A stretch of DNA of 42,543 bases. Origin: Bacilli bacterium. Lineage in GTDB: Bacteria; Bacillota_I; Bacilli_A; RF39; UBA660. Position 1 is the stretch's first letter; every line of letters starts with the position of its first letter. Of the stretch, positions 1 through 42,543 are shown in pieces. The position numbers and the translations under genes are program-made. The notes under the pieces were generated by a model that was not told where the DNA came from, did not search any database, and saw nothing but the letters and a program-made list of their open reading frames with translations. The stretch lies in assembly GCA_030531695.1 (NCBI GenBank), contig JAUNMV010000008.1, positions 1 through 42,543 of the forward strand, read 5' to 3'.

Positions 1-446
1 ACTGGAGCTGGAGCAACAGGTTCTGGAACTACTGGTGCTGGAGCAGCAGGCTCAGGTGCAGGTATTGTAGGTACTGCTGGATCTAAATCAGTATTAGCAG
101 TAGCAGCCATAACAGTAGCTGGATCTACAACAACTGGTGCAGCTTCAACTGGAGCAGGTGCTGGTGCAACAGGTTCTGGAACTACTGGTGTAGGAGCAAC
201 AGGAGCAACATCTACTGGAGCTGGTGCAACAGCTTCAGGTGCTACTGGAGCAGCTTCAACAGGAGCTACAGCATTAGGATCTGCAGGTGCAGCCTCAGGT
301 GCTACATTAGCATCTACAGGAGCATCTCCTTTCTTAGATTTTTTATTAGTAACTAATAAAATAATTAATGCAATGATTAATAAAACAACTCCACCTGTTA
401 TTAACATACCAGGTACGCTTAAAAACCACGAAAAATCAAAATTCAT
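1..446 (-). CDS. Pro/Ala-rich single-pass membrane protein, 3' end outside window
   Basis: This gene reads leftward from an ATG at 446-444 and runs off the window edge, so only about 148 codons are visible and no stop is seen. A GAGGGAG ribosome binding site (about 453-459) sits at good spacing. The N-terminus has a short start followed by a strong hydrophobic segment (about residues 14-33, ending LLVTNKKSKKGD). After it comes a long low-complexity region made almost only of Ala, Pro, Val and Glu (repeats of APV, VAP, PEPVAP). The topology suggests one membrane anchor with a flexible Pro/Ala arm on the other side of the charged KKSKK, probably cytoplasmic by the positive-inside rule. The family is not recognised. 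The repeats make the DNA degenerate, and the protein length may vary between strains. Confidence 0.75.
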   Translation of the reverse strand, partial: MNFDFSWFLSVPGMLITGGVVLLIIALIILLVTNKKSKKGDAPVDANVAPEAAPADPNAVAPVEAAPVAPEAVAPAPVDVAPVAPTPVVPEPVAPAPAPVEAAPVVVDPATVMAATANTDLDPAVPTIPAPEPAAPAPVVPEPVAPAP

Positions 447-483
447 ATTATCAGACTCCCTCTATTCTTTATAATCTAAAATA

Positions 484-512
484 ATAATAACAAAAAAATG
501 TTTGGATTGCAA
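484..512 (-). promoter_or_regulatory. Promoter of the Pro/Ala-rich gene, overlapping the upstream terminator
   Basis: On the minus strand a -35 TTGCAA (512-507), a 17-base spacer and a -10 TATTAT (489-484) precede the ribosome binding site of the gene starting at 446. The -35 lies inside the hairpin 495-519 that ends the gene before it. Confidence 0.5.
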
Positions 513-519
513 ACATTTT
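495..519 (-). terminator. Rho-independent terminator after the pseudouridine synthase gene
   Basis: Perfect 10-base arms AAAATGTTTG (495-504) and CAAACATTTT (510-519) enclose a 5-base loop. On the minus strand the stem is followed by a run of T. It lies 40 bases past the stop of the gene ending at 560. Confidence 0.75.
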
Positions 520-559
520 ATTTTGTGTACATAATTTGACAATGTAAAAATTGTATATA

Positions 560-1225
560 CTATTTTTTTAGATAATTAAATTCTTTCCAATAATCAAAAG
601 TATTAGGATATTTAATAAATGTCAATTCTTCTTTAGTAGTCGGATGAATGAATGTCAAATTATAAGCATATAAACATAATTGTTTATTATCTTGAACTCC
701 ATATCTTTGATCCCCAACTAAAGAGTGTCCTCTACTTGCAAATTGAACTCTAATTTGATGATGTCTTCCAGTCTTTAAATCAATACTAACTAAAGACATA
801 TCTAATTCTTTATTATATTCAAGTAACTCATAAGAAAGAATAGACTCTTTTCCTTTTTCATTAACAATAGTATTACCATTTTCTAATTTTAATAATTTAT
901 CAGTAAAAGTATCACTATCTTTAACTTTACCTCTAACTATAGCTAAATACTTCTTAGTAATTGTATGTTCATTAAATTGTTTATTAAGTCTACTAGCAGC
1001 TTTACTACTTCTAGCAAACACCATTATTCCACCAACAGGTCTATCTAATCTATGAATTAATCCTATATATACATTACCAGGTTTATTATATTTAACTTTA
1101 ATATATTGTTTAACCATAGTTAATAAATCTAAATCACCTGTAGCATCAGCTTGACTTAAAACATTAAATGGTTTTTCAACAACAATAACATGATTATCTT
1201 CATATAAGACATTTATTTTATTCAT
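560..1225 (-). CDS. RluA-family RNA pseudouridine synthase
   Basis: The protein isomerises uridine to pseudouridine in RNA, probably rRNA. The exact target site cannot be read from sequence. The family signature is clear: VLYEDNHVIVVEKP near the N-terminus, then GLIHRLDRPVGG with the catalytic Asp at about residue 61, then KKYLAIVRG and the C-terminal TGRHHQIRVQFA. At 221 aa it is a catalytic domain without an N-terminal S4 domain, like short RluA/RluD relatives. The chosen ATG at 1225 has GGAAGAG just upstream and overlaps the stop of the methyltransferase gene by 8 bases. The longer reading from 1252 would lie inside that gene without its own binding site. It is probably cotranscribed and translationally coupled with the methyltransferase. 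Confidence 0.9.
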   Translation of the reverse strand: MNKINVLYEDNHVIVVEKPFNVLSQADATGDLDLLTMVKQYIKVKYNKPGNVYIGLIHRLDRPVGGIMVFARSSKAASRLNKQFNEHTITKKYLAIVRGKVKDSDTFTDKLLKLENGNTIVNEKGKESILSYELLEYNKELDMSLVSIDLKTGRHHQIRVQFASRGHSLVGDQRYGVQDNKQLCLYAYNLTFIHPTTKEELTFIKYPNTFDYWKEFNYLKK

Positions 1226-2090
1226 TCTCTTCCCATCTTCCATAAATACCACAAGGTAAAACTAAATCATTTTCTTTTATTGGAATACCAACTTCTCCAC
1301 AACTTACCTTACCTTCATATTTTTTATTAACAGTCATCTTTAATAAATTTTCAAGTACATGAGAACTCATACCAGTAGTATAAGAATTAATTAAGAAGAA
1401 TAAAGGTTTATCACTTAATATCTCACTACATTTCTCAACTAAGTAGTTAAGACTCTTCTCAATATCCCAAACTTCTCCATTAGCTCCTCTTCCATAACTA
1501 GGAGGATCCATTACTATAGCATCATATTTATTACCACGACGTATTTCCCTTTCTACAAATTTAACTACGTCATCTACTATATATCTAACATGATCACCTT
1601 GATAACCAGAATCATTAACATTTTCCTTACACCAATCTACCATACCTCTTGAAGAATCAACATGAGTAACATGTGCTCCTGCTGACAAACAAGCAACAGT
1701 AGCTCCACCAGTATAAGCAAATAAATTTAATACTTTAATATCTCTACCACTATTTTTTATCTTATTAATCATAAAATCCCAATTAACAGCTTGCTCAGGA
1801 AATAAACCAGTATGTTTAAATCCCATTTGTTTAATATTAAATACTAAATTATTATATTTAATTTTCCAACTTCCAGGAGTAGCTTTAAGATTTTCCCAAT
1901 GTCCTCCACCTTTATTACTTCTATAATAAACAGCATTAATTTTTTCTTTATATTTATCTAACAATTTACCATTATTCCATACAACTTGAGGATCGGGTCT
2001 AAGTAAATATATATTACCCCATCTCTCAAATTTTTCTCCATTTGATGCATCAATTAATTCATAATCATTCCATTTATCTGCATACAACAC
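1218..2090 (-). CDS. Class I SAM-dependent rRNA methyltransferase, RlmI-like
   Basis: A predicted cytosolic methyltransferase of the RlmI/PF10672 group, which modifies 23S rRNA bases with SAM. Visible motifs are the SAM-binding NLFAYTGGATVACLSAGA, the acidic HVDSSRGMVDWCKEN, and the catalytic MDPPSYGRG. The first 110 residues form the usual front domain (RWGNIYLLRPDPQVVW). The start is unusual. An in-frame ATG at 2108 lies at or before the likely transcription start, because an extended -10 TGGTATAAT sits at 2121-2113. The best binding site AGGTGA (2101-2096) points to GTG at 2090 or TTG at 2087, so GTG is chosen. It forms a two-gene unit with the overlapping pseudouridine synthase gene, a plausible RNA-modification pair. 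Confidence 0.85.
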   Translation of the reverse strand: MLYADKWNDYELIDASNGEKFERWGNIYLLRPDPQVVWNNGKLLDKYKEKINAVYYRSNKGGGHWENLKATPGSWKIKYNNLVFNIKQMGFKHTGLFPEQAVNWDFMINKIKNSGRDIKVLNLFAYTGGATVACLSAGAHVTHVDSSRGMVDWCKENVNDSGYQGDHVRYIVDDVVKFVEREIRRGNKYDAIVMDPPSYGRGANGEVWDIEKSLNYLVEKCSEILSDKPLFFLINSYTTGMSSHVLENLLKMTVNKKYEGKVSCGEVGIPIKENDLVLPCGIYGRWEENE

Positions 2091-2112
2091 AAGCATCACC
2101 TCAACCATTAAA

Positions 2113-2121
2113 ATTATACCA
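2113..2121 (-). promoter_or_regulatory. Extended -10 promoter of the methyltransferase gene
   Basis: TGG-TATAAT on the minus strand, with no convincing -35. Its position about 10 bases from the ATG at 2108 rules that codon out as the start if this promoter is used. Confidence 0.5.
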
Positions 2122-2132
2122 TATAGATATAA

Positions 2133-2567
2133 CTATTTCTTTTTTATCTTAACTAATTCATTATAATCATCTTTTAATTTACCAATATCATGATAACTAT
2201 AATCTCTTTCTCCAATAAATATTTTATAATCATTAAAATAATTATTAATAAGATTAAACTCTTTATTATTAAATGTACCAATCTTATCAAGAGTACCATT
2301 AGAAGTAAGAATTCTATTTATATCAAAACAATTCTTATAAGATTTATCATATAAATTAGAATAAATACCTACAGTATTAACTCTCTCTTCTAAATTTATC
2401 CCTTCATAAGAATCTATATTTTCTAATATCAATCCTATATAATTAGAAGAATTAACTAAAGTAGTATACTCTCTCATAAATTTATTAATACAATCTATAT
2501 TAACACTACCAAAAGTATCAATAAATTTACTACTACATTCATAACCTCTTTTACCTAATATATCCAT
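2133..2567 (-). CDS. Hypothetical protein, 144 aa
   Basis: Not recognised. It is a soluble, Asn/Tyr/Ile-rich protein with no signal peptide or membrane segment. Near the C-terminus it carries FNLINNYFNDYKIF, a motif also found at the N-terminus of the preceding gene product (FNLINDYFNNYYSV), so the two genes are probably related or share a module. The gene starts one base after the stop of that upstream gene. Its ribosome binding site is weak (AAGAAAG inside the upstream gene), which suggests coupled translation. A short helical, perhaps coiled segment ends the protein (KLKDDYNELVKIKKK). Confidence 0.65.
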   Translation of the reverse strand: MDILGKRGYECSSKFIDTFGSVNIDCINKFMREYTTLVNSSNYIGLILENIDSYEGINLEERVNTVGIYSNLYDKSYKNCFDINRILTSNGTLDKIGTFNNKEFNLINNYFNDYKIFIGERDYSYHDIGKLKDDYNELVKIKKK

Positions 2568-2568
2568 A

Positions 2569-3435
2569 TTATTTAGCTTTCTTTTTATGAGTAGCTTTCT
2601 TTCTATAAGTAACTACTGTATCTAAAGTGGTTGTTACATATCTTTTAACTGCCATACTTAATTCTTTATCATTTTCTATTTCAAAATCCATCTTATCTTT
2701 ATAATCATTTATTTCAGTATCAGTTACACCTTCACTTAAACTCTTTTTAAGTAAACCATAACTCTCTGTAAATATTTCACTAATTAAAGATGCATCTTGA
2801 TTACTTCTTTGATATATTTCTAATACTTCATTTTGAAATACTATATTTTGGAATCTTAAATCTAAATCAGTAAAATTATGATTAATATTAGCTTTACCTT
2901 TTTTCTTTGCTAATCTAACATCAAAATCTAATGCTCTATAATCTTCTAAATAATCTTTAATTAAATCTAATTCATTATTTAATACTACATCTAATAATAA
3001 ATCATCTTCAGTTGTTTCTACTATTTCAGGATTCAAAAACTTATACCCTGCATGTAAATCATGAGTCTTTTTTAATCTTTCATATACATTAGACTCTTTA
3101 ATATCATTATTATTAACTTGTAATTTATATAATGACATTTGTAATTTTTTTCTTACTTCATTAGCTGCATCTTTAGCAGAATCTACACTATTACCAATAG
3201 CATTTAATTTAGCTAAATTAATAAATGGAAAAATACCCATTCCAGAATAACAAAGAGATAATAATCTTTTCTCTTCTTGACGAACTTTATAATTTTTTTC
3301 TCTTAATTCTTGATCATTAAAACATACACTATAATAATTATTAAAATAATCATTAATTAAATTAAAGTTCTCTTCACCAATCATCATTGATACTACATCA
3401 TCACAATTATCTAAATTTTTACCTATAATAAACAT
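2569..3435 (-). CDS. Hypothetical protein, 288 aa, with repeated LI-DY motif
   Basis: Not recognised. No signal peptide is seen. A mildly hydrophobic stretch (LCYSGMGIFPFINLAKL, about residues 56-72) is followed by a predicted helical, charged region (VDSAKDAANEVRKKLQ). The motif FNLINDYFNNYYSV near residue 24 recurs as LDLIKDYLEDYRAL near residue 155 and again in the downstream gene, so the protein seems to be built from diverged repeats. The C-terminus is very basic (RKKATHKKKAK). The start ATG at 3435 has a good GGAGG site and an extended -10 promoter just upstream. It forms a two-gene unit with the gene ending at 2133. Confidence 0.7.
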   Translation of the reverse strand: MFIIGKNLDNCDDVVSMMIGEENFNLINDYFNNYYSVCFNDQELREKNYKVRQEEKRLLSLCYSGMGIFPFINLAKLNAIGNSVDSAKDAANEVRKKLQMSLYKLQVNNNDIKESNVYERLKKTHDLHAGYKFLNPEIVETTEDDLLLDVVLNNELDLIKDYLEDYRALDFDVRLAKKKGKANINHNFTDLDLRFQNIVFQNEVLEIYQRSNQDASLISEIFTESYGLLKKSLSEGVTDTEINDYKDKMDFEIENDKELSMAVKRYVTTTLDTVVTYRKKATHKKKAK

Positions 3436-3458
3436 AACAAACCTCCAGAAATGTCTAT

Positions 3459-3467
3459 ATTATAACA
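3459..3467 (-). promoter_or_regulatory. Extended -10 promoter (TGTTATAAT)
   Basis: TGT-TATAAT on the minus strand, about 25 bases before the ATG at 3435 and directly after the T-run of the terminator 3473-3499. No good -35 is visible. Confidence 0.55.
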
Positions 3468-3472
3468 AAATA

Positions 3473-3499
3473 AAAGAATAAAGTACACCTTTATTCTTT
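3473..3499 (-). terminator. Terminator after the lipoprotein gene
   Basis: Perfect 11-base arms AAAGAATAAAG (3473-3483) and CTTTATTCTTT (3489-3499) with a 5-base loop. On the minus strand it is followed by TTTTATTTTG. The stop codon at 3500-3498 overlaps the stem. Confidence 0.75.
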
Positions 3500-4334
3500 A
3501 ATTAGTTACATTAAATATCTTTCCATATGTAGTAATCAATGTACTTCCATTATAAGCAAGTATTCTATCTTTTACTTTAGTTAATCCAGTATCTTCTGCC
3601 ATCTCATATTTACAAGCAACATCTGCATATTTACTACATTCTTTACTATTAGTTACCTTCATTCTATAGTAATTATTTTCAGTCTTAACAAAAGTAGTTG
3701 TACTACTACCACTATAACTAAAATCTAATATATTAGAATTAAAATCTCTAGCACTATAAAGTAAATTAATAGAATCAGTAATATAAGTCTTTGTATTACC
3801 ATCATTATTATTTGTAATTAAATATTGATATATATTACCATCACTCTTTAATACATAGAATTCACCAGTCTTACTATTAACTGTACTAGCTTTAACTACA
3901 TCAGTATCTTTAAGTAAAATATCATATAATCCATAATCTTCATCTGCTTCACTAACTTTAGAAAAAGCAGCTACTCTATCATTACCACCTATATAGTAAT
4001 AATCACCATTACTATCTTTTAAAACATTTAAATCAAATATAGCATATACAGTACCATCAAAATCTGGTTTCTTACAATTATATCCATTTTGATAAACTCT
4101 ACCTAAATTAGTTTCATAAACATTTCCACTCTCAGTAAATAAATAATTACCAACATAAAATCTTACTTTATCATTAATAACTTCTTTCTTGCCAAATATA
4201 GCATCACATTTAAAACTATTATTAGCTATAACAAAACCACTATGTCTTATAGTTCTAGTAGTAGAAGCATACTTATAACTACAACCACTACATAATAATA
4301 ACAAAATAAAAAGTATGATATATTTTTTCTTCAT
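3498..4334 (-). CDS. Predicted lipoprotein, 278 aa
   Basis: The N-terminus is a signal peptide (MKKKYIILFILLLLCSGC) with a lipobox-like end, so the mature protein probably begins at the Cys near residue 18 and is lipid-anchored outside the cell. The rest is beta-rich, with repeated Tyr/Gly/Asn patterns (VRFYVGNYLF, GDYYYIGGNDRV, GEFYVLKSDGNIYQY). These read like a beta-propeller or repeat domain, but no family is recognised. The ATG at 4334 is preferred over an upstream in-frame codon because AAGGTGG (4346-4340) lies 5-6 bases before it. The start codon and binding site lie in the loop of a perfect 16-base inverted repeat (4311-4371), so translation or transcription may be controlled by RNA folding. 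Confidence 0.75.
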   Translation of the reverse strand: MKKKYIILFILLLLCSGCSYKYASTTRTIRHSGFVIANNSFKCDAIFGKKEVINDKVRFYVGNYLFTESGNVYETNLGRVYQNGYNCKKPDFDGTVYAIFDLNVLKDSNGDYYYIGGNDRVAAFSKVSEADEDYGLYDILLKDTDVVKASTVNSKTGEFYVLKSDGNIYQYLITNNNDGNTKTYITDSINLLYSARDFNSNILDFSYSGSSTTTFVKTENNYYRMKVTNSKECSKYADVACKYEMAEDTGLTKVKDRILAYNGSTLITTYGKIFNVTN

Positions 4335-4371
4335 AATAACCACCTTACTATAAATAAAATATATCATACTT
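4311..4371 (-). promoter_or_regulatory. 16-bp perfect inverted repeat enclosing the start and RBS of the lipoprotein gene
   Basis: AAGTATGATATATTTT (4311-4326) and AAAATATATCATACTT (4356-4371) are exact reverse complements with a 29-base loop. The loop holds the ribosome binding site (4346-4340) and the ATG (4334-4332). On the minus strand the second arm is followed by TTTTTATTTTG. The hairpin begins 4 bases past the stop of the upstream gene, so it may serve as a terminator for that gene, a leader control element for the lipoprotein, or both. Confidence 0.55.
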
Positions 4372-4374
4372 ATA

Positions 4375-5226
4375 TTAAATTTTAAAGAAATTCTTAAGAG
4401 TATTATATATCTCTAATACCTCTAAATTATCTTCTCCCATATATTTACTAATAGCACTTTCTACTACTCCAGCACCACTCTTTTTACCAATAATCTTTTT
4501 TAAATCACTAGTAACAATATCTATACTTTGAATATCACTAATAAAAGTACCAGACTCTATCTGCATAATACCTAATTTTCTCTTACGACCATTAATCTTA
4601 AAAATAATATTATCTATATTTCTTACAAATGAACTTCTCTTATTATTATTAAATATCATTATTGAGTAGATTGCTAACTCTAAAGTCATATCTTTAACTT
4701 TAATATCATCTAAATATCTTCTTCTAAGTCTAGTAAACATAGTAATAATATTAGCTTCATCTAATAATTTATTAGTATTATAACTCTTCTCAAATATATT
4801 TTCTTCTTGTATAAATTTATATATAAATACAAATATAAATCCCCATATTAATAATCTAATATCTTCTCCACTTAAAAATACATTCTCTACTTTATTTATA
4901 TAATGATTATTTAATAATAATCCAATAATCATAAGAATAAAATAATATAAAGTATTAGCTTCTCTCTTATTAAAAAAATCTTCTTCAAGTACATAAGTAG
5001 TATAAATAAAATCAAATATAAATTGAAATATAAATACTATAAATAAATTACTATTCATATAATCTAATTTTAAATAATCTAGTATAGATGCATATACTAA
5101 AAACATTAGAATAGAAAAAATAGTATTATATAATCTACTTATTTTATATTTACTTCTTAATAAATATAAAACCACAAATGATAATAACCCCAATACACAA
5201 TAAGCAACTAACGTAAATAAACTCAT
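4375..5226 (-). CDS. Integral membrane protein with a C-terminal cytosolic domain containing GIMQI
   Basis: About five hydrophobic segments fill the first 140 residues (roughly 5-23, 34-50, 60-78, 92-108, 124-138). A soluble domain of about 140 residues follows. That domain has LELAIYSIMIFNN (about 182-194) and KRKLGIMQIESGTF (about 216-229). The GIMQ string resembles the GLMQ motif of lysozyme-fold transglycosylases, with Glu183 as a possible partner, but the match is short and the function is not established. The start ATG at 5226 has GAGGTGA at ideal spacing and its own promoter at 5249-5276. The gene ends 4 bases before the inverted repeat that brackets the next gene's start. Confidence 0.7.
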   Translation of the reverse strand: MSLFTLVAYCVLGLLSFVVLYLLRSKYKISRLYNTIFSILMFLVYASILDYLKLDYMNSNLFIVFIFQFIFDFIYTTYVLEEDFFNKREANTLYYFILMIIGLLLNNHYINKVENVFLSGEDIRLLIWGFIFVFIYKFIQEENIFEKSYNTNKLLDEANIITMFTRLRRRYLDDIKVKDMTLELAIYSIMIFNNNKRSSFVRNIDNIIFKINGRKRKLGIMQIESGTFISDIQSIDIVTSDLKKIIGKKSGAGVVESAISKYMGEDNLEVLEIYNTLKNFFKI

Positions 5227-5248
5227 ATTATCACCTCGAATGCTTACT

Positions 5249-5276
5249 ATTATAATGATTTTTTAATATTTGGCAA
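5249..5276 (-). promoter_or_regulatory. Promoter of the membrane protein gene
   Basis: Minus strand: -35 TTGCCA (5276-5271), 16-base spacer, -10 TATAAT (5254-5249). The transcription start would lie about 15 bases before the ribosome binding site of the ATG at 5226. Confidence 0.6.
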
Positions 5277-5278
5277 GT

Positions 5279-5587
5279 CTAGAAGTAATCTCGTCTACCT
5301 AATTCTCTAAGTTTAGCTTTCACAATAAACTCAACTTCCATATCCGCATTAATCTTATGAAGTACTAATAATAAGTCTTGTAATTTAACTCTATCAGTAG
5401 TCTTTTCTTTAATTAATTCTGCTTCTTTTTTATAATCAAAATCATCAATTGGATTAATCTCTATAAAATTATCTATATATTCTTTTATATCTTTAATAAT
5501 AAATTCTTTTAATGGATATTCATCTACTAAAAACATTCCATAATATCCACCCATTAAATATCTATATTGATCTTTTAAATCATTCAT
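5279..5587 (-). CDS. Hypothetical protein, 102 aa
   Basis: A small soluble acidic protein, not recognised. It has no signal peptide, no membrane segment and no cysteine. Its content is mainly helical, with a charged C-terminus (KAKLRELGRRDYF). The start ATG at 5587 has AGGTGA upstream and an extended -10 TGTTAAAAT at 5612-5604. It is divergent from the thioester-domain surface protein, whose promoter is within 40 bases. No functional link is visible. Confidence 0.65.
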   Translation of the reverse strand: MNDLKDQYRYLMGGYYGMFLVDEYPLKEFIIKDIKEYIDNFIEINPIDDFDYKKEAELIKEKTTDRVKLQDLLLVLHKINADMEVEFIVKAKLRELGRRDYF

Positions 5588-5603
5588 ATAATCACCTGTT
5601 CTT

Positions 5604-5612
5604 ATTTTAACA
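5604..5612 (-). promoter_or_regulatory. Extended -10 promoter (TGTTAAAAT)
   Basis: TGT-TAAAAT on the minus strand, upstream of the ATG at 5587. The -35 is poor. Confidence 0.4.
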
Positions 5613-5641
5613 TAATTTTAAATAGATATTTACAATATGTA

Positions 5642-5650
5642 TGTTATAAT
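5642..5650 (+). promoter_or_regulatory. Extended -10 promoter (TGTTATAAT)
   Basis: TGT-TATAAT on the plus strand, 27 bases before the ATG at 5678. AAGGTG at 5665-5670 is the ribosome binding site. Confidence 0.55.
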
Positions 5651-5677
5651 GAATTTAGAAAGATAAGGTGTAGTAGT

Positions 5678-7174
5678 ATGAGAAAGAAATATTTAATACT
5701 ATCAAGTCTGATGATAGTTATAATGGGAGCTTTATCAATAATAGCTCTATTCACAAATAGTTATGCAGTAGATTCAATTATTAATCTACCTGATAAAGCA
5801 TTTGTATCTAATAAGGATAAAGATGATTATATTAATCTAGTTGGAGATGCCCTAAAAGATACTGAAACATATAATGACTTTACAGATAACTTCAAAGTAC
5901 AGAGAAATTATCAAACATTTGATAATTCACTACCTCTATATAGTTTAATGAAAAATCTAACATACCCTACAACAAATGAAATATTTAGATTAACAGATAA
6001 TAATCCAACAGAAATAAATGATAAAGGATTAGTATATATAATTAATCACGGATATAATAAAATAAATAATACAAACAGTATATTTAATACAAATAAATAT
6101 GGTGAAGTAGAAGATGCATCTACACAAGAATATATAACTCAAATAGCTATATGGTTATATATATTAGAAAATGAATCAACTAATTTAAATTATTGTGATA
6201 ATACTAAAATAGATGGAGTAAAAGCATGTAGCTTTTATAATACTTCTTCTAATACATTAATGACTGTAGAAGGAGTAAAAGGAATGATTGCTCAAGCAGC
6301 AACTAAAAAAGAATATAAATATTTAAATTATATTACTGAACTAGTAAAAGAAGCTAATAAATATAAATATTCAGATAGTACAATGAATCCAATATCTAAT
6401 GCTGCAATTGGATACAATTATTATGAAGATCATATAGTTACAAATTTAATTACACCTACTCCAAATAAAAATAGTAAAAATAATTACTTAGATTACTCTA
6501 TAGAAATAGATGATCCAGAAAATTATGGAGTTTATGTAACAAATAATGATGGTGTAAAAATAACTAAGATGAATTCTATTACAGAAGGATTTAAAATATA
6601 TATTCCTCTAAAAGAAGATATAACTACAATGGATTTAACTAGAGTAAGAATATCAATAAAAGGAACATTCTTAGATGATACAAAAGTATATTCATATGAA
6701 GTAGAAAATAATAATGATAAAGAATTTGCTAGTCAAGTAATTGGTTATACTACATTAACAGAACAATACATAGGATTTAACTTAAAGAACTTTACTAGAA
6801 TAAGTAATAATATAAATGGAAGAGAAATTCCAGGAGGAACTTTAGTAATTAAAAATAAAAATACTAAAGAACAAGTTGCTAAATGGATTAATAAAAAAGA
6901 ACCACATAATTTAATATTAAATGAAGGTACTTATGAATTATGCCAAGAGGCTGTAGATGATAAATATATATTAAATACTAAATGCATAGAATTTAATATT
7001 GATAAGAATAAAATTAATAAAGAAAATATAGAAAATAAATTAAGTAATAGTATTGCTAATGCAATTGCTACTTCTAATTTAAGTGCTTATCTAATAGCAA
7101 TATTCTTATTCGCACTAAGTGGTGGAATAATAGCTTATAGTTTTAGAGTAAATAAAATATCAGTTAAACAATAA
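5678..7174 (+). CDS. Surface protein with degenerate thioester domain and SpaA-like domain
   Basis: A predicted cell-surface adhesin-like protein of 498 aa. It has a signal peptide (residues 1-30, ending TNSYA). A thioester-like domain follows: YSLMKNLTYP (88-97), GLVYIINHGYN and TQIAIWLY (154-161). In thioester adhesins a Cys stands before that Leu and bonds to the Gln of TQxAIW. Here the residue is Ser89 (codon AGT at 5942-5944), so the Gln155 side is kept and the Cys is lost. A SpaA/Cna-B-like domain lies near residues 370-437 (REIPGGTLVIKN, then AKWINKKEPHNLILNEGTY), with Arg where the isopeptide Lys is usual. A C-terminal membrane helix (about 468-490) and a basic tail follow, with no LPXTG. 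It is one of only two plus-strand genes. Confidence 0.8.
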   Translation: MRKKYLILSSLMIVIMGALSIIALFTNSYAVDSIINLPDKAFVSNKDKDDYINLVGDALKDTETYNDFTDNFKVQRNYQTFDNSLPLYSLMKNLTYPTTNEIFRLTDNNPTEINDKGLVYIINHGYNKINNTNSIFNTNKYGEVEDASTQEYITQIAIWLYILENESTNLNYCDNTKIDGVKACSFYNTSSNTLMTVEGVKGMIAQAATKKEYKYLNYITELVKEANKYKYSDSTMNPISNAAIGYNYYEDHIVTNLITPTPNKNSKNNYLDYSIEIDDPENYGVYVTNNDGVKITKMNSITEGFKIYIPLKEDITTMDLTRVRISIKGTFLDDTKVYSYEVENNNDKEFASQVIGYTTLTEQYIGFNLKNFTRISNNINGREIPGGTLVIKNKNTKEQVAKWINKKEPHNLILNEGTYELCQEAVDDKYILNTKCIEFNIDKNKINKENIENKLSNSIANAIATSNLSAYLIAIFLFALSGGIIAYSFRVNKISVKQ

Positions 7175-7182
7175 CTGATATT
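7156..7182 (+). terminator. Terminator between the convergent surface protein gene and guaA
   Basis: Arms AATATCAGTTA (7156-7166) and TAACTGATATT (7172-7182) with a 5-base loop, followed by a T-run on the plus strand. The stop codon 7172-7174 lies in the stem. It may also act weakly for guaA on the other strand. Confidence 0.75.
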
Positions 7183-7188
7183 TTTTTA

Positions 7189-8724
7189 TTATTCCCATTC
7201 AATTGTAGCTGGAGGTTTACCAGTAATATCATAAACCACTCTGTTTACATGATTTACTTCATTAACTATTCTATTACTTATTATTTCTAATAAATCGTAT
7301 GGTATTTTACTCCATTCAGCAGTCATAAAGTCTATCGTAGAAACAGCTCTTAAAGCTATAGTATAATCATATGTTCTTTCGTCTCCCATAACTCCAACAC
7401 TCTTTAAATTAGTAAGTACTGCAAAATACTGATTAATATCTCTATCTAATTTAGCTTTAGCTATTTCTTCTCTAAATATGTAATCTGCTTCTCTTAATAT
7501 ATTTAATTTATCTAATGTAATATCACCTATTACTCTAATCGCAAGTCCAGGCCCAGGAAATGGCTGTCTATAAACTAAATATTCAGGTAACCCTAATTCT
7601 AATCCTACTTTACGTACTTCATCTTTAAACAAATCACGTAAAGGTTCTATTATTTCTTTAAAATCTACTACATCAGGTAAACCACCTACATTATGATGGC
7701 TTTTAATCTTACTACTAGCACCAAAACCACTTTCTATTACATCAGGATAAATTGTACCTTGTACTAAATAATCTACTTTACCAATTTTTTTAGAAGCCTC
7801 TTCAAATACTCTAATAAATTCTTCTCCAATTATTTTTCTCTTAGCTTCAGGTTCAACAACTCCACTTAGTTTATTTAAAAATCTACTACTAGCATCTATC
7901 TTAATAAAATTAACATCAAAGTTTTTTGTAAATACTTCTTCTACTTCTTCACTCTCGTTCTTTCTAAGTAATCCATGATCTACAAATACACAAGTTAAAT
8001 TCTTACCAACAGCTTTATAAAGTAATGCAGCAGCAACAGAAGAATCAACTCCACCAGATAAAGCACATAATACTTTACCATTACCAACTTTTTTCTTAAT
8101 AGATTTAATACTATCTTCTACAAAAGAAGACATCTTCCAATCTCCACTACAATTACAAATATTATAAATAAAATTTCTAATAACAATATTTCCATTAATA
8201 GAATTATTTACTTCCGGATGGAATTGAATACCATATAATTTTTTAGTAGGATTTTCAATACCAGCATACATACAATTATCAGTATAACTAATTCTTTTAA
8301 ATCCTTTAGGTAACTTAGAAACATAATCAGTATGACTCATTAAAAATTTATTAGTACGTTTAAAACTATCAAATAATAAACTCCTATTATTAACTTTTAC
8401 AGAAGTTACTCCATACTCTCTCTTAGAAGCGCGAGATACTTCTCCACCTAAAGTATAAGCCATTAGCTGCATACCATAACAAATACCTAATATTGGTATT
8501 CCTAAATCAAATATTTCTTTATCTAATTTAGGAGCATCTTCTAAATAAACTGATGCTGGTCCACCAGTAAATATAATTCCTTTTGGATTAATCTCTTTAA
8601 TTTTATCAATACTAATAGTATAAGGAACTATTTCAGAATAAACTCCCTCTTCTCTAACTCGTCTAGCAATTAATTGATTATATTGACCGCCAAAATCTAA
8701 TATTAATATTACTTCACTCTTCAT
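7189..8724 (-). CDS. guaA: GMP synthase (glutamine-hydrolysing)
   Basis: It converts XMP to GMP using glutamine and ATP, the last step of GMP synthesis in the cytosol. The class I amidotransferase domain has GGPASVY, the nucleophile in GICYGMQ (Cys82) and FHPEV (His169, Glu171). The ATP-pyrophosphatase domain has the P-loop SGGVDSS (223-229), then [11 protein letters not shown], and the dimerisation domain with [13 protein letters not shown]. It ends IEWE as is typical. Length (511 aa) is normal. It follows guaB with an 8-base gap and an AGAGGT binding site, so guaB-guaA form an operon for XMP and GMP synthesis. Confidence 0.98.
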
Positions 8725-8732
8725 ATAAACCT

Positions 8733-10238
8733 CTAATTATTATTCTCTATCTCTTTAAGTATAACGTCATGAGCACTTCCTTCTTTAATACTTATATTAG
8801 ATACTAAAGTAAGTCTAGCTTTCTCATGAAATTCCGGTATACTAATAGATCCACAATTACACATAGTAGATTTAATCTTAGATACAGTAACAGCTAAATT
8901 ATCTTTTAATGTACCAGCATATGGTATATAAGAATCTACTCCTTCTTCAAAAGTTAACTTAGTCTTATTACCACCTAAATCATATCTTTGCCAGTTTCTA
9001 GCTCTATTACTTCCTTCACCCCAATATTCTTTATAGAAAGTACCATTTCTTTTTACCTTTCTAGATGGTGATTCATCAAATCTTGCGAAATATCTCCCCA
9101 TCATTACAAAGTCAGCTCCCATCGCAAGAGATAAAGTAATGTGATAATCATGTACTATACCACCATCACTACATACAGGAATATAAATACCAGTCTTTTT
9201 AAAATATTCATCTCTCGCTTCAACAACATCCATTAAAGCACTAGCTTGACCTCTACCAATACCTTTAGTTTCACGAGTAATACAAATACTTCCTCCACCA
9301 ACTCCTACTTTAATAAAATCAGCACCAGCTTTTGCAAGATATAAAAATCCTTCTTTATCAACAACATTTCCAGCACCAATCTTAACACTATCTCCATATG
9401 TTTTACGAACCCATTCAATAGTATTCTTTTGCCATACAGAATAACCATCAGATGAATCAATACATAACATATCTACTCCTGCATCTACCAAAGCAGGAAT
9501 TCTTTCCATATAATCACGAGTATTAATTCCTGCTCCTACTATATATCTTTTATCTTCATCTAGTAAAGATAAAGGATTATTTTTATCATTTTCATAATCT
9601 TTTCTAAAAACTAAAGAATCTAAATTGCCTTTATCATCAAGTATAGGTAAACAACTAATCTTATTATCCCAAATAATATCATTAGCCTCATTTAAAGTAA
9701 TTCCACTCTTACCAGTAACTAACTTCTTCTTAGGTACCATATAATTATCTACAGGATCATTTAAATCAACTCTAGATACTCTATAATCTTTATCAGTAAC
9801 AAGACCTAAAAACTTACCATTAGGAGTACCATCCTTAGTAATCATAACTGTAGAGTGTCCTGTTTCCTCAATTAGCTTAATTACATCTTTAAGTGGAGTA
9901 CCACTCTTAACATTAGAATCACTCTTAATAAAACCAGCTTTATGATTTTTAACTCTTCTAACCATCATAGCTTCATCTTCAATAGATTGAGAGCCAAAAA
10001 TAAAAGCACACCCACCTTCTCTTGCTAACGCAATACCCATATCAACTCCTGATACAGCTTGCATTATCGCAGACACAAAAGGCACGTTTGCTTCATACTT
10101 TGGTTTATCTCCCTTTTTAAATTTTACTAATGGAGTTCTAAGACTCACATTTTCAGGTATACATCTTTCATCTGTTAAATTAGGTAGTAATAAAAACTCA
10201 TTAAATGTTCTAGAAACATCTTCCAATACTTTTGCCAT
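8733..10238 (-). CDS. guaB: Inosine-5'-monophosphate dehydrogenase
   Basis: It oxidises IMP to XMP with NAD, the committed step to guanine nucleotides. The TIM-barrel is split by a CBS pair (about residues 100-215). The catalytic loop reads [19 protein letters not shown] with Cys319. The common GIGPGSICTTR form is changed, as in the variant IMPDH group with KGIGRGQ. The phosphate-binding [12 protein letters not shown] and [14 protein letters not shown] follow. It is full length at 501 aa. The ATG at 10238 has AAAGGAGGA 8 bases upstream, and a good promoter lies at 10274-10302. It is the first gene of guaB-guaA. The leader is only about 30 bases, too short for a purine riboswitch. Confidence 0.96.
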
Positions 10239-10273
10239 TTCGCAATATCCTCCTTTTAATTGTATTGTTCATA

Positions 10274-10302
10274 ATTTTACTATAAAAATTAAAGTATGGC
10301 AA
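10274..10302 (-). promoter_or_regulatory. guaBA promoter
   Basis: Minus strand: -35 TTGCCA (10302-10297), 17-base spacer, -10 TAAAAT (10279-10274). It begins right after the T-run of the terminator 10311-10339. Confidence 0.6.
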
Positions 10303-10310
10303 CAATAAAA

Positions 10311-10339
10311 AAAGAATTGTACTAATTATACAATTCTTT
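10311..10339 (-). terminator. Terminator of the exported protein gene upstream of guaB
   Basis: Perfect 11-base arms AAAGAATTGTA (10311-10321) and TACAATTCTTT (10329-10339) with a 7-base loop, followed by TTTTTTTATTG on the minus strand. Confidence 0.8.
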
Positions 10340-10346
10340 TACATAA

Positions 10347-11117
10347 TTAACCTACAATAGTTGGTTCACTAAATACACCATTAGCAAATGTAATAGCATA
10401 AGATGTATTAGTTGGAATAGGACTAGTATCAACATGAGTACTAAAAGTAATAGTTCCATCTAATATTTTAACAGATGGCCTACTAATAATATTAGTAGCA
10501 ACAACGCTTTGATCTTTTCCTAAATTATATTTAACATTTCCACTCTTATCAAAAGCTAAAATCTGAGTATATCCAGTTACGTAACTTCCACCATCTAAAT
10601 GAGTAAATAGCATGTTATCATGAACTCCAATATATTTTAAACCTATCCCATTAATAGATTCTCTTGATTCAACTTTTACACCATTAATATATAATTCAAC
10701 ATTTTTACTATTAATTTGGTCTCCTACTTCTCCACTAATTACTTGAACATCAACTTTTTTACCATCTACTACTGCATCAGTAATTACATATTTATATTTT
10801 GCTAAACAAGCAGATTCATCTTTAAATCTATACTTATCCTCATAACTATTATATCCACTCATTGTATATTCAAAAGTACATGCACTATCGACTACTGGTA
10901 CATTTGATAAATCAACTGGTTTTTCTGTTTCAGTTTCTTCTTCCTTTGATTCCTTTTCTTCCTTATTTGTATCTTCTACCTTTTCAGTATTCTTAGATGC
11001 TGGACTTAGAACTTTATCATAAACAATAAATCCACCTAATCCACATACTAATAAACATAATATTATAATAATTGCTATATATTTACCTTTCCCACTTTTT
11101 ACCTTTTCTTCTTCCAT
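10347..11117 (-). CDS. Membrane-anchored extracellular protein, 256 aa
   Basis: Not recognised. A short basic N-terminus is followed by one membrane helix (about residues 13-34). A Glu/Lys/Thr-rich linker (about 40-68) leads to a beta-rich outer domain with two cysteines (SACTFEYTM and ESACLAKYKY) that could pair. The C-terminal part reads like a beta-propeller or lectin-like fold (VHDNMLFTHLDGGSYVTGY, then ILAFDKSGNVKYNLG), but no family assignment is made. The ATG at 11117 has GGAGGA upstream and an extended -10 promoter. It is a single-gene unit between two terminators. Confidence 0.75.
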   Translation of the reverse strand: MEEEKVKSGKGKYIAIIIILCLLVCGLGGFIVYDKVLSPASKNTEKVEDTNKEEKESKEEETETEKPVDLSNVPVVDSACTFEYTMSGYNSYEDKYRFKDESACLAKYKYVITDAVVDGKKVDVQVISGEVGDQINSKNVELYINGVKVESRESINGIGLKYIGVHDNMLFTHLDGGSYVTGYTQILAFDKSGNVKYNLGKDQSVVATNIISRPSVKILDGTITFSTHVDTSPIPTNTSYAITFANGVFSEPTIVG

Positions 11118-11140
11118 ATAAAATCCTCCTACTATATAAA

Positions 11141-11149
11141 ATTATAACA
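11141..11149 (-). promoter_or_regulatory. Extended -10 promoter (TGTTATAAT)
   Basis: TGT-TATAAT on the minus strand, with a weak -35 TTTGTA (11169-11164) at 17 bases. It precedes the ATG at 11117. Confidence 0.55.
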
Positions 11150-11176
11150 TAGAAATTATTTCATACAAAAAAAAAA

Positions 11177-11191
11177 GACTACAAAGTAGTC
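11177..11191 (-). terminator. Terminator of the tRNA-Leu/tRNA-Thr unit
   Basis: GACTAC-AAA-GTAGTC hairpin. On the minus strand it is followed by ten T (complement of 11176-11167), 14 bases after the end of tRNA-Thr. Confidence 0.8.
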
Positions 11192-11204
11192 GTAAATTTT
11201 AAAA

Positions 11205-11280
<76 letters not shown>

Positions 11281-11281
11281 A

Positions 11282-11367
11282 TGGTGCATGTGAAGGGACT
11301 TGAACCCATACATTATCACTAACGGAGGATTTTGAGTCCTCTGCGTCTACCATTCCGCCACACATGC
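11282..11367 (-). tRNA. tRNA-Leu (anticodon CAA)
   Basis: A class II tRNA of 86 bases with a long variable arm and encoded CCA. The acceptor arms are GCATGTG and CACATGC with discriminator A. The anticodon stem GAGGA/TCCTC encloses CTCAAAA (anticodon CAA, reading UUG). It is first in the two-tRNA unit, with its own promoter at 11379-11406. Confidence 0.95.
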
Positions 11368-11378
11368 ATACAAGAAAA

Positions 11379-11406
11379 ATTATAACATAAATAATAAATC
11401 TTGCAA
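11379..11406 (-). promoter_or_regulatory. tRNA operon promoter
   Basis: Minus strand: -35 TTGCAA (11406-11401), 16-base spacer ending TGT, -10 TATAAT (11384-11379). The tRNA starts 12 bases later, so the leader is only a few bases. Confidence 0.7.
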
Positions 11407-11413
11407 CAATGAA

Positions 11414-11980
11414 CTATATATTATAGTTATCAATATAATCTTTAGTTATTTCCCATGTCTCATCAAAAGCTTTTTTCTCTATACCAGTAACTTTACCAGT
11501 AATAGGATCTTTTTTTAATGTAGCATCCTCATATAAGTATTGATTATTACCCTTACCAAATGCATCTTTTATACAACTCGGACGATCAATTACTTCAGGT
11601 AATAAATATGCCATCTTAGTACTTTTTACTCTTACAGCCAAATTATCGTTATGCTTAAAAGGTACAGTTAATAATTCATAACCATAATTCTCTATATCAT
11701 CAAAATTCCAAGGAGTACCTTTTTCATCTCTGGGTACATATATATCATTTTCATTATTATAAAAAATTGCGTTCCCTTCACTTGTAGTAAAAGTAGTTTC
11801 TATTAATCCTTGAGAATTAATAGTATTAATTTTTTCATTTCCATTAGCTCTTAATACAAGAGTATCTTTAGATTTTCTACCAACTACACCAGATGAAAAA
11901 TCAATATTATCTACATCTAATACTTTACAAGTGATTCCATCAGGGCTTTCAATATATTCATCTAAGTATTTTACAGACAT
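11414..11980 (-). CDS. Hypothetical protein in the scpA-scpB operon, 188 aa
   Basis: Not recognised. A soluble protein with no signal peptide or membrane segment. It is beta-rich in the first two thirds (VLRANGNEKINTI, then FYNNENDIYVPRDEKGTPW), and the end is helical (KKAFDETWEITKDYIDNY). The ATG lies one base after the scpB stop, and the AAGGAGG site is inside scpB, so translation is coupled to scpB. No clear terminator follows it, only a weak AACTATA/TATAGTT repeat without a T-run. The position suggests shared expression with chromosome segregation genes, but nothing in the sequence shows a role there. Confidence 0.7.
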   Translation of the reverse strand: MSVKYLDEYIESPDGITCKVLDVDNIDFSSGVVGRKSKDTLVLRANGNEKINTINSQGLIETTFTTSEGNAIFYNNENDIYVPRDEKGTPWNFDDIENYGYELLTVPFKHNDNLAVRVKSTKMAYLLPEVIDRPSCIKDAFGKGNNQYLYEDATLKKDPITGKVTGIEKKAFDETWEITKDYIDNYNI

Positions 11981-11981
11981 A

Positions 11982-12554
11982 TTAATCTTGATCCTCCTTA
12001 TATTTAGAAGTATAAAGATCAGTTTCTTCTACATCTTTTTCTTCTTCTATAAAATCATCTATAGATGGTAAATCTTCTTTAGTACTTAATCCAAAATAAT
12101 CTAAGAATTCAGAAGTTGTATCATAAAGAATTGGTCTACCTGGAAGATCACTTCTACCTACTTCTTTAATAAATCCTTTCGCAAGTAATTTTCTAATAAT
12201 AGAAACACAACCTACACCTCTCATAGAATCTAATTGTACACGAGTAATAGGTGCATTATATGCAATAATTGCTAAAGTCTCTAAAGCAGCTTGACTAAGT
12301 ACATTAGTCTCTGGATTTTCTATTAATTTTTGATAATACTCTCTATGTTCACTCTTAGTAGTTAATTTAAATCTATTACCTAAAAAATCTATTCTTATTC
12401 CTCTATCATCACTTAAGTAATCATTCTTTAATGAAGTTAATAACTCATGAGATTCATCTTCAGTAATATCTAAAACTTCTTCTATTTGATCTAAAGTTAA
12501 GCCATCTTCACCAACTACAAATAATAAACCTTCAAGTATAGCTTTCTTATTCAT
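11982..12554 (-). CDS. scpB: Segregation and condensation protein B
   Basis: A kleisin-interacting (kite) subunit of the SMC-ScpAB condensin that compacts and separates the chromosome. The sequence has the tandem winged-helix pattern: ILEGLLFVVGEDGLTLDQI at the start, then the conserved QAALETLAIIAYNAPITR and VDSMRGVGC-like LDSMRGVGCVSIIRKLLAKG, then EVGRSDLPGRPILYDTT and FLDYFGL. 190 aa is normal. It overlaps scpA by 8 bases (stop and start interleaved), a sign of coupled translation. Confidence 0.95.
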   Translation of the reverse strand: MNKKAILEGLLFVVGEDGLTLDQIEEVLDITEDESHELLTSLKNDYLSDDRGIRIDFLGNRFKLTTKSEHREYYQKLIENPETNVLSQAALETLAIIAYNAPITRVQLDSMRGVGCVSIIRKLLAKGFIKEVGRSDLPGRPILYDTTSEFLDYFGLSTKEDLPSIDDFIEEEKDVEETDLYTSKYKEDQD

Positions 12555-13275
12555 TACCTAACACCTCACATATTATTTCTCCAAAATTCTCATCCTGTTT
12601 AATTACTAATTCTTGTGATTTAGCCATCTCAAGTACAGCTAAAAAAGTAGCAACTATATAATCTTTAGATACTATAGGAAATAATTCAAAGAAACTAATT
12701 CTTCCTTTCTTTTTTAATATATTTCTTATATCATGTCTTCTACTAGATACAGTTATCTCATTAACAGTAACTTTAGTATTAACTGGTTTAGATTCCTGTT
12801 TACGAAGTAAGTAATTCTTTAATGCATTAACTAAATCATCTATTTCATATTCTACTTTTACTTCTACTTTACCATCACAATAATTAGAGTAATTCTCAGG
12901 TATCTTAGTATATATTTGACTACGTATTTCTTCACGTTTTTGTAATTCTTTAGTTATTTCTTTATAAGCTTGATACTCTAATAATCTTCTTACTAATTCT
13001 TCTCTCGGATCTTCTTCTACTTCTTCCCCTTCTTCATCTAATTTAACATTAGGAAGAAGTAATTTAGATTTAATTTCTATAAGTTCAGATGCAAGCACTA
13101 AATATTCTGATGCAATTTCTAAATTCATTTTTTCTTGAGAATCTAAATATGCCATATATTGATCAGTAATCTTCTCAATTTCAATATTCATAATATCCAT
13201 CTTAGATTCTTTTATTAAATGTAAAAGTAAATCTAACGGACCTTCAAATTCATTTATTTTAAATTCCATTTCCAT
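12547..13275 (-). CDS. scpA: Segregation and condensation protein A (kleisin)
   Basis: The kleisin subunit that bridges SMC heads. The N-terminus has the signature FEGPLDLLLHLIKESKMDI, followed by YLVLASELIEIKSKLLLP, an acidic linker, and a C-terminal winged helix (GRISFFELFP). Length 242 aa is typical. The ATG at 13275 has GGAG at 7-base spacing, and an extended -10 TGATATAAT lies at 13310-13302. It is first in the scpA-scpB-unknown operon and divergent from the RNHCP gene. Confidence 0.95.
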   Translation of the reverse strand: MEMEFKINEFEGPLDLLLHLIKESKMDIMNIEIEKITDQYMAYLDSQEKMNLEIASEYLVLASELIEIKSKLLLPNVKLDEEGEEVEEDPREELVRRLLEYQAYKEITKELQKREEIRSQIYTKIPENYSNYCDGKVEVKVEYEIDDLVNALKNYLLRKQESKPVNTKVTVNEITVSSRRHDIRNILKKKGRISFFELFPIVSKDYIVATFLAVLEMAKSQELVIKQDENFGEIICEVLGNE

Positions 13276-13301
13276 CTTACCACTCCGAACTTTACTAAAT
13301 T

Positions 13302-13310
13302 ATTATATCA
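13302..13310 (-). promoter_or_regulatory. scpA promoter, extended -10 (TGATATAAT)
   Basis: TGA-TATAAT on the minus strand, 26 bases before the scpA ATG. The -35 is weak. Confidence 0.5.
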
Positions 13311-13339
13311 TAGTAAAACATTCAATATAAAGAAAATTA

Positions 13340-13348
13340 TGTTATAAT
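13340..13348 (+). promoter_or_regulatory. Extended -10 promoter (TGTTATAAT) of the RNHCP gene
   Basis: TGT-TATAAT on the plus strand, 21 bases before the ATG at 13370. AGGAG at 13360-13364 is the ribosome binding site. Confidence 0.55.
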
Positions 13349-13369
13349 ACTAATGAATTAGGAGTACTT

Positions 13370-13672
13370 ATGAAAAAATTTAATATGATTGATGAAAACT
13401 TTATATGTGAACACTGTGGAAAAGAGGTAAAAAAAGCAGAATATACTGCTAGAGATCATTGCCCATATTGTTTATATTCTAAACATGTAGATATAAATCC
13501 AGGAGATAGAGAAAACACTTGTAGAGGTTTATTAAAACCAATAGGAGTAGAAAAATTTAAAGATACTTATAAAATAATTTATAAATGTGAAAAATGTAAT
13601 CAAGAACATAAAAATATTATGGCAAATGACGATGATATGCAAGAGATAATAAGAATATCTATACAAAATTAA
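13370..13672 (+). CDS. RNHCP-domain zinc-binding protein
   Basis: A small cytosolic protein of 100 aa with three Cys-pair groups: FICEHCG (Cys13, Cys16), RDHCPYCLYSKHVD (Cys31, Cys34) and YKCEKCNQEHKN near the end. NPGDRENTCRGLLKPIGV lies between. This matches the RNHCP family, where the hallmark Arg-Asn-His-Cys-Pro is RDHCP here. The family is thought to bind zinc and its role is unknown. It is one of two plus-strand genes, with its own promoter and a bidirectional terminator, and it is divergent from scpA. Confidence 0.85.
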   Translation: MKKFNMIDENFICEHCGKEVKKAEYTARDHCPYCLYSKHVDINPGDRENTCRGLLKPIGVEKFKDTYKIIYKCEKCNQEHKNIMANDDDMQEIIRISIQN

Positions 13673-13690
13673 AAGAGCTTAAGCTCTTTT
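13671..13690 (+). terminator. Bidirectional terminator between the RNHCP gene and spoVAE
   Basis: Perfect palindrome AAAAGAGC-TTAA-GCTCTTTT followed by more T on the plus strand. It sits between two converging genes and can serve both. Confidence 0.75.
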
Positions 13691-13691
13691 T

Positions 13692-14042
13692 TTAGTGTTT
13701 TGGTTTAAACACTAAGCTAAATATAAATGAAAATAATATAGCTGCAGTAATACCAGAAGCAGTTAAATCAAACATACCCATAAATAATCCCATAAATCCA
13801 TTTACTTCAGTACTCGCAAGTACCCCATGAGTTAAAGAATGACCAAAAGAAGTAATAGGTAGTAATGCACCTCCACCTACATAAGTAATAATCTTATCAT
13901 ATATACTAAATGTATCTAGAGCTGAACCAGCTACTACAAATAAACTAGTAATGTGTCCCGGAGAAAAATTTGTAGTATCTAGTATTATTTGAGCTATAGC
14001 ACATACTATTCCACAAAATAAGAATGATCTAATTAATAACAT
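13692..14042 (-). CDS. spoVAE: Stage V sporulation protein AE
   Basis: A membrane subunit of the SpoVA channel that moves Ca-dipicolinate into the forespore and out again at germination. The 116-aa sequence is almost all hydrophobic with about four helices and family features GHITSLFVVAGSALDTF and GHSLTHGVLASTEVNGFMG. The start overlaps the spoVAD stop as TAATG, so translation is coupled. It is last in the spoVAC-AD-AE unit and faces the RNHCP gene across a shared terminator. Confidence 0.93.
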   Translation of the reverse strand: MLLIRSFLFCGIVCAIAQIILDTTNFSPGHITSLFVVAGSALDTFSIYDKIITYVGGGALLPITSFGHSLTHGVLASTEVNGFMGLFMGMFDLTASGITAAILFSFIFSLVFKPKH

Positions 14043-15028
14043 TACACTACCTCCAAACTAATCGCATGAGCTATTGAATAAATATCATCACCTTGATGTA
14101 TAGTTGTAGGTGAAAATAAAGCACCTGTCGCAACTAATAATACTTTCTTTAACTTCTTTTTCTTTAATCTATTATAGATATATGAAAAATTTACTAAAGC
14201 ACTACATACTGGTCCAGAACCTCCTGCATGAACTTCTTTTTGTTTATCTAAATCATATAACATAACTCCACAATCATTATAATTATCTAGTATATAGCCA
14301 GCTTCTTTCATATAGTCAGTAATTATTTCTTTACCATATATTCCTAAATCTCCAGTAAGAATTAAATCATAATAATCTGGATTTCTTCCTGTTTCCGTAA
14401 AATGAGATATTAATGTTTCATATACGGCAGGAGCCATTACTCTACCCATATCATTCACATCATTTTGTTCATAATTAACTATTTTACCTAATGTAGCACA
14501 ATCAACTCTTATATTAGATTCTTCATTAGAAAGTAAACATGCTGCTCCTCCAGTAGAAGTAAATGTATTACTATCTTGTTTTGGAGCTCCATACTCAACT
14601 GGATTTCTATATTGTTTCTCTGCTCCCGAATTATGACTAGATACTTCTACTATCGCATTATCAATAAACTTACCTTCAATAAAATTAGAGGCAACAATCA
14701 TTCCTAATACACTAGTACTACAAGCACTATAAATTCCAATATAAGAATCTCCAACTCCATATGTACCATATGTAGAAGCAGTAATTTGATTAAGTAAATC
14801 TCCACCTACTACTAAATTAATATCTTCTCTATTTAAACCACTCTTTTTTAATAATATATTTATAGAATCCTTAACTAATTTCACTTCAGCTTTTTCAAAA
14901 GATTTTTCTCCAAAGTACATATCATCATAACTCTTATCAAAATAATTTCTTAATGGTCCTTCTTTTTCTACAGGTCCACATACCGTACTAGTTTCATTTA
15001 AATATACATTTTTATAATTAAAAGTCAT
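14042..15028 (-). CDS. spoVAD: Stage V sporulation protein AD
   Basis: A soluble, thiolase-fold subunit of the SpoVA complex. In Bacillus it binds dipicolinic acid. Visible features are GIYSACSTSVLGMIVASNF (the thiolase-like Cys region), TSTGGAACLLS, and the C-terminal HAGGSGPVCSALV and LLVATGALFSPTTIHQGD. 328 aa is the normal size. A strong AGGAGGA site precedes the ATG at 15028, one base after the spoVAC stop. It sits between spoVAC and spoVAE in the standard order. Confidence 0.95.
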   Translation of the reverse strand: MTFNYKNVYLNETSTVCGPVEKEGPLRNYFDKSYDDMYFGEKSFEKAEVKLVKDSINILLKKSGLNREDINLVVGGDLLNQITASTYGTYGVGDSYIGIYSACSTSVLGMIVASNFIEGKFIDNAIVEVSSHNSGAEKQYRNPVEYGAPKQDSNTFTSTGGAACLLSNEESNIRVDCATLGKIVNYEQNDVNDMGRVMAPAVYETLISHFTETGRNPDYYDLILTGDLGIYGKEIITDYMKEAGYILDNYNDCGVMLYDLDKQKEVHAGGSGPVCSALVNFSYIYNRLKKKKLKKVLLVATGALFSPTTIHQGDDIYSIAHAISLEVV

Positions 15029-15029
15029 A

Positions 15030-15467
15030 CTATCCTCCTATAAAGAATCTTACCATTCCGAATATCCAAGCAGATAAAACTCCATAAACAATAACAGTAC
15101 CAGCCAACTTGAATGCATTGGAACCAAAACCATATACAAATCCCTCTTTTCTATAATCCATAAAAGCACTAGTCATAGAATGTGCAAAACCAGTAATAGG
15201 TATAATTAATCCACTCCTACAAAACATTACTAACTTATCGAAAAATCCTAAAGCAGTAAATAAAGAAGCTATAAATATAAATATTAAAATCATATCCATA
15301 GAAGCAATCTGTCTAGACATATTAAAATAACTCATTAATATTTCTATTATTCCTTCTCCCAGTAAACCTACAAATCCTCCAGTAATAAATGCAGTAATAG
15401 TATTTCTAATTAAATGTCTATTAACCTTATATTGATCTGCAATTTCCTCATACTTAATACTTTTCAT
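15030..15467 (-). CDS. spoVAC: Stage V sporulation protein AC
   Basis: A membrane subunit of the SpoVA channel. In Bacillus it is the mechanosensitive part. Features are a soluble N-terminus (MKSIKYEEIADQYKVNRHLI), four hydrophobic segments and GFAHSMTSAFMDYRKEGFVYGFGSNAF-type loops (read as GFAHSMTSAFMDY then GFVYGFGSNAFKLAG). The ATG at 15467 is chosen because GGTGAT lies right before it. The in-frame codon at 15479 has no binding site. It follows the sigma gene after a terminator. spoVAA and spoVAB are not present here. Confidence 0.93.
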   Translation of the reverse strand: MKSIKYEEIADQYKVNRHLIRNTITAFITGGFVGLLGEGIIEILMSYFNMSRQIASMDMILIFIFIASLFTALGFFDKLVMFCRSGLIIPITGFAHSMTSAFMDYRKEGFVYGFGSNAFKLAGTVIVYGVLSAWIFGMVRFFIGG

Positions 15468-15498
15468 AATTATCACCATTAATAGTTATGCACAAAAA

Positions 15499-15520
15499 AA
15501 CTTAAGAATATTCTTAAGTT
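15499..15520 (-). terminator. Terminator between the sigma factor gene and spoVAC
   Basis: A perfect palindrome, AACTTAAGAAT joined to ATTCTTAAGTT. On the minus strand it is followed by TTTTTTTG. It overlaps the stop codon of the sigma gene. Confidence 0.7.
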
Positions 15521-16151
15521 ATAATCTTTTTTTTAATTTTTCTAATATTTTACTTTCCTTTCTAGATATTTGTACCTGACTAATACCAGTTTTCTTACTT
15601 ATTTCTGTCTGCGTTAAATCTTCATAATACCTTTCTCTTATTAATTGTTTTTCTTCTGGATTTAGTCTTTTTAGTTCCTCCTTAAGATCAATTAATTCTT
15701 CCTTAATAGTATCTTTTTCACTTATTAAATTATACATATTATTACTATCATCATACGAGTAATCTAGACTTTGTACATCTTGTGTCGCAATTAATACTTC
15801 ATTTATTTTATCTTCTTCTATATCTAAGAATAAAGATAATTCTAAAGTTGTAGGGTTTCTACCTAATTTTTGTATCATTATATCAGTAGCTTTATTTATA
15901 CTTTTATTTAATCTAATTATATCTTTACTTAATTTTAAAGATTTACTCTCACGAATATATTTAGTAATTTCTCCTAATATATAATAATAAGCATAAGTAG
16001 AAAATTTAACGTCTAAATCACTATTAAAATTATTTTTAGCTTGTATTAGTCCAATCATCCCCACTTGATATAAATCTTCCTCATCATATTTATGTCCATA
16101 TTTATGAACTATACTATAGACTAAATTTTCATACTCTAATACTCCTTCTAT
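15519..16151 (-). CDS. Sporulation sigma factor, SigF/SigG family, apparent AUA start
   Basis: A sigma-70-family factor that directs RNA polymerase to forespore genes. Region 2 is readable from YENLVYSIVHKYGH through EEDLYQVGMIGLIQA and KFSTYAYYYILGEITKYIRE. Region 4 ends PEEKQLIRERYYEDLTQTE and ISKKTGISQVQISRKE, the SigF/SigG signature. Position directly before spoVA matches sigF of Bacillus, so SigF is favoured, but spoIIAA and spoIIAB are missing. Start: no ATG, GTG or TTG lies in frame before the GTG at 16064, which would cut off region 2.1. A strong GGAAGGAGG site at 16168-16160 stands 8 bases before an in-frame ATA at 16151-16149, and an in-frame stop lies further up. An AUA start is therefore inferred, giving 210 aa. 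Confidence 0.88.
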   Translation of the reverse strand: MEGVLEYENLVYSIVHKYGHKYDEEDLYQVGMIGLIQAKNNFNSDLDVKFSTYAYYYILGEITKYIRESKSLKLSKDIIRLNKSINKATDIMIQKLGRNPTTLELSLFLDIEEDKINEVLIATQDVQSLDYSYDDSNNMYNLISEKDTIKEELIDLKEELKRLNPEEKQLIRERYYEDLTQTEISKKTGISQVQISRKESKILEKLKKRL

Positions 16152-16181
16152 CTTTATATCCTCCTTCCAAACTACAAGTAA

Positions 16182-16210
16182 AATATAATTCTTTTTTTAA
16201 TAGTATTCAA
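16182..16210 (-). promoter_or_regulatory. Promoter of the sporulation sigma gene
   Basis: Minus strand: -35 TTGAAT (16210-16205), 17-base spacer, -10 TATATT (16187-16182). This is a housekeeping-type promoter rather than a clear forespore-type one. Confidence 0.5.
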
Positions 16211-16229
16211 TAAACTCGACAAACAAAGA

Positions 16230-16254
16230 AAAAAACTAACAAAGTTAGTTTTTT
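16230..16254 (-). terminator. Terminator of the gene ending at 16253
   Basis: Arms AAAAAACTAAC (16230-16240) and GTTAGTTTTTT (16244-16254) with loop AAA, followed by TCTTTGTTTG on the minus strand. Confidence 0.75.
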
Positions 16255-17662
16255 ATCCACTATGTTTACCAGTTCTGATACTATACGGATTATTAATTGT
16301 ACCAGCTCCACCAAGTATAGATAAAGATTTTGATGTTATAGCTGGTCTTACACCATAAGAATTTGAAGCTGAGTTACTTGATAATCTACCATTATCCATA
16401 ACTCTGGATTCTGTAACTAAAGTATCTGTATGGTGTATTGGATTCATTAGCCAATACTCAACACCTACATTTAAATAGTAATTATTTAAAACATCTAAAT
16501 TAGCACCACCAGCCATCATAACTTCATCAGAAGTTAATAATCCAACTGGATTTATAAGTTTTCCATTCCCATTTGTAGTATCACTAACAGTAAAGGCATC
16601 ATCCTTATTTGGGCATGAATCAACAAGTGGTTGAAATGAAAGTCCTCTTCTTACGTATCCCTGTGTCCAATAATATGTATTTAATAATCCTCCATTAGAA
16701 TTCCAGCCACTATTAAATTTACCTGCATAACTAGTATTAGTGTTTTCACTTCTGTCATTACACCATATTGAGTCGTTCATATAAGGAGTATAAATAGAAA
16801 TCGTAGAAGAAAACCAATCATCAACAACTCCTTTTATAGTAGAATCATTAGTATTTGTTTTCATTTCAGCAATTGCATTTTCAATACTCTTTCCATCTTT
16901 AATTAAAATATAAAATATATATGTATCATCCATATAATAAACATAAGCTATACTACTACAAGTACCAGTAGTATTTAAACAAGTATAATGATGTGTATTA
17001 TCAATCGAAGAAACTTGATTAGTTAATGTATAAGTTCCATCGCCTGATACATTAGAGTCTACATCAACAAAACTAAAACTACTTCCATACTTAAATGTAT
17101 CATTTTTATTGAGACTATGAAAATCATAAACATCACCATACATATATCCCATATAAGCAAATGATTCAGCATAAGTATTATATTTCGATGAACCTATAGT
17201 AGTATCAGCACCAGTCGCAGTACAACCCTGACCAACTACAGGTACTCCATCATATATTAATTTAACTCCACCGTCTGATGTAGTTCTTACTATTCTCCAA
17301 CAATAATTCCCAAATAATGCATAATTATTATCTACATCTCCTCTAAAATAATGAATAGGATATGTATAACCTATAGTACTAGATAACGTATAAATACCCT
17401 TACCATTTGTATCACTAGATATTTGAGAAAAATTAACTCCTGTAGAACTAGATACATATTTGCTTTTTACATTATCAGGAACTGCCTGACAAGCTAATAG
17501 TTCATACAAATCATTAGAATTACTACAATCATATTTAGATACAGATAAACTCGTAGTAGAACTTACATCACTATTAATAAAACTGTATCCTACTAGACCA
17601 GTTATAACTACAAAAACTATTAATAATGTAATAATTATTCTTTTATCTAAATAAATCTTCAT
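16253..17662 (-). CDS. Membrane-anchored surface protein, DUF6273-like
   Basis: An N-terminal membrane helix (about residues 9-29) leaves the remainder outside the cell. Features typical of DUF6273-like surface proteins of gut Firmicutes are NYCWRIVRTTSDGGVKLIYD, then YMGYMYGDVYD. Near the end stand YWLMNPIHH, DNGRLSSNSASNSYGVRPAI and GAGTINNPYSI. At least nine cysteines suggest several disulfides. Length is 469 aa. The function is unknown; a role in surface binding is only a guess. The gene has its own promoter overlapping the preceding terminator and ends in a clear terminator. Confidence 0.8.
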   Translation of the reverse strand: MKIYLDKRIIITLLIVFVVITGLVGYSFINSDVSSTTSLSVSKYDCSNSNDLYELLACQAVPDNVKSKYVSSSTGVNFSQISSDTNGKGIYTLSSTIGYTYPIHYFRGDVDNNYALFGNYCWRIVRTTSDGGVKLIYDGVPVVGQGCTATGADTTIGSSKYNTYAESFAYMGYMYGDVYDFHSLNKNDTFKYGSSFSFVDVDSNVSGDGTYTLTNQVSSIDNTHHYTCLNTTGTCSSIAYVYYMDDTYIFYILIKDGKSIENAIAEMKTNTNDSTIKGVVDDWFSSTISIYTPYMNDSIWCNDRSENTNTSYAGKFNSGWNSNGGLLNTYYWTQGYVRRGLSFQPLVDSCPNKDDAFTVSDTTNGNGKLINPVGLLTSDEVMMAGGANLDVLNNYYLNVGVEYWLMNPIHHTDTLVTESRVMDNGRLSSNSASNSYGVRPAITSKSLSILGGAGTINNPYSIRTGKHSG

Positions 17663-17681
17663 AGCCTATTCTCCTAATATA

Positions 17682-17710
17682 ATTATAAAAAAAAGAGCTT
17701 GCATTTGCAA
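17682..17710 (-). promoter_or_regulatory. Promoter of the DUF6273-like gene, -35 inside a terminator stem
   Basis: Minus strand: -35 TTGCAA (17710-17705), 17-base spacer, -10 TATAAT (17687-17682). The -35 is part of the hairpin 17694-17715. Confidence 0.65.
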
Positions 17711-17715
17711 ACCCT
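17694..17715 (-). terminator. Terminator of the gene ending at 17719
   Basis: On the minus strand AGGGTTTGC pairs with GCAAGCTCT around loop AAAT (nine pairs, two of them G-U), followed by a run of seven T. Confidence 0.75.
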
Positions 17716-17718
17716 TTA

Positions 17719-18042
17719 CTATATCAATTTAGATAAATCACCTTTACTATAATACAAAACTGTCTTATTTAGTAAAGTAGCATGTTCTACCTGTTTTCTT
17801 GTACTATTTCCTATATAACCATCTTTATCTACTACAAATACTATATCACTAATATTACTTTTTAAATTAGCTTCTATATCTAATATTTTCTTTACTTCTT
17901 CTCCACATCCTGGATTATCTCCTGTTTGATTATAAACAAGAGGAGAAAATACTAAATATCCAGCTATAGATAACTTTTCTTCTAGTTCTCTAAATAAATC
18001 TTTATATTTAGTAGAACCTATTAAGTTAATTACTGAATACAT
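17719..18042 (-). CDS. Nucleoside 2-deoxyribosyltransferase-like protein
   Basis: A 107-aa Rossmann-like protein. INLIGSTKYKDLFRELEEKL at the N-terminus, GYLVFSPLVYNQ, and SDIVFVVDKDGYIGNSTRKQ with EHATLLNKTVLYY match the short nucleoside 2-deoxyribosyltransferase/DUF4406-type fold. These bind nucleotides or their sugars. The true substrate is not clear, and the Glu in the usual GTxxElG position is replaced by the GNSTRKQVEHA segment. The start overlaps the stop of the upstream gene as TAATG, and GGAGG stands 9 bases before it. The pairing with a surface protein gene is therefore transcriptional, not obviously functional. Confidence 0.7.
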   Translation of the reverse strand: MYSVINLIGSTKYKDLFRELEEKLSIAGYLVFSPLVYNQTGDNPGCGEEVKKILDIEANLKSNISDIVFVVDKDGYIGNSTRKQVEHATLLNKTVLYYSKGDLSKLI

Positions 18043-18914
18043 TAATTAGTACCTCCAACATTACTTGCACTAGTATCAGTATTAGTAGTATCAGTAGTCT
18101 TATTATCTAATATCTTTTTAGAAATTACTATAACTGGTCTAACAGGTAAAGCAACAGTATTATCAGCTAAACAGAAAGATGTACCATTATCTTCACCACT
18201 TGCTTCAGGTAGTGGAGTAACTAAACCATTTTGATCTTTAGCTCTTAATACATCACTTATATCTTTAGTACATATCATTACAGGACTATTAGCTGTATCA
18301 GTTTGATATACAGTATCAGTTACTGTAGTCTTAGATGATATCCACTCTGGAAAATTAAATTTACTTAATAAAGTTCCAGGAAGAAAATCTCCTGAATTAG
18401 CTTTAGATATATCAGCTAAATCTAAGTAAGCAAATAATCTTACTTCTTGAATATCAGTACTTTGACATTCTAAATTTTTAACTAACTCAGTCTTATAAGT
18501 ACCTTTTAAAAAACTATTTACATTACCATATAAAACACCATCTTTATTAACGTCATCATCATTTAATAAAGATAAATATTCAGATGTATCTTTAGATTCA
18601 TATAATACATGCCAGTTACTTCCATCTTTTAAAGTAACTGTATCTCCTACTTTATATGCCGTATATTTTTCTATTTGTACAGGTTGTGTAGTAGGAGTTT
18701 TTTTCTTATTACCATTAATTAATTTATTAGTTAAAAAGAACACTAATAAGAAAGTAAGTAATGCCACTACTCCTACAATAATCCATGAAGCCATTTTATT
18801 TTTATTAGAACCTGATGAATCAAAACTATTACTATCATCAAACTCTTCTTCTTCAAAACTTTCATCATCGAAGTTTTCTTCTTCTAAATCATTATCAAAG
18901 TCATCATTATTCAT
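18042..18914 (-). CDS. Membrane protein with acidic N-terminus and DUF6273-like outer domain
   Basis: The first 40 residues are Asp/Glu-rich (cytosolic). A membrane helix follows (about 42-64, ending FFLTNKLINGNKKK). The outer domain starts YKVGDTVTLKDGSNWHVLYE and includes YLSLLNDDDVNKDGVLYG and PVRPVIVISKKIL. This is the arrangement of DUF6273-like proteins, where an outer domain ends with a VRP motif. Four cysteines lie outside. The ATG at 18914 has AGGAGG upstream and a TGGTAATAT extended -10. Together with the 469-aa protein downstream it may belong to a set of cell-surface proteins. Confidence 0.75.
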   Translation of the reverse strand: MNNDDFDNDLEEENFDDESFEEEEFDDSNSFDSSGSNKNKMASWIIVGVVALLTFLLVFFLTNKLINGNKKKTPTTQPVQIEKYTAYKVGDTVTLKDGSNWHVLYESKDTSEYLSLLNDDDVNKDGVLYGNVNSFLKGTYKTELVKNLECQSTDIQEVRLFAYLDLADISKANSGDFLPGTLLSKFNFPEWISSKTTVTDTVYQTDTANSPVMICTKDISDVLRAKDQNGLVTPLPEASGEDNGTSFCLADNTVALPVRPVIVISKKILDNKTTDTTNTDTSASNVGGTN

Positions 18915-18936
18915 ATCATTGACCTCCTATAATACA

Positions 18937-18945
18937 ATATTACCA
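18937..18945 (-). promoter_or_regulatory. Extended -10 promoter (TGGTAATAT)
   Basis: TGG-TAATAT on the minus strand, 22 bases before the ATG at 18914. The -35 is weak. Confidence 0.4.
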
Positions 18946-18962
18946 TGAATTAATAATAAATA

Positions 18963-18992
18963 AAAGAAGATTAATTATTAAAAATCTTCTTT
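18963..18992 (-). terminator. Terminator of the DUF6320-like gene
   Basis: Arms AAAGAAGATT (18963-18972) and AATCTTCTTT (18983-18992) with a 10-base loop, followed by TATTTATTATT on the minus strand. The stop codon lies in the stem. Confidence 0.65.
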
Positions 18993-19627
18993 AACTCTTC
19001 TCTTAATTCATCAAAATAGAATATAATTATTGCCCCTAAACTTACTATTCCAAATACTAAACATAAATATGAGAAATAGTTATTAGTACACCATCTAAGT
19101 AAATTTAAAACTATAGGTATAAATAATAATATTATATTTAATAAAAATACTTTTAAATAATTAAATATATATTTCTTTTTTAGTATTAAGAAAGCTATTA
19201 AATTAAATATAAGTTCAAATATACATACTAATGGAATTACATAATTAGTAATTAATTTATTTCCTGTATATAGAAATAATATTATTAATAATACATTTAT
19301 TAATATTCCATTTTTACCAATAAGTTCTAGTATATTATCAAAATTCTTTAATACATAATAAATTAATATATAATTCGCAATTAAAAATCCACCTACTAAA
19401 AATGATATAGACATTGTATTTAAAAAATATTTTTCAGTAATTAAACTAATTACAAATATTAATATACTAACAGTAAGTATAGATTTTAATAGTAAAGATC
19501 TAGTTATATAGTAGTTATCTTTTGGAAAAATAATATCTTCACAAGTACCACTTAATTTATTACCACATAAGGGGCAATGCATATCATCTATATTAAATGA
19601 AATATTACATTTACTACACTTCTTCAT
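18971..19627 (-). CDS. Zinc-ribbon multi-pass membrane protein, DUF6320-like
   Basis: The N-terminus is a small zinc ribbon (CSKCNISF and CPLCGNKL, two CxxC pairs within 22 residues). After a soluble linker come five or six membrane helices to the end of the 218 residues. This layout matches DUF6320 proteins. The start overlaps the stop of the upstream acyltransferase gene as TAATG, so the two are made together. In related Firmicutes such proteins neighbour alcohol acetyltransferase-like genes, suggesting a joint role in making or exporting an acylated product. The product is unknown. Confidence 0.75.
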   Translation of the reverse strand: MKKCSKCNISFNIDDMHCPLCGNKLSGTCEDIIFPKDNYYITRSLLLKSILTVSILIFVISLITEKYFLNTMSISFLVGGFLIANYILIYYVLKNFDNILELIGKNGILINVLLIILFLYTGNKLITNYVIPLVCIFELIFNLIAFLILKKKYIFNYLKVFLLNIILLFIPIVLNLLRWCTNNYFSYLCLVFGIVSLGAIIIFYFDELREELKKIFNN

Positions 19628-20877
19628 TATTTTCCCTCACTTACATTCATAGTTATCTCTATACCTTGATCTGTAAACCATCTACAGAAATTCTTTAATA
19701 CTTCATTATTCTTATATACAGTAGACATACCTAAACATAAATCATCTTTATATGTACATAGTAATATTTGAAAGTATGGTGTAGATACTAATGTATTTAT
19801 ATGTAATACATATTTTTCTATTTCTGGATCCAATTTAATTATTCCAATATTAGATACACAACTACTACTCATACTTCTCGCAACTATATCCGCAATCTTC
19901 ATAATAATTGTTTTTATAGGTAATGGAGCTAATCTACAGAAAATATTTTTTTCTAATTTAGTTAATTGATTAACTCTTCTTTCTAAGTTTTCTTTAATTA
20001 AAATATCTTTTAATTGTACATCTATTTCTTTTAATATATCTTCTAATGTATCTTCTCTACTTTTAAATTTATAAGATACATGTGTAAGTGTAAAGAAATT
20101 TCTTACTGACTTAGAATTATAATAATGTCTTAAATCTACTGGTACATCTATAATAATACTTTTATCTAATTCTCTATCACTTAATACATCTTTAAATGAA
20201 TATATAAGTACTGAAATAATTAATACAGTTAATGTAACATTATGTTTATGAGCTAAATCTAGTATCTTATCTACTTTAGTATGTCCTTCTAAGTATCTAG
20301 TTAAATTCTTATACTTAGGAGATTTATAGTGATAAACTTTATCTACGTTATTTATATATCCACCAGAATCTTTATAATTTTTTAAGAAACTATCTTCAGT
20401 CTTTTTAAAGTAAGGTTCATCATTAGAATTTAAATCTATTCCTTCTAACTTATAATATTTTATTACATATCTACTAATTAATTTTTTAAAGAATTCTAAA
20501 CTACCTCTACCATCTGATAAAATATGAGATACTTCAAAATTAATTCTTTTTTTATAATAAGTTATTCTAAATAGAAAAGGATGATTTTGATCAAACATTT
20601 TAAAATTACAAAAAGGTGGTTCATCCTCATATATACGATATTTTTCTGTAGTTTCCTCTAAATAATACCAAAACATTCCTCTTCTTAATGTTACATTAAA
20701 TAAAGGATATTCTTTTAATGTTTCATCAAAAGATTCTTGTAGTAAAGATAAGTCTATATTGTCTTTAATTTCAGCTGAATATCTAAATATATTTTGTGAA
20801 ATTATATCACCTAAGAAAGAATAAAAATTTCCAACTTGATCTAATTTATACCATTGTTTTTTCTTAATTTTCTTCAT
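19627..20877 (-). CDS. Acyltransferase of the condensation/alcohol acetyltransferase fold
   Basis: A cytosolic 416-aa protein with the chloramphenicol acetyltransferase-like fold. The catalytic motif HILSDGRGS (HxxxDG) is near residue 138 (FEVSHILSDGRGSLEF). Other family features are NIDLSLLQESFDETLKEYP at the start, VPVDLRHYYNSKSVRNFF and SNIGIIKLDPE. These enzymes move acyl groups from CoA or carrier proteins to alcohols or amines. The acceptor is not readable. ATG 20877 is chosen because GAGTGA precedes it at good spacing. A GTG three codons upstream overlaps that site. It is first in a two-gene unit with the DUF6320-like protein. Confidence 0.8.
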   Translation of the reverse strand: MKKIKKKQWYKLDQVGNFYSFLGDIISQNIFRYSAEIKDNIDLSLLQESFDETLKEYPLFNVTLRRGMFWYYLEETTEKYRIYEDEPPFCNFKMFDQNHPFLFRITYYKKRINFEVSHILSDGRGSLEFFKKLISRYVIKYYKLEGIDLNSNDEPYFKKTEDSFLKNYKDSGGYINNVDKVYHYKSPKYKNLTRYLEGHTKVDKILDLAHKHNVTLTVLIISVLIYSFKDVLSDRELDKSIIIDVPVDLRHYYNSKSVRNFFTLTHVSYKFKSREDTLEDILKEIDVQLKDILIKENLERRVNQLTKLEKNIFCRLAPLPIKTIIMKIADIVARSMSSSCVSNIGIIKLDPEIEKYVLHINTLVSTPYFQILLCTYKDDLCLGMSTVYKNNEVLKNFCRWFTDQGIEITMNVSEGK

Positions 20878-20903
20878 ATTTATCACTCTACTTTTACAAA
20901 ATA

Positions 20904-20933
20904 ATTATACTATCATTTTAATAAATTTGTAAA
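20904..20933 (-). promoter_or_regulatory. Promoter of the acyltransferase gene
   Basis: Minus strand: -35 TTTACA (20933-20928), 18-base spacer, -10 TATAAT (20909-20904). The -35 starts right after the T-run of the tex terminator. Confidence 0.65.
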
Positions 20934-20938
20934 ATAAA

Positions 20939-20955
20939 AGGAGCTAATTGCTCCT
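20939..20955 (-). terminator. Terminator of tex
   Basis: AGGAGC-TAATT-GCTCCT hairpin, followed on the minus strand by TTTATTTT. The tex stop codon overlaps the stem. Confidence 0.75.
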
Positions 20956-23107
20956 ATTTTTCTAATAAACTTAAACTAACTTTATTTTTCTCTAAAGATA
21001 TATCATCTACATAACAATCTACTATATCCCCAACACTAAATAAATCTGAAGGATGTTTAATAAAATCTTTAGATAGTTTAGATATATGGGCAAGTCCATC
21101 ATCATGTAATCCAATATCTATAAATAATCCAAAGTCTACTACATTTCTAACTGTACCTTGTAATTTCATTCCAATAGTTAAATCTTTTATATCTAAGATA
21201 TCACTTTTTAATATTGGTTGTGGATACTCATCTCGAGGATCTAAGTTAGGTTTTTTAAGTGATGTAACTACATCTTCTAATGTATAGATATCAGTATTTA
21301 ATTTATCTTTATAAGTATCTAAATCTAATTTATTTAATTTATCTATTAATTCATTAGAACCTACTTTACTAATATCACAATCCAATTCTTTTAATAGTTT
21401 TAATGCTATATCATAACTTTCAGGATGGATTGCTGTACTATCTAAAATATTATCTCCATCAGTAATTCTTAAGAATCCAATTGCTTGTTCATAAGCTTTA
21501 TCTGTTAATAATTTTTTAGATTTAATTTCATTTCTTGAAGTAATCTTACCTACTTTTTCTCTATATTCTATTATTTTTTCTATAGCTTTTTTAGTAACTC
21601 CAGATACGTATTTTAAAAGTGATGATGAAGCAGTATTAATATTTACTCCAACACTATTAACACATTTTTCTACTACGAAGTCTAATGAAGATGATAGATT
21701 CTTCTGTGATACATCATGTTGGTATAAGCCTACTCCAATTCCTTCAGGTGGAATCTTAACAAGTTCTGCAAGTGGATCTTGTAGTCTTCTACCAATACTT
21801 ACTGCACTTCTTTTTTCTATTGCTAAATCAGGGAATTCTTCAGCAGCTATTGGTGATGCAGAATAAATTGATGCACCAGCTTCACTTACTATAACGTATT
21901 TACAAATTAATTTATATTCTTTAATCATTTCACTACAGAATTTTTCTGATTCACGAGAAGCAGTACCATTACCTATTGCTATAACATCTACTTTATATTT
22001 ATTAATTAAATCCGCAACTATTTTTTTACTATCTTTAATTCTTTCTTCTGTATTACCATTTAAGAAAGGTTTAATAACAGTAGAATCTAAGTATTTACCA
22101 TTAGTATCTATAACTGCTAATTTACATCCATTAACATATCCAGGATCAAATGCAAGTACAACTCTCTCTTTCATAGGAGGAGTTAATAATAATGCCTCTA
22201 AGTTTTTACCAAAATTATCTATCGCAGCTTCTTCACCTTTTTCAGTTAAATCAGCTCTTATTTCTCTCTCAACTGATGGCTCTATTAATCTCTTATAAGA
22301 ATCTTCTATAGCTTCTTTAATTAATGGAGTAACAAAACTTTTATCATTTTTAATAATCTTTTTTTCTAAGAAAGATAATACTTCATCTTTAGATACATCA
22401 ATACTAACATTAAGTATCTTTTCTTTTTCTCCTCTATTTAAAGCAAGTATTCTATGTGGCTTTATATATTTAACTGGTTCATTATACTCATAATACATTT
22501 CATATGTCTTATTAGGATCTTCACAATCTTTCTTAACTTTAGAAGTAACTACACCATTTTTATAGAAGAAATTTCTAATACTTTTTCTATAAGATGCATT
22601 ATCACTAATCCACTCAGCTATTATATATTTAGCTCCTTCTATACATTTCTCTACTGGTAAATCTTCTTTTACGAATTTACTAGCCATAGAATTAATATCG
22701 CCATTTACTGGAAAAGCCATCATCATCTTCGCAAGTGGTTCTAATCCTTGCGCAATTGCTTCAGTTGCTTTAGTCTTTTTCTTCTCTTTATATGGTCTAT
22801 ATAAATCTTCTACATCAACTAACTTAGTACATTTTAAAATATTATCTCTTAATTCATCAGTAAGCATACCCTTCTCATCAATTAATCTAATAACATCTTC
22901 TTTTCTCTTAAGTAAATTTTCTTGATATTCATATACTTCATTTATCTTTCTAATAGCTTCTTCATCTAATGCACCTGTTGCCTCTTTTCTATATCTTGCG
23001 ATAAAAGGAATAGTATTACCTTCAGCCAACATTTCAAGTACTACACTTACTTGTTTAGAAGTAATTCCTAAATCTTCAGCTATCGCATTTATAATCATCT
23101 CGTTCAT
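20954..23107 (-). CDS. tex: Tex-family S1 RNA-binding protein
   Basis: A large cytosolic nucleic-acid-binding protein (717 aa) of the Tex/YqgF-HHH-S1 type, involved in transcription-related processes. The N-terminal Tex domain reads VVLEMLAEGNTIPFIARYRK and DLYRPYKEKKKTKA. The YqgF-like domain has VLAFDPGYVNGCKLAVID. A helix-hairpin-helix part contains VNINTASSSLLKYVSGV. The C-terminal S1 domain has GTVRNVVDFGLFIDIGLHDD and HISKLSKDF. The ATG at 23107 has GGAGGAT at ideal spacing. An in-frame codon at 23131 lies before that site and is rejected. It is a single-gene unit. Confidence 0.95.
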   Translation of the reverse strand: MNEMIINAIAEDLGITSKQVSVVLEMLAEGNTIPFIARYRKEATGALDEEAIRKINEVYEYQENLLKRKEDVIRLIDEKGMLTDELRDNILKCTKLVDVEDLYRPYKEKKKTKATEAIAQGLEPLAKMMMAFPVNGDINSMASKFVKEDLPVEKCIEGAKYIIAEWISDNASYRKSIRNFFYKNGVVTSKVKKDCEDPNKTYEMYYEYNEPVKYIKPHRILALNRGEKEKILNVSIDVSKDEVLSFLEKKIIKNDKSFVTPLIKEAIEDSYKRLIEPSVEREIRADLTEKGEEAAIDNFGKNLEALLLTPPMKERVVLAFDPGYVNGCKLAVIDTNGKYLDSTVIKPFLNGNTEERIKDSKKIVADLINKYKVDVIAIGNGTASRESEKFCSEMIKEYKLICKYVIVSEAGASIYSASPIAAEEFPDLAIEKRSAVSIGRRLQDPLAELVKIPPEGIGVGLYQHDVSQKNLSSSLDFVVEKCVNSVGVNINTASSSLLKYVSGVTKKAIEKIIEYREKVGKITSRNEIKSKKLLTDKAYEQAIGFLRITDGDNILDSTAIHPESYDIALKLLKELDCDISKVGSNELIDKLNKLDLDTYKDKLNTDIYTLEDVVTSLKKPNLDPRDEYPQPILKSDILDIKDLTIGMKLQGTVRNVVDFGLFIDIGLHDDGLAHISKLSKDFIKHPSDLFSVGDIVDCYVDDISLEKNKVSLSLLEK

Positions 23108-23135
23108 ATAATCATCCTCCATAATATCCAAAAAT

Positions 23136-23144
23136 ATTTTATCA
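23136..23144 (-). promoter_or_regulatory. tex promoter, extended -10 (TGATAAAAT)
   Basis: TGA-TAAAAT on the minus strand. A second possible promoter just upstream has TTGTCA (23186-23181) with TATATA at 18 bases. Confidence 0.4.
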
Positions 23145-23190
23145 TATAGATTATTTTATATATATAAATTTAACTATTTTTGACAAGAAA

Positions 23191-23212
23191 AAACTTATGT
23201 TTCCATAAGTTT
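23191..23212 (-). terminator. Terminator of the small HTH gene
   Basis: Arms AAACTTATG (23191-23199) and CATAAGTTT (23204-23212) with a GAAA loop on the minus strand, followed by TTTCTTG. Confidence 0.75.
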
Positions 23213-23214
23213 TA

Positions 23215-23484
23215 TTACATATTTTTTCTTTTTCTGATTTTTTCAACATCAGATAGACTAACTCTAGTAATATAAGCTATTTCTTTATCAGAATAATCTT
23301 CATCAATCATTCTTTCTGCCATCTCTTCTCTAACAGTTATTTCTGCAATCTTTTGACTAATCTGATCAAGTAAACTATTTAATTCTCCATCTATAGTTGT
23401 AGTATTAATTAATTTCTTTAAACCTTCTACTTTATCCTCATAAGATAGTTTATCGATATCTCTAATCTTTATATCTTTCCCCAT
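23215..23484 (-). CDS. Small helix-turn-helix protein, possible autoregulator
   Basis: An 89-aa, all-helical, soluble protein. The C-terminal part EEMAERMIDEDYSDKEIAYI followed by TRVSLSDVEKIRKRK reads as a helix-turn-helix. It resembles both TrpR-like repressors and the C-terminal helices of Rpn-type PD-(D/E)XK proteins, and the sequence alone does not decide between them. The N-terminal half is helical and charged, suitable for dimer formation. Its promoter (23508-23536) contains the palindrome CTCTAGTTAACTAGAG exactly between -35 and -10, plus a second half-site near the transcription start, which suggests the protein controls its own gene. A strong AGGAGGGG site precedes the ATG. It is a single-gene unit between two terminators. 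Confidence 0.65.
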   Translation of the reverse strand: MGKDIKIRDIDKLSYEDKVEGLKKLINTTTIDGELNSLLDQISQKIAEITVREEMAERMIDEDYSDKEIAYITRVSLSDVEKIRKRKNM

Positions 23485-23497
23485 ATTATCCCCTCCT

Positions 23498-23530
23498 TTA
23501 ACTAGACTTTATCACTCTAGTTAACTAGAG
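23498..23530 (-). promoter_or_regulatory. Palindromic operator CTCTAGTTAACTAGAG with an extra half-site
   Basis: A perfect 16-base palindrome (23515-23530) lies between -35 and -10. The half-site TTAACTAGA (23521-23529) is repeated exactly at 23498-23506, near the transcription start. The core CTAGTTAACTAG is identical to the core of the E. coli trp operator as known from the literature. Repression of the gene starting at 23484 is inferred. Confidence 0.6.
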
Positions 23531-23536
23531 AGTCAA
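23508..23536 (-). promoter_or_regulatory. Promoter of the small HTH gene
   Basis: Minus strand: -35 TTGACT (23536-23531), 17-base spacer, -10 GATAAA (23513-23508). The spacer is filled by the palindrome 23515-23530. Confidence 0.65.
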
Positions 23537-23541
23537 GAAAA

Positions 23542-23560
23542 AAAGAGCTATGAGCTCTTT
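23542..23560 (-). terminator. Terminator of the gene ending at 23548 and of the long priA-rpe cluster
   Basis: Arms AAAGAGCT (23542-23549) and AGCTCTTT (23553-23560) with a 3-base loop, followed by TTTTCTTGAC on the minus strand. The TTGACT -35 of the next promoter starts right after the T-run. Confidence 0.75.
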
Positions 23561-24483
23561 GATTCAGTAAAACAAATATAATTACTACTTTTTAATTCTT
23601 TTTCTATATCTCCAATATTTTGTTTAGCTTCAAAATCAGCTAACTCAATATCATATTGTTTAAATAACTTACTAGCTTCATCTTCTTTAAATTCAGAATA
23701 ATCTATACTTTCATCTACTCTTACTGTACCACCAGATAAATCACATGATACTTTAACTCCATATGACTTATCTTCTAAATCAGTAGAAAGACTTTTACAA
23801 CTATCATATAGTAATTGTAATGAAGTAGAATCTAATACTCTATCACCTTTAGTAGTAAGAGTATAAGTTAAACTAGTTAATTCTCTATTACTAAAATTAA
23901 ATATTCCAGAATATATTAAATCAAATGTATCATTATTAGTTTGAAATGAACATGATAAAGTTCCATTCATTATTTGTTCTTCATCAACTTTTGGAGTTTT
24001 ACTCTCTTTTAATTTTTCTAAATATTTATTTATTTCTGGCATAAATATAATAGAACCTAATAAAGCGGCAAACATAAATACCATTACAAACTTCTTAAAT
24101 CCACTAGGAGGAGTATATTCTATCTCCACTTTTTGCATCTTAGTATTTTCTAAAATACCATCATCTTGTGTAGGAGGAGCAACTGTAGGAGTAGGTTCTA
24201 CTACTTCTTTCTTAACTTCTTCTACTGGTTGTGTATTTATCGGTTGTGGATTAATTGGTTGTACTGGTTCTAATCCAATAGGTACTAATATTTTTCCATC
24301 TTCTTCATTAAAATTTAAATTGTTATTCCCAACAGATGGTGGTGCCACAACTGGTCCATTTACTACAGGAGGCTCTACAGGTTGTATAACTTCTTGAGGT
24401 TGATTAACTACTGCTCCATCTACTGGTTGGTTATTTGGTATTTGTGGATTATTATTAGGTATATTAACATTATTATTATCCAT
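23548..24483 (-). CDS. Membrane-anchored protein with Asn/Pro/Gln-rich N-terminal arm
   Basis: Not recognised. About 115 residues of low complexity (Asn, Pro, Gln, Val: NNNVNIPNNNPQIPNNQP) precede one membrane helix (about residues 125-145, FVMVFMFAALLGSIIFM). A globular domain of about 155 residues follows with four cysteines (LSCSFQTNND, YDSCKSLST, VSCDLSGG, YICFTES) and patterns such as FDLIYSGIFNFSNRELTSL. The ATG at 24483 is chosen because GGGAG lies 9 bases before it. It closes the priA-rpe cluster and also has an internal TGTTATAAT extended -10 promoter at 24515-24523. Confidence 0.7.
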   Translation of the reverse strand: MDNNNVNIPNNNPQIPNNQPVDGAVVNQPQEVIQPVEPPVVNGPVVAPPSVGNNNLNFNEEDGKILVPIGLEPVQPINPQPINTQPVEEVKKEVVEPTPTVAPPTQDDGILENTKMQKVEIEYTPPSGFKKFVMVFMFAALLGSIIFMPEINKYLEKLKESKTPKVDEEQIMNGTLSCSFQTNNDTFDLIYSGIFNFSNRELTSLTYTLTTKGDRVLDSTSLQLLYDSCKSLSTDLEDKSYGVKVSCDLSGGTVRVDESIDYSEFKEDEASKLFKQYDIELADFEAKQNIGDIEKELKSSNYICFTESKSS

Positions 24484-24514
24484 AAATCTCAACTCCCTAT
24501 TTTATTCTAGATTA

Positions 24515-24523
24515 ATTATAACA
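24515..24523 (-). promoter_or_regulatory. Internal extended -10 promoter (TGTTATAAT)
   Basis: TGT-TATAAT on the minus strand, between the rpe stop and the ATG at 24483. No -35 is visible. Confidence 0.5.
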
Positions 24524-24526
24524 CAA

Positions 24527-25150
24527 CTATCTTAAACTTGTTATTCTTTCTTGAAAATCTTCACTCTTTACAATATAACTACCGGCAACTACCATATCAC
24601 ATAATCTACACTTAGATACTGTTTCATTAGTAACTCCACCATCTACATTTATAATGGCATTTATCTTATATTCATTAAGTAAATCTCTTATTTCTTTTAT
24701 TCTTTCCTCAGACTCAGGTATAAATGCTTGTCCACCTTCTCCAGGTTCTACACTCATAACTAGTACTTCATCTATATAAGGAAGAAAAGGTACTAAACTA
24801 GAAACAGGTGTATTAGGTTTAATAGAAATACCACATTTAATTGAATAAGACTTAATCATTTCTAAATACTTAATAGGATCTTCAATCTCCGCATGAATAA
24901 TTATATATTCAGTATTTAATTCAGCATAATTCTTTATATATTCAGTAGGATCTTCTACCATTAAATGTACTTCTAATCTTTTAGATGTATATTTATATAT
25001 ATTTCTCATTTCACTAAATGGCATAGTTTTATTTTTAACAAACTTACCATCCATAATATCTACATGTATATAATCTACATCAGTATTATCTAGCTTCTTT
25101 AAATCTACTGGTATATTCTTACTACTTAAAAATGATGCACTTACTTTCAT
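24527..25150 (-). CDS. rpe: Ribulose-phosphate 3-epimerase
   Basis: It interconverts ribulose 5-phosphate and xylulose 5-phosphate in the pentose phosphate pathway. TIM-barrel signatures are YIHVDIMDGKFVKN (metal and catalytic His/Asp), EVHLMV, EYIIIHAE, VLVMSVEPGEGGQAF and AIINVDGGV. At 207 aa it is slightly short for the family, mainly at the N-terminus (MKVSASFLSSKNIP). It overlaps rsgA by one base and sits at the end of the priA-rpe cluster, as in Bacillus. Confidence 0.94.
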   Translation of the reverse strand: MKVSASFLSSKNIPVDLKKLDNTDVDYIHVDIMDGKFVKNKTMPFSEMRNIYKYTSKRLEVHLMVEDPTEYIKNYAELNTEYIIIHAEIEDPIKYLEMIKSYSIKCGISIKPNTPVSSLVPFLPYIDEVLVMSVEPGEGGQAFIPESEERIKEIRDLLNEYKINAIINVDGGVTNETVSKCRLCDMVVAGSYIVKSEDFQERITSLR

Positions 25151-25983
25151 TATTTCTTCACCTCACTAATAAAACTTAAATAATTTTCATATCTACTACT
25201 AATTATATTATTATCCTTAACTGCTTCTTTCACTAAACATTCTCCTTCTTTTGTATGAGTACAATCACTAAAAGGACAAGGATAATTCTTAAATTCTATA
25301 AAAGCATTTCTTATTTCTTCTTTAGTATTATTAGTAAATTCTAGTGCTGAAAACCCCGGAGTATCCATAACTTTTCCATCTAAGAAATCAAATAATTCAA
25401 CTACTCTAGTAGTATGCTTACCTCTACCTAAAGCTAAAGATATTTCTCCAGTTTCTAGATTCCAATCTTTATTTAATTTATTTAATAAACTAGATTTACC
25501 AGCTCCAGTTTGTCCAGTAAATACACTAGTCTTATTTTTTATTAAAGACTTAATTTTATCTATTTCAGTATTATATACAACCATATATCCCAATTTTTTA
25601 TAATAATCTAAATATTCATTTATTTTATTTAAAGTATCTTTATCAACTAAATCTTCTTTAGTAATAGTAATAATAGGTTTAACATTATGTATTTCCATTA
25701 ATACTATTAATTTATCTAATAGATTTAATGAAAAGTCTGGATTAACTAAACTAGTTACTATAAAAGCTTGATCTATATTAGATACTTTAGGTCTTTGAAA
25801 CTCATTCTCTCGTGGTAATACTTTCTCTATTAATTTTTTTTCTGGACTAAAAAGAACATAATCCCCCACTAATGGAGTAATATGTTCTTTTCTAAATATT
25901 CCACGACATTTACAAGGATAAGTTTCATTATTAACTTTTACTATATGTAAATCACTTGTTATTTTAACTATTTGTCCTTGCAT
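25150..25983 (-). CDS. rsgA: Ribosome small subunit GTPase RsgA
   Basis: A circularly permuted GTPase that checks late 30S ribosome assembly. The N-terminal OB domain contains VKVNNETYPCKCRGIF and LVGDYVLFS. The GTPase motifs appear in the permuted order: TKEDLV (G4-like), then TGQTGAGKSSLLNKL (G1), then DTPGFSALEF (G3). The C-terminal zinc site reads YPCPFSDCTHTKEGECLVK with Cys, Cys, His and Cys. 277 aa is normal. AGGGGG lies 4 bases before the ATG. It follows prkC and overlaps rpe by one base. Confidence 0.96.
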   Translation of the reverse strand: MQGQIVKITSDLHIVKVNNETYPCKCRGIFRKEHITPLVGDYVLFSPEKKLIEKVLPRENEFQRPKVSNIDQAFIVTSLVNPDFSLNLLDKLIVLMEIHNVKPIITITKEDLVDKDTLNKINEYLDYYKKLGYMVVYNTEIDKIKSLIKNKTSVFTGQTGAGKSSLLNKLNKDWNLETGEISLALGRGKHTTRVVELFDFLDGKVMDTPGFSALEFTNNTKEEIRNAFIEFKNYPCPFSDCTHTKEGECLVKEAVKDNNIISSRYENYLSFISEVKK

Positions 25984-26001
25984 ATATCCCCCTATATTTA
26001 A

Positions 26002-27834
26002 TTATTCAGTAGATCCACTTGATCCACTATCATTATTATTTCCTGAATTTGAATTACCTGAATCGGTTGTTGTACTTTCTTCTGGTACAGTTGGTGTAGT
26101 TGGTTTTGGTTTAACTGTAGGCTTCTTTGCAATAGTTACTTTTAATGTTTGTCCTTTAACTATTGGACTACCTGCAGCTCTTGATTGAGAAATTACTTTA
26201 CCTTCAGCATATGCTTCTGTTTCTTCATAAACAACACTGATTGTTAATCCATACTTAGTACAGAATGCTTCTGCATCTTCAAGACTCCATCCCTCTTCTA
26301 ACATATTAGGGAATTCATCTACTAAATTAGGTATAAATAATATTAATTGATCTCCTTCTTTAACTTGACTACCTGCCGCTAAAGATTGACCTATAATTTC
26401 TTGTTCATTATATTCTTTATCAGACGTATTAACATCTTTCTTCTCAACTGTTACCTTTAATCCATACTTAGTAGTAAGTATAGTTTTAACTTCAATATAA
26501 TTCTTACCAGTATAATCTTCTAATGTAAATGATTCTTCTCCACTAGATTTATAAATTGTAACTGTAGTACCTGCTTTAGCTTTCTTTTTAGCTGCTGGAT
26601 TAGTTCTAACTACTCTATTCTTTTCTATTTCATCAGATGCAACTAACTCTACTTTATCAGCTACTACAAATCCTAATGATTCCAATTTCTTTTGACATGC
26701 ACTTACTTTTAAACCAGTACAATCAGGAACAATAGCTTCCTTCTCAGAGAACTTAGGAACTACAAAGATTAAGTAGATAAATACTCCGATAATAATTACC
26801 GCAATTATTGTTAATAAAATAATCGCAATCTTTGTTTTACTGATTTTCTTCTTTTCAGTAAATTCATTATTTTCTTCTACAACATTTTCTTCTTTAGTAT
26901 TTTCTAAATCTTCTTCTTTGATTTCTTCTGGCTCATTCTTCTCTACATTCTTTTTCTTAGTATCTTCATGTTCTGGATACTTATATTTATAAGGCTCTTC
27001 ATTCATTCTGTCATCATCTAAAGCAGTTAATAGATCTTGATGCATACTTCTTACATCATCATATCTATTTTTAGGATTCTTAGCTGTTGCCTTAATTATA
27101 ATATTCTCAATACTTTGTGGTATTGCTGGATTATTTTCTCTTACGCTAGGAAGAGGATCTCTCATATGTTTTAAAGCAATCTCTACTGCATTATCTCCTC
27201 TAAATGGAAGTGATCCACTTAATAACTCATAAAAGATAATACCCATAGAATAAATATCACTCTTAATTGTAGAACCTTTACCACTAGCTTGTTCTGGTGG
27301 TAAATAATGAACTGATCCCATAACTGAATTAGTTTGAGTAAGTTGTGTAGCATTTAATGCCATAGCTATACCAAAATCAGTTATTTTAATTTGTCCATCA
27401 TCTTTAATCATTATATTTTGTGGTTTTAAATCTCTATGTATTATATAAGAATCATGGGCATGTGCCATACCTTCAGTTAATTGAAGCATAATATCAATTG
27501 CTTCAGATAAAGTTAATGTTCCACGTTTCTTTAATAATTGTTTTAAAGTTTTACCTTCAATATATTCCATTACGATGTAATATAATCCATCATCTTCACC
27601 AACATCATACATTTCTACAATATTAGGATGTGCTAAAGATGAAGCAGATAAAGCTTCTCTTTGAAATCTTCTTACAAATTTCTCATCATTAGATAAATCA
27701 CCACGAAGTACTTTAATAGCTACATTTCTATCTAGAATAGTATCATATCCTAAATAAACATTCGCCATTCCACCTTCACCAATAGAACGAATTATTTCAT
27801 AACGATCGTTAATTTTTTGCCCCTTTGTTATCAC
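26002..27834 (-). CDS. prkC: Serine/threonine protein kinase with PASTA repeats
   Basis: A membrane kinase that senses muropeptides through outer PASTA domains and phosphorylates cytosolic proteins. The kinase domain (residues 1-270) has GEGGMANVYLGYD, VAIKVL, HRDLKPQNIM, DFGIA and GSVHYLPPEQ, all intact. A charged linker follows, then a membrane helix (about 332-358) and three PASTA repeats (each about 68 residues, with IGQSLAAGSQVKEGD- and ISQSRAAGSPIVKG-like ends), and a Ser/Gly/Thr tail. The first PASTA repeat has an unusual Cys pair (VPDCTGLKVSACQ). The start is GTG at 27834, overlapping the TGA of prpC (GTGA). It is paired with the phosphatase prpC, as in most Firmicutes. Confidence 0.96.
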   Translation of the reverse strand: MITKGQKINDRYEIIRSIGEGGMANVYLGYDTILDRNVAIKVLRGDLSNDEKFVRRFQREALSASSLAHPNIVEMYDVGEDDGLYYIVMEYIEGKTLKQLLKKRGTLTLSEAIDIMLQLTEGMAHAHDSYIIHRDLKPQNIMIKDDGQIKITDFGIAMALNATQLTQTNSVMGSVHYLPPEQASGKGSTIKSDIYSMGIIFYELLSGSLPFRGDNAVEIALKHMRDPLPSVRENNPAIPQSIENIIIKATAKNPKNRYDDVRSMHQDLLTALDDDRMNEEPYKYKYPEHEDTKKKNVEKNEPEEIKEEDLENTKEENVVEENNEFTEKKKISKTKIAIILLTIIAVIIIGVFIYLIFVVPKFSEKEAIVPDCTGLKVSACQKKLESLGFVVADKVELVASDEIEKNRVVRTNPAAKKKAKAGTTVTIYKSSGEESFTLEDYTGKNYIEVKTILTTKYGLKVTVEKKDVNTSDKEYNEQEIIGQSLAAGSQVKEGDQLILFIPNLVDEFPNMLEEGWSLEDAEAFCTKYGLTISVVYEETEAYAEGKVISQSRAAGSPIVKGQTLKVTIAKKPTVKPKPTTPTVPEESTTTDSGNSNSGNNNDSGSSGSTE

Positions 27835-28577
27835 TTATCTTCACCAACTTCCTCGCGAACTAAATATGCAACCGAAATATTGTCAGTACCACCTCTGTTG
27901 TTAGCTTTCTTAATAAGTTTAACAACCTTTTCTTCTACTGTACCTTCTCCTAATAGAACTCTCTCTATTTGATCTTTGTCTAGCATATTTGTAAGTCCAT
28001 CACTAGAAAGTAATATTTGTGTAATATCCATATCACAATCAAATATATCAACATCAACATCAAGTGCAGCACCTAATGCCTTCATTAATACATTCTTCTT
28101 TGGATGATTATTTGCTTCTTCCTTAGTTAATTCACCTGCACTAACAAGTAAATTTACTAATGTATGGTCATAAGTAACTTTATGTAGTTTGTCATCTTTA
28201 ACAACAAATCCACTAGAGTCACCTACATTACCAAATAATAAATAATCTTTTGTAAGTACGGCCATTACTAAAGTAGTACCCATACCCTTACTTTCAGGAT
28301 GTGATTTTTCATGTTGAAAAATCAATGTATTTATTTCATCTACTGCATCTCTTATCCAGTTTACAGCATCTATTTTACTCATATTAATAAATGATTCTTT
28401 AAAATGTCTTCCAAGATAGCCTATTGCTATACTTGATGCAACTTCACCCGCAGAATGTCCTCCCATTCCATCAGCTATAGCTAACATCTGACTTCCTTCA
28501 TTATTCTTAACAATAATTACGCTATCTTCATTATGATCTCTTACTTTTCCAGCATCAGTTAAATAAAAAGATTTCAT
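27831..28577 (-). CDS. prpC: PP2C-family serine/threonine phosphatase
   Basis: The cytosolic partner that removes phosphates placed by the PASTA kinase. PP2C motifs are intact: TDAGKVRDHNEDSV, AIADGMGGHSAGEVAS, KGMGTTLVMAVL, GNVGDSSGFV and GGTDNISVAYL, with the Asp residues that bind metal. 248 aa is the normal length. The ATG overlaps the rlmN stop (ATGA) and the TGA stop overlaps the prkC GTG, so rlmN, prpC and prkC are translationally coupled. Confidence 0.97.
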   Translation of the reverse strand: MKSFYLTDAGKVRDHNEDSVIIVKNNEGSQMLAIADGMGGHSAGEVASSIAIGYLGRHFKESFINMSKIDAVNWIRDAVDEINTLIFQHEKSHPESKGMGTTLVMAVLTKDYLLFGNVGDSSGFVVKDDKLHKVTYDHTLVNLLVSAGELTKEEANNHPKKNVLMKALGAALDVDVDIFDCDMDITQILLSSDGLTNMLDKDQIERVLLGEGTVEEKVVKLIKKANNRGGTDNISVAYLVREEVGEDK

Positions 28578-29596
28578 AACTCCTCCTTCTTACTTCTAAG
28601 TTGTCCACAGGCAGCACTAATGTTTCTACCAAACTCTCTTCGTATTGTAACTGTAATATTATTCTTCTTAAGTATATCATAAAAACGCATTATTTTAACA
28701 GCATTTGTTCTTTTAAACTCAATATTATTTGTTTCATTGTAAGGAATTAGATTAATATAACAATTCATTCCTTTAACTAACTTACATAATTCCTCTGCTG
28801 CTTCTTCACTATCATTGATATCTTCTAACATAATATATTCAAATGTAAGACGTCTATTAGTCTTATTATAATATTCTTTTAATGCTGGAAATAATACTTC
28901 TATAGGATATGCTTTATTAATAGGCATAATCTTATTTCTTATTTCATTATTTGGAGCATGTAATGATATTGCAAGATTTACTTGTAATGGAAAATCAGCA
29001 AATTCACGTATCTTAGGTACAACGCCACAAGTAGATACAGTTAAATGTCTTGCACCAATTGCAAGTCCAAATGGACTATTTATAATAGTAAAGAACTTCA
29101 TAACATTATCATAATTATCAAAAGGTTCACCAATACCCATAACTACAACATGACTAATTCTTTTACCTAATTCCTCTTCAATCATAAGTATTTGTAATAC
29201 CATCTCATGTACTTCTAAATTTCTAACTTTTTTTCTTCTACCTGATTCACAGAACTTACATCCCATATTACAACCAACTTGACTAGAAACACATACACTA
29301 GTACCAAAATCATGCATCATAAGAACAGCTTCAATATGTTCTCCATCACTAAGTTCAAATAAATATTTTTGAACATCTACATCTTTTTGTACTTCTACAA
29401 TCTTTAAAGTATCAGTATTAAAATCATTATTAATCTTACTTATTAATTCTTTACTTAAGTTAGATGCATCTTCAATTTTCTTAATTCTTTTTACATATAA
29501 CCATTCAAATAATTGTTTAGCATGAAACTTCTTAGAACCATTATCTAAGAAATATTTCTCCATATCTTCTAATGTTAAATCATAAATATTTTGCAT
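28574..29596 (-). CDS. rlmN: Dual-specificity RNA methyltransferase RlmN (23S rRNA / tRNA)
   Basis: A radical-SAM enzyme that methylates C2 of an adenine in 23S rRNA and of certain tRNAs. The [4Fe-4S] motif is CNMGCKFCESG. Further features are VVMGIGEPFDNYDNVMKF, HLTVSTCGVVPKIREFAD, NLAISLHAPNNEIRNKIMP and, near the end, NITVTIRREFGRNISAACGQ with the second catalytic Cys. 340 aa is the normal size. AGAGGTGA precedes the ATG at 29596. A stem-loop (29617-29647) lies between it and the upstream gene. The stop TGA is used, so UGA is not a Trp codon here. Confidence 0.97.
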   Translation of the reverse strand: MQNIYDLTLEDMEKYFLDNGSKKFHAKQLFEWLYVKRIKKIEDASNLSKELISKINNDFNTDTLKIVEVQKDVDVQKYLFELSDGEHIEAVLMMHDFGTSVCVSSQVGCNMGCKFCESGRRKKVRNLEVHEMVLQILMIEEELGKRISHVVVMGIGEPFDNYDNVMKFFTIINSPFGLAIGARHLTVSTCGVVPKIREFADFPLQVNLAISLHAPNNEIRNKIMPINKAYPIEVLFPALKEYYNKTNRRLTFEYIMLEDINDSEEAAEELCKLVKGMNCYINLIPYNETNNIEFKRTNAVKIMRFYDILKKNNITVTIRREFGRNISAACGQLRSKKEEL

Positions 29597-29616
29597 CTAA
29601 ATCACCTCTATCTAAA

Positions 29617-29647
29617 AGAAATTACTACTTAATCATTAGTAATTTCT
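29617..29647 (-). terminator. Stem-loop between the unknown gene and rlmN, weak terminator or attenuator
   Basis: Perfect 11-base arms AGAAATTACTA (29617-29627) and TAGTAATTTCT (29637-29647) with a 9-base loop. Only a short TTTT follows on the minus strand. It overlaps the end of the upstream gene and may only reduce read-through. Confidence 0.5.
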
Positions 29648-30312
29648 TCTACTGTATCAAACCCACTATATTCCATCTTAATATTCATATTATTAAGACA
29701 AATATTTAAAGCACTACAATAACTATCAAGTACTATTTCTACTTCATCTATTCTATCATTATTTTGAGTTACTCTAATCTCATTAGGTATCTCTTCTATA
29801 TCTAAATCTTTACTATTAAGCATATTACTAATAGTAGAACTACTTATTTGATATCTAAGTACTTGTTTACCACTCTTATAATTAACAACTGAATCATAAT
29901 AAGAATTACTTAATAGTAAATCTATATTATCAATAATATTTAAATACATAGGAGTATCTACTTCTTCTTGATTAATATAATATAAAGTTCCACTCTTATA
30001 ATAATCAAAATCTATATTATTAACAGTATAAGTAAATTTTTCTTCTTCATTATCTTTCATACCATTAACATAAATTATATTATTATCAACATTAATAGTA
30101 TATTTATAGTTATAATTATATCCATTTACTTCTCTTATACTTATAATATCTTCTTCGTTTTCAATATTATCAGTAACAATAGGTTTATTAGGTACTAATC
30201 TAGCTACTATTGCTATTATTAAAAAGAAAACAAGATAAAAACTAAAGAAAAGTATACCTTTTCCTCTCGGAGTCTTTTTAAGTTCTTTTATTAATTTAAT
30301 AAAATTCTTCAT
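29629..30312 (-). CDS. Membrane-anchored protein of unknown function, 227 aa
   Basis: Not recognised. A basic N-terminus (KLIKELKKTPRGKG) and one membrane helix (about residues 20-42) are followed by an outer domain rich in Tyr, Asn and Ile (NGYNYNYKYTINVDNNIIYV). Two cysteines near the end (YCSALNICLNN) could form a disulfide. It stands where rsmB lies in the Bacillus cluster and has no resemblance to an rRNA methyltransferase. The start overlaps the fmt stop as TAATG, so the two are coupled. Position and coupling suggest it belongs to the cluster by location only. Confidence 0.7.
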   Translation of the reverse strand: MKNFIKLIKELKKTPRGKGILFFSFYLVFFLIIAIVARLVPNKPIVTDNIENEEDIISIREVNGYNYNYKYTINVDNNIIYVNGMKDNEEEKFTYTVNNIDFDYYKSGTLYYINQEEVDTPMYLNIIDNIDLLLSNSYYDSVVNYKSGKQVLRYQISSSTISNMLNSKDLDIEEIPNEIRVTQNNDRIDEVEIVLDSYCSALNICLNNMNIKMEYSGFDTVEEITND

Positions 30313-31238
30313 TACTTAAATACCTTTCCTAATAAAGTATCTCCCTTAACCCCATTTAAATAATCTTTAACTTTCATACGTTTTTTTCCTGATATCTTAA
30401 TATCAGTAATAATAATTTCTCCATCTCTAGTACATACTCCAATTCCATCTTTATAGATAGAACATATTTCTCCAGGAGTAGCTGCATATTTCTTATTACC
30501 GATATAACTATCATATATTTTAACTTCTAAATCATCTAACATTGCATAACTAGAAGGAAATGGACATAATCCTCTAATATGATTAAATATTTCTCTACTA
30601 GATCTATTAAAATCTACATGTTCTTCTTCTCTAGTAATATTATATCCAAATGTAACTTCATCTTCATTTTGTACTATTCTATTATTAGTACCATCTATAA
30701 TAGAAGGTAATGTCTCAAGTAATAAATCTCTTCCCATTATACTCAATCTATCATGTAGACTTTCTAAGTTATCAGAATCTTCTATCTTAGTTTCACTAGT
30801 ACTAATAATATCACCATTATCCATCTTAACATCCATATACATAATAGTAATACCAGTCTTATCATATCCATCTAGTATAGCTCTATGTATAGGAGCTCCT
30901 CCTCTTAACTTAGGAAGTAATGATGCATGTACATTTATACATCCTAATTTTGGATAATCTAATATCTCTTTAGGTATAATTTGACCATAAGCACAAGTTA
31001 CTATAATATCTGGTTCTAATGCTAGTATTTCATCATATTCTTTTCTAATTTTAACTGGTTGAAATACTTTTATATTATTCTTTAATGCTACCTCTTTAAT
31101 AGGAGTAGGTTTTAATTCTTGATGTCTACCTACCTTTTTATCAGGCTGACTAACTACACCTACTACATTATAATTCTCAATTAATCCTTCAAGTATAGGT
31201 ACTGCAAATTCTGGTGTACCCATAAATATAACCTTCAT
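30312..31238 (-). CDS. fmt: Methionyl-tRNA formyltransferase
   Basis: It formylates the initiator Met-tRNA. The N-terminal formyltransferase domain has KVIFMGTPEFAVPILEGL, then HASLLPKLRGGAPIHRAIL with the catalytic Asn/His/Asp pattern, TGITIMYMDVKMDNGDII. The C-terminal tRNA-binding domain contains FNHIRGLCPFPSSYAML. Length is 308 aa from the ATG at 31238, which has GGGGGA before it. An in-frame codon at 31256 lacks support. The usual partner def (peptide deformylase) is not next to it here. Confidence 0.96.
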   Translation of the reverse strand: MKVIFMGTPEFAVPILEGLIENYNVVGVVSQPDKKVGRHQELKPTPIKEVALKNNIKVFQPVKIRKEYDEILALEPDIIVTCAYGQIIPKEILDYPKLGCINVHASLLPKLRGGAPIHRAILDGYDKTGITIMYMDVKMDNGDIISTSETKIEDSDNLESLHDRLSIMGRDLLLETLPSIIDGTNNRIVQNEDEVTFGYNITREEEHVDFNRSSREIFNHIRGLCPFPSSYAMLDDLEVKIYDSYIGNKKYAATPGEICSIYKDGIGVCTRDGEIIITDIKISGKKRMKVKDYLNGVKGDTLLGKVFK

Positions 31239-31248
31239 GTTATTCCCC

Positions 31249-32331
31249 CTAAACAAATATAAGTGATATTATAACACCAAATAGAATTAATATAGTACCT
31301 ATAATCATAAATACACTAATCATTCCATATTCATTATCTAATACTATTTTTTCAGTATCTTTATCACTATTATCTTTTAAATACTTATAATAACTAGGAA
31401 GTTCAATTAATTCATCTATTTCTTCTTTTACTTCTTCTCTTACTTCTAAGTCATCATAAGCATTAAATATATTATCTAAACTTTCATCAAAAGTAAATTC
31501 ATTACTAATTTTATATTCATCTATATTATTAAATTTACTTCTCTTAATTAAAACTAAATAAATATTATTATCTTCTTTATTAAAATAATCCCATATAATA
31601 TTAAATAATTCTAATATATCTTTTTTATCCGCTTTATTAACTTTTAAATTATCTAAAAATACTTTTAAATTATTAATAGATTTTTCCTTATCTTTTAAAT
31701 AATATACATCTTTATTATTAACATAATCATTAATAACTAATTTATATAAATATTCAGGTGAATTAATACTCTTAATACAAGCTTTACTAATATCTGTATT
31801 AAATTCTAATTCATTATAATTATCATATAAATTATAATCATATTTTTTTAATATATCACTAATCTCATCAACGTAACTAAAATGATTACCTCTAATTACT
31901 CCAGTATTACATATATTAATATAATCTGGTCTAGTAAGTCCTCTAATATAATAACCATTCTTAACATACTTATCATGAATATATCTAAGTACTTTTACTT
32001 TTTCAATCTCAACATTATCGTATAAAACATCTAGCTTCTTACAAGTAATCTTACCTATTAATCTAGATAATCCATAATTTATATCTTCAATATTTTTTAA
32101 TTTTTTAATTAAAGATTCAAATCCATTTAAAAATTCATCTAAATATTTAGTATCTTCTATAATTAAAGAGTATTTGTATAAAGCATCATAAAAAAGGAGA
32201 AGAACTCTAGAATGAATTACATATTCATCTTTTAATATTTCTTCTTGATTTTTATCATAATATTTAGGATTATTAATTATTTCTTTTAATAATTCCTGTA
32301 CCTTTTCATTTTCTAAATAGGCTTTAATCAT
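31249..32331 (-). CDS. Tail-anchored hypothetical protein, 360 aa
   Basis: Not recognised. About 330 soluble, Asp/Lys/Asn-rich residues are followed by one C-terminal membrane helix (about 338-359, ISVFMIIGTILILFGVIIS), so the bulk probably faces the cytosol. It is predicted to be mostly helical, with several acidic and basic patches. A segment YYIRGLTRPDYINICNTGVI vaguely recalls an ADP-ribosyltransferase start, but the other catalytic residues cannot be placed. It lies between the coiled-coil gene and fmt, where def stands in Bacillus. AGGTGG precedes the ATG. Confidence 0.65.
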   Translation of the reverse strand: MIKAYLENEKVQELLKEIINNPKYYDKNQEEILKDEYVIHSRVLLLFYDALYKYSLIIEDTKYLDEFLNGFESLIKKLKNIEDINYGLSRLIGKITCKKLDVLYDNVEIEKVKVLRYIHDKYVKNGYYIRGLTRPDYINICNTGVIRGNHFSYVDEISDILKKYDYNLYDNYNELEFNTDISKACIKSINSPEYLYKLVINDYVNNKDVYYLKDKEKSINNLKVFLDNLKVNKADKKDILELFNIIWDYFNKEDNNIYLVLIKRSKFNNIDEYKISNEFTFDESLDNIFNAYDDLEVREEVKEEIDELIELPSYYKYLKDNSDKDTEKIVLDNEYGMISVFMIIGTILILFGVIISLIFV

Positions 32332-32345
32332 CTACTCACCACCTA

Positions 32346-32624
32346 TTACTTAGCTCTTAAATATAATAATAAATAATAAACTAAACCACATGCTATAAAT
32401 ACAAATAATAAGAAAAGTATTAATTTAACTACTACATTATTTTTATCATAATAAGTATCTAAGTTAGTTTTAGATTTTTCCATTAAATCTTCATATTCTT
32501 CTCTATTTTTTCTATTAACATCTAACTCTTCATTTACTTCTTGTATTTCAGTATTAAGTTCTCTATTTTCTTCCTCTAAACTTTTTTGTTCTTCAGGGGA
32601 TATATTTTGATCAAAAAATGCCAT
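32346..32624 (-). CDS. Small coiled-coil membrane protein, 92 aa
   Basis: Not recognised. The first 55 residues are strongly charged and helical (EEQKSLEEENRELNTEIQEV), giving a coiled coil. A membrane helix (about 65-88) closes the protein. AGAGGTG stands 6 bases before the ATG at 32624, so an in-frame TTG at 32633 is not needed. It follows priA directly and precedes the tail-anchored protein. Both have cytosolic soluble parts and a C-terminal anchor, so they could interact, but nothing proves this. Confidence 0.65.
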   Translation of the reverse strand: MAFFDQNISPEEQKSLEEENRELNTEIQEVNEELDVNRKNREEYEDLMEKSKTNLDTYYDKNNVVVKLILFLLFVFIACGLVYYLLLYLRAK

Positions 32625-32662
32625 AAACAACACCTCTATTCTATATTTAAGTATACCTTATT

Positions 32663-34828
32663 TTATAACATTTGACTAGGATTAAAATCTATATCAATCT
32701 TAATTTTACTATTAGTTTTATAATGATCTAATATTTTGTCTAATATAAGTTTTAAATTATCACATTTTTTATATTTAATAATTATTCCATATCTAAATAT
32801 ATTATTCATTTTAAATATAGTACAAGTAGTTGGACCTAATATAATAGTACCAGTAAGATTTCTATCTAAACTTCTCTTTATCTTATTAGCCTCACTACCA
32901 ACTAAATTCATATCTTTACCACTAATTTTTATAAATACTAAATAGTAGTATGGTGGATATTTTAATGTTTTTCTAATATCCATTTCATATTTATAGAAAT
33001 CTAAATAATTATGACTCTTAGAATATTTAATAGCATAATGATCTGGATTAAATGTTTGTATTATTACTTCTCCAGATGCTTCACTTCTACCAGCTCTACC
33101 AGCTACTTGTGAAAGTAATGCATAAGTATTTTCACTACTTCTAAAATCAGGAATATTTAAAGATGTATCCGCATTAATAACTCCTACTAATGTTACTAAG
33201 GAAAAGTCTAATCCTTTCGCAACTACTTGAGTACCTAATAAAATATCATATTCATGATTCTTAAATGCTGTAATCATCTCTTCATGAGCACCTTTACGAC
33301 TAGTAGTATCATAATCCATTCTAAGTATTCTAGCATTTACATATTTCTTTAATTCTTCTTCTATCTTTTCTGTTCCACATCCTAAATCATTAATTGCCTC
33401 TTCTCCACATTCTGGACACTTAGTAAGATTACCTTCTCCATATCCGCAATAATGACACCTTAATGTATTAGAAGTCTTATGATATGTAAGTGTTATATCA
33501 CAATTAGGACACTTAATAGTATTACCACAATTCTTACAAGTAACAAAAGATGAATAGCCCCTTCTATTTAATAATAATATTATTTGTTCACCTTTATCTA
33601 ATCTATCATTTATAGAATCAATTAATAATTTAGAAAAATGCCCATAACTATTCTTCATCTCATGAGCCATATCAATAATAGTAACTTTAGGTAGACTTCT
33701 ACCATTAACTCTATTTAATAATTTAACTAAATGGTATACTCCCCTTTCTGCTCTAGCATAACTCTCAAGTCTAGGAGTAGCACTACCTAAGACAACTTTA
33801 CAATTATGATATTTACTACGAATTAAAGCTATATCTACTGCATGATATCTAGGATTAGAATCACTTTGTTTATAAGAATCACTATGCTCTTCATCTACAA
33901 TAATAATTCCAATATTTTCTAAAGGAGCAAATATAGCACTACGAGCACCAATAACAATACTTGCTTCTCCTCTAGCTATTCTTCTCCATTCATCATACTT
34001 TTCTCCATCAGATAAAGCAGAATGTAGTGCAGCTATTTTATCTCCAAATCTACTTTGAAATCTACTAACCATTTGTGGAGTTAAACTAATTTCAGGTACT
34101 AATACAATACTTGTTTTGCCTAATTTTAATTGTTCTTCTATTAACTCCATATATACTTCAGTCTTACCACTACCAGTAACTCCATATAATAAATAAGTTG
34201 AATCATTACTATTAGTAATCTCATTATATACAGATAACTGATCACTAGTTAATTTATTTTTATTAATAGTCTTATTAGAATAATTTAATCTATAATGTTC
34301 ATATTTTTCTTCTAAAATAATATTTTTCTTTAATAAAGTATTAATACTACTAATACTAATATTAGCTAATTCACTTCTTAAAACTAGTTCTTTTTCTTTT
34401 AATAAATCTATTATTTTTAATTGATTATCATTAAGTTTAAAATTACTTAAATCAATATTATTTAATCTATAAAAAGTATCATATTTAATATTAGATTTAC
34501 CATTAATATTAGCTTTTAAAGACTTAGGTAACATTACTTGATAACAGCTAATTAAAGTAGCTAAATACTCATGACTCATATATAAACCTAAATCTAATAA
34601 TTCTTTATTTAAAACTATGTCTGTATCTTTAATACTGATAATATCTTTTAATTCCATATCTGAATTATCTTTAATTTCTAATACAAATCCATCTAAAGTT
34701 TGTCTACCAAAAGGTACTTCTACTCTAATACCAATCTTAATGTCGTTAATTAAATTATCAGGTACATTATAATCAAAAACTTTATCAATATTTTTATTAG
34801 ATAATTCTACTAAAACACCTACTACCAA
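32663..34828 (-). CDS. priA: Primosomal protein N' (replication restart helicase)
   Basis: A DNA helicase that restarts stalled replication forks. The N-terminal binding domain begins VVGVLVELSNKNIDKVFDY. Helicase motifs follow: LLYGVTGSGKTEVY (Walker A), IIVDEEHSDSYKQ (Walker B), QVAGRAGR near motif VI. The zinc-binding region has eight cysteines (CKNCGNTIKCPNC, then CHYCGYGEGNLTKCPECG). Start: the ATG at 34852 lies at the transcription start implied by the TGTTATAAT at 34861-34853. GAGGTGA stands 5 bases before a TTG at 34828, which fits the family N-terminus, so TTG is chosen, giving about 721 aa. It is first in the cluster that runs to rpe. Confidence 0.95.
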   Translation of the reverse strand: MVVGVLVELSNKNIDKVFDYNVPDNLINDIKIGIRVEVPFGRQTLDGFVLEIKDNSDMELKDIISIKDTDIVLNKELLDLGLYMSHEYLATLISCYQVMLPKSLKANINGKSNIKYDTFYRLNNIDLSNFKLNDNQLKIIDLLKEKELVLRSELANISISSINTLLKKNIILEEKYEHYRLNYSNKTINKNKLTSDQLSVYNEITNSNDSTYLLYGVTGSGKTEVYMELIEEQLKLGKTSIVLVPEISLTPQMVSRFQSRFGDKIAALHSALSDGEKYDEWRRIARGEASIVIGARSAIFAPLENIGIIIVDEEHSDSYKQSDSNPRYHAVDIALIRSKYHNCKVVLGSATPRLESYARAERGVYHLVKLLNRVNGRSLPKVTIIDMAHEMKNSYGHFSKLLIDSINDRLDKGEQIILLLNRRGYSSFVTCKNCGNTIKCPNCDITLTYHKTSNTLRCHYCGYGEGNLTKCPECGEEAINDLGCGTEKIEEELKKYVNARILRMDYDTTSRKGAHEEMITAFKNHEYDILLGTQVVAKGLDFSLVTLVGVINADTSLNIPDFRSSENTYALLSQVAGRAGRSEASGEVIIQTFNPDHYAIKYSKSHNYLDFYKYEMDIRKTLKYPPYYYLVFIKISGKDMNLVGSEANKIKRSLDRNLTGTIILGPTTCTIFKMNNIFRYGIIIKYKKCDNLKLILDKILDHYKTNSKIKIDIDFNPSQML

Positions 34829-34852
34829 ATAAGTCACCTCCTCTAAAAACAT

Positions 34853-34861
34853 ATTATAACA
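34853..34861 (-). promoter_or_regulatory. priA promoter, extended -10 (TGTTATAAT)
   Basis: TGT-TATAAT on the minus strand. Transcription from it would begin at about 34846, after the ATG at 34852, supporting the TTG start. Confidence 0.55.
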
Positions 34862-34870
34862 TAAAACAAA

Positions 34871-34892
34871 AAAGAAGTATTTCTACTTCTTT
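34871..34892 (-). terminator. Terminator of pilin module C
   Basis: Arms AAAGAAGTA (34871-34879) and TACTTCTTT (34884-34892) with a GAAA loop on the minus strand. It is identical in sequence to the terminator at 37281-37302. A run of T follows. Confidence 0.8.
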
Positions 34893-35413
34893 TAATTACC
34901 AATAGTATAAGTAAATTCATAATCTACAGAACTAATAATTTTTACAAATGAACTTTCTTTAATCTTTATCTCTTCACCGGGAGCTATTTTATCTATAGTT
35001 GGAATAGGATTAACAAACTTAGTTCCATCAGACAATATAAATACTACAGAAATATTTAAAGCATTAATAGTATCATTACTATTATTTTTAATAGAAAAAG
35101 TATAAAGAGCTAAATCTTCTTCTGCACCAACTGTAATATTCATATTACTTATAGTAAGATCATCTTTTTTATGTTCTGAAGAAATACTCTCTACTTTATT
35201 AATCATAGAGCCATCTTTTTCTTTAGTATAATTATTAGGATCTATTGAGCTTTGAACTTTATCACCATTTTCATTAATAGTAGTACCATTTTCTATTATT
35301 TCTTTTGAATTATTTTCTTTTACTTTTTCAAAGTAGAAAATATTAATAAATATTCCACAAATAATTAATATAACTCCAATAATAACTATAATTAAACTTA
35401 TCTTATTTTTCAA
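34892..35413 (-). CDS. Small membrane-anchored partner of pilin C
   Basis: One membrane helix near the N-terminus (about residues 4-27) and an outer domain of about 145 residues. The outer part has KEKDGSMINKVESISSEHKK, DLTISNMNITVGAEEDLALY and VVFILSDGTKF. The same features occur in the 180-aa protein at 37302 and, more weakly, in the 157-aa protein at 39748, so the three form a family. The fold recalls FxLYD/DUF-type immunoglobulin-like domains, but no name is certain. The start is TTG at 35413, with AGGTGA before it. An in-frame GTG at 35422 overlaps that site. It follows pilin C with a 22-base gap and is probably cotranscribed. Confidence 0.75.
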   Translation of the reverse strand: MKNKISLIIVIIGVILIICGIFINIFYFEKVKENNSKEIIENGTTINENGDKVQSSIDPNNYTKEKDGSMINKVESISSEHKKDDLTISNMNITVGAEEDLALYTFSIKNNSNDTINALNISVVFILSDGTKFVNPIPTIDKIAPGEEIKIKESSFVKIISSVDYEFTYTIGN

Positions 35414-35435
35414 AAGTATCACCTACCATTTACAA

Positions 35436-37223
35436 TTAAGGTCTTCTCTTATAATAACTATATCCATTAGCACAATTCATTTCTATATAGTTAAGAGCAT
35501 GATCACCATATGGAAGAGTATTATTCCATACATAATTTAAAGCATCTTCAGCTTCCCATCTATTCATATTATAATCAGTAACAACTCTCTTAAACCAACC
35601 ACCGTTCCAATAGAAATCTTCCATTCTTGAACCAGTCCATCCAGCTGCATCAAATACACCAACGAATGCACTAACTCTATATTCACCAGCATGTCCTGTA
35701 CAAACCTGACACATTTGATAAGAAATATTAGCATTTAAAGTAACATCTCTAGATGGCATTCTTCCTGGATTATCATTCCATCCATTAAACTGATAGAACT
35801 CTCCAACATAACCTTGAGGATTTAAACCAGTATCAATATTATCTCCAACTTTTACTCTTCTACTATCCCATTCACTTCCCCAAACATTATAATGAACAGT
35901 ATAATAAAGTGATTTCCATTGAGCATATGCAGTAACAGAACCAGATGAAGCAATATTCTTTACATTTGCACCTACACCATAATTATTACCATTAATTTTC
36001 CAACCGGTAAATTCATGTCCATCTCTACTATAACCATTATTATTTAATATACAATCATATCCATAATAACATGTAGTAGTTGAAACATTACCAGAACCGC
36101 CATTCGCATCATATCTAACTTCAAATGTAGTAGAAATATATACAATTACATCTACTGATCTACAGTTGGAAGCCTCATCACACATCTTTATTCTTTGATA
36201 TCTTGCTCCTGCTGCAGATAAAGTATCATCATTTAAACTATTATTTTCTTTTTTTCTACTAGAGTGTAATTCTTTTACTAAATTAACATTTCCAGAAGCA
36301 TTCCATTCAAATATCTCTTTAGTAATACCATTATTATCATTACTTTCACTTAAATCTATATAGAAACCATGATTTCTCCATTCAGAAAATTTTACTTCTT
36401 CATTTGTTTTTGATACTAAAACATTACCAGTCTTATTACCATTTTCCAATTTATATAACTTAACAGTAATATTTGGAGGAGTATTATCAAGTTTAAATAA
36501 ATTACTTTGTACAGATTCATTAGATATTAAACTAGCCTCATTTCGCAAGTCTACTGGAGTTACAACTAATCTAATATTGCCATTCAAACCAGTAGGAGTA
36601 TCTACTTTTAAAGTTAAACTTTCTTCTACAACATTTTTAAAATTATGAGTAACTGCAGTACCTATAGGAGTACCATCCTCATAAACCCATTGATAACTAA
36701 TTTTAGCATTAGGACTAATACCTAATAAATCAACTATTTGAACATTGGTATAAGAAGATTTTTCAAACTTAGTATTTCCATTAGGTGTAAAAGAAATCTG
36801 TGGCCCTGACTCAGAAATACTATTAGTACATAAATTAAAATCAATTGTTGGTATTTCATCATCAGTAGGTAAAAAAGTTTCATAAGAATAATTACCATTA
36901 ACTTTCTTAATTCTTACAAATATTTTATCAACATTAATATCTTGTTTGGAAAAATCTAATTCTTCAATAATTTTACTATCAACAAGAGTTGAATAGTATA
37001 TATCCACACAACCAGTTTTTTGATAACCAAATAAATCAACATCTTTAGAATCAGAATAAATCTTTGCTCCTGACTCAATAATTTCTCTATATGAATCTAA
37101 TTTCCTTGAATTAAGCTGATTACTAATAGTACTAATAATAGGTAAAGTAATTAAAGTAACAATACCTAAAACAGTTATAGTTACTAATACTTCAACTAAT
37201 GTAAAACCCTTTCCATTTCTCAT
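35436..37223 (-). CDS. Large prepilin-like surface protein C
   Basis: 595 aa. The N-terminus has a prepilin signal: KGFTLVEVLVTITVLGIVT, with Gly before the cut, Phe at +1 and Glu at +5, then a helix. A pseudopilin-like head with a Cys pair (GCVDIYYSTLV, then FNLC) follows. Next are Ig-like segments (GPQISFTPNG, GISPNAKISYQWVYEDGTPI), an InlB-type repeat (about 370-437, FEVRYDANGGSGN to AYAQWK) and a second similar unit. The tip (about 503-595) has Cys and Trp (MCQVCTGHAGEYRV, NRWEAEDALNYVWNNT) and is related to that of pilin B. It has an extended -10 promoter and GCGGTGA upstream. The prepilin peptidase and the assembly ATPase are not in the window. Confidence 0.8.
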   Translation of the reverse strand: MRNGKGFTLVEVLVTITVLGIVTLITLPIISTISNQLNSRKLDSYREIIESGAKIYSDSKDVDLFGYQKTGCVDIYYSTLVDSKIIEELDFSKQDINVDKIFVRIKKVNGNYSYETFLPTDDEIPTIDFNLCTNSISESGPQISFTPNGNTKFEKSSYTNVQIVDLLGISPNAKISYQWVYEDGTPIGTAVTHNFKNVVEESLTLKVDTPTGLNGNIRLVVTPVDLRNEASLISNESVQSNLFKLDNTPPNITVKLYKLENGNKTGNVLVSKTNEEVKFSEWRNHGFYIDLSESNDNNGITKEIFEWNASGNVNLVKELHSSRKKENNSLNDDTLSAAGARYQRIKMCDEASNCRSVDVIVYISTTFEVRYDANGGSGNVSTTTCYYGYDCILNNNGYSRDGHEFTGWKINGNNYGVGANVKNIASSGSVTAYAQWKSLYYTVHYNVWGSEWDSRRVKVGDNIDTGLNPQGYVGEFYQFNGWNDNPGRMPSRDVTLNANISYQMCQVCTGHAGEYRVSAFVGVFDAAGWTGSRMEDFYWNGGWFKRVVTDYNMNRWEAEDALNYVWNNTLPYGDHALNYIEMNCANGYSYYKRRP

Positions 37224-37248
37224 ACCATCACCGCTATTCTATATATTA

Positions 37249-37257
37249 ATTTTAACA
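37249..37257 (-). promoter_or_regulatory. Promoter of pilin C, extended -10 (TGTTAAAAT)
   Basis: TGT-TAAAAT on the minus strand, 26 bases before the ATG at 37223. The same element stands before pilin B. Confidence 0.5.
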
Positions 37258-37280
37258 TACTAGAATATAAAAAAATATAA

Positions 37281-37302
37281 AAAGAAGTATTTCTACTTCT
37301 TT
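37281..37302 (-). terminator. Terminator of pilin module B
   Basis: Arms AAAGAAGTA (37281-37289) and TACTTCTTT (37294-37302), loop GAAA on the minus strand, then a T-rich run. The stem is the same as at 34871-34892. Confidence 0.8.
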
Positions 37303-37844
37303 TACTTTACATTATATTCAATATCATACTCTATAGCGCCTAATATACTCCTATATTCTTTTCTCTCTATCTTTTTACTTTTACCAGCTTTAAGATTATC
37401 AATTGTAGTAGGAGATCCTATAAGTCTAGAACCATCCTCAAAAATAAATACTATAGAGAATTCTAAATTACTATAATCTTTCTTACCAGTATTTTTTAAT
37501 ACAAAACTGTAATTTGCAAAAAATTCTTCTTCAGAAGCAAGAGTAATATTTAAGTCTTCGACAGTAAAATCATCTTTAGTATGTTTTTTTACTACTTTTT
37601 CACTATTATTAATCATAGAACCATCATCTTTTTTTTCATAATATTCAGATTTAGGTTCACTATCACTAGATTTAGCTTTTCCACTATCAGGATCATATTT
37701 TTTAACAGATATTTCAGTATTATCATTACTTGTTTCTTTACCATTGTCATTAGGCTTAGAGATACTTAGTATATTATAACCAACACCTACTAAAATAAAT
37801 ATAATTCCAATAATTAAAACTACTATAATTATTTTCTTCTTCAT
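37302..37844 (-). CDS. Small membrane-anchored partner of pilin B
   Basis: 180 aa with one N-terminal membrane helix (about residues 4-26), a Ser/Asp/Lys-rich linker, and an outer domain. Shared family features are KKDDGSMINNSEKVVKKHTK, DFTVEDLNITLASEEEF, YSFVLKNTGKKDYSNLEFSI and VFIFEDGSRLIGSPTTIDNL. It is the closest relative of the protein ending at 34892. GAGGTGA stands before the ATG at 37844, 12 bases after the pilin B stop, so the pair is one transcript. It may act as a chaperone, anchor or minor subunit of the pilin; this is a guess from the constant pairing. Confidence 0.78.
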   Translation of the reverse strand: MKKKIIIVVLIIGIIFILVGVGYNILSISKPNDNGKETSNDNTEISVKKYDPDSGKAKSSDSEPKSEYYEKKDDGSMINNSEKVVKKHTKDDFTVEDLNITLASEEEFFANYSFVLKNTGKKDYSNLEFSIVFIFEDGSRLIGSPTTIDNLKAGKSKKIERKEYRSILGAIEYDIEYNVK

Positions 37845-37856
37845 ATAATCACCTCA

Positions 37857-39665
37857 TTAACAAGCCCATGCTCTACATCTAGGAATAGTATCTCCATTAT
37901 CACAACTAATATATCCCCATACTAAGAAGTATGTACCATAAGAAGCTGGAGTATTATTCCATACATAATCAAATACTTGATTAGCTCTCCACCAATTCAT
38001 ATTCTGAGCAGTATGAACTTGCCAATAACCACCCCATCCAATATCAACCATATAAGCATCCCAATATCCAGCTTGTTGGAATTTAGGAATAAATGAAGCT
38101 ACATGATTATATTTCTCATGTCCAGTAACTATTCTACACATATAGTCAGTAATATAAGCTTCTAATGTAATATCATGATCAGGCATAGTACCTGGATTAC
38201 CATTCCACCAATTAAATCTCTTATAATGATTAATTGATCCTTGAGGATTTAGACTACCATCTATACTATCACCATAGTGAAGAGTTCTGGTTGTCCAATT
38301 ACCATTATATCCTGCACCATCGTTTACATGATAATAAACAGTATAATTAATAGCATTCCATTGAGCATATGCAGTAAATGTTTTATTTTGAATAGTTAAA
38401 TTTTTAACACTACCACCTGCATTATAATTAGTACCATCTATTTTCCACTTATTAAAAGTATGACCAGTACGAGAATATCCATTACCAGCTAAATTACAAT
38501 CGTATCCATAATAACATACTGTAGATCCTACACTACCTGATCCACCATTTCCATTATAATCAATTACGAATCTACTAGAAACAGATACTTGTACAGTCTT
38601 AGTAGTACAGTTATCAGCTTCATCACATAATTTAATAGAACCATATCTAACTCCAGGAGCAGTTAAAGTATGATTAGTTATTGGAGTATATGTACCAGAT
38701 CCACCATTTAAAGTAGTATCTAAACTAGTTTTACCAGATTGATTCCAAGACCAAACTTCATTAGTTATACCAACATTATCGGTACTTCTAGTAAAATCAA
38801 AATAATATCCATATGTCTTCCAACCATTTATAGTAACATTACTATTATTACCACTAGCTAAAACTCCACCTGTTCTATTTCCACCACTTTCTTGATATGC
38901 ATCAATATTAACAACAGGTGCAATAGTATCAAGTTTAAATTCATGACTTTGAACTGTTTCTGTAGAAATTAATCCACCCTCATTACTTAAATCAACAGGA
39001 GTAACAACAAGTTTAATCTTACCATTAATTCCATCAGGAGTATCAACTTTTACAGATAATTCTTCAACAATAGTATTCTTAAAATTCTTATTTACTGCGG
39101 TACCTATAGGAGTACCATCCATATAAAACCATTGATAACTAATCTTAGCATTAGGACTAATACCAATTAAATCCTTTATTTTAACATTAGTAAATGATTT
39201 CTTTTCATACCTAGTATTTCCATCAGGTGAAAAAGAAATTTCAGGTCCTGAATCAGAAATAGAACCATCACATAAAGTAAAATCAATTGAAGGAATATCA
39301 TCACTAGTAGGTAAAAAAGTCTCATAACTATAATTATTATTAATCTTTCTAACTCTAACAAATATTTTATCTACAATAACTTTTTGATTAGAAAAATCTA
39401 ATTCTTCAATAATTTTATTAGAAACAAGAGTTGTATAATATACATCAACACATCCAGTCTTTTGATGACCAAATAAGTCCATATCTTTAGAATCTGTATA
39501 TAATTTAGCTCCAGATTCAATTATTTCACCATAAGATTCTAACTTTTTATTATTTAATTGACTAGTAACAACACTAATAACAGGTAAAGTTAATAATGTA
39601 ACTATACCCAAAACAGTAATAGTAACTAATACTTCGACTAATGTAAACCCTTTATAATTTTTCAT
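37857..39665 (-). CDS. Large prepilin-like surface protein B
   Basis: 602 aa. The prepilin signal is YKGFTLVEVLVTITVLGIV with Phe+1 and Glu+5. The head repeats the GCVDVYYTTLV and FTLC Cys pair. Ig-like units follow (GPEISFSPDG, KISYQWFYMDGTPIGTAV, EVWSWNQSGKTSLDTTLNGG). An InlB-type repeat reads RFVIDYNGNGGSGS to AYAQWN, and a related unit is next (TVYYHVNDGAGYNG). The tip is close to that of pilin C (CRIVTGHEKYNHVASF, NWWRANQVFDYVWNNT), ending with several Cys. The ATG at 39665 has GGTGATG before it. Part of the gene (38585-38825) is very similar to pilin A at DNA level. It is cotranscribed with the 180-aa partner. Confidence 0.8.
   Translation of the reverse strand: MKNYKGFTLVEVLVTITVLGIVTLLTLPVISVVTSQLNNKKLESYGEIIESGAKLYTDSKDMDLFGHQKTGCVDVYYTTLVSNKIIEELDFSNQKVIVDKIFVRVRKINNNYSYETFLPTSDDIPSIDFTLCDGSISDSGPEISFSPDGNTRYEKKSFTNVKIKDLIGISPNAKISYQWFYMDGTPIGTAVNKNFKNTIVEELSVKVDTPDGINGKIKLVVTPVDLSNEGGLISTETVQSHEFKLDTIAPVVNIDAYQESGGNRTGGVLASGNNSNVTINGWKTYGYYFDFTRSTDNVGITNEVWSWNQSGKTSLDTTLNGGSGTYTPITNHTLTAPGVRYGSIKLCDEADNCTTKTVQVSVSSRFVIDYNGNGGSGSVGSTVCYYGYDCNLAGNGYSRTGHTFNKWKIDGTNYNAGGSVKNLTIQNKTFTAYAQWNAINYTVYYHVNDGAGYNGNWTTRTLHYGDSIDGSLNPQGSINHYKRFNWWNGNPGTMPDHDITLEAYITDYMCRIVTGHEKYNHVASFIPKFQQAGYWDAYMVDIGWGGYWQVHTAQNMNWWRANQVFDYVWNNTPASYGTYFLVWGYISCDNGDTIPRCRAWAC
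38585..38825 (-). repeat. Segment of pilin B nearly identical to a segment of pilin A
   Basis: This stretch matches 41396-41638 in order and spacing with few changes. At 38771-38823 versus 41582-41634 only two bases differ by eye. It encodes the Ig-like part LDTTLNGGSGT to KLCDEADNC. Confidence 0.6.
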
Positions 39666-39690
39666 ATTATACATCACCCTATCATATATT

Positions 39691-39699
39691 ATTTTAACA
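39691..39699 (-). promoter_or_regulatory. Promoter of pilin B, extended -10 (TGTTAAAAT)
   Basis: TGT-TAAAAT on the minus strand, 26 bases before the ATG at 39665. Confidence 0.5.
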
Positions 39700-39723
39700 A
39701 ATTATTAATAATAATTAAATAAA

Positions 39724-39745
39724 AAAGAAGATAAAAATCTTCTTT
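39724..39745 (-). terminator. Terminator of pilin module A
   Basis: Arms AAAGAAGAT (39724-39732) and ATCTTCTTT (39737-39745) with a 4-base loop, then a T-run on the minus strand. It is similar to, but not identical with, the terminators of modules B and C. Confidence 0.75.
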
Positions 39746-39747
39746 TT

Positions 39748-40221
39748 TTAATAACCAATATCAAATGCATCATCTGATTTAACTACTTCTAATTTATAAT
39801 CATAGAAATTAGTTTTATCAAGGATAATAGTCTTTTCCATATTAACACTATCTCCTGCTTTTAAACGATAGAAATTAAATGTTCTCTCTATACTACCATC
39901 TTCATCATTTTCATATAAAAACGTAAGTACTACTTGTCCATATTCAATTGGCTCTTTATCATCATTTGTTACTGTAAATGATACTTTGTATCCTTTAGAA
40001 TCTCCTAATTCAACACCTTCAACAGTAGTTTCTTCTATTTTAACATTATCTATAGAAACACCATCTTTAGTATGTTTCTCATTTAATCGATATTCTTTTT
40101 CATTAACAGGTTCTTTAGGAGTATCTTTAGTAATAATACTAGAATATATTGCAACACCAATTAAAGAAAATGCAACAAATATTATAACTATTAATAATAT
40201 TTTAATGAAATTCTTTTTCAT
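39748..40221 (-). CDS. Small membrane-anchored partner of pilin A
   Basis: 157 aa with one membrane helix (about residues 7-29) and an outer domain. It shares with the other two partners the place in the module, the HTKD motif (NEKHTKDGVSIDNVKIE) and the pattern VTNDDKEPIEYGQVVLTFLYENDEDG, but is more divergent and shorter in the linker. Near the end RLKAGDSVNMEKTIILDK takes the place of the Pro-Thr-Ile-Asp and Gly parts of the others. AGGAGG precedes the ATG at 40221. It lies 12 bases after the pilin A stop. Membership of the family is likely but less sure than for the other two. Confidence 0.72.
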   Translation of the reverse strand: MKKNFIKILLIVIIFVAFSLIGVAIYSSIITKDTPKEPVNEKEYRLNEKHTKDGVSIDNVKIEETTVEGVELGDSKGYKVSFTVTNDDKEPIEYGQVVLTFLYENDEDGSIERTFNFYRLKAGDSVNMEKTIILDKTNFYDYKLEVVKSDDAFDIGY

Positions 40222-40233
40222 TTTCTTTACCTC

Positions 40234-42480
40234 CTAAATTGGATATAGATACATTGCTGAAGACCAACGTGTATTACTATAACAATCTCCCCATCCAGAT
40301 ACATTCCAAGAACTAGAAGAGCCTAAATAACAAGCACAATGATCATACCAACGATCTCTACCACTATGTAGTGTATATCTCCATGTATCAGGTGGTCTCA
40401 TCCAATATGGTCTAACTTTACCATAGTCAGCCCAATCCCAAGTACCAATCCAACATGAATCACCAGTCTCACGACCTCTTATCCAGATATATCCTCCACC
40501 ATCATAAGCCCATGCATTCCAGTCATTATCAGCTTGGAAAGTAGCTCCATCACGCATTGTGAATGAAACTCCACATCCTCTAGAAGGACATTCTCTCATT
40601 GTTAAACCAGCATGATCTGAATAATCAGCAGTATTACTAACGTGGAATCTCTTATTAGGATCAGTCAATGTAATAACAGCATATAAATCTATAGAATTAC
40701 TTAGAGAAATTACTTGTCCCTCAGAGAAATCTTTCCATGAATGTCCAGGATTCCAATTCCATCCTTGATAAGATAATACCCAATCATAATTATAAGAAGG
40801 ACTAGTATCACTCCATCTATTTAATCTAGGGATAGAATCAACTGTTATATTACATGTAGACTCTTGATTCCATACATAGCATGTTTCTCCATCTGTCCAG
40901 TCACCAAACCATTCACCTTTATCACGGTGATAACGTATTGTATAACCACTATTCTTCTTCCAGATAGCATACAAAGTCTTAGGAGAATTAGCAGTATACC
41001 TAGTACCATAACCAGCATCATGAGAACTAGCATTTTCATTCCATCCAACAAATGTATAACCATCTCTTGTAGGTTTAGGTAAATCTAATGGTTGTCCATG
41101 AGTTTTCTTTAATACCTCATAATAACCAGTACCATTACCACCTAAAACAACATCATAAGTAACAGACTTCCATTGAGCATAAGCAGTAAATGTCTTATTC
41201 TCTAAAGTCATATTTGTTATATTAGCACCAGCATTATAATTATTAGAATCAATTTTCCATCCAGTAAATTCATAATCTTGTCTGCTAAAATTATTATTAG
41301 CTAAATTACAAGTAAATCCATAATAACAAGTAGTAGAAGCTACACTACCATTTCCACCATTTGCATTATAATTAATAACATATTTATTTGAAACAGATAC
41401 TTGTACAGACTTAGTAGTACAATTTTCAGCTGTATCACATAGTTTAATAGAAGCATATCTAACTCCACTAGCAGTTAAAGTATGATTAGTTATAGTATTA
41501 AAAGTACCAGAACCACCATTCAAAGTAGTATCTAAAGTACCTTTACCAGACTTATTCCATGACCATACTTCCTTAGCAATACCAACATTATCAGTACTTC
41601 TAGTAAAATCAAAATAATATCCATAAGTCTTCCAATCATTAATTACTATATTACCGTTATTAGCACTAGCTAAAACTCCACCAGTCTTATTACCTCCACT
41701 TTCTTTATAAGCATCAATATTAACAATAGGAGCAGTATTATCTAACTTAAATTCATCACTTTGTACTGCATCTGTTGAAGGCATACTAATCTCATTAGTT
41801 AACTCAATAGGAGTTACAACCAATCTAATCTTTGCATTCATTCCAGTTGGAGTATCAACATTTAAAGATAAACTTTCAGCTACACTATTCTTAAAATTAT
41901 GAGTAACTTCAGTACCTATAGGAGTACCATCAACATAAAACCATTGATATTTAATCTTAGCATTTGGACTAATTCCAAACATATCGTCTATATTAATAGT
42001 TGCAGTTGCCTTCTTCTTCCAATTAGTACCATTAGGAGTAAAAGTAATTCTAGGACCAGAATCAGAAATAGATCCCTCACATAAATTAAAATTAATATCT
42101 GCAATATTATCACTTGTAGGAAAGAATGTTTCATAACTATAATTATCATTTACTTTTTTAACACGTACAAAAATCTTATCAGTAATAATATTTTGTTTAG
42201 AAAAATCTAACTCATCAATAACTTTATTAGATACCAAAGTATTATAGTAAATATCTACACAACCTACAGTTTGATACCCAAATAAATCAAGATCATGTGC
42301 ATCAGTATAAACCTTAGCTCCACTCTCAATAGTATTCTCATAAACATTTAACTTTTTATTATTTAGTTGACTAGAAACAGCGCTTATAACTGGTAATGCT
42401 ATTACAGTAACAATACCTAATACAGTAATAGTTACAAGCATCTCTACTAAAGTAAAACCTTTTTGTTTTCTCATCATCAC
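40234..42480 (-). CDS. Large prepilin-like surface protein A with SH3-like tip
   Basis: About 748 aa, the largest of the three. The prepilin signal reads QKGFTLVEMLVTITVLGIVT with Phe+1 and Glu+5. The head has GCVDIYYNTLV and FNLC. Ig-like units follow, as in pilin B. InlB-type repeats: YVINYNANGGNGS to AYAQWK, then YDVVLGGNGTGYYEV to LYAIWKK, then a Trp-rich third unit (GYTIRYHRDKGEWFGDW). The tip is different: LTMRECPSRGCGVSF, GATFQADNDWNAWAYDGGGY, IWIRG looks like a bacterial SH3 domain, followed by a Trp/Cys-rich end (DHCACYLGSSSSW). The start may be GTG 42480 or ATG 42477 or 42474, all close to AGGGTGAT; GTG is listed. The reading from 42513 starts before the binding site. Confidence 0.78.
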   Translation of the reverse strand: MMMRKQKGFTLVEMLVTITVLGIVTVIALPVISAVSSQLNNKKLNVYENTIESGAKVYTDAHDLDLFGYQTVGCVDIYYNTLVSNKVIDELDFSKQNIITDKIFVRVKKVNDNYSYETFFPTSDNIADINFNLCEGSISDSGPRITFTPNGTNWKKKATATINIDDMFGISPNAKIKYQWFYVDGTPIGTEVTHNFKNSVAESLSLNVDTPTGMNAKIRLVVTPIELTNEISMPSTDAVQSDEFKLDNTAPIVNIDAYKESGGNKTGGVLASANNGNIVINDWKTYGYYFDFTRSTDNVGIAKEVWSWNKSGKGTLDTTLNGGSGTFNTITNHTLTASGVRYASIKLCDTAENCTTKSVQVSVSNKYVINYNANGGNGSVASTTCYYGFTCNLANNNFSRQDYEFTGWKIDSNNYNAGANITNMTLENKTFTAYAQWKSVTYDVVLGGNGTGYYEVLKKTHGQPLDLPKPTRDGYTFVGWNENASSHDAGYGTRYTANSPKTLYAIWKKNSGYTIRYHRDKGEWFGDWTDGETCYVWNQESTCNITVDSIPRLNRWSDTSPSYNYDWVLSYQGWNWNPGHSWKDFSEGQVISLSNSIDLYAVITLTDPNKRFHVSNTADYSDHAGLTMRECPSRGCGVSFTMRDGATFQADNDWNAWAYDGGGYIWIRGRETGDSCWIGTWDWADYGKVRPYWMRPPDTWRYTLHSGRDRWYDHCACYLGSSSSWNVSGWGDCYSNTRWSSAMYLYPI
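41396..41638 (-). repeat. Segment of pilin A nearly identical to a segment of pilin B
   Basis: The counterpart of 38585-38825. The corresponding part of pilin C (about 36120-36420) is clearly more diverged. Confidence 0.6.
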
Positions 42481-42503
42481 ACTCATCACCCTACCATAAA
42501 ATA

Positions 42504-42512
42504 ATTCTATCA
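42504..42512 (-). promoter_or_regulatory. Promoter of pilin A, extended -10 (TGATAGAAT)
   Basis: TGA-TAGAAT on the minus strand, directly after the T-run of the terminator at the window edge and about 25 bases before the start codons. Confidence 0.4.
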
Positions 42513-42520
42513 AAAAAAAA

Positions 42521-42543
42521 GGAAATAATAAATAATTATTTCC
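42521..42543 (-). terminator. Terminator of a gene lying beyond the window
   Basis: Arms GGAAATAAT (42521-42529) and ATTATTTCC (42535-42543) with a 5-base loop, followed by nine T on the minus strand. Another minus-strand gene must end just outside the right edge. Confidence 0.7.

Follow-up and report, generated by a model that had tools for sequence, protein, structure and literature searches.

A candidate MerR-type operator-promoter ahead of a species-specific orphan gene in a small Bacilli genome

Which protein reads a perfect palindrome that has a 12-bp core identical to E. coli trpO and that lies in the promoter of a small helix-turn-helix (HTH)-like gene in a Bacilli bacterium? The 16-bp palindrome, CTCTAGTTAACTAGAG (23515–23530, strandless), occurs in a window of 42,543 nucleotides, the whole stretch of DNA analysed (contig JAUNMV010000008.1, here C71), from an assembly of 1.46 Mb in 84 contigs that is 80.85% complete. 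A first-pass annotation had proposed that the gene behind the palindrome encodes an autoregulated repressor of TrpR-like or Rpn-tail type.

On the minus strand the unit reads CTTTTTTTC TTGACT CTCTAGTTAACTAGAGTGA TAAAGT CTAGTTAA AGGAGG GGATAAT ATG. The −35 box TTGACT (23531–23536, minus strand; 5/6 match) is followed by a 19-bp spacer, CTCTAGTTAACTAGAGTGA (23512–23530, minus strand), and a −10 box TAAAGT (23506–23511, minus strand; 4/6, with A2 and T6 kept), and the palindrome, matched at 8/8 pairs, fills the first 16 bases of this spacer. Its location between TTGACT and GATAAA, as first annotated, was confirmed, with a single T separating CTCTAGTTAACTAGAG from GATAAA on the minus strand. The 17-bp spacer proposed with it stood in part: the alternative −10 box GATAAA (23508–23513, minus strand) is present but lacks the final T, and the 19-bp reading gives TAAAGT. 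Neither version of the −10 box is strong (4/6 each), so a 17-bp promoter with a plain repressor is still conceivable. A promoter scan limited to spacers of 16–18 bp and to boxes with T6 returned neither −10 reading. The reported recurrence of the half-site was also confirmed, TTAACTAGA being found at 23521–23529 and, 23 bases away, at 23498–23506, where the extra copy TCTAGTTAA (minus strand) lies over the putative transcription start. We retain the earlier reading of the palindrome as a putative protein-binding operator within the promoter spacer.

A ribosome binding site, AGGAGG (23492–23497, minus strand), precedes the gene, an orphan encoding 89 aa (23215–23484, minus strand), and a terminator hairpin, AAAACTTATG-GAAA-CATAAGTTTT with a T run (23190–23213, minus strand; −9.3 kcal/mol, z −3.5), follows it. 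A terminator of the upstream 314-aa gene (23542–23560, minus strand) makes the 89-aa gene a separate transcription unit. Codon bias of the 89-aa frame was 0.79 bits per codon, the other same-strand frames giving −0.21 and 0.08 and other genes a median of 0.74. An RNA attenuator was considered and rejected, since the short leader (23470–23502) was predicted to be unfolded (0 kcal/mol).

A search for the palindrome in other promoters of the genome, as the first-pass annotation had suggested, found a second one, on contig C17, upstream of a unit encoding a MerR-family protein. The number of sites within two mismatches of TCTAGTTAACTAGA was in itself unremarkable (13 in the genome and 13 for the reversed control, hence no excess), and the exact palindrome core had one genome occurrence at up to one mismatch. 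Flanks were inspected for 11 of the 13 sites (10 loci and window position 42362; the other two lie one each on C66 and C79), and among these TTGAC stood directly ahead, in register, only at the window site and at C17:2226–2239. The chance of one such TTGAC coincidence among the other sites is about 0.6%, at 0.00028 TTGAC per base. Among the 11 sites with flanks, the element was present in two promoters of the genome, and the link to MerR came to light only through the symmetric variant of the palindrome ahead of a MerR gene.

The C17 promoter reads TTGACT CTCCAGTTAACTGGAATGA TATCGT, with an identical −35 box and again a 19-bp spacer, and shares 26 of 31 bases with the window promoter. The 14-base core differs in one respect only, C-G standing in both arms in place of a T-A pair, a symmetric change that keeps the palindrome in the C17 twin (7/8 pairs in the first 16 bases). 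Overall, the two operators differ at this one symmetric pair and at one outer base. From the start of the −35 box to the start codon there are 52–53 bases in both units. The extra half-site near the transcription start is absent from the twin, which makes its role doubtful.

The C17 promoter is followed by a 49-aa open reading frame (L113 1322–1468, G000:C17) and then by the gene for a 128-aa MerR-family protein (L113 898–1281, G000:C17), which matched MerR_1 (PF13411) with E = 1.7e-19 and PF00376 with E = 1.9e-15; its nearest NCBIfam models were ZntR and CueR, far under their cut-offs. No family was found for the 49-aa product in scans of its last 48 residues. A KTLG.H motif is common to the end of the 49-aa frame (VYMKTLGRHPLANS) and the C-terminus of the MerR protein (VKVKTLGGHNEREYS), which presumably binds the signal. 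In a congener, the stretch coding for a relative of the T4SS-type gene adjacent to the C17 MerR gene contained no visible MerR gene and no AGTTAACT.

The arrangement of both promoters resembles that of known MerR-class promoters. Regulators of this class bind palindromes in spacers of 19–20 bp (PMC1526738, PMC9909328) and activate by distorting the over-long spacer (PMC1526738, PMC9909328, PMC11049809); in Tn501 mer, the palindrome lies at −31 to −16 in a spacer of −31 to −13 (PMC11049809). The window palindrome takes the same place, positions −31 to −16, the first 16 bases of the 19-bp spacer. The E. coli zntA promoter, controlled by ZntR, reads TTGACTCTGGAGTCGACTCCAGAGTGTATCCT and has TTGACTCT followed by a palindrome; the window promoter also starts with TTGACTCT, and 16 of the first 22 bases agree. 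In E. coli soxS, controlled by SoxR, CCTCAAGTTAACTTGAGG is found, and AAGTTAACTT lies at the centre. The mer, zntA and soxS promoters thus share with the window a palindrome in a 19–20 bp spacer behind the −35 box. They differ from it in their targets, which are a transporter, detoxification enzyme or regulator rather than an orphan 89-aa protein, and in that the likely regulator gene of the window promoter sits on another contig.

The same element was met on plasmids. Searches with the two 42-base promoters (blastn) gave 13 and 24 plasmid records, some of them in both lists; most of the matches listed came from cyanobacteria, and each was weak on its own (E = 0.04 to 7). Nine records were opened, seven from the first list and two from the second, and TTGACTCTC with a palindrome or near-palindrome was present in eight; the ninth, from a Halobacillus plasmid, was without TTGAC. 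The next gene after the element encodes a MerR-family protein in L125 and L130, and in L126 the MerR gene carries its own copy of the element. Several other copies precede copper- or redox-type genes: L132 has a gene for a multicopper oxidase there, L127 one for a DUF305 protein and L124 one for a thioredoxin. In L128 the element precedes a gene for a hypothetical protein, and in L131 there is no annotated gene on that strand. A close parallel is a plasmid of Calothrix sp. NIES-4105 (AP018291.1, L130), in which TTGACTCTCCAGTTAACTGGAGAGT lies immediately before the MerR gene and 20 of the first 22 bases equal those of the window; it differs in having a 20-bp spacer to TAAAAT and an adjoining gene for a cation-transporting ATPase. 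Judged by sequence, the plasmid element is part of MerR-type control, which on the plasmids acts mostly on metal genes. The C17 MerR protein has only C90, C104, H109 and H118 as Cys and His residues, so a metal signal here does not follow from the likeness to plasmids. Two viral contigs contain the window 16-mer, but their ORF lists show no comparable gene; two contain a TTGACTCT-type pattern, and no MerR gene was seen on reading their lists by eye. L054 has a 22/31 promoter match within an Rpn gene, which was taken as chance.

From these comparisons, the window site is probably a MerR-type operator-promoter ahead of a species-specific orphan gene, itself a probable target of the C17 MerR protein; which regulator acts here is less certain than the rest of this reading. 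A MerR-family dimer, most likely of the 128-aa protein encoded on C17, would bind the palindrome in the 19-bp spacer between TTGACT and TAAAGT. In the absence of its signal, the dimer would keep the promoter in an inactive shape; with signal, it would bend and untwist the spacer such that RNA polymerase could use both boxes, and the promoter thus made usable would switch on the 89-aa gene. Since the MerR operon on C17 has nearly the same promoter, the two units would form a small regulon. The trp-operator core in a small Bacilli genome, which makes a TrpR reading tempting, would then be explained by a MerR-type promoter. The mechanism would be an ordinary one, MerR proteins being a widespread type of stress switch in bacteria, and what is unusual is the target. 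If the reading is correct, this small genome has a MerR regulon of two units, one of which encodes an orphan HTH-like protein.

The operator could instead be read by another MerR-family regulator of the same genome, which we consider unlikely. The window and C17 operators are not identical, MerR relatives may discriminate changes such as the one symmetric pair and one outer base that separate them, and among the MerR genes of the genome the comparison covered C17 alone. Against this, no MerR gene other than that of C17 was seen next to a matching operator.

Less probable still is the first-pass proposal of autoregulation, in the form that the 89-aa protein is a distant TrpR/HisR-like HTH protein and represses its own gene by binding the palindrome in the promoter. 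In its favour, the operator lies immediately ahead of the gene and has the same 12-bp core as E. coli trpO; autoregulation is also common for HisR, which belongs to the TrpR family of repressors (PMC9413887). The structural comparisons lean the same way. An AlphaFold2 model from the single sequence (mean pLDDT 85.3) has helices at residues 7–12, 15–28, 33–61, 66–73 and 77–87, the last three of which form the C-terminal HTH-like domain (residues ~33–87), in agreement with the HTH noted earlier. With this single-sequence model, the first five rows of a Foldseek search of the PDB were TrpR/HisR-type (E = 1.0–1.7), as were all of the first 12 rows in VIA-align (Z = 6.5–7.4), with 3frw at Z = 7.4 and an rmsd of 0.7 over 47 residues. 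The fold match thus ranks first yet falls under the aligner's threshold for meaning, Z values below 8 possibly reflecting, by its own note, only a common arrangement. The predicted HTH core superposes closely on those of TrpR and HisR (YerC). The 89-aa protein presumably ends ahead of TrpR helix F.

Sequence and context argue against such a repressor. The Trp_repressor profile (PF01371) gave no match to the 89-aa protein at E ≤ 10, a genome-wide search with it at E ≤ 1 hit two other places and not this gene, and BLASTP against E. coli TrpR gave no alignment at E ≤ 100, so that no sequence relationship to TrpR or HisR was detected. In a helix-by-helix reading by eye, 0/6 of the TrpR DNA-contact residues were identical, and two were acidic (D79, E81). 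The half-sites differ too: those of TrpR are GNACT, 8 bp apart, and the HisR motif is cacTTTA-6-TAAAgtg (PMC9413887), while the window half-site, TCTCT, agrees with neither GNACT nor the Firmicute HisR motif, and a HisR operator was rejected for that difference. The description of CTAGTTAACTAG as the core of TrpR operators was too broad; it holds for the E. coli trp promoter, but a 7-kb trpR region was without the sequence at up to two mismatches. trpA (PF00290), the only trp gene tested, was found in 0/6 genomes of the genus, with 14/14 controls positive and the genome itself 80.85% complete. Across the order, PF01371 matched at E ≤ 0.001 in 49 of 193 genomes, one of them over the cut-off, and the frames listed were mostly of 230–270 aa, not TrpR-sized. 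A TrpR-like regulator was therefore not supported, by profile, half-sites or trpA. With the same operator-promoter ahead of the C17 MerR gene, and the MerR geometry, the 89-aa gene is more likely a MerR target than autoregulated, and TrpR autoregulation was dropped as the best reading.

Least probable is that an AT-rich palindrome arose by chance in an ordinary 17-bp promoter with no regulator: about 2.6 perfect 16-bp palindromes are expected per window and 12.8% of simulated intergenic sets hold at least one, against which stand the twin promoter with its symmetric change, the G+C-rich arms and the match to the MerR-class element of plasmids. The window contained four perfect palindromes of at least 16 bp, compared with 2.6 (sd 1.7) in shuffles. 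In Markov simulations of the 32 intergenic pieces, a perfect 16-bp palindrome with at least six G/C was obtained in 0.4% of runs, and one accompanied in its piece by a further 9-base half-site in 0.27%, both criteria having been set after the site was seen. The palindrome alone is not beyond chance in such AT-rich DNA; its composition and the C17 twin are.

Turning to the 89-aa protein itself, no match above noise was found in Pfam, NCBIfam, PHROGs or PADLOC, nor any match among phages. Against plasmids there was one match (45% over 40 residues, E = 0.02), annotated as an HTH regulator. The nearest match in named genomes, 29 residues of a Gastranaerophilales MAG protein that we take to be CarB-like, was regarded as chance. 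A search with PF12784 matched nothing, controls included, and is uninformative.

The second half of the first-pass proposal, a protein of Rpn-tail type, had weak support from sequence. In an order-wide protein search, 14 other genomes of 385 had matches at E ≤ 0.01, among them Rpn genes or tails (L004, L015, L017, L021 and L023), with the C-terminus of the 89-aa protein aligning to the Rpn tails; the other matches, identified in part, were mixed, and many aligned to the helical N-terminal half. A profile was built from 25 tails found by TIGR01784 independently of the 89-aa protein. It scored the protein at 14.8 bits (E = 0.003), the best of 2000 shuffles reaching 12.4; a shorter tail core gave 12.7 bits vs 9.0. 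Only nine control ORFs scored above 14.8 bits (32.7–80.3 bits), all at Rpn loci and presumed, unchecked, to be further Rpn copies. TIGR01784 itself gave no match to the 89-aa protein, and the resemblance of its C-terminus to Rpn tails is suggestive only.

The small C-terminal Rpn product of E. coli, RpnA-S, is reported to form a dimer; its three-helix bundle starts with a long helix and is related to HTH motifs (PMC10327210). To that extent the 89-aa protein is similar, being small, with a long first helix and a three-helix HTH-like bundle. Unlike RpnA-S, it is without four-residue repeats and has its own promoter, and no Rpn nuclease was found in its genome: full-length Rpn had 0 matches in the incomplete assembly (G000) and was present in 62 of 145 family genomes and in congener G131. 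The RpnA-S structure (7th0) was matched by the Rpn profile and was absent among the fold rows listed by Foldseek and VIA-align. It is a long shot that the protein is a stand-alone, species-specific, MerR-driven HTH-like protein derived from an Rpn tail. It would then regulate other genes at a second level, or serve as an antitoxin or blocker when Rpn-type nucleases enter the cell: an Rpn-derived antitoxin parted from its toxin and placed under stress control.

Stand-alone Rpn tails of 82 and 77 aa adjoin full or partial Rpn genes elsewhere (L021 1495–2414, L015 513–1626) and look like loose antitoxin-type copies. Many contigs of family genomes, and also L059–L070, start or stop within an Rpn gene. 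Assemblies seem to break at such genes, which makes it unreliable to count short Rpn tails where contigs end.

The 89-aa gene was found in no other genome of the genus (six genomes; the only strong match was to itself). It occupies a variable spot, the interval between the 314-aa gene and tex (window 23132–23547). At this place upstream of tex, L009 has a different and longer ORF whose N-terminus is hydrophobic, L013 has another ORF and L011 has none; the contigs of L010 and L012 end before the interval can be read.

Elsewhere in the window (13692–16064), SpoVAC/SpoVAEB-like and SpoVAD genes lie behind a gene for a 181-aa sigma-70-type factor (Pfam), which places sporulation genes in a 1.46-Mb genome. 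Between the sigma gene and the SpoVAC-like gene is a perfect 22-bp palindrome, AACTTAAGAATATTCTTAAGTT (15499–15520), which may be a terminator or an operator.

What the first reader, a model, noticed from the sequence alone, without database searches (positions are those of the whole stretch)
34871..42543. Three tandem modules, each a giant prepilin-like protein plus a small membrane partner
Seen: three genes of 595-748 aa all begin with a perfect prepilin signal (KGFTLVE[VM]LVTITVLGIVT), share a Cys-paired head and Ig-like and InlB-type repeats, and end in different Trp/Cys-rich tips. Each is followed at 12-22 bases by a small membrane-anchored protein with a shared outer domain. Each module has its own extended -10 and its own terminator. 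Known: type IV or competence pseudopilins are usually 100-200 aa, and InlB repeats are found in surface adhesins. Inference: a surface fibre or anchored adhesin system in which a pilin N-terminus carries exchangeable adhesive tips, with a dedicated partner. No assembly ATPase, PilC-like protein or prepilin peptidase is in the window.
Basis: partly seen in the sequence, partly recalled or inferred. Interest (0 to 1): 0.78.

Follow-up and report, generated by a model that had tools for sequence, protein, structure and literature searches.

The report
Giant pilins with matched membrane partners
A Bacilli genome carries three side-by-side gene pairs, each making an oversized pilus-tip protein plus a small membrane protein, and comparison with relatives shows that each membrane protein is matched to the variable far end of its pilin, which suggests a swappable pilus-tip kit with a dedicated helper for each tip.

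Summary
Three minus-strand modules each encode a 595-746 aa prepilin and, 12-13 bp downstream, a 157-180 aa single-pass membrane protein. The window is a whole contig of an 81%-complete MAG. The same genome holds three more giant prepilins (709, 962, 1138 aa), each also followed by a small membrane protein, plus PilC and a prepilin peptidase. The assembly ATPase PilB is not in the MAG but is in three of its five congeners and nearly every related genome. The giant proteins are modular type IV pilins, a known kind. What looks new is the partner. In a sample of related loci 21 of 30 large prepilins have one (25 of 197 other genes). Partner sequence follows the pilin's C-terminal tip (Mantel r=0.73, n=23; 0.70 after removing head similarity), while heads follow the genome. 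The partner lacks a class III signal and is modelled as TM helix, linker and beta-sandwich. Best reading: exchangeable pilus-tip cassettes, each with a tip-specific membrane-held escort. Tip ligand and partner mechanism remain inferred. A toxin-immunity reading is not excluded but unlikely. New variant of a known kind.

The parts
40234..42474 (-). modular prepilin P0003, 746 aa: class III signal + long helix/pilin module (about 1-120), Ig-like domain (about 139-246), further Ig-like and InlB repeats, Trp/Cys-rich tip type II
   Evidence: module boundaries by homology to the model of P0002
39748..40221 (-). partner of P0003 (P0009, 157 aa): N-terminal TM + extracytoplasmic beta-sandwich domain, no class III signal
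   Evidence: 12 bp after the pilin stop
39721..39748 (-). terminator-like hairpin + T-run after module 1
   Evidence: fold -13.4 kcal/mol for 39700-39760
39691..39699 (-). extended -10-like TGTTAAAAT upstream of P0002
   Evidence: sequence; consensus match only
37857..39665 (-). modular prepilin P0002, 602 aa, tip type I (C-terminal about 95 aa)
   Evidence: structure model
37302..37844 (-). partner of P0002 (P0008, 180 aa): TM helix 2-28, flexible linker 29-80, beta-sandwich 81-179
37279..37302 (-). terminator-like hairpin + T-run after module 2
37249..37257 (-). extended -10-like TGTTAAAAT upstream of P0001
   Evidence: sequence; consensus match only
35436..37223 (-). modular prepilin P0001, 595 aa, tip type I
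34892..35422 (-). partner of P0001 (P0007, 176 aa)
34870..34893 (-). terminator-like hairpin + T-run after module 3, before priA
42504..42512 (-). extended -10-like TGATAGAAT upstream of P0003
   Evidence: sequence; consensus match only
42521..42543 (-). terminator-like hairpin at the contig edge, suggesting another transcription unit upstream

Best explanation
Each module is an exchangeable tip cassette for a type IV pilus. The large protein is a modular minor pilin: its N-terminal class III signal, long helix and small alpha/beta module let the prepilin peptidase (PilD) process it and the PilB/PilC machine polymerise it, most likely at the filament tip because the 450-1000 aa C-terminal stalk (Ig-like and InlB repeats) and tip would not fit inside a filament. 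The partner has no class III signal, so it stays in the membrane with its beta-sandwich outside, held on a flexible linker. It recognises the tip or C-terminal part of its own pilin and acts as a membrane-held escort (chaperone or loading factor) that keeps the large stalk-tip folded and close to the assembly machine until it is incorporated. Shown by computation: gene pairing, tip-partner co-segregation, predicted topology and fold of the partner, presence of the T4P machinery. Inferred: tip position, adhesion as the function, escort activity.
For: N_methyl cut-off passed by all pilins. Model of P0002: helix 9-59 plus small sheet 70-117 (pLDDT about 80), then Ig-like domain 139-246 (about 92; hits include the giant adhesin SiiE). 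PilC/GspF-like protein (E 7e-88) next to a Peptidase_A24 gene in the same genome; PilB in 3 of 5 congeners and nearly all related genomes, with two minor-pilin-like genes beside it. All six giant prepilins of the genome have a small membrane-protein gene directly downstream. In the sample 21/30 large prepilins vs 25/197 other genes (Fisher p=1.4e-10), 1/16 mid-size and 0/12 small prepilins. Tip-partner Mantel r=0.82, p=1e-4, head-partner r=0.13, p=0.21 for 9 pairs; r=0.73, partial r=0.70 given head, p=2e-4 for 23 pairs. Partner model: TM, linker, beta-sandwich. Precedents for adjacent, envelope-held or pilin helpers of large surface proteins: PilA stabilises the modular pilin PilC in S. sanguinis (PMC9934059), lipoprotein SadB assists surface display of SadA (PMC3953254), DUF916/DUF3324 proteins bind WxL proteins (PMC10599100).
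Against: No interaction between partner and pilin was modelled or measured. PilB is not in this MAG. Nine of 30 large prepilins, and most mid-size ones in related genera, have no such neighbour; congener G004 has one giant pilin without a partner (P0018) and one partner without a pilin (P0017). Partners of different cassettes are not all homologous (DUF6273-like, PepSY-like, others), which is unusual for one chaperone family. Tip folds are unresolved.
Confidence: 0.42

Rival explanations
1. The partner is a permanent base or receptor: the giant pilin is processed but stays in, or returns to, the membrane, and the partner anchors it there or to the wall as a surface adhesin complex, like WxL-interacting membrane proteins; no long filament is needed.
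For: Partner is membrane-held with a beta-sandwich like those of many surface proteins; WxLIP precedent (PMC10599100). No PilT-like second pilus-type ATPase was seen in the genus, only PilB and a Tad/VirB11-type one.
Against: PilB, PilC and PilD are kept in these reduced genomes, which suggests that real assembly takes place; a simple TM anchor would do for a static adhesin.
Confidence: 0.25
2. The partner co-segregates with the tip because it modifies, senses or regulates it (for example a surface-contact sensor that reads tip engagement), rather than helping assembly.
For: Membrane anchoring, flexible linker and tip specificity fit a sensor as well as an escort.
Against: The partner has only a few residues before the TM and no cytoplasmic signalling domain.
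Confidence: 0.1
3. Polymorphic toxin-like system: the variable tips are contact-delivered effectors and the partners are cognate membrane immunity proteins.
For: Variable C-terminal module followed by a cognate small membrane gene, tandem cassettes, an extra partner without a pilin (P0017), tip-partner co-segregation.
Against: One type-II tip has no partner (P0018). A type-I tip sits on a SipW-type surface protein with no partner gene beside it. No toxin domain in Pfam or NCBIfam.
Confidence: 0.08
4. Coincidence of small membrane genes: neighbours of unrelated function hitch-hiking with the pilins.
For: Type-A domains also occur alone as lipoproteins; 13% of other genes have such a neighbour.
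Against: Enrichment p=1.4e-10 and tip-specific co-segregation across species and across different genomic sites, e.g. P0004/P0010 and P0019/P0020 in different neighbourhoods.
Confidence: 0.05

Closest known systems
Modular type IV pilins (Streptococcus sanguinis PilB with vWA module and PilC with lectin module; over 1,200 proteins and 264 architectures listed in PMC8179133)
   Same: Class III signal and small pilin module with a large functional module grafted at the C-terminus; expected at the pilus tip; monoderm host.
   Different: Here the protein is longer (up to about 1,600 aa in relatives), carries Ig-like and InlB repeat stalks, occurs in tandem with swapped tips, and has its own non-pilin membrane partner.
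PilA-PilC of S. sanguinis (PMC9934059)
   Same: A small protein that stabilises a modular pilin.
   Different: PilA is itself a pilin and binds the pilin module; the window partners lack a class III signal and track the tip.
CofB/CofJ and TcpB/TcpF of T4bP (PMC9565799, PMC8179133)
   Same: Large minor pilin with a cognate, co-encoded non-pilin protein.
   Different: CofJ and TcpF are secreted and carried by the pilus; the window partners are membrane-anchored.
SadB/SadA (PMC3953254) and WxLIP (DUF916-DUF3324)/WxL proteins (PMC10599100)
   Same: Envelope-held beta-sandwich helper encoded beside a large surface protein; chains 4c47 (SadB, Z 7.4, rmsd 11.1 over 125) and 9i25 (WxLIP, Z 6.7, rmsd 3.3 over 86) are among the weak fold matches.
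   Different: Carriers are an autotransporter and WxL proteins, not pilins; Z under 8 is not evidence of homology.

Membership tests
Type IV pilins (class III prepilins) | N-terminal G|F(T)xxxE cleavage motif followed by about 20 hydrophobic residues | tested here: met
   PF07963 above cut-off in all three (29.7-37.4 bits); TIGR02532 above cut-off
Type IV pilins (class III prepilins) | long N-terminal helix packed on a small beta-sheet | tested here: met
   model of P0002: helix 9-59, strands 70-117, pLDDT about 80 in much of it; 7-sequence alignment only
Type IV pilus system | prepilin peptidase in the genome | tested here: met
   Peptidase_A24 above cut-off at G000 C45, next to PilC
Type IV pilus system | platform protein PilC/GspF | tested here: met
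   two T2SSF domains in one 502 aa protein; GspF E 7e-88
Type IV pilus system | assembly ATPase PilB | tested here: inconclusive
   not in the 81%-complete MAG; present in G001, G002, G004 of the genus and nearly all related high-quality genomes
Modular pilins (PMC8179133 definition) | extra C-terminal module not specific to T4P biology | tested here: met
   PF09479 repeats above cut-off in P0001 and P0003; Ig-like domain 139-246 in the P0002 model
Modular pilins | presence in filaments, tip location, ligand binding | not testable with these tools
   needs experiments
Polymorphic toxin-immunity systems | recognisable toxin domain at the variable C-terminus | tested here: inconclusive
   no Pfam or NCBIfam hit in the tips; tip fold unresolved
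Polymorphic toxin-immunity systems | cognate immunity gene directly downstream of every toxin | tested here: not met
   P0018 (tip type II) has no partner gene; a type-I tip on a SipW-type protein has none beside it
SPOR domain (tip type I) | profile similarity to SPOR (PF05036) | tested here: inconclusive
   no Pfam hit; hhalign to four E. coli SPOR domains no better than shuffled columns; a missed remote relative is possible
Bacterial SH3 (SH3b) domain (tip type II) | profile similarity to SH3_3 (PF08239) | tested here: inconclusive
   no Pfam hit; hhalign probability 31% (P 5e-4) against controls of 2% or less

The most novel reading that the evidence does not exclude
The tips are contact-delivered effectors carried by a type IV pilus and the partners are cognate outward-facing membrane immunity proteins: a polymorphic toxin system that uses modular pilins as the carrier.
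Probability: 0.07. Interest if true: 0.85.

Novelty: new variant of a known kind. Interest (0 to 1): 0.55.

Why it matters
How bulky adhesive pilins are folded, selected and loaded at the tip of a type IV pilus is poorly understood. If each giant pilin has a non-pilin membrane helper that reads its tip, this gives a genetic handle on tip loading and shows how reduced-genome bacteria can keep several interchangeable tips on one assembly machine. The prediction (cognate partner binds cognate tip, not the shared head) can be tested directly with purified domains.

Tried and rejected
1) Tips type I as SPOR peptidoglycan-binding domains (my own reading by eye): hhalign to FtsN, DamX, DedD and RlpA gave 0.07-0.2% probability, equal to shuffled columns; dropped, not disproved. 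2) Tips type II as SH3b: only suggestive. 4) Partner relatives in solved structures by sequence: nothing significant. 5) A phage or viral link: tip query found nothing in viral contigs and head query only N-terminal pilin matches. 7) Partner profile A5 over 145 family genomes gave mostly hits to the TM segment only; just the few that cover the outer domain were used. 8) Papers on giant prepilins in RF39/Tenericutes or on chaperones of modular pilins: none found in the held library.

Full report
Observation. The window is one whole contig (C71) of an unnamed MAG of 1.46 Mb, 84 contigs, 80.9% complete, 5.6% contaminated. On the minus strand three modules follow each other and end just before priA: P0003-P0009, P0002-P0008, P0001-P0007. 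All three large proteins carry a class III prepilin signal above the Pfam cut-off, and two have List_Bact/InlB repeats above cut-off. The gaps between pilin and partner are 12-13 bp. Each module ends in an AT-rich hairpin with a T-run, and a fourth hairpin lies at the contig edge. Promoters are only consensus matches.

The genome. N_methyl finds seven prepilins in the MAG: the three in the window, three other giants (709 aa at C33, 962 aa at C72, 1138 aa at C7) and one ordinary 144 aa pilin between uvrC and mutL (gene names here and below are my reading of the translations). Each of the three other giants also has a small membrane-protein gene directly downstream (271, 250 and 136 aa). The C7 pair sits between hisS and an AI-2E-type permease, dtd, relA; a genome of another genus (G152) has a giant pilin and small partner at the same place. 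PilC and the prepilin peptidase are adjacent on C45. The only T2SSE ATPase in the MAG belongs to a Tad-like locus. PilB is found in three of five congeners, beside two minor-pilin-like genes, and in nearly all high-quality genomes of the family. Its absence here is most simply an assembly gap.

Relatives. The 25 sampled genomes of the family (own included) have 4-23 prepilins each, many of 300-1400 aa, whereas the sampled genomes of other families of the class have 0-6. In named records the nearest heads are in uncultured Bacilli MAGs, the best from a water deer colon. In the loci I fetched, 21 of 30 prepilins of at least 550 aa are followed within 60 bp by a gene for a small protein with an N-terminal hydrophobic segment, against 25 of 197 other genes (Fisher p=1.4e-10), 1 of 16 mid-size and 0 of 12 small prepilins. 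The sample is not random: loci were chosen by pilin score, and a few by partner hits, so the p-value is indicative. Mid-size prepilins of other genera mostly stand alone.

Mosaic and co-segregation. Between the window and congener G004 the heads differ (31-39% identity over the first 140 aa) while heads within one genome are alike (70-75% in the window, 60% in G004). The tips do the opposite: P0003 matches G004's 788 aa pilin (47%), P0002 and P0001 match its 636 aa pilin (53 and 41%). Partners follow the tips: P0009-P0014 38%, P0008-P0016 42%. Inside the window P0003 and P0002 share 68-85% of residues over about 240-400, where P0002 and P0001 share mostly 38-42%, although P0002 and P0001 share the tip. 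A Mantel test on nine pairs gives tip-partner r=0.82 (p=1e-4) and head-partner r=0.13 (p=0.21); on 23 pairs r=0.73, and 0.70 after removing head similarity (p=2e-4), against 0.19 (p=0.008) for head-partner after removing tip similarity. The partner is therefore tied to the C-terminal part of the pilin. This is the strongest new result. Pairs are not independent events, since some descend from one another, so the p-values overstate the case somewhat.

Structures. The model of P0002 (7 sequences, mean pLDDT 57) is usable for the first 250 residues only: long helix 9-59, small sheet to 117, and an Ig-like domain 139-246 resembling macroglobulin-type and bacterial adhesin Ig domains, SiiE among them. 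Stalk and tip are unresolved. The model of partner P0008 (3 sequences, mean 66) has a TM helix 2-28, a linker of about 50 residues at low confidence and a beta-sandwich 81-179 with most of it at pLDDT 80-93. Its fold matches are all weak and common (best Z 7.6); helper proteins of surface adhesins (SadB, WxLIP) are among them, which suggests an analogy and no more.

Partner diversity. Window partners and those of G001, G004 and G005 share one outer domain (type A). The C33 partner and its counterpart in G002 are another type (weak DUF6273 match in one); the C7 partner has a weak PepSY-like match. Type-A domains also occur as stand-alone lipoproteins or membrane proteins in other genera. G004 has an extra partner with no pilin (P0017) and a pilin with no partner (P0018). 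A relative of tip type I sits on a SipW-type surface protein with InlB repeats, next to a SipW-like signal peptidase and without a partner, so that tip can occur on another carrier.

Mechanism. Modular pilins with grafted adhesive modules are known and expected at the tip (PMC8179133). In S. sanguinis the pilin PilA stabilises the modular pilin PilC (PMC9934059). The window partners lack the class III signal, so they should not enter the filament; they remain in the membrane with the beta-sandwich outside. Tip specificity, adjacency and anchoring together fit an escort that holds a long, multi-domain pilin ready for incorporation. A static receptor or base is the main rival. A sensor and a toxin-immunity reading are less likely.

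Verdict. Membership in modular type IV pilins is supported on all features that could be tested except PilB in this incomplete genome. The non-pilin, membrane-anchored, tip-matched partner was not found described in the papers I could search, which cover open-licence papers only. I rate it a new variant of a known kind, interest 0.55.

Noticed in passing
L013 3590-11101 (G000:C16): A compact Tad/Flp-like locus: DUF5411 protein, two tandem CpaB/SAF-like proteins, TadA/VirB11-type ATPase, two TadB/TadC-like proteins, a TadZ-like and a VirB2-like small protein; a second, separate pilus-type system in a 1.46 Mb genome.
   Followed up: partly
L221 3404-4447 (G040:C20): SipW-type surface protein with InlB repeats whose C-terminus is homologous to the type-I pilin tip (E 2.5e-12): the same tip module on a different carrier, next to a SipW-like peptidase and an SSB-like gene.
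   Followed up: partly
L215 3-6107 (G114:C11): A repetitive surface protein of over 1,890 aa followed at 15 bp by a lipoprotein with the type-A outer domain: a non-pilin protein with the same kind of partner.
   Followed up: no
L017 6685-7119 (G000:C23) and L148: A small prepilin (144-157 aa) next to mutL in two species (between uvrC and mutL here); candidate major pilin.
   Followed up: no
L136, L138, L140, L143, L147: Tandem small prepilins (about 180 and 210 aa) in all five congeners, upstream of an endonuclease IV-like gene where the downstream side is visible; not found in this MAG, probably for lack of assembly.
   Followed up: no
L165 930-5488 (G020:C24): A 1374 aa prepilin followed by a lipoprotein (not a TM protein) with a type-A-like domain: the partner's anchor seems interchangeable.
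   Followed up: no
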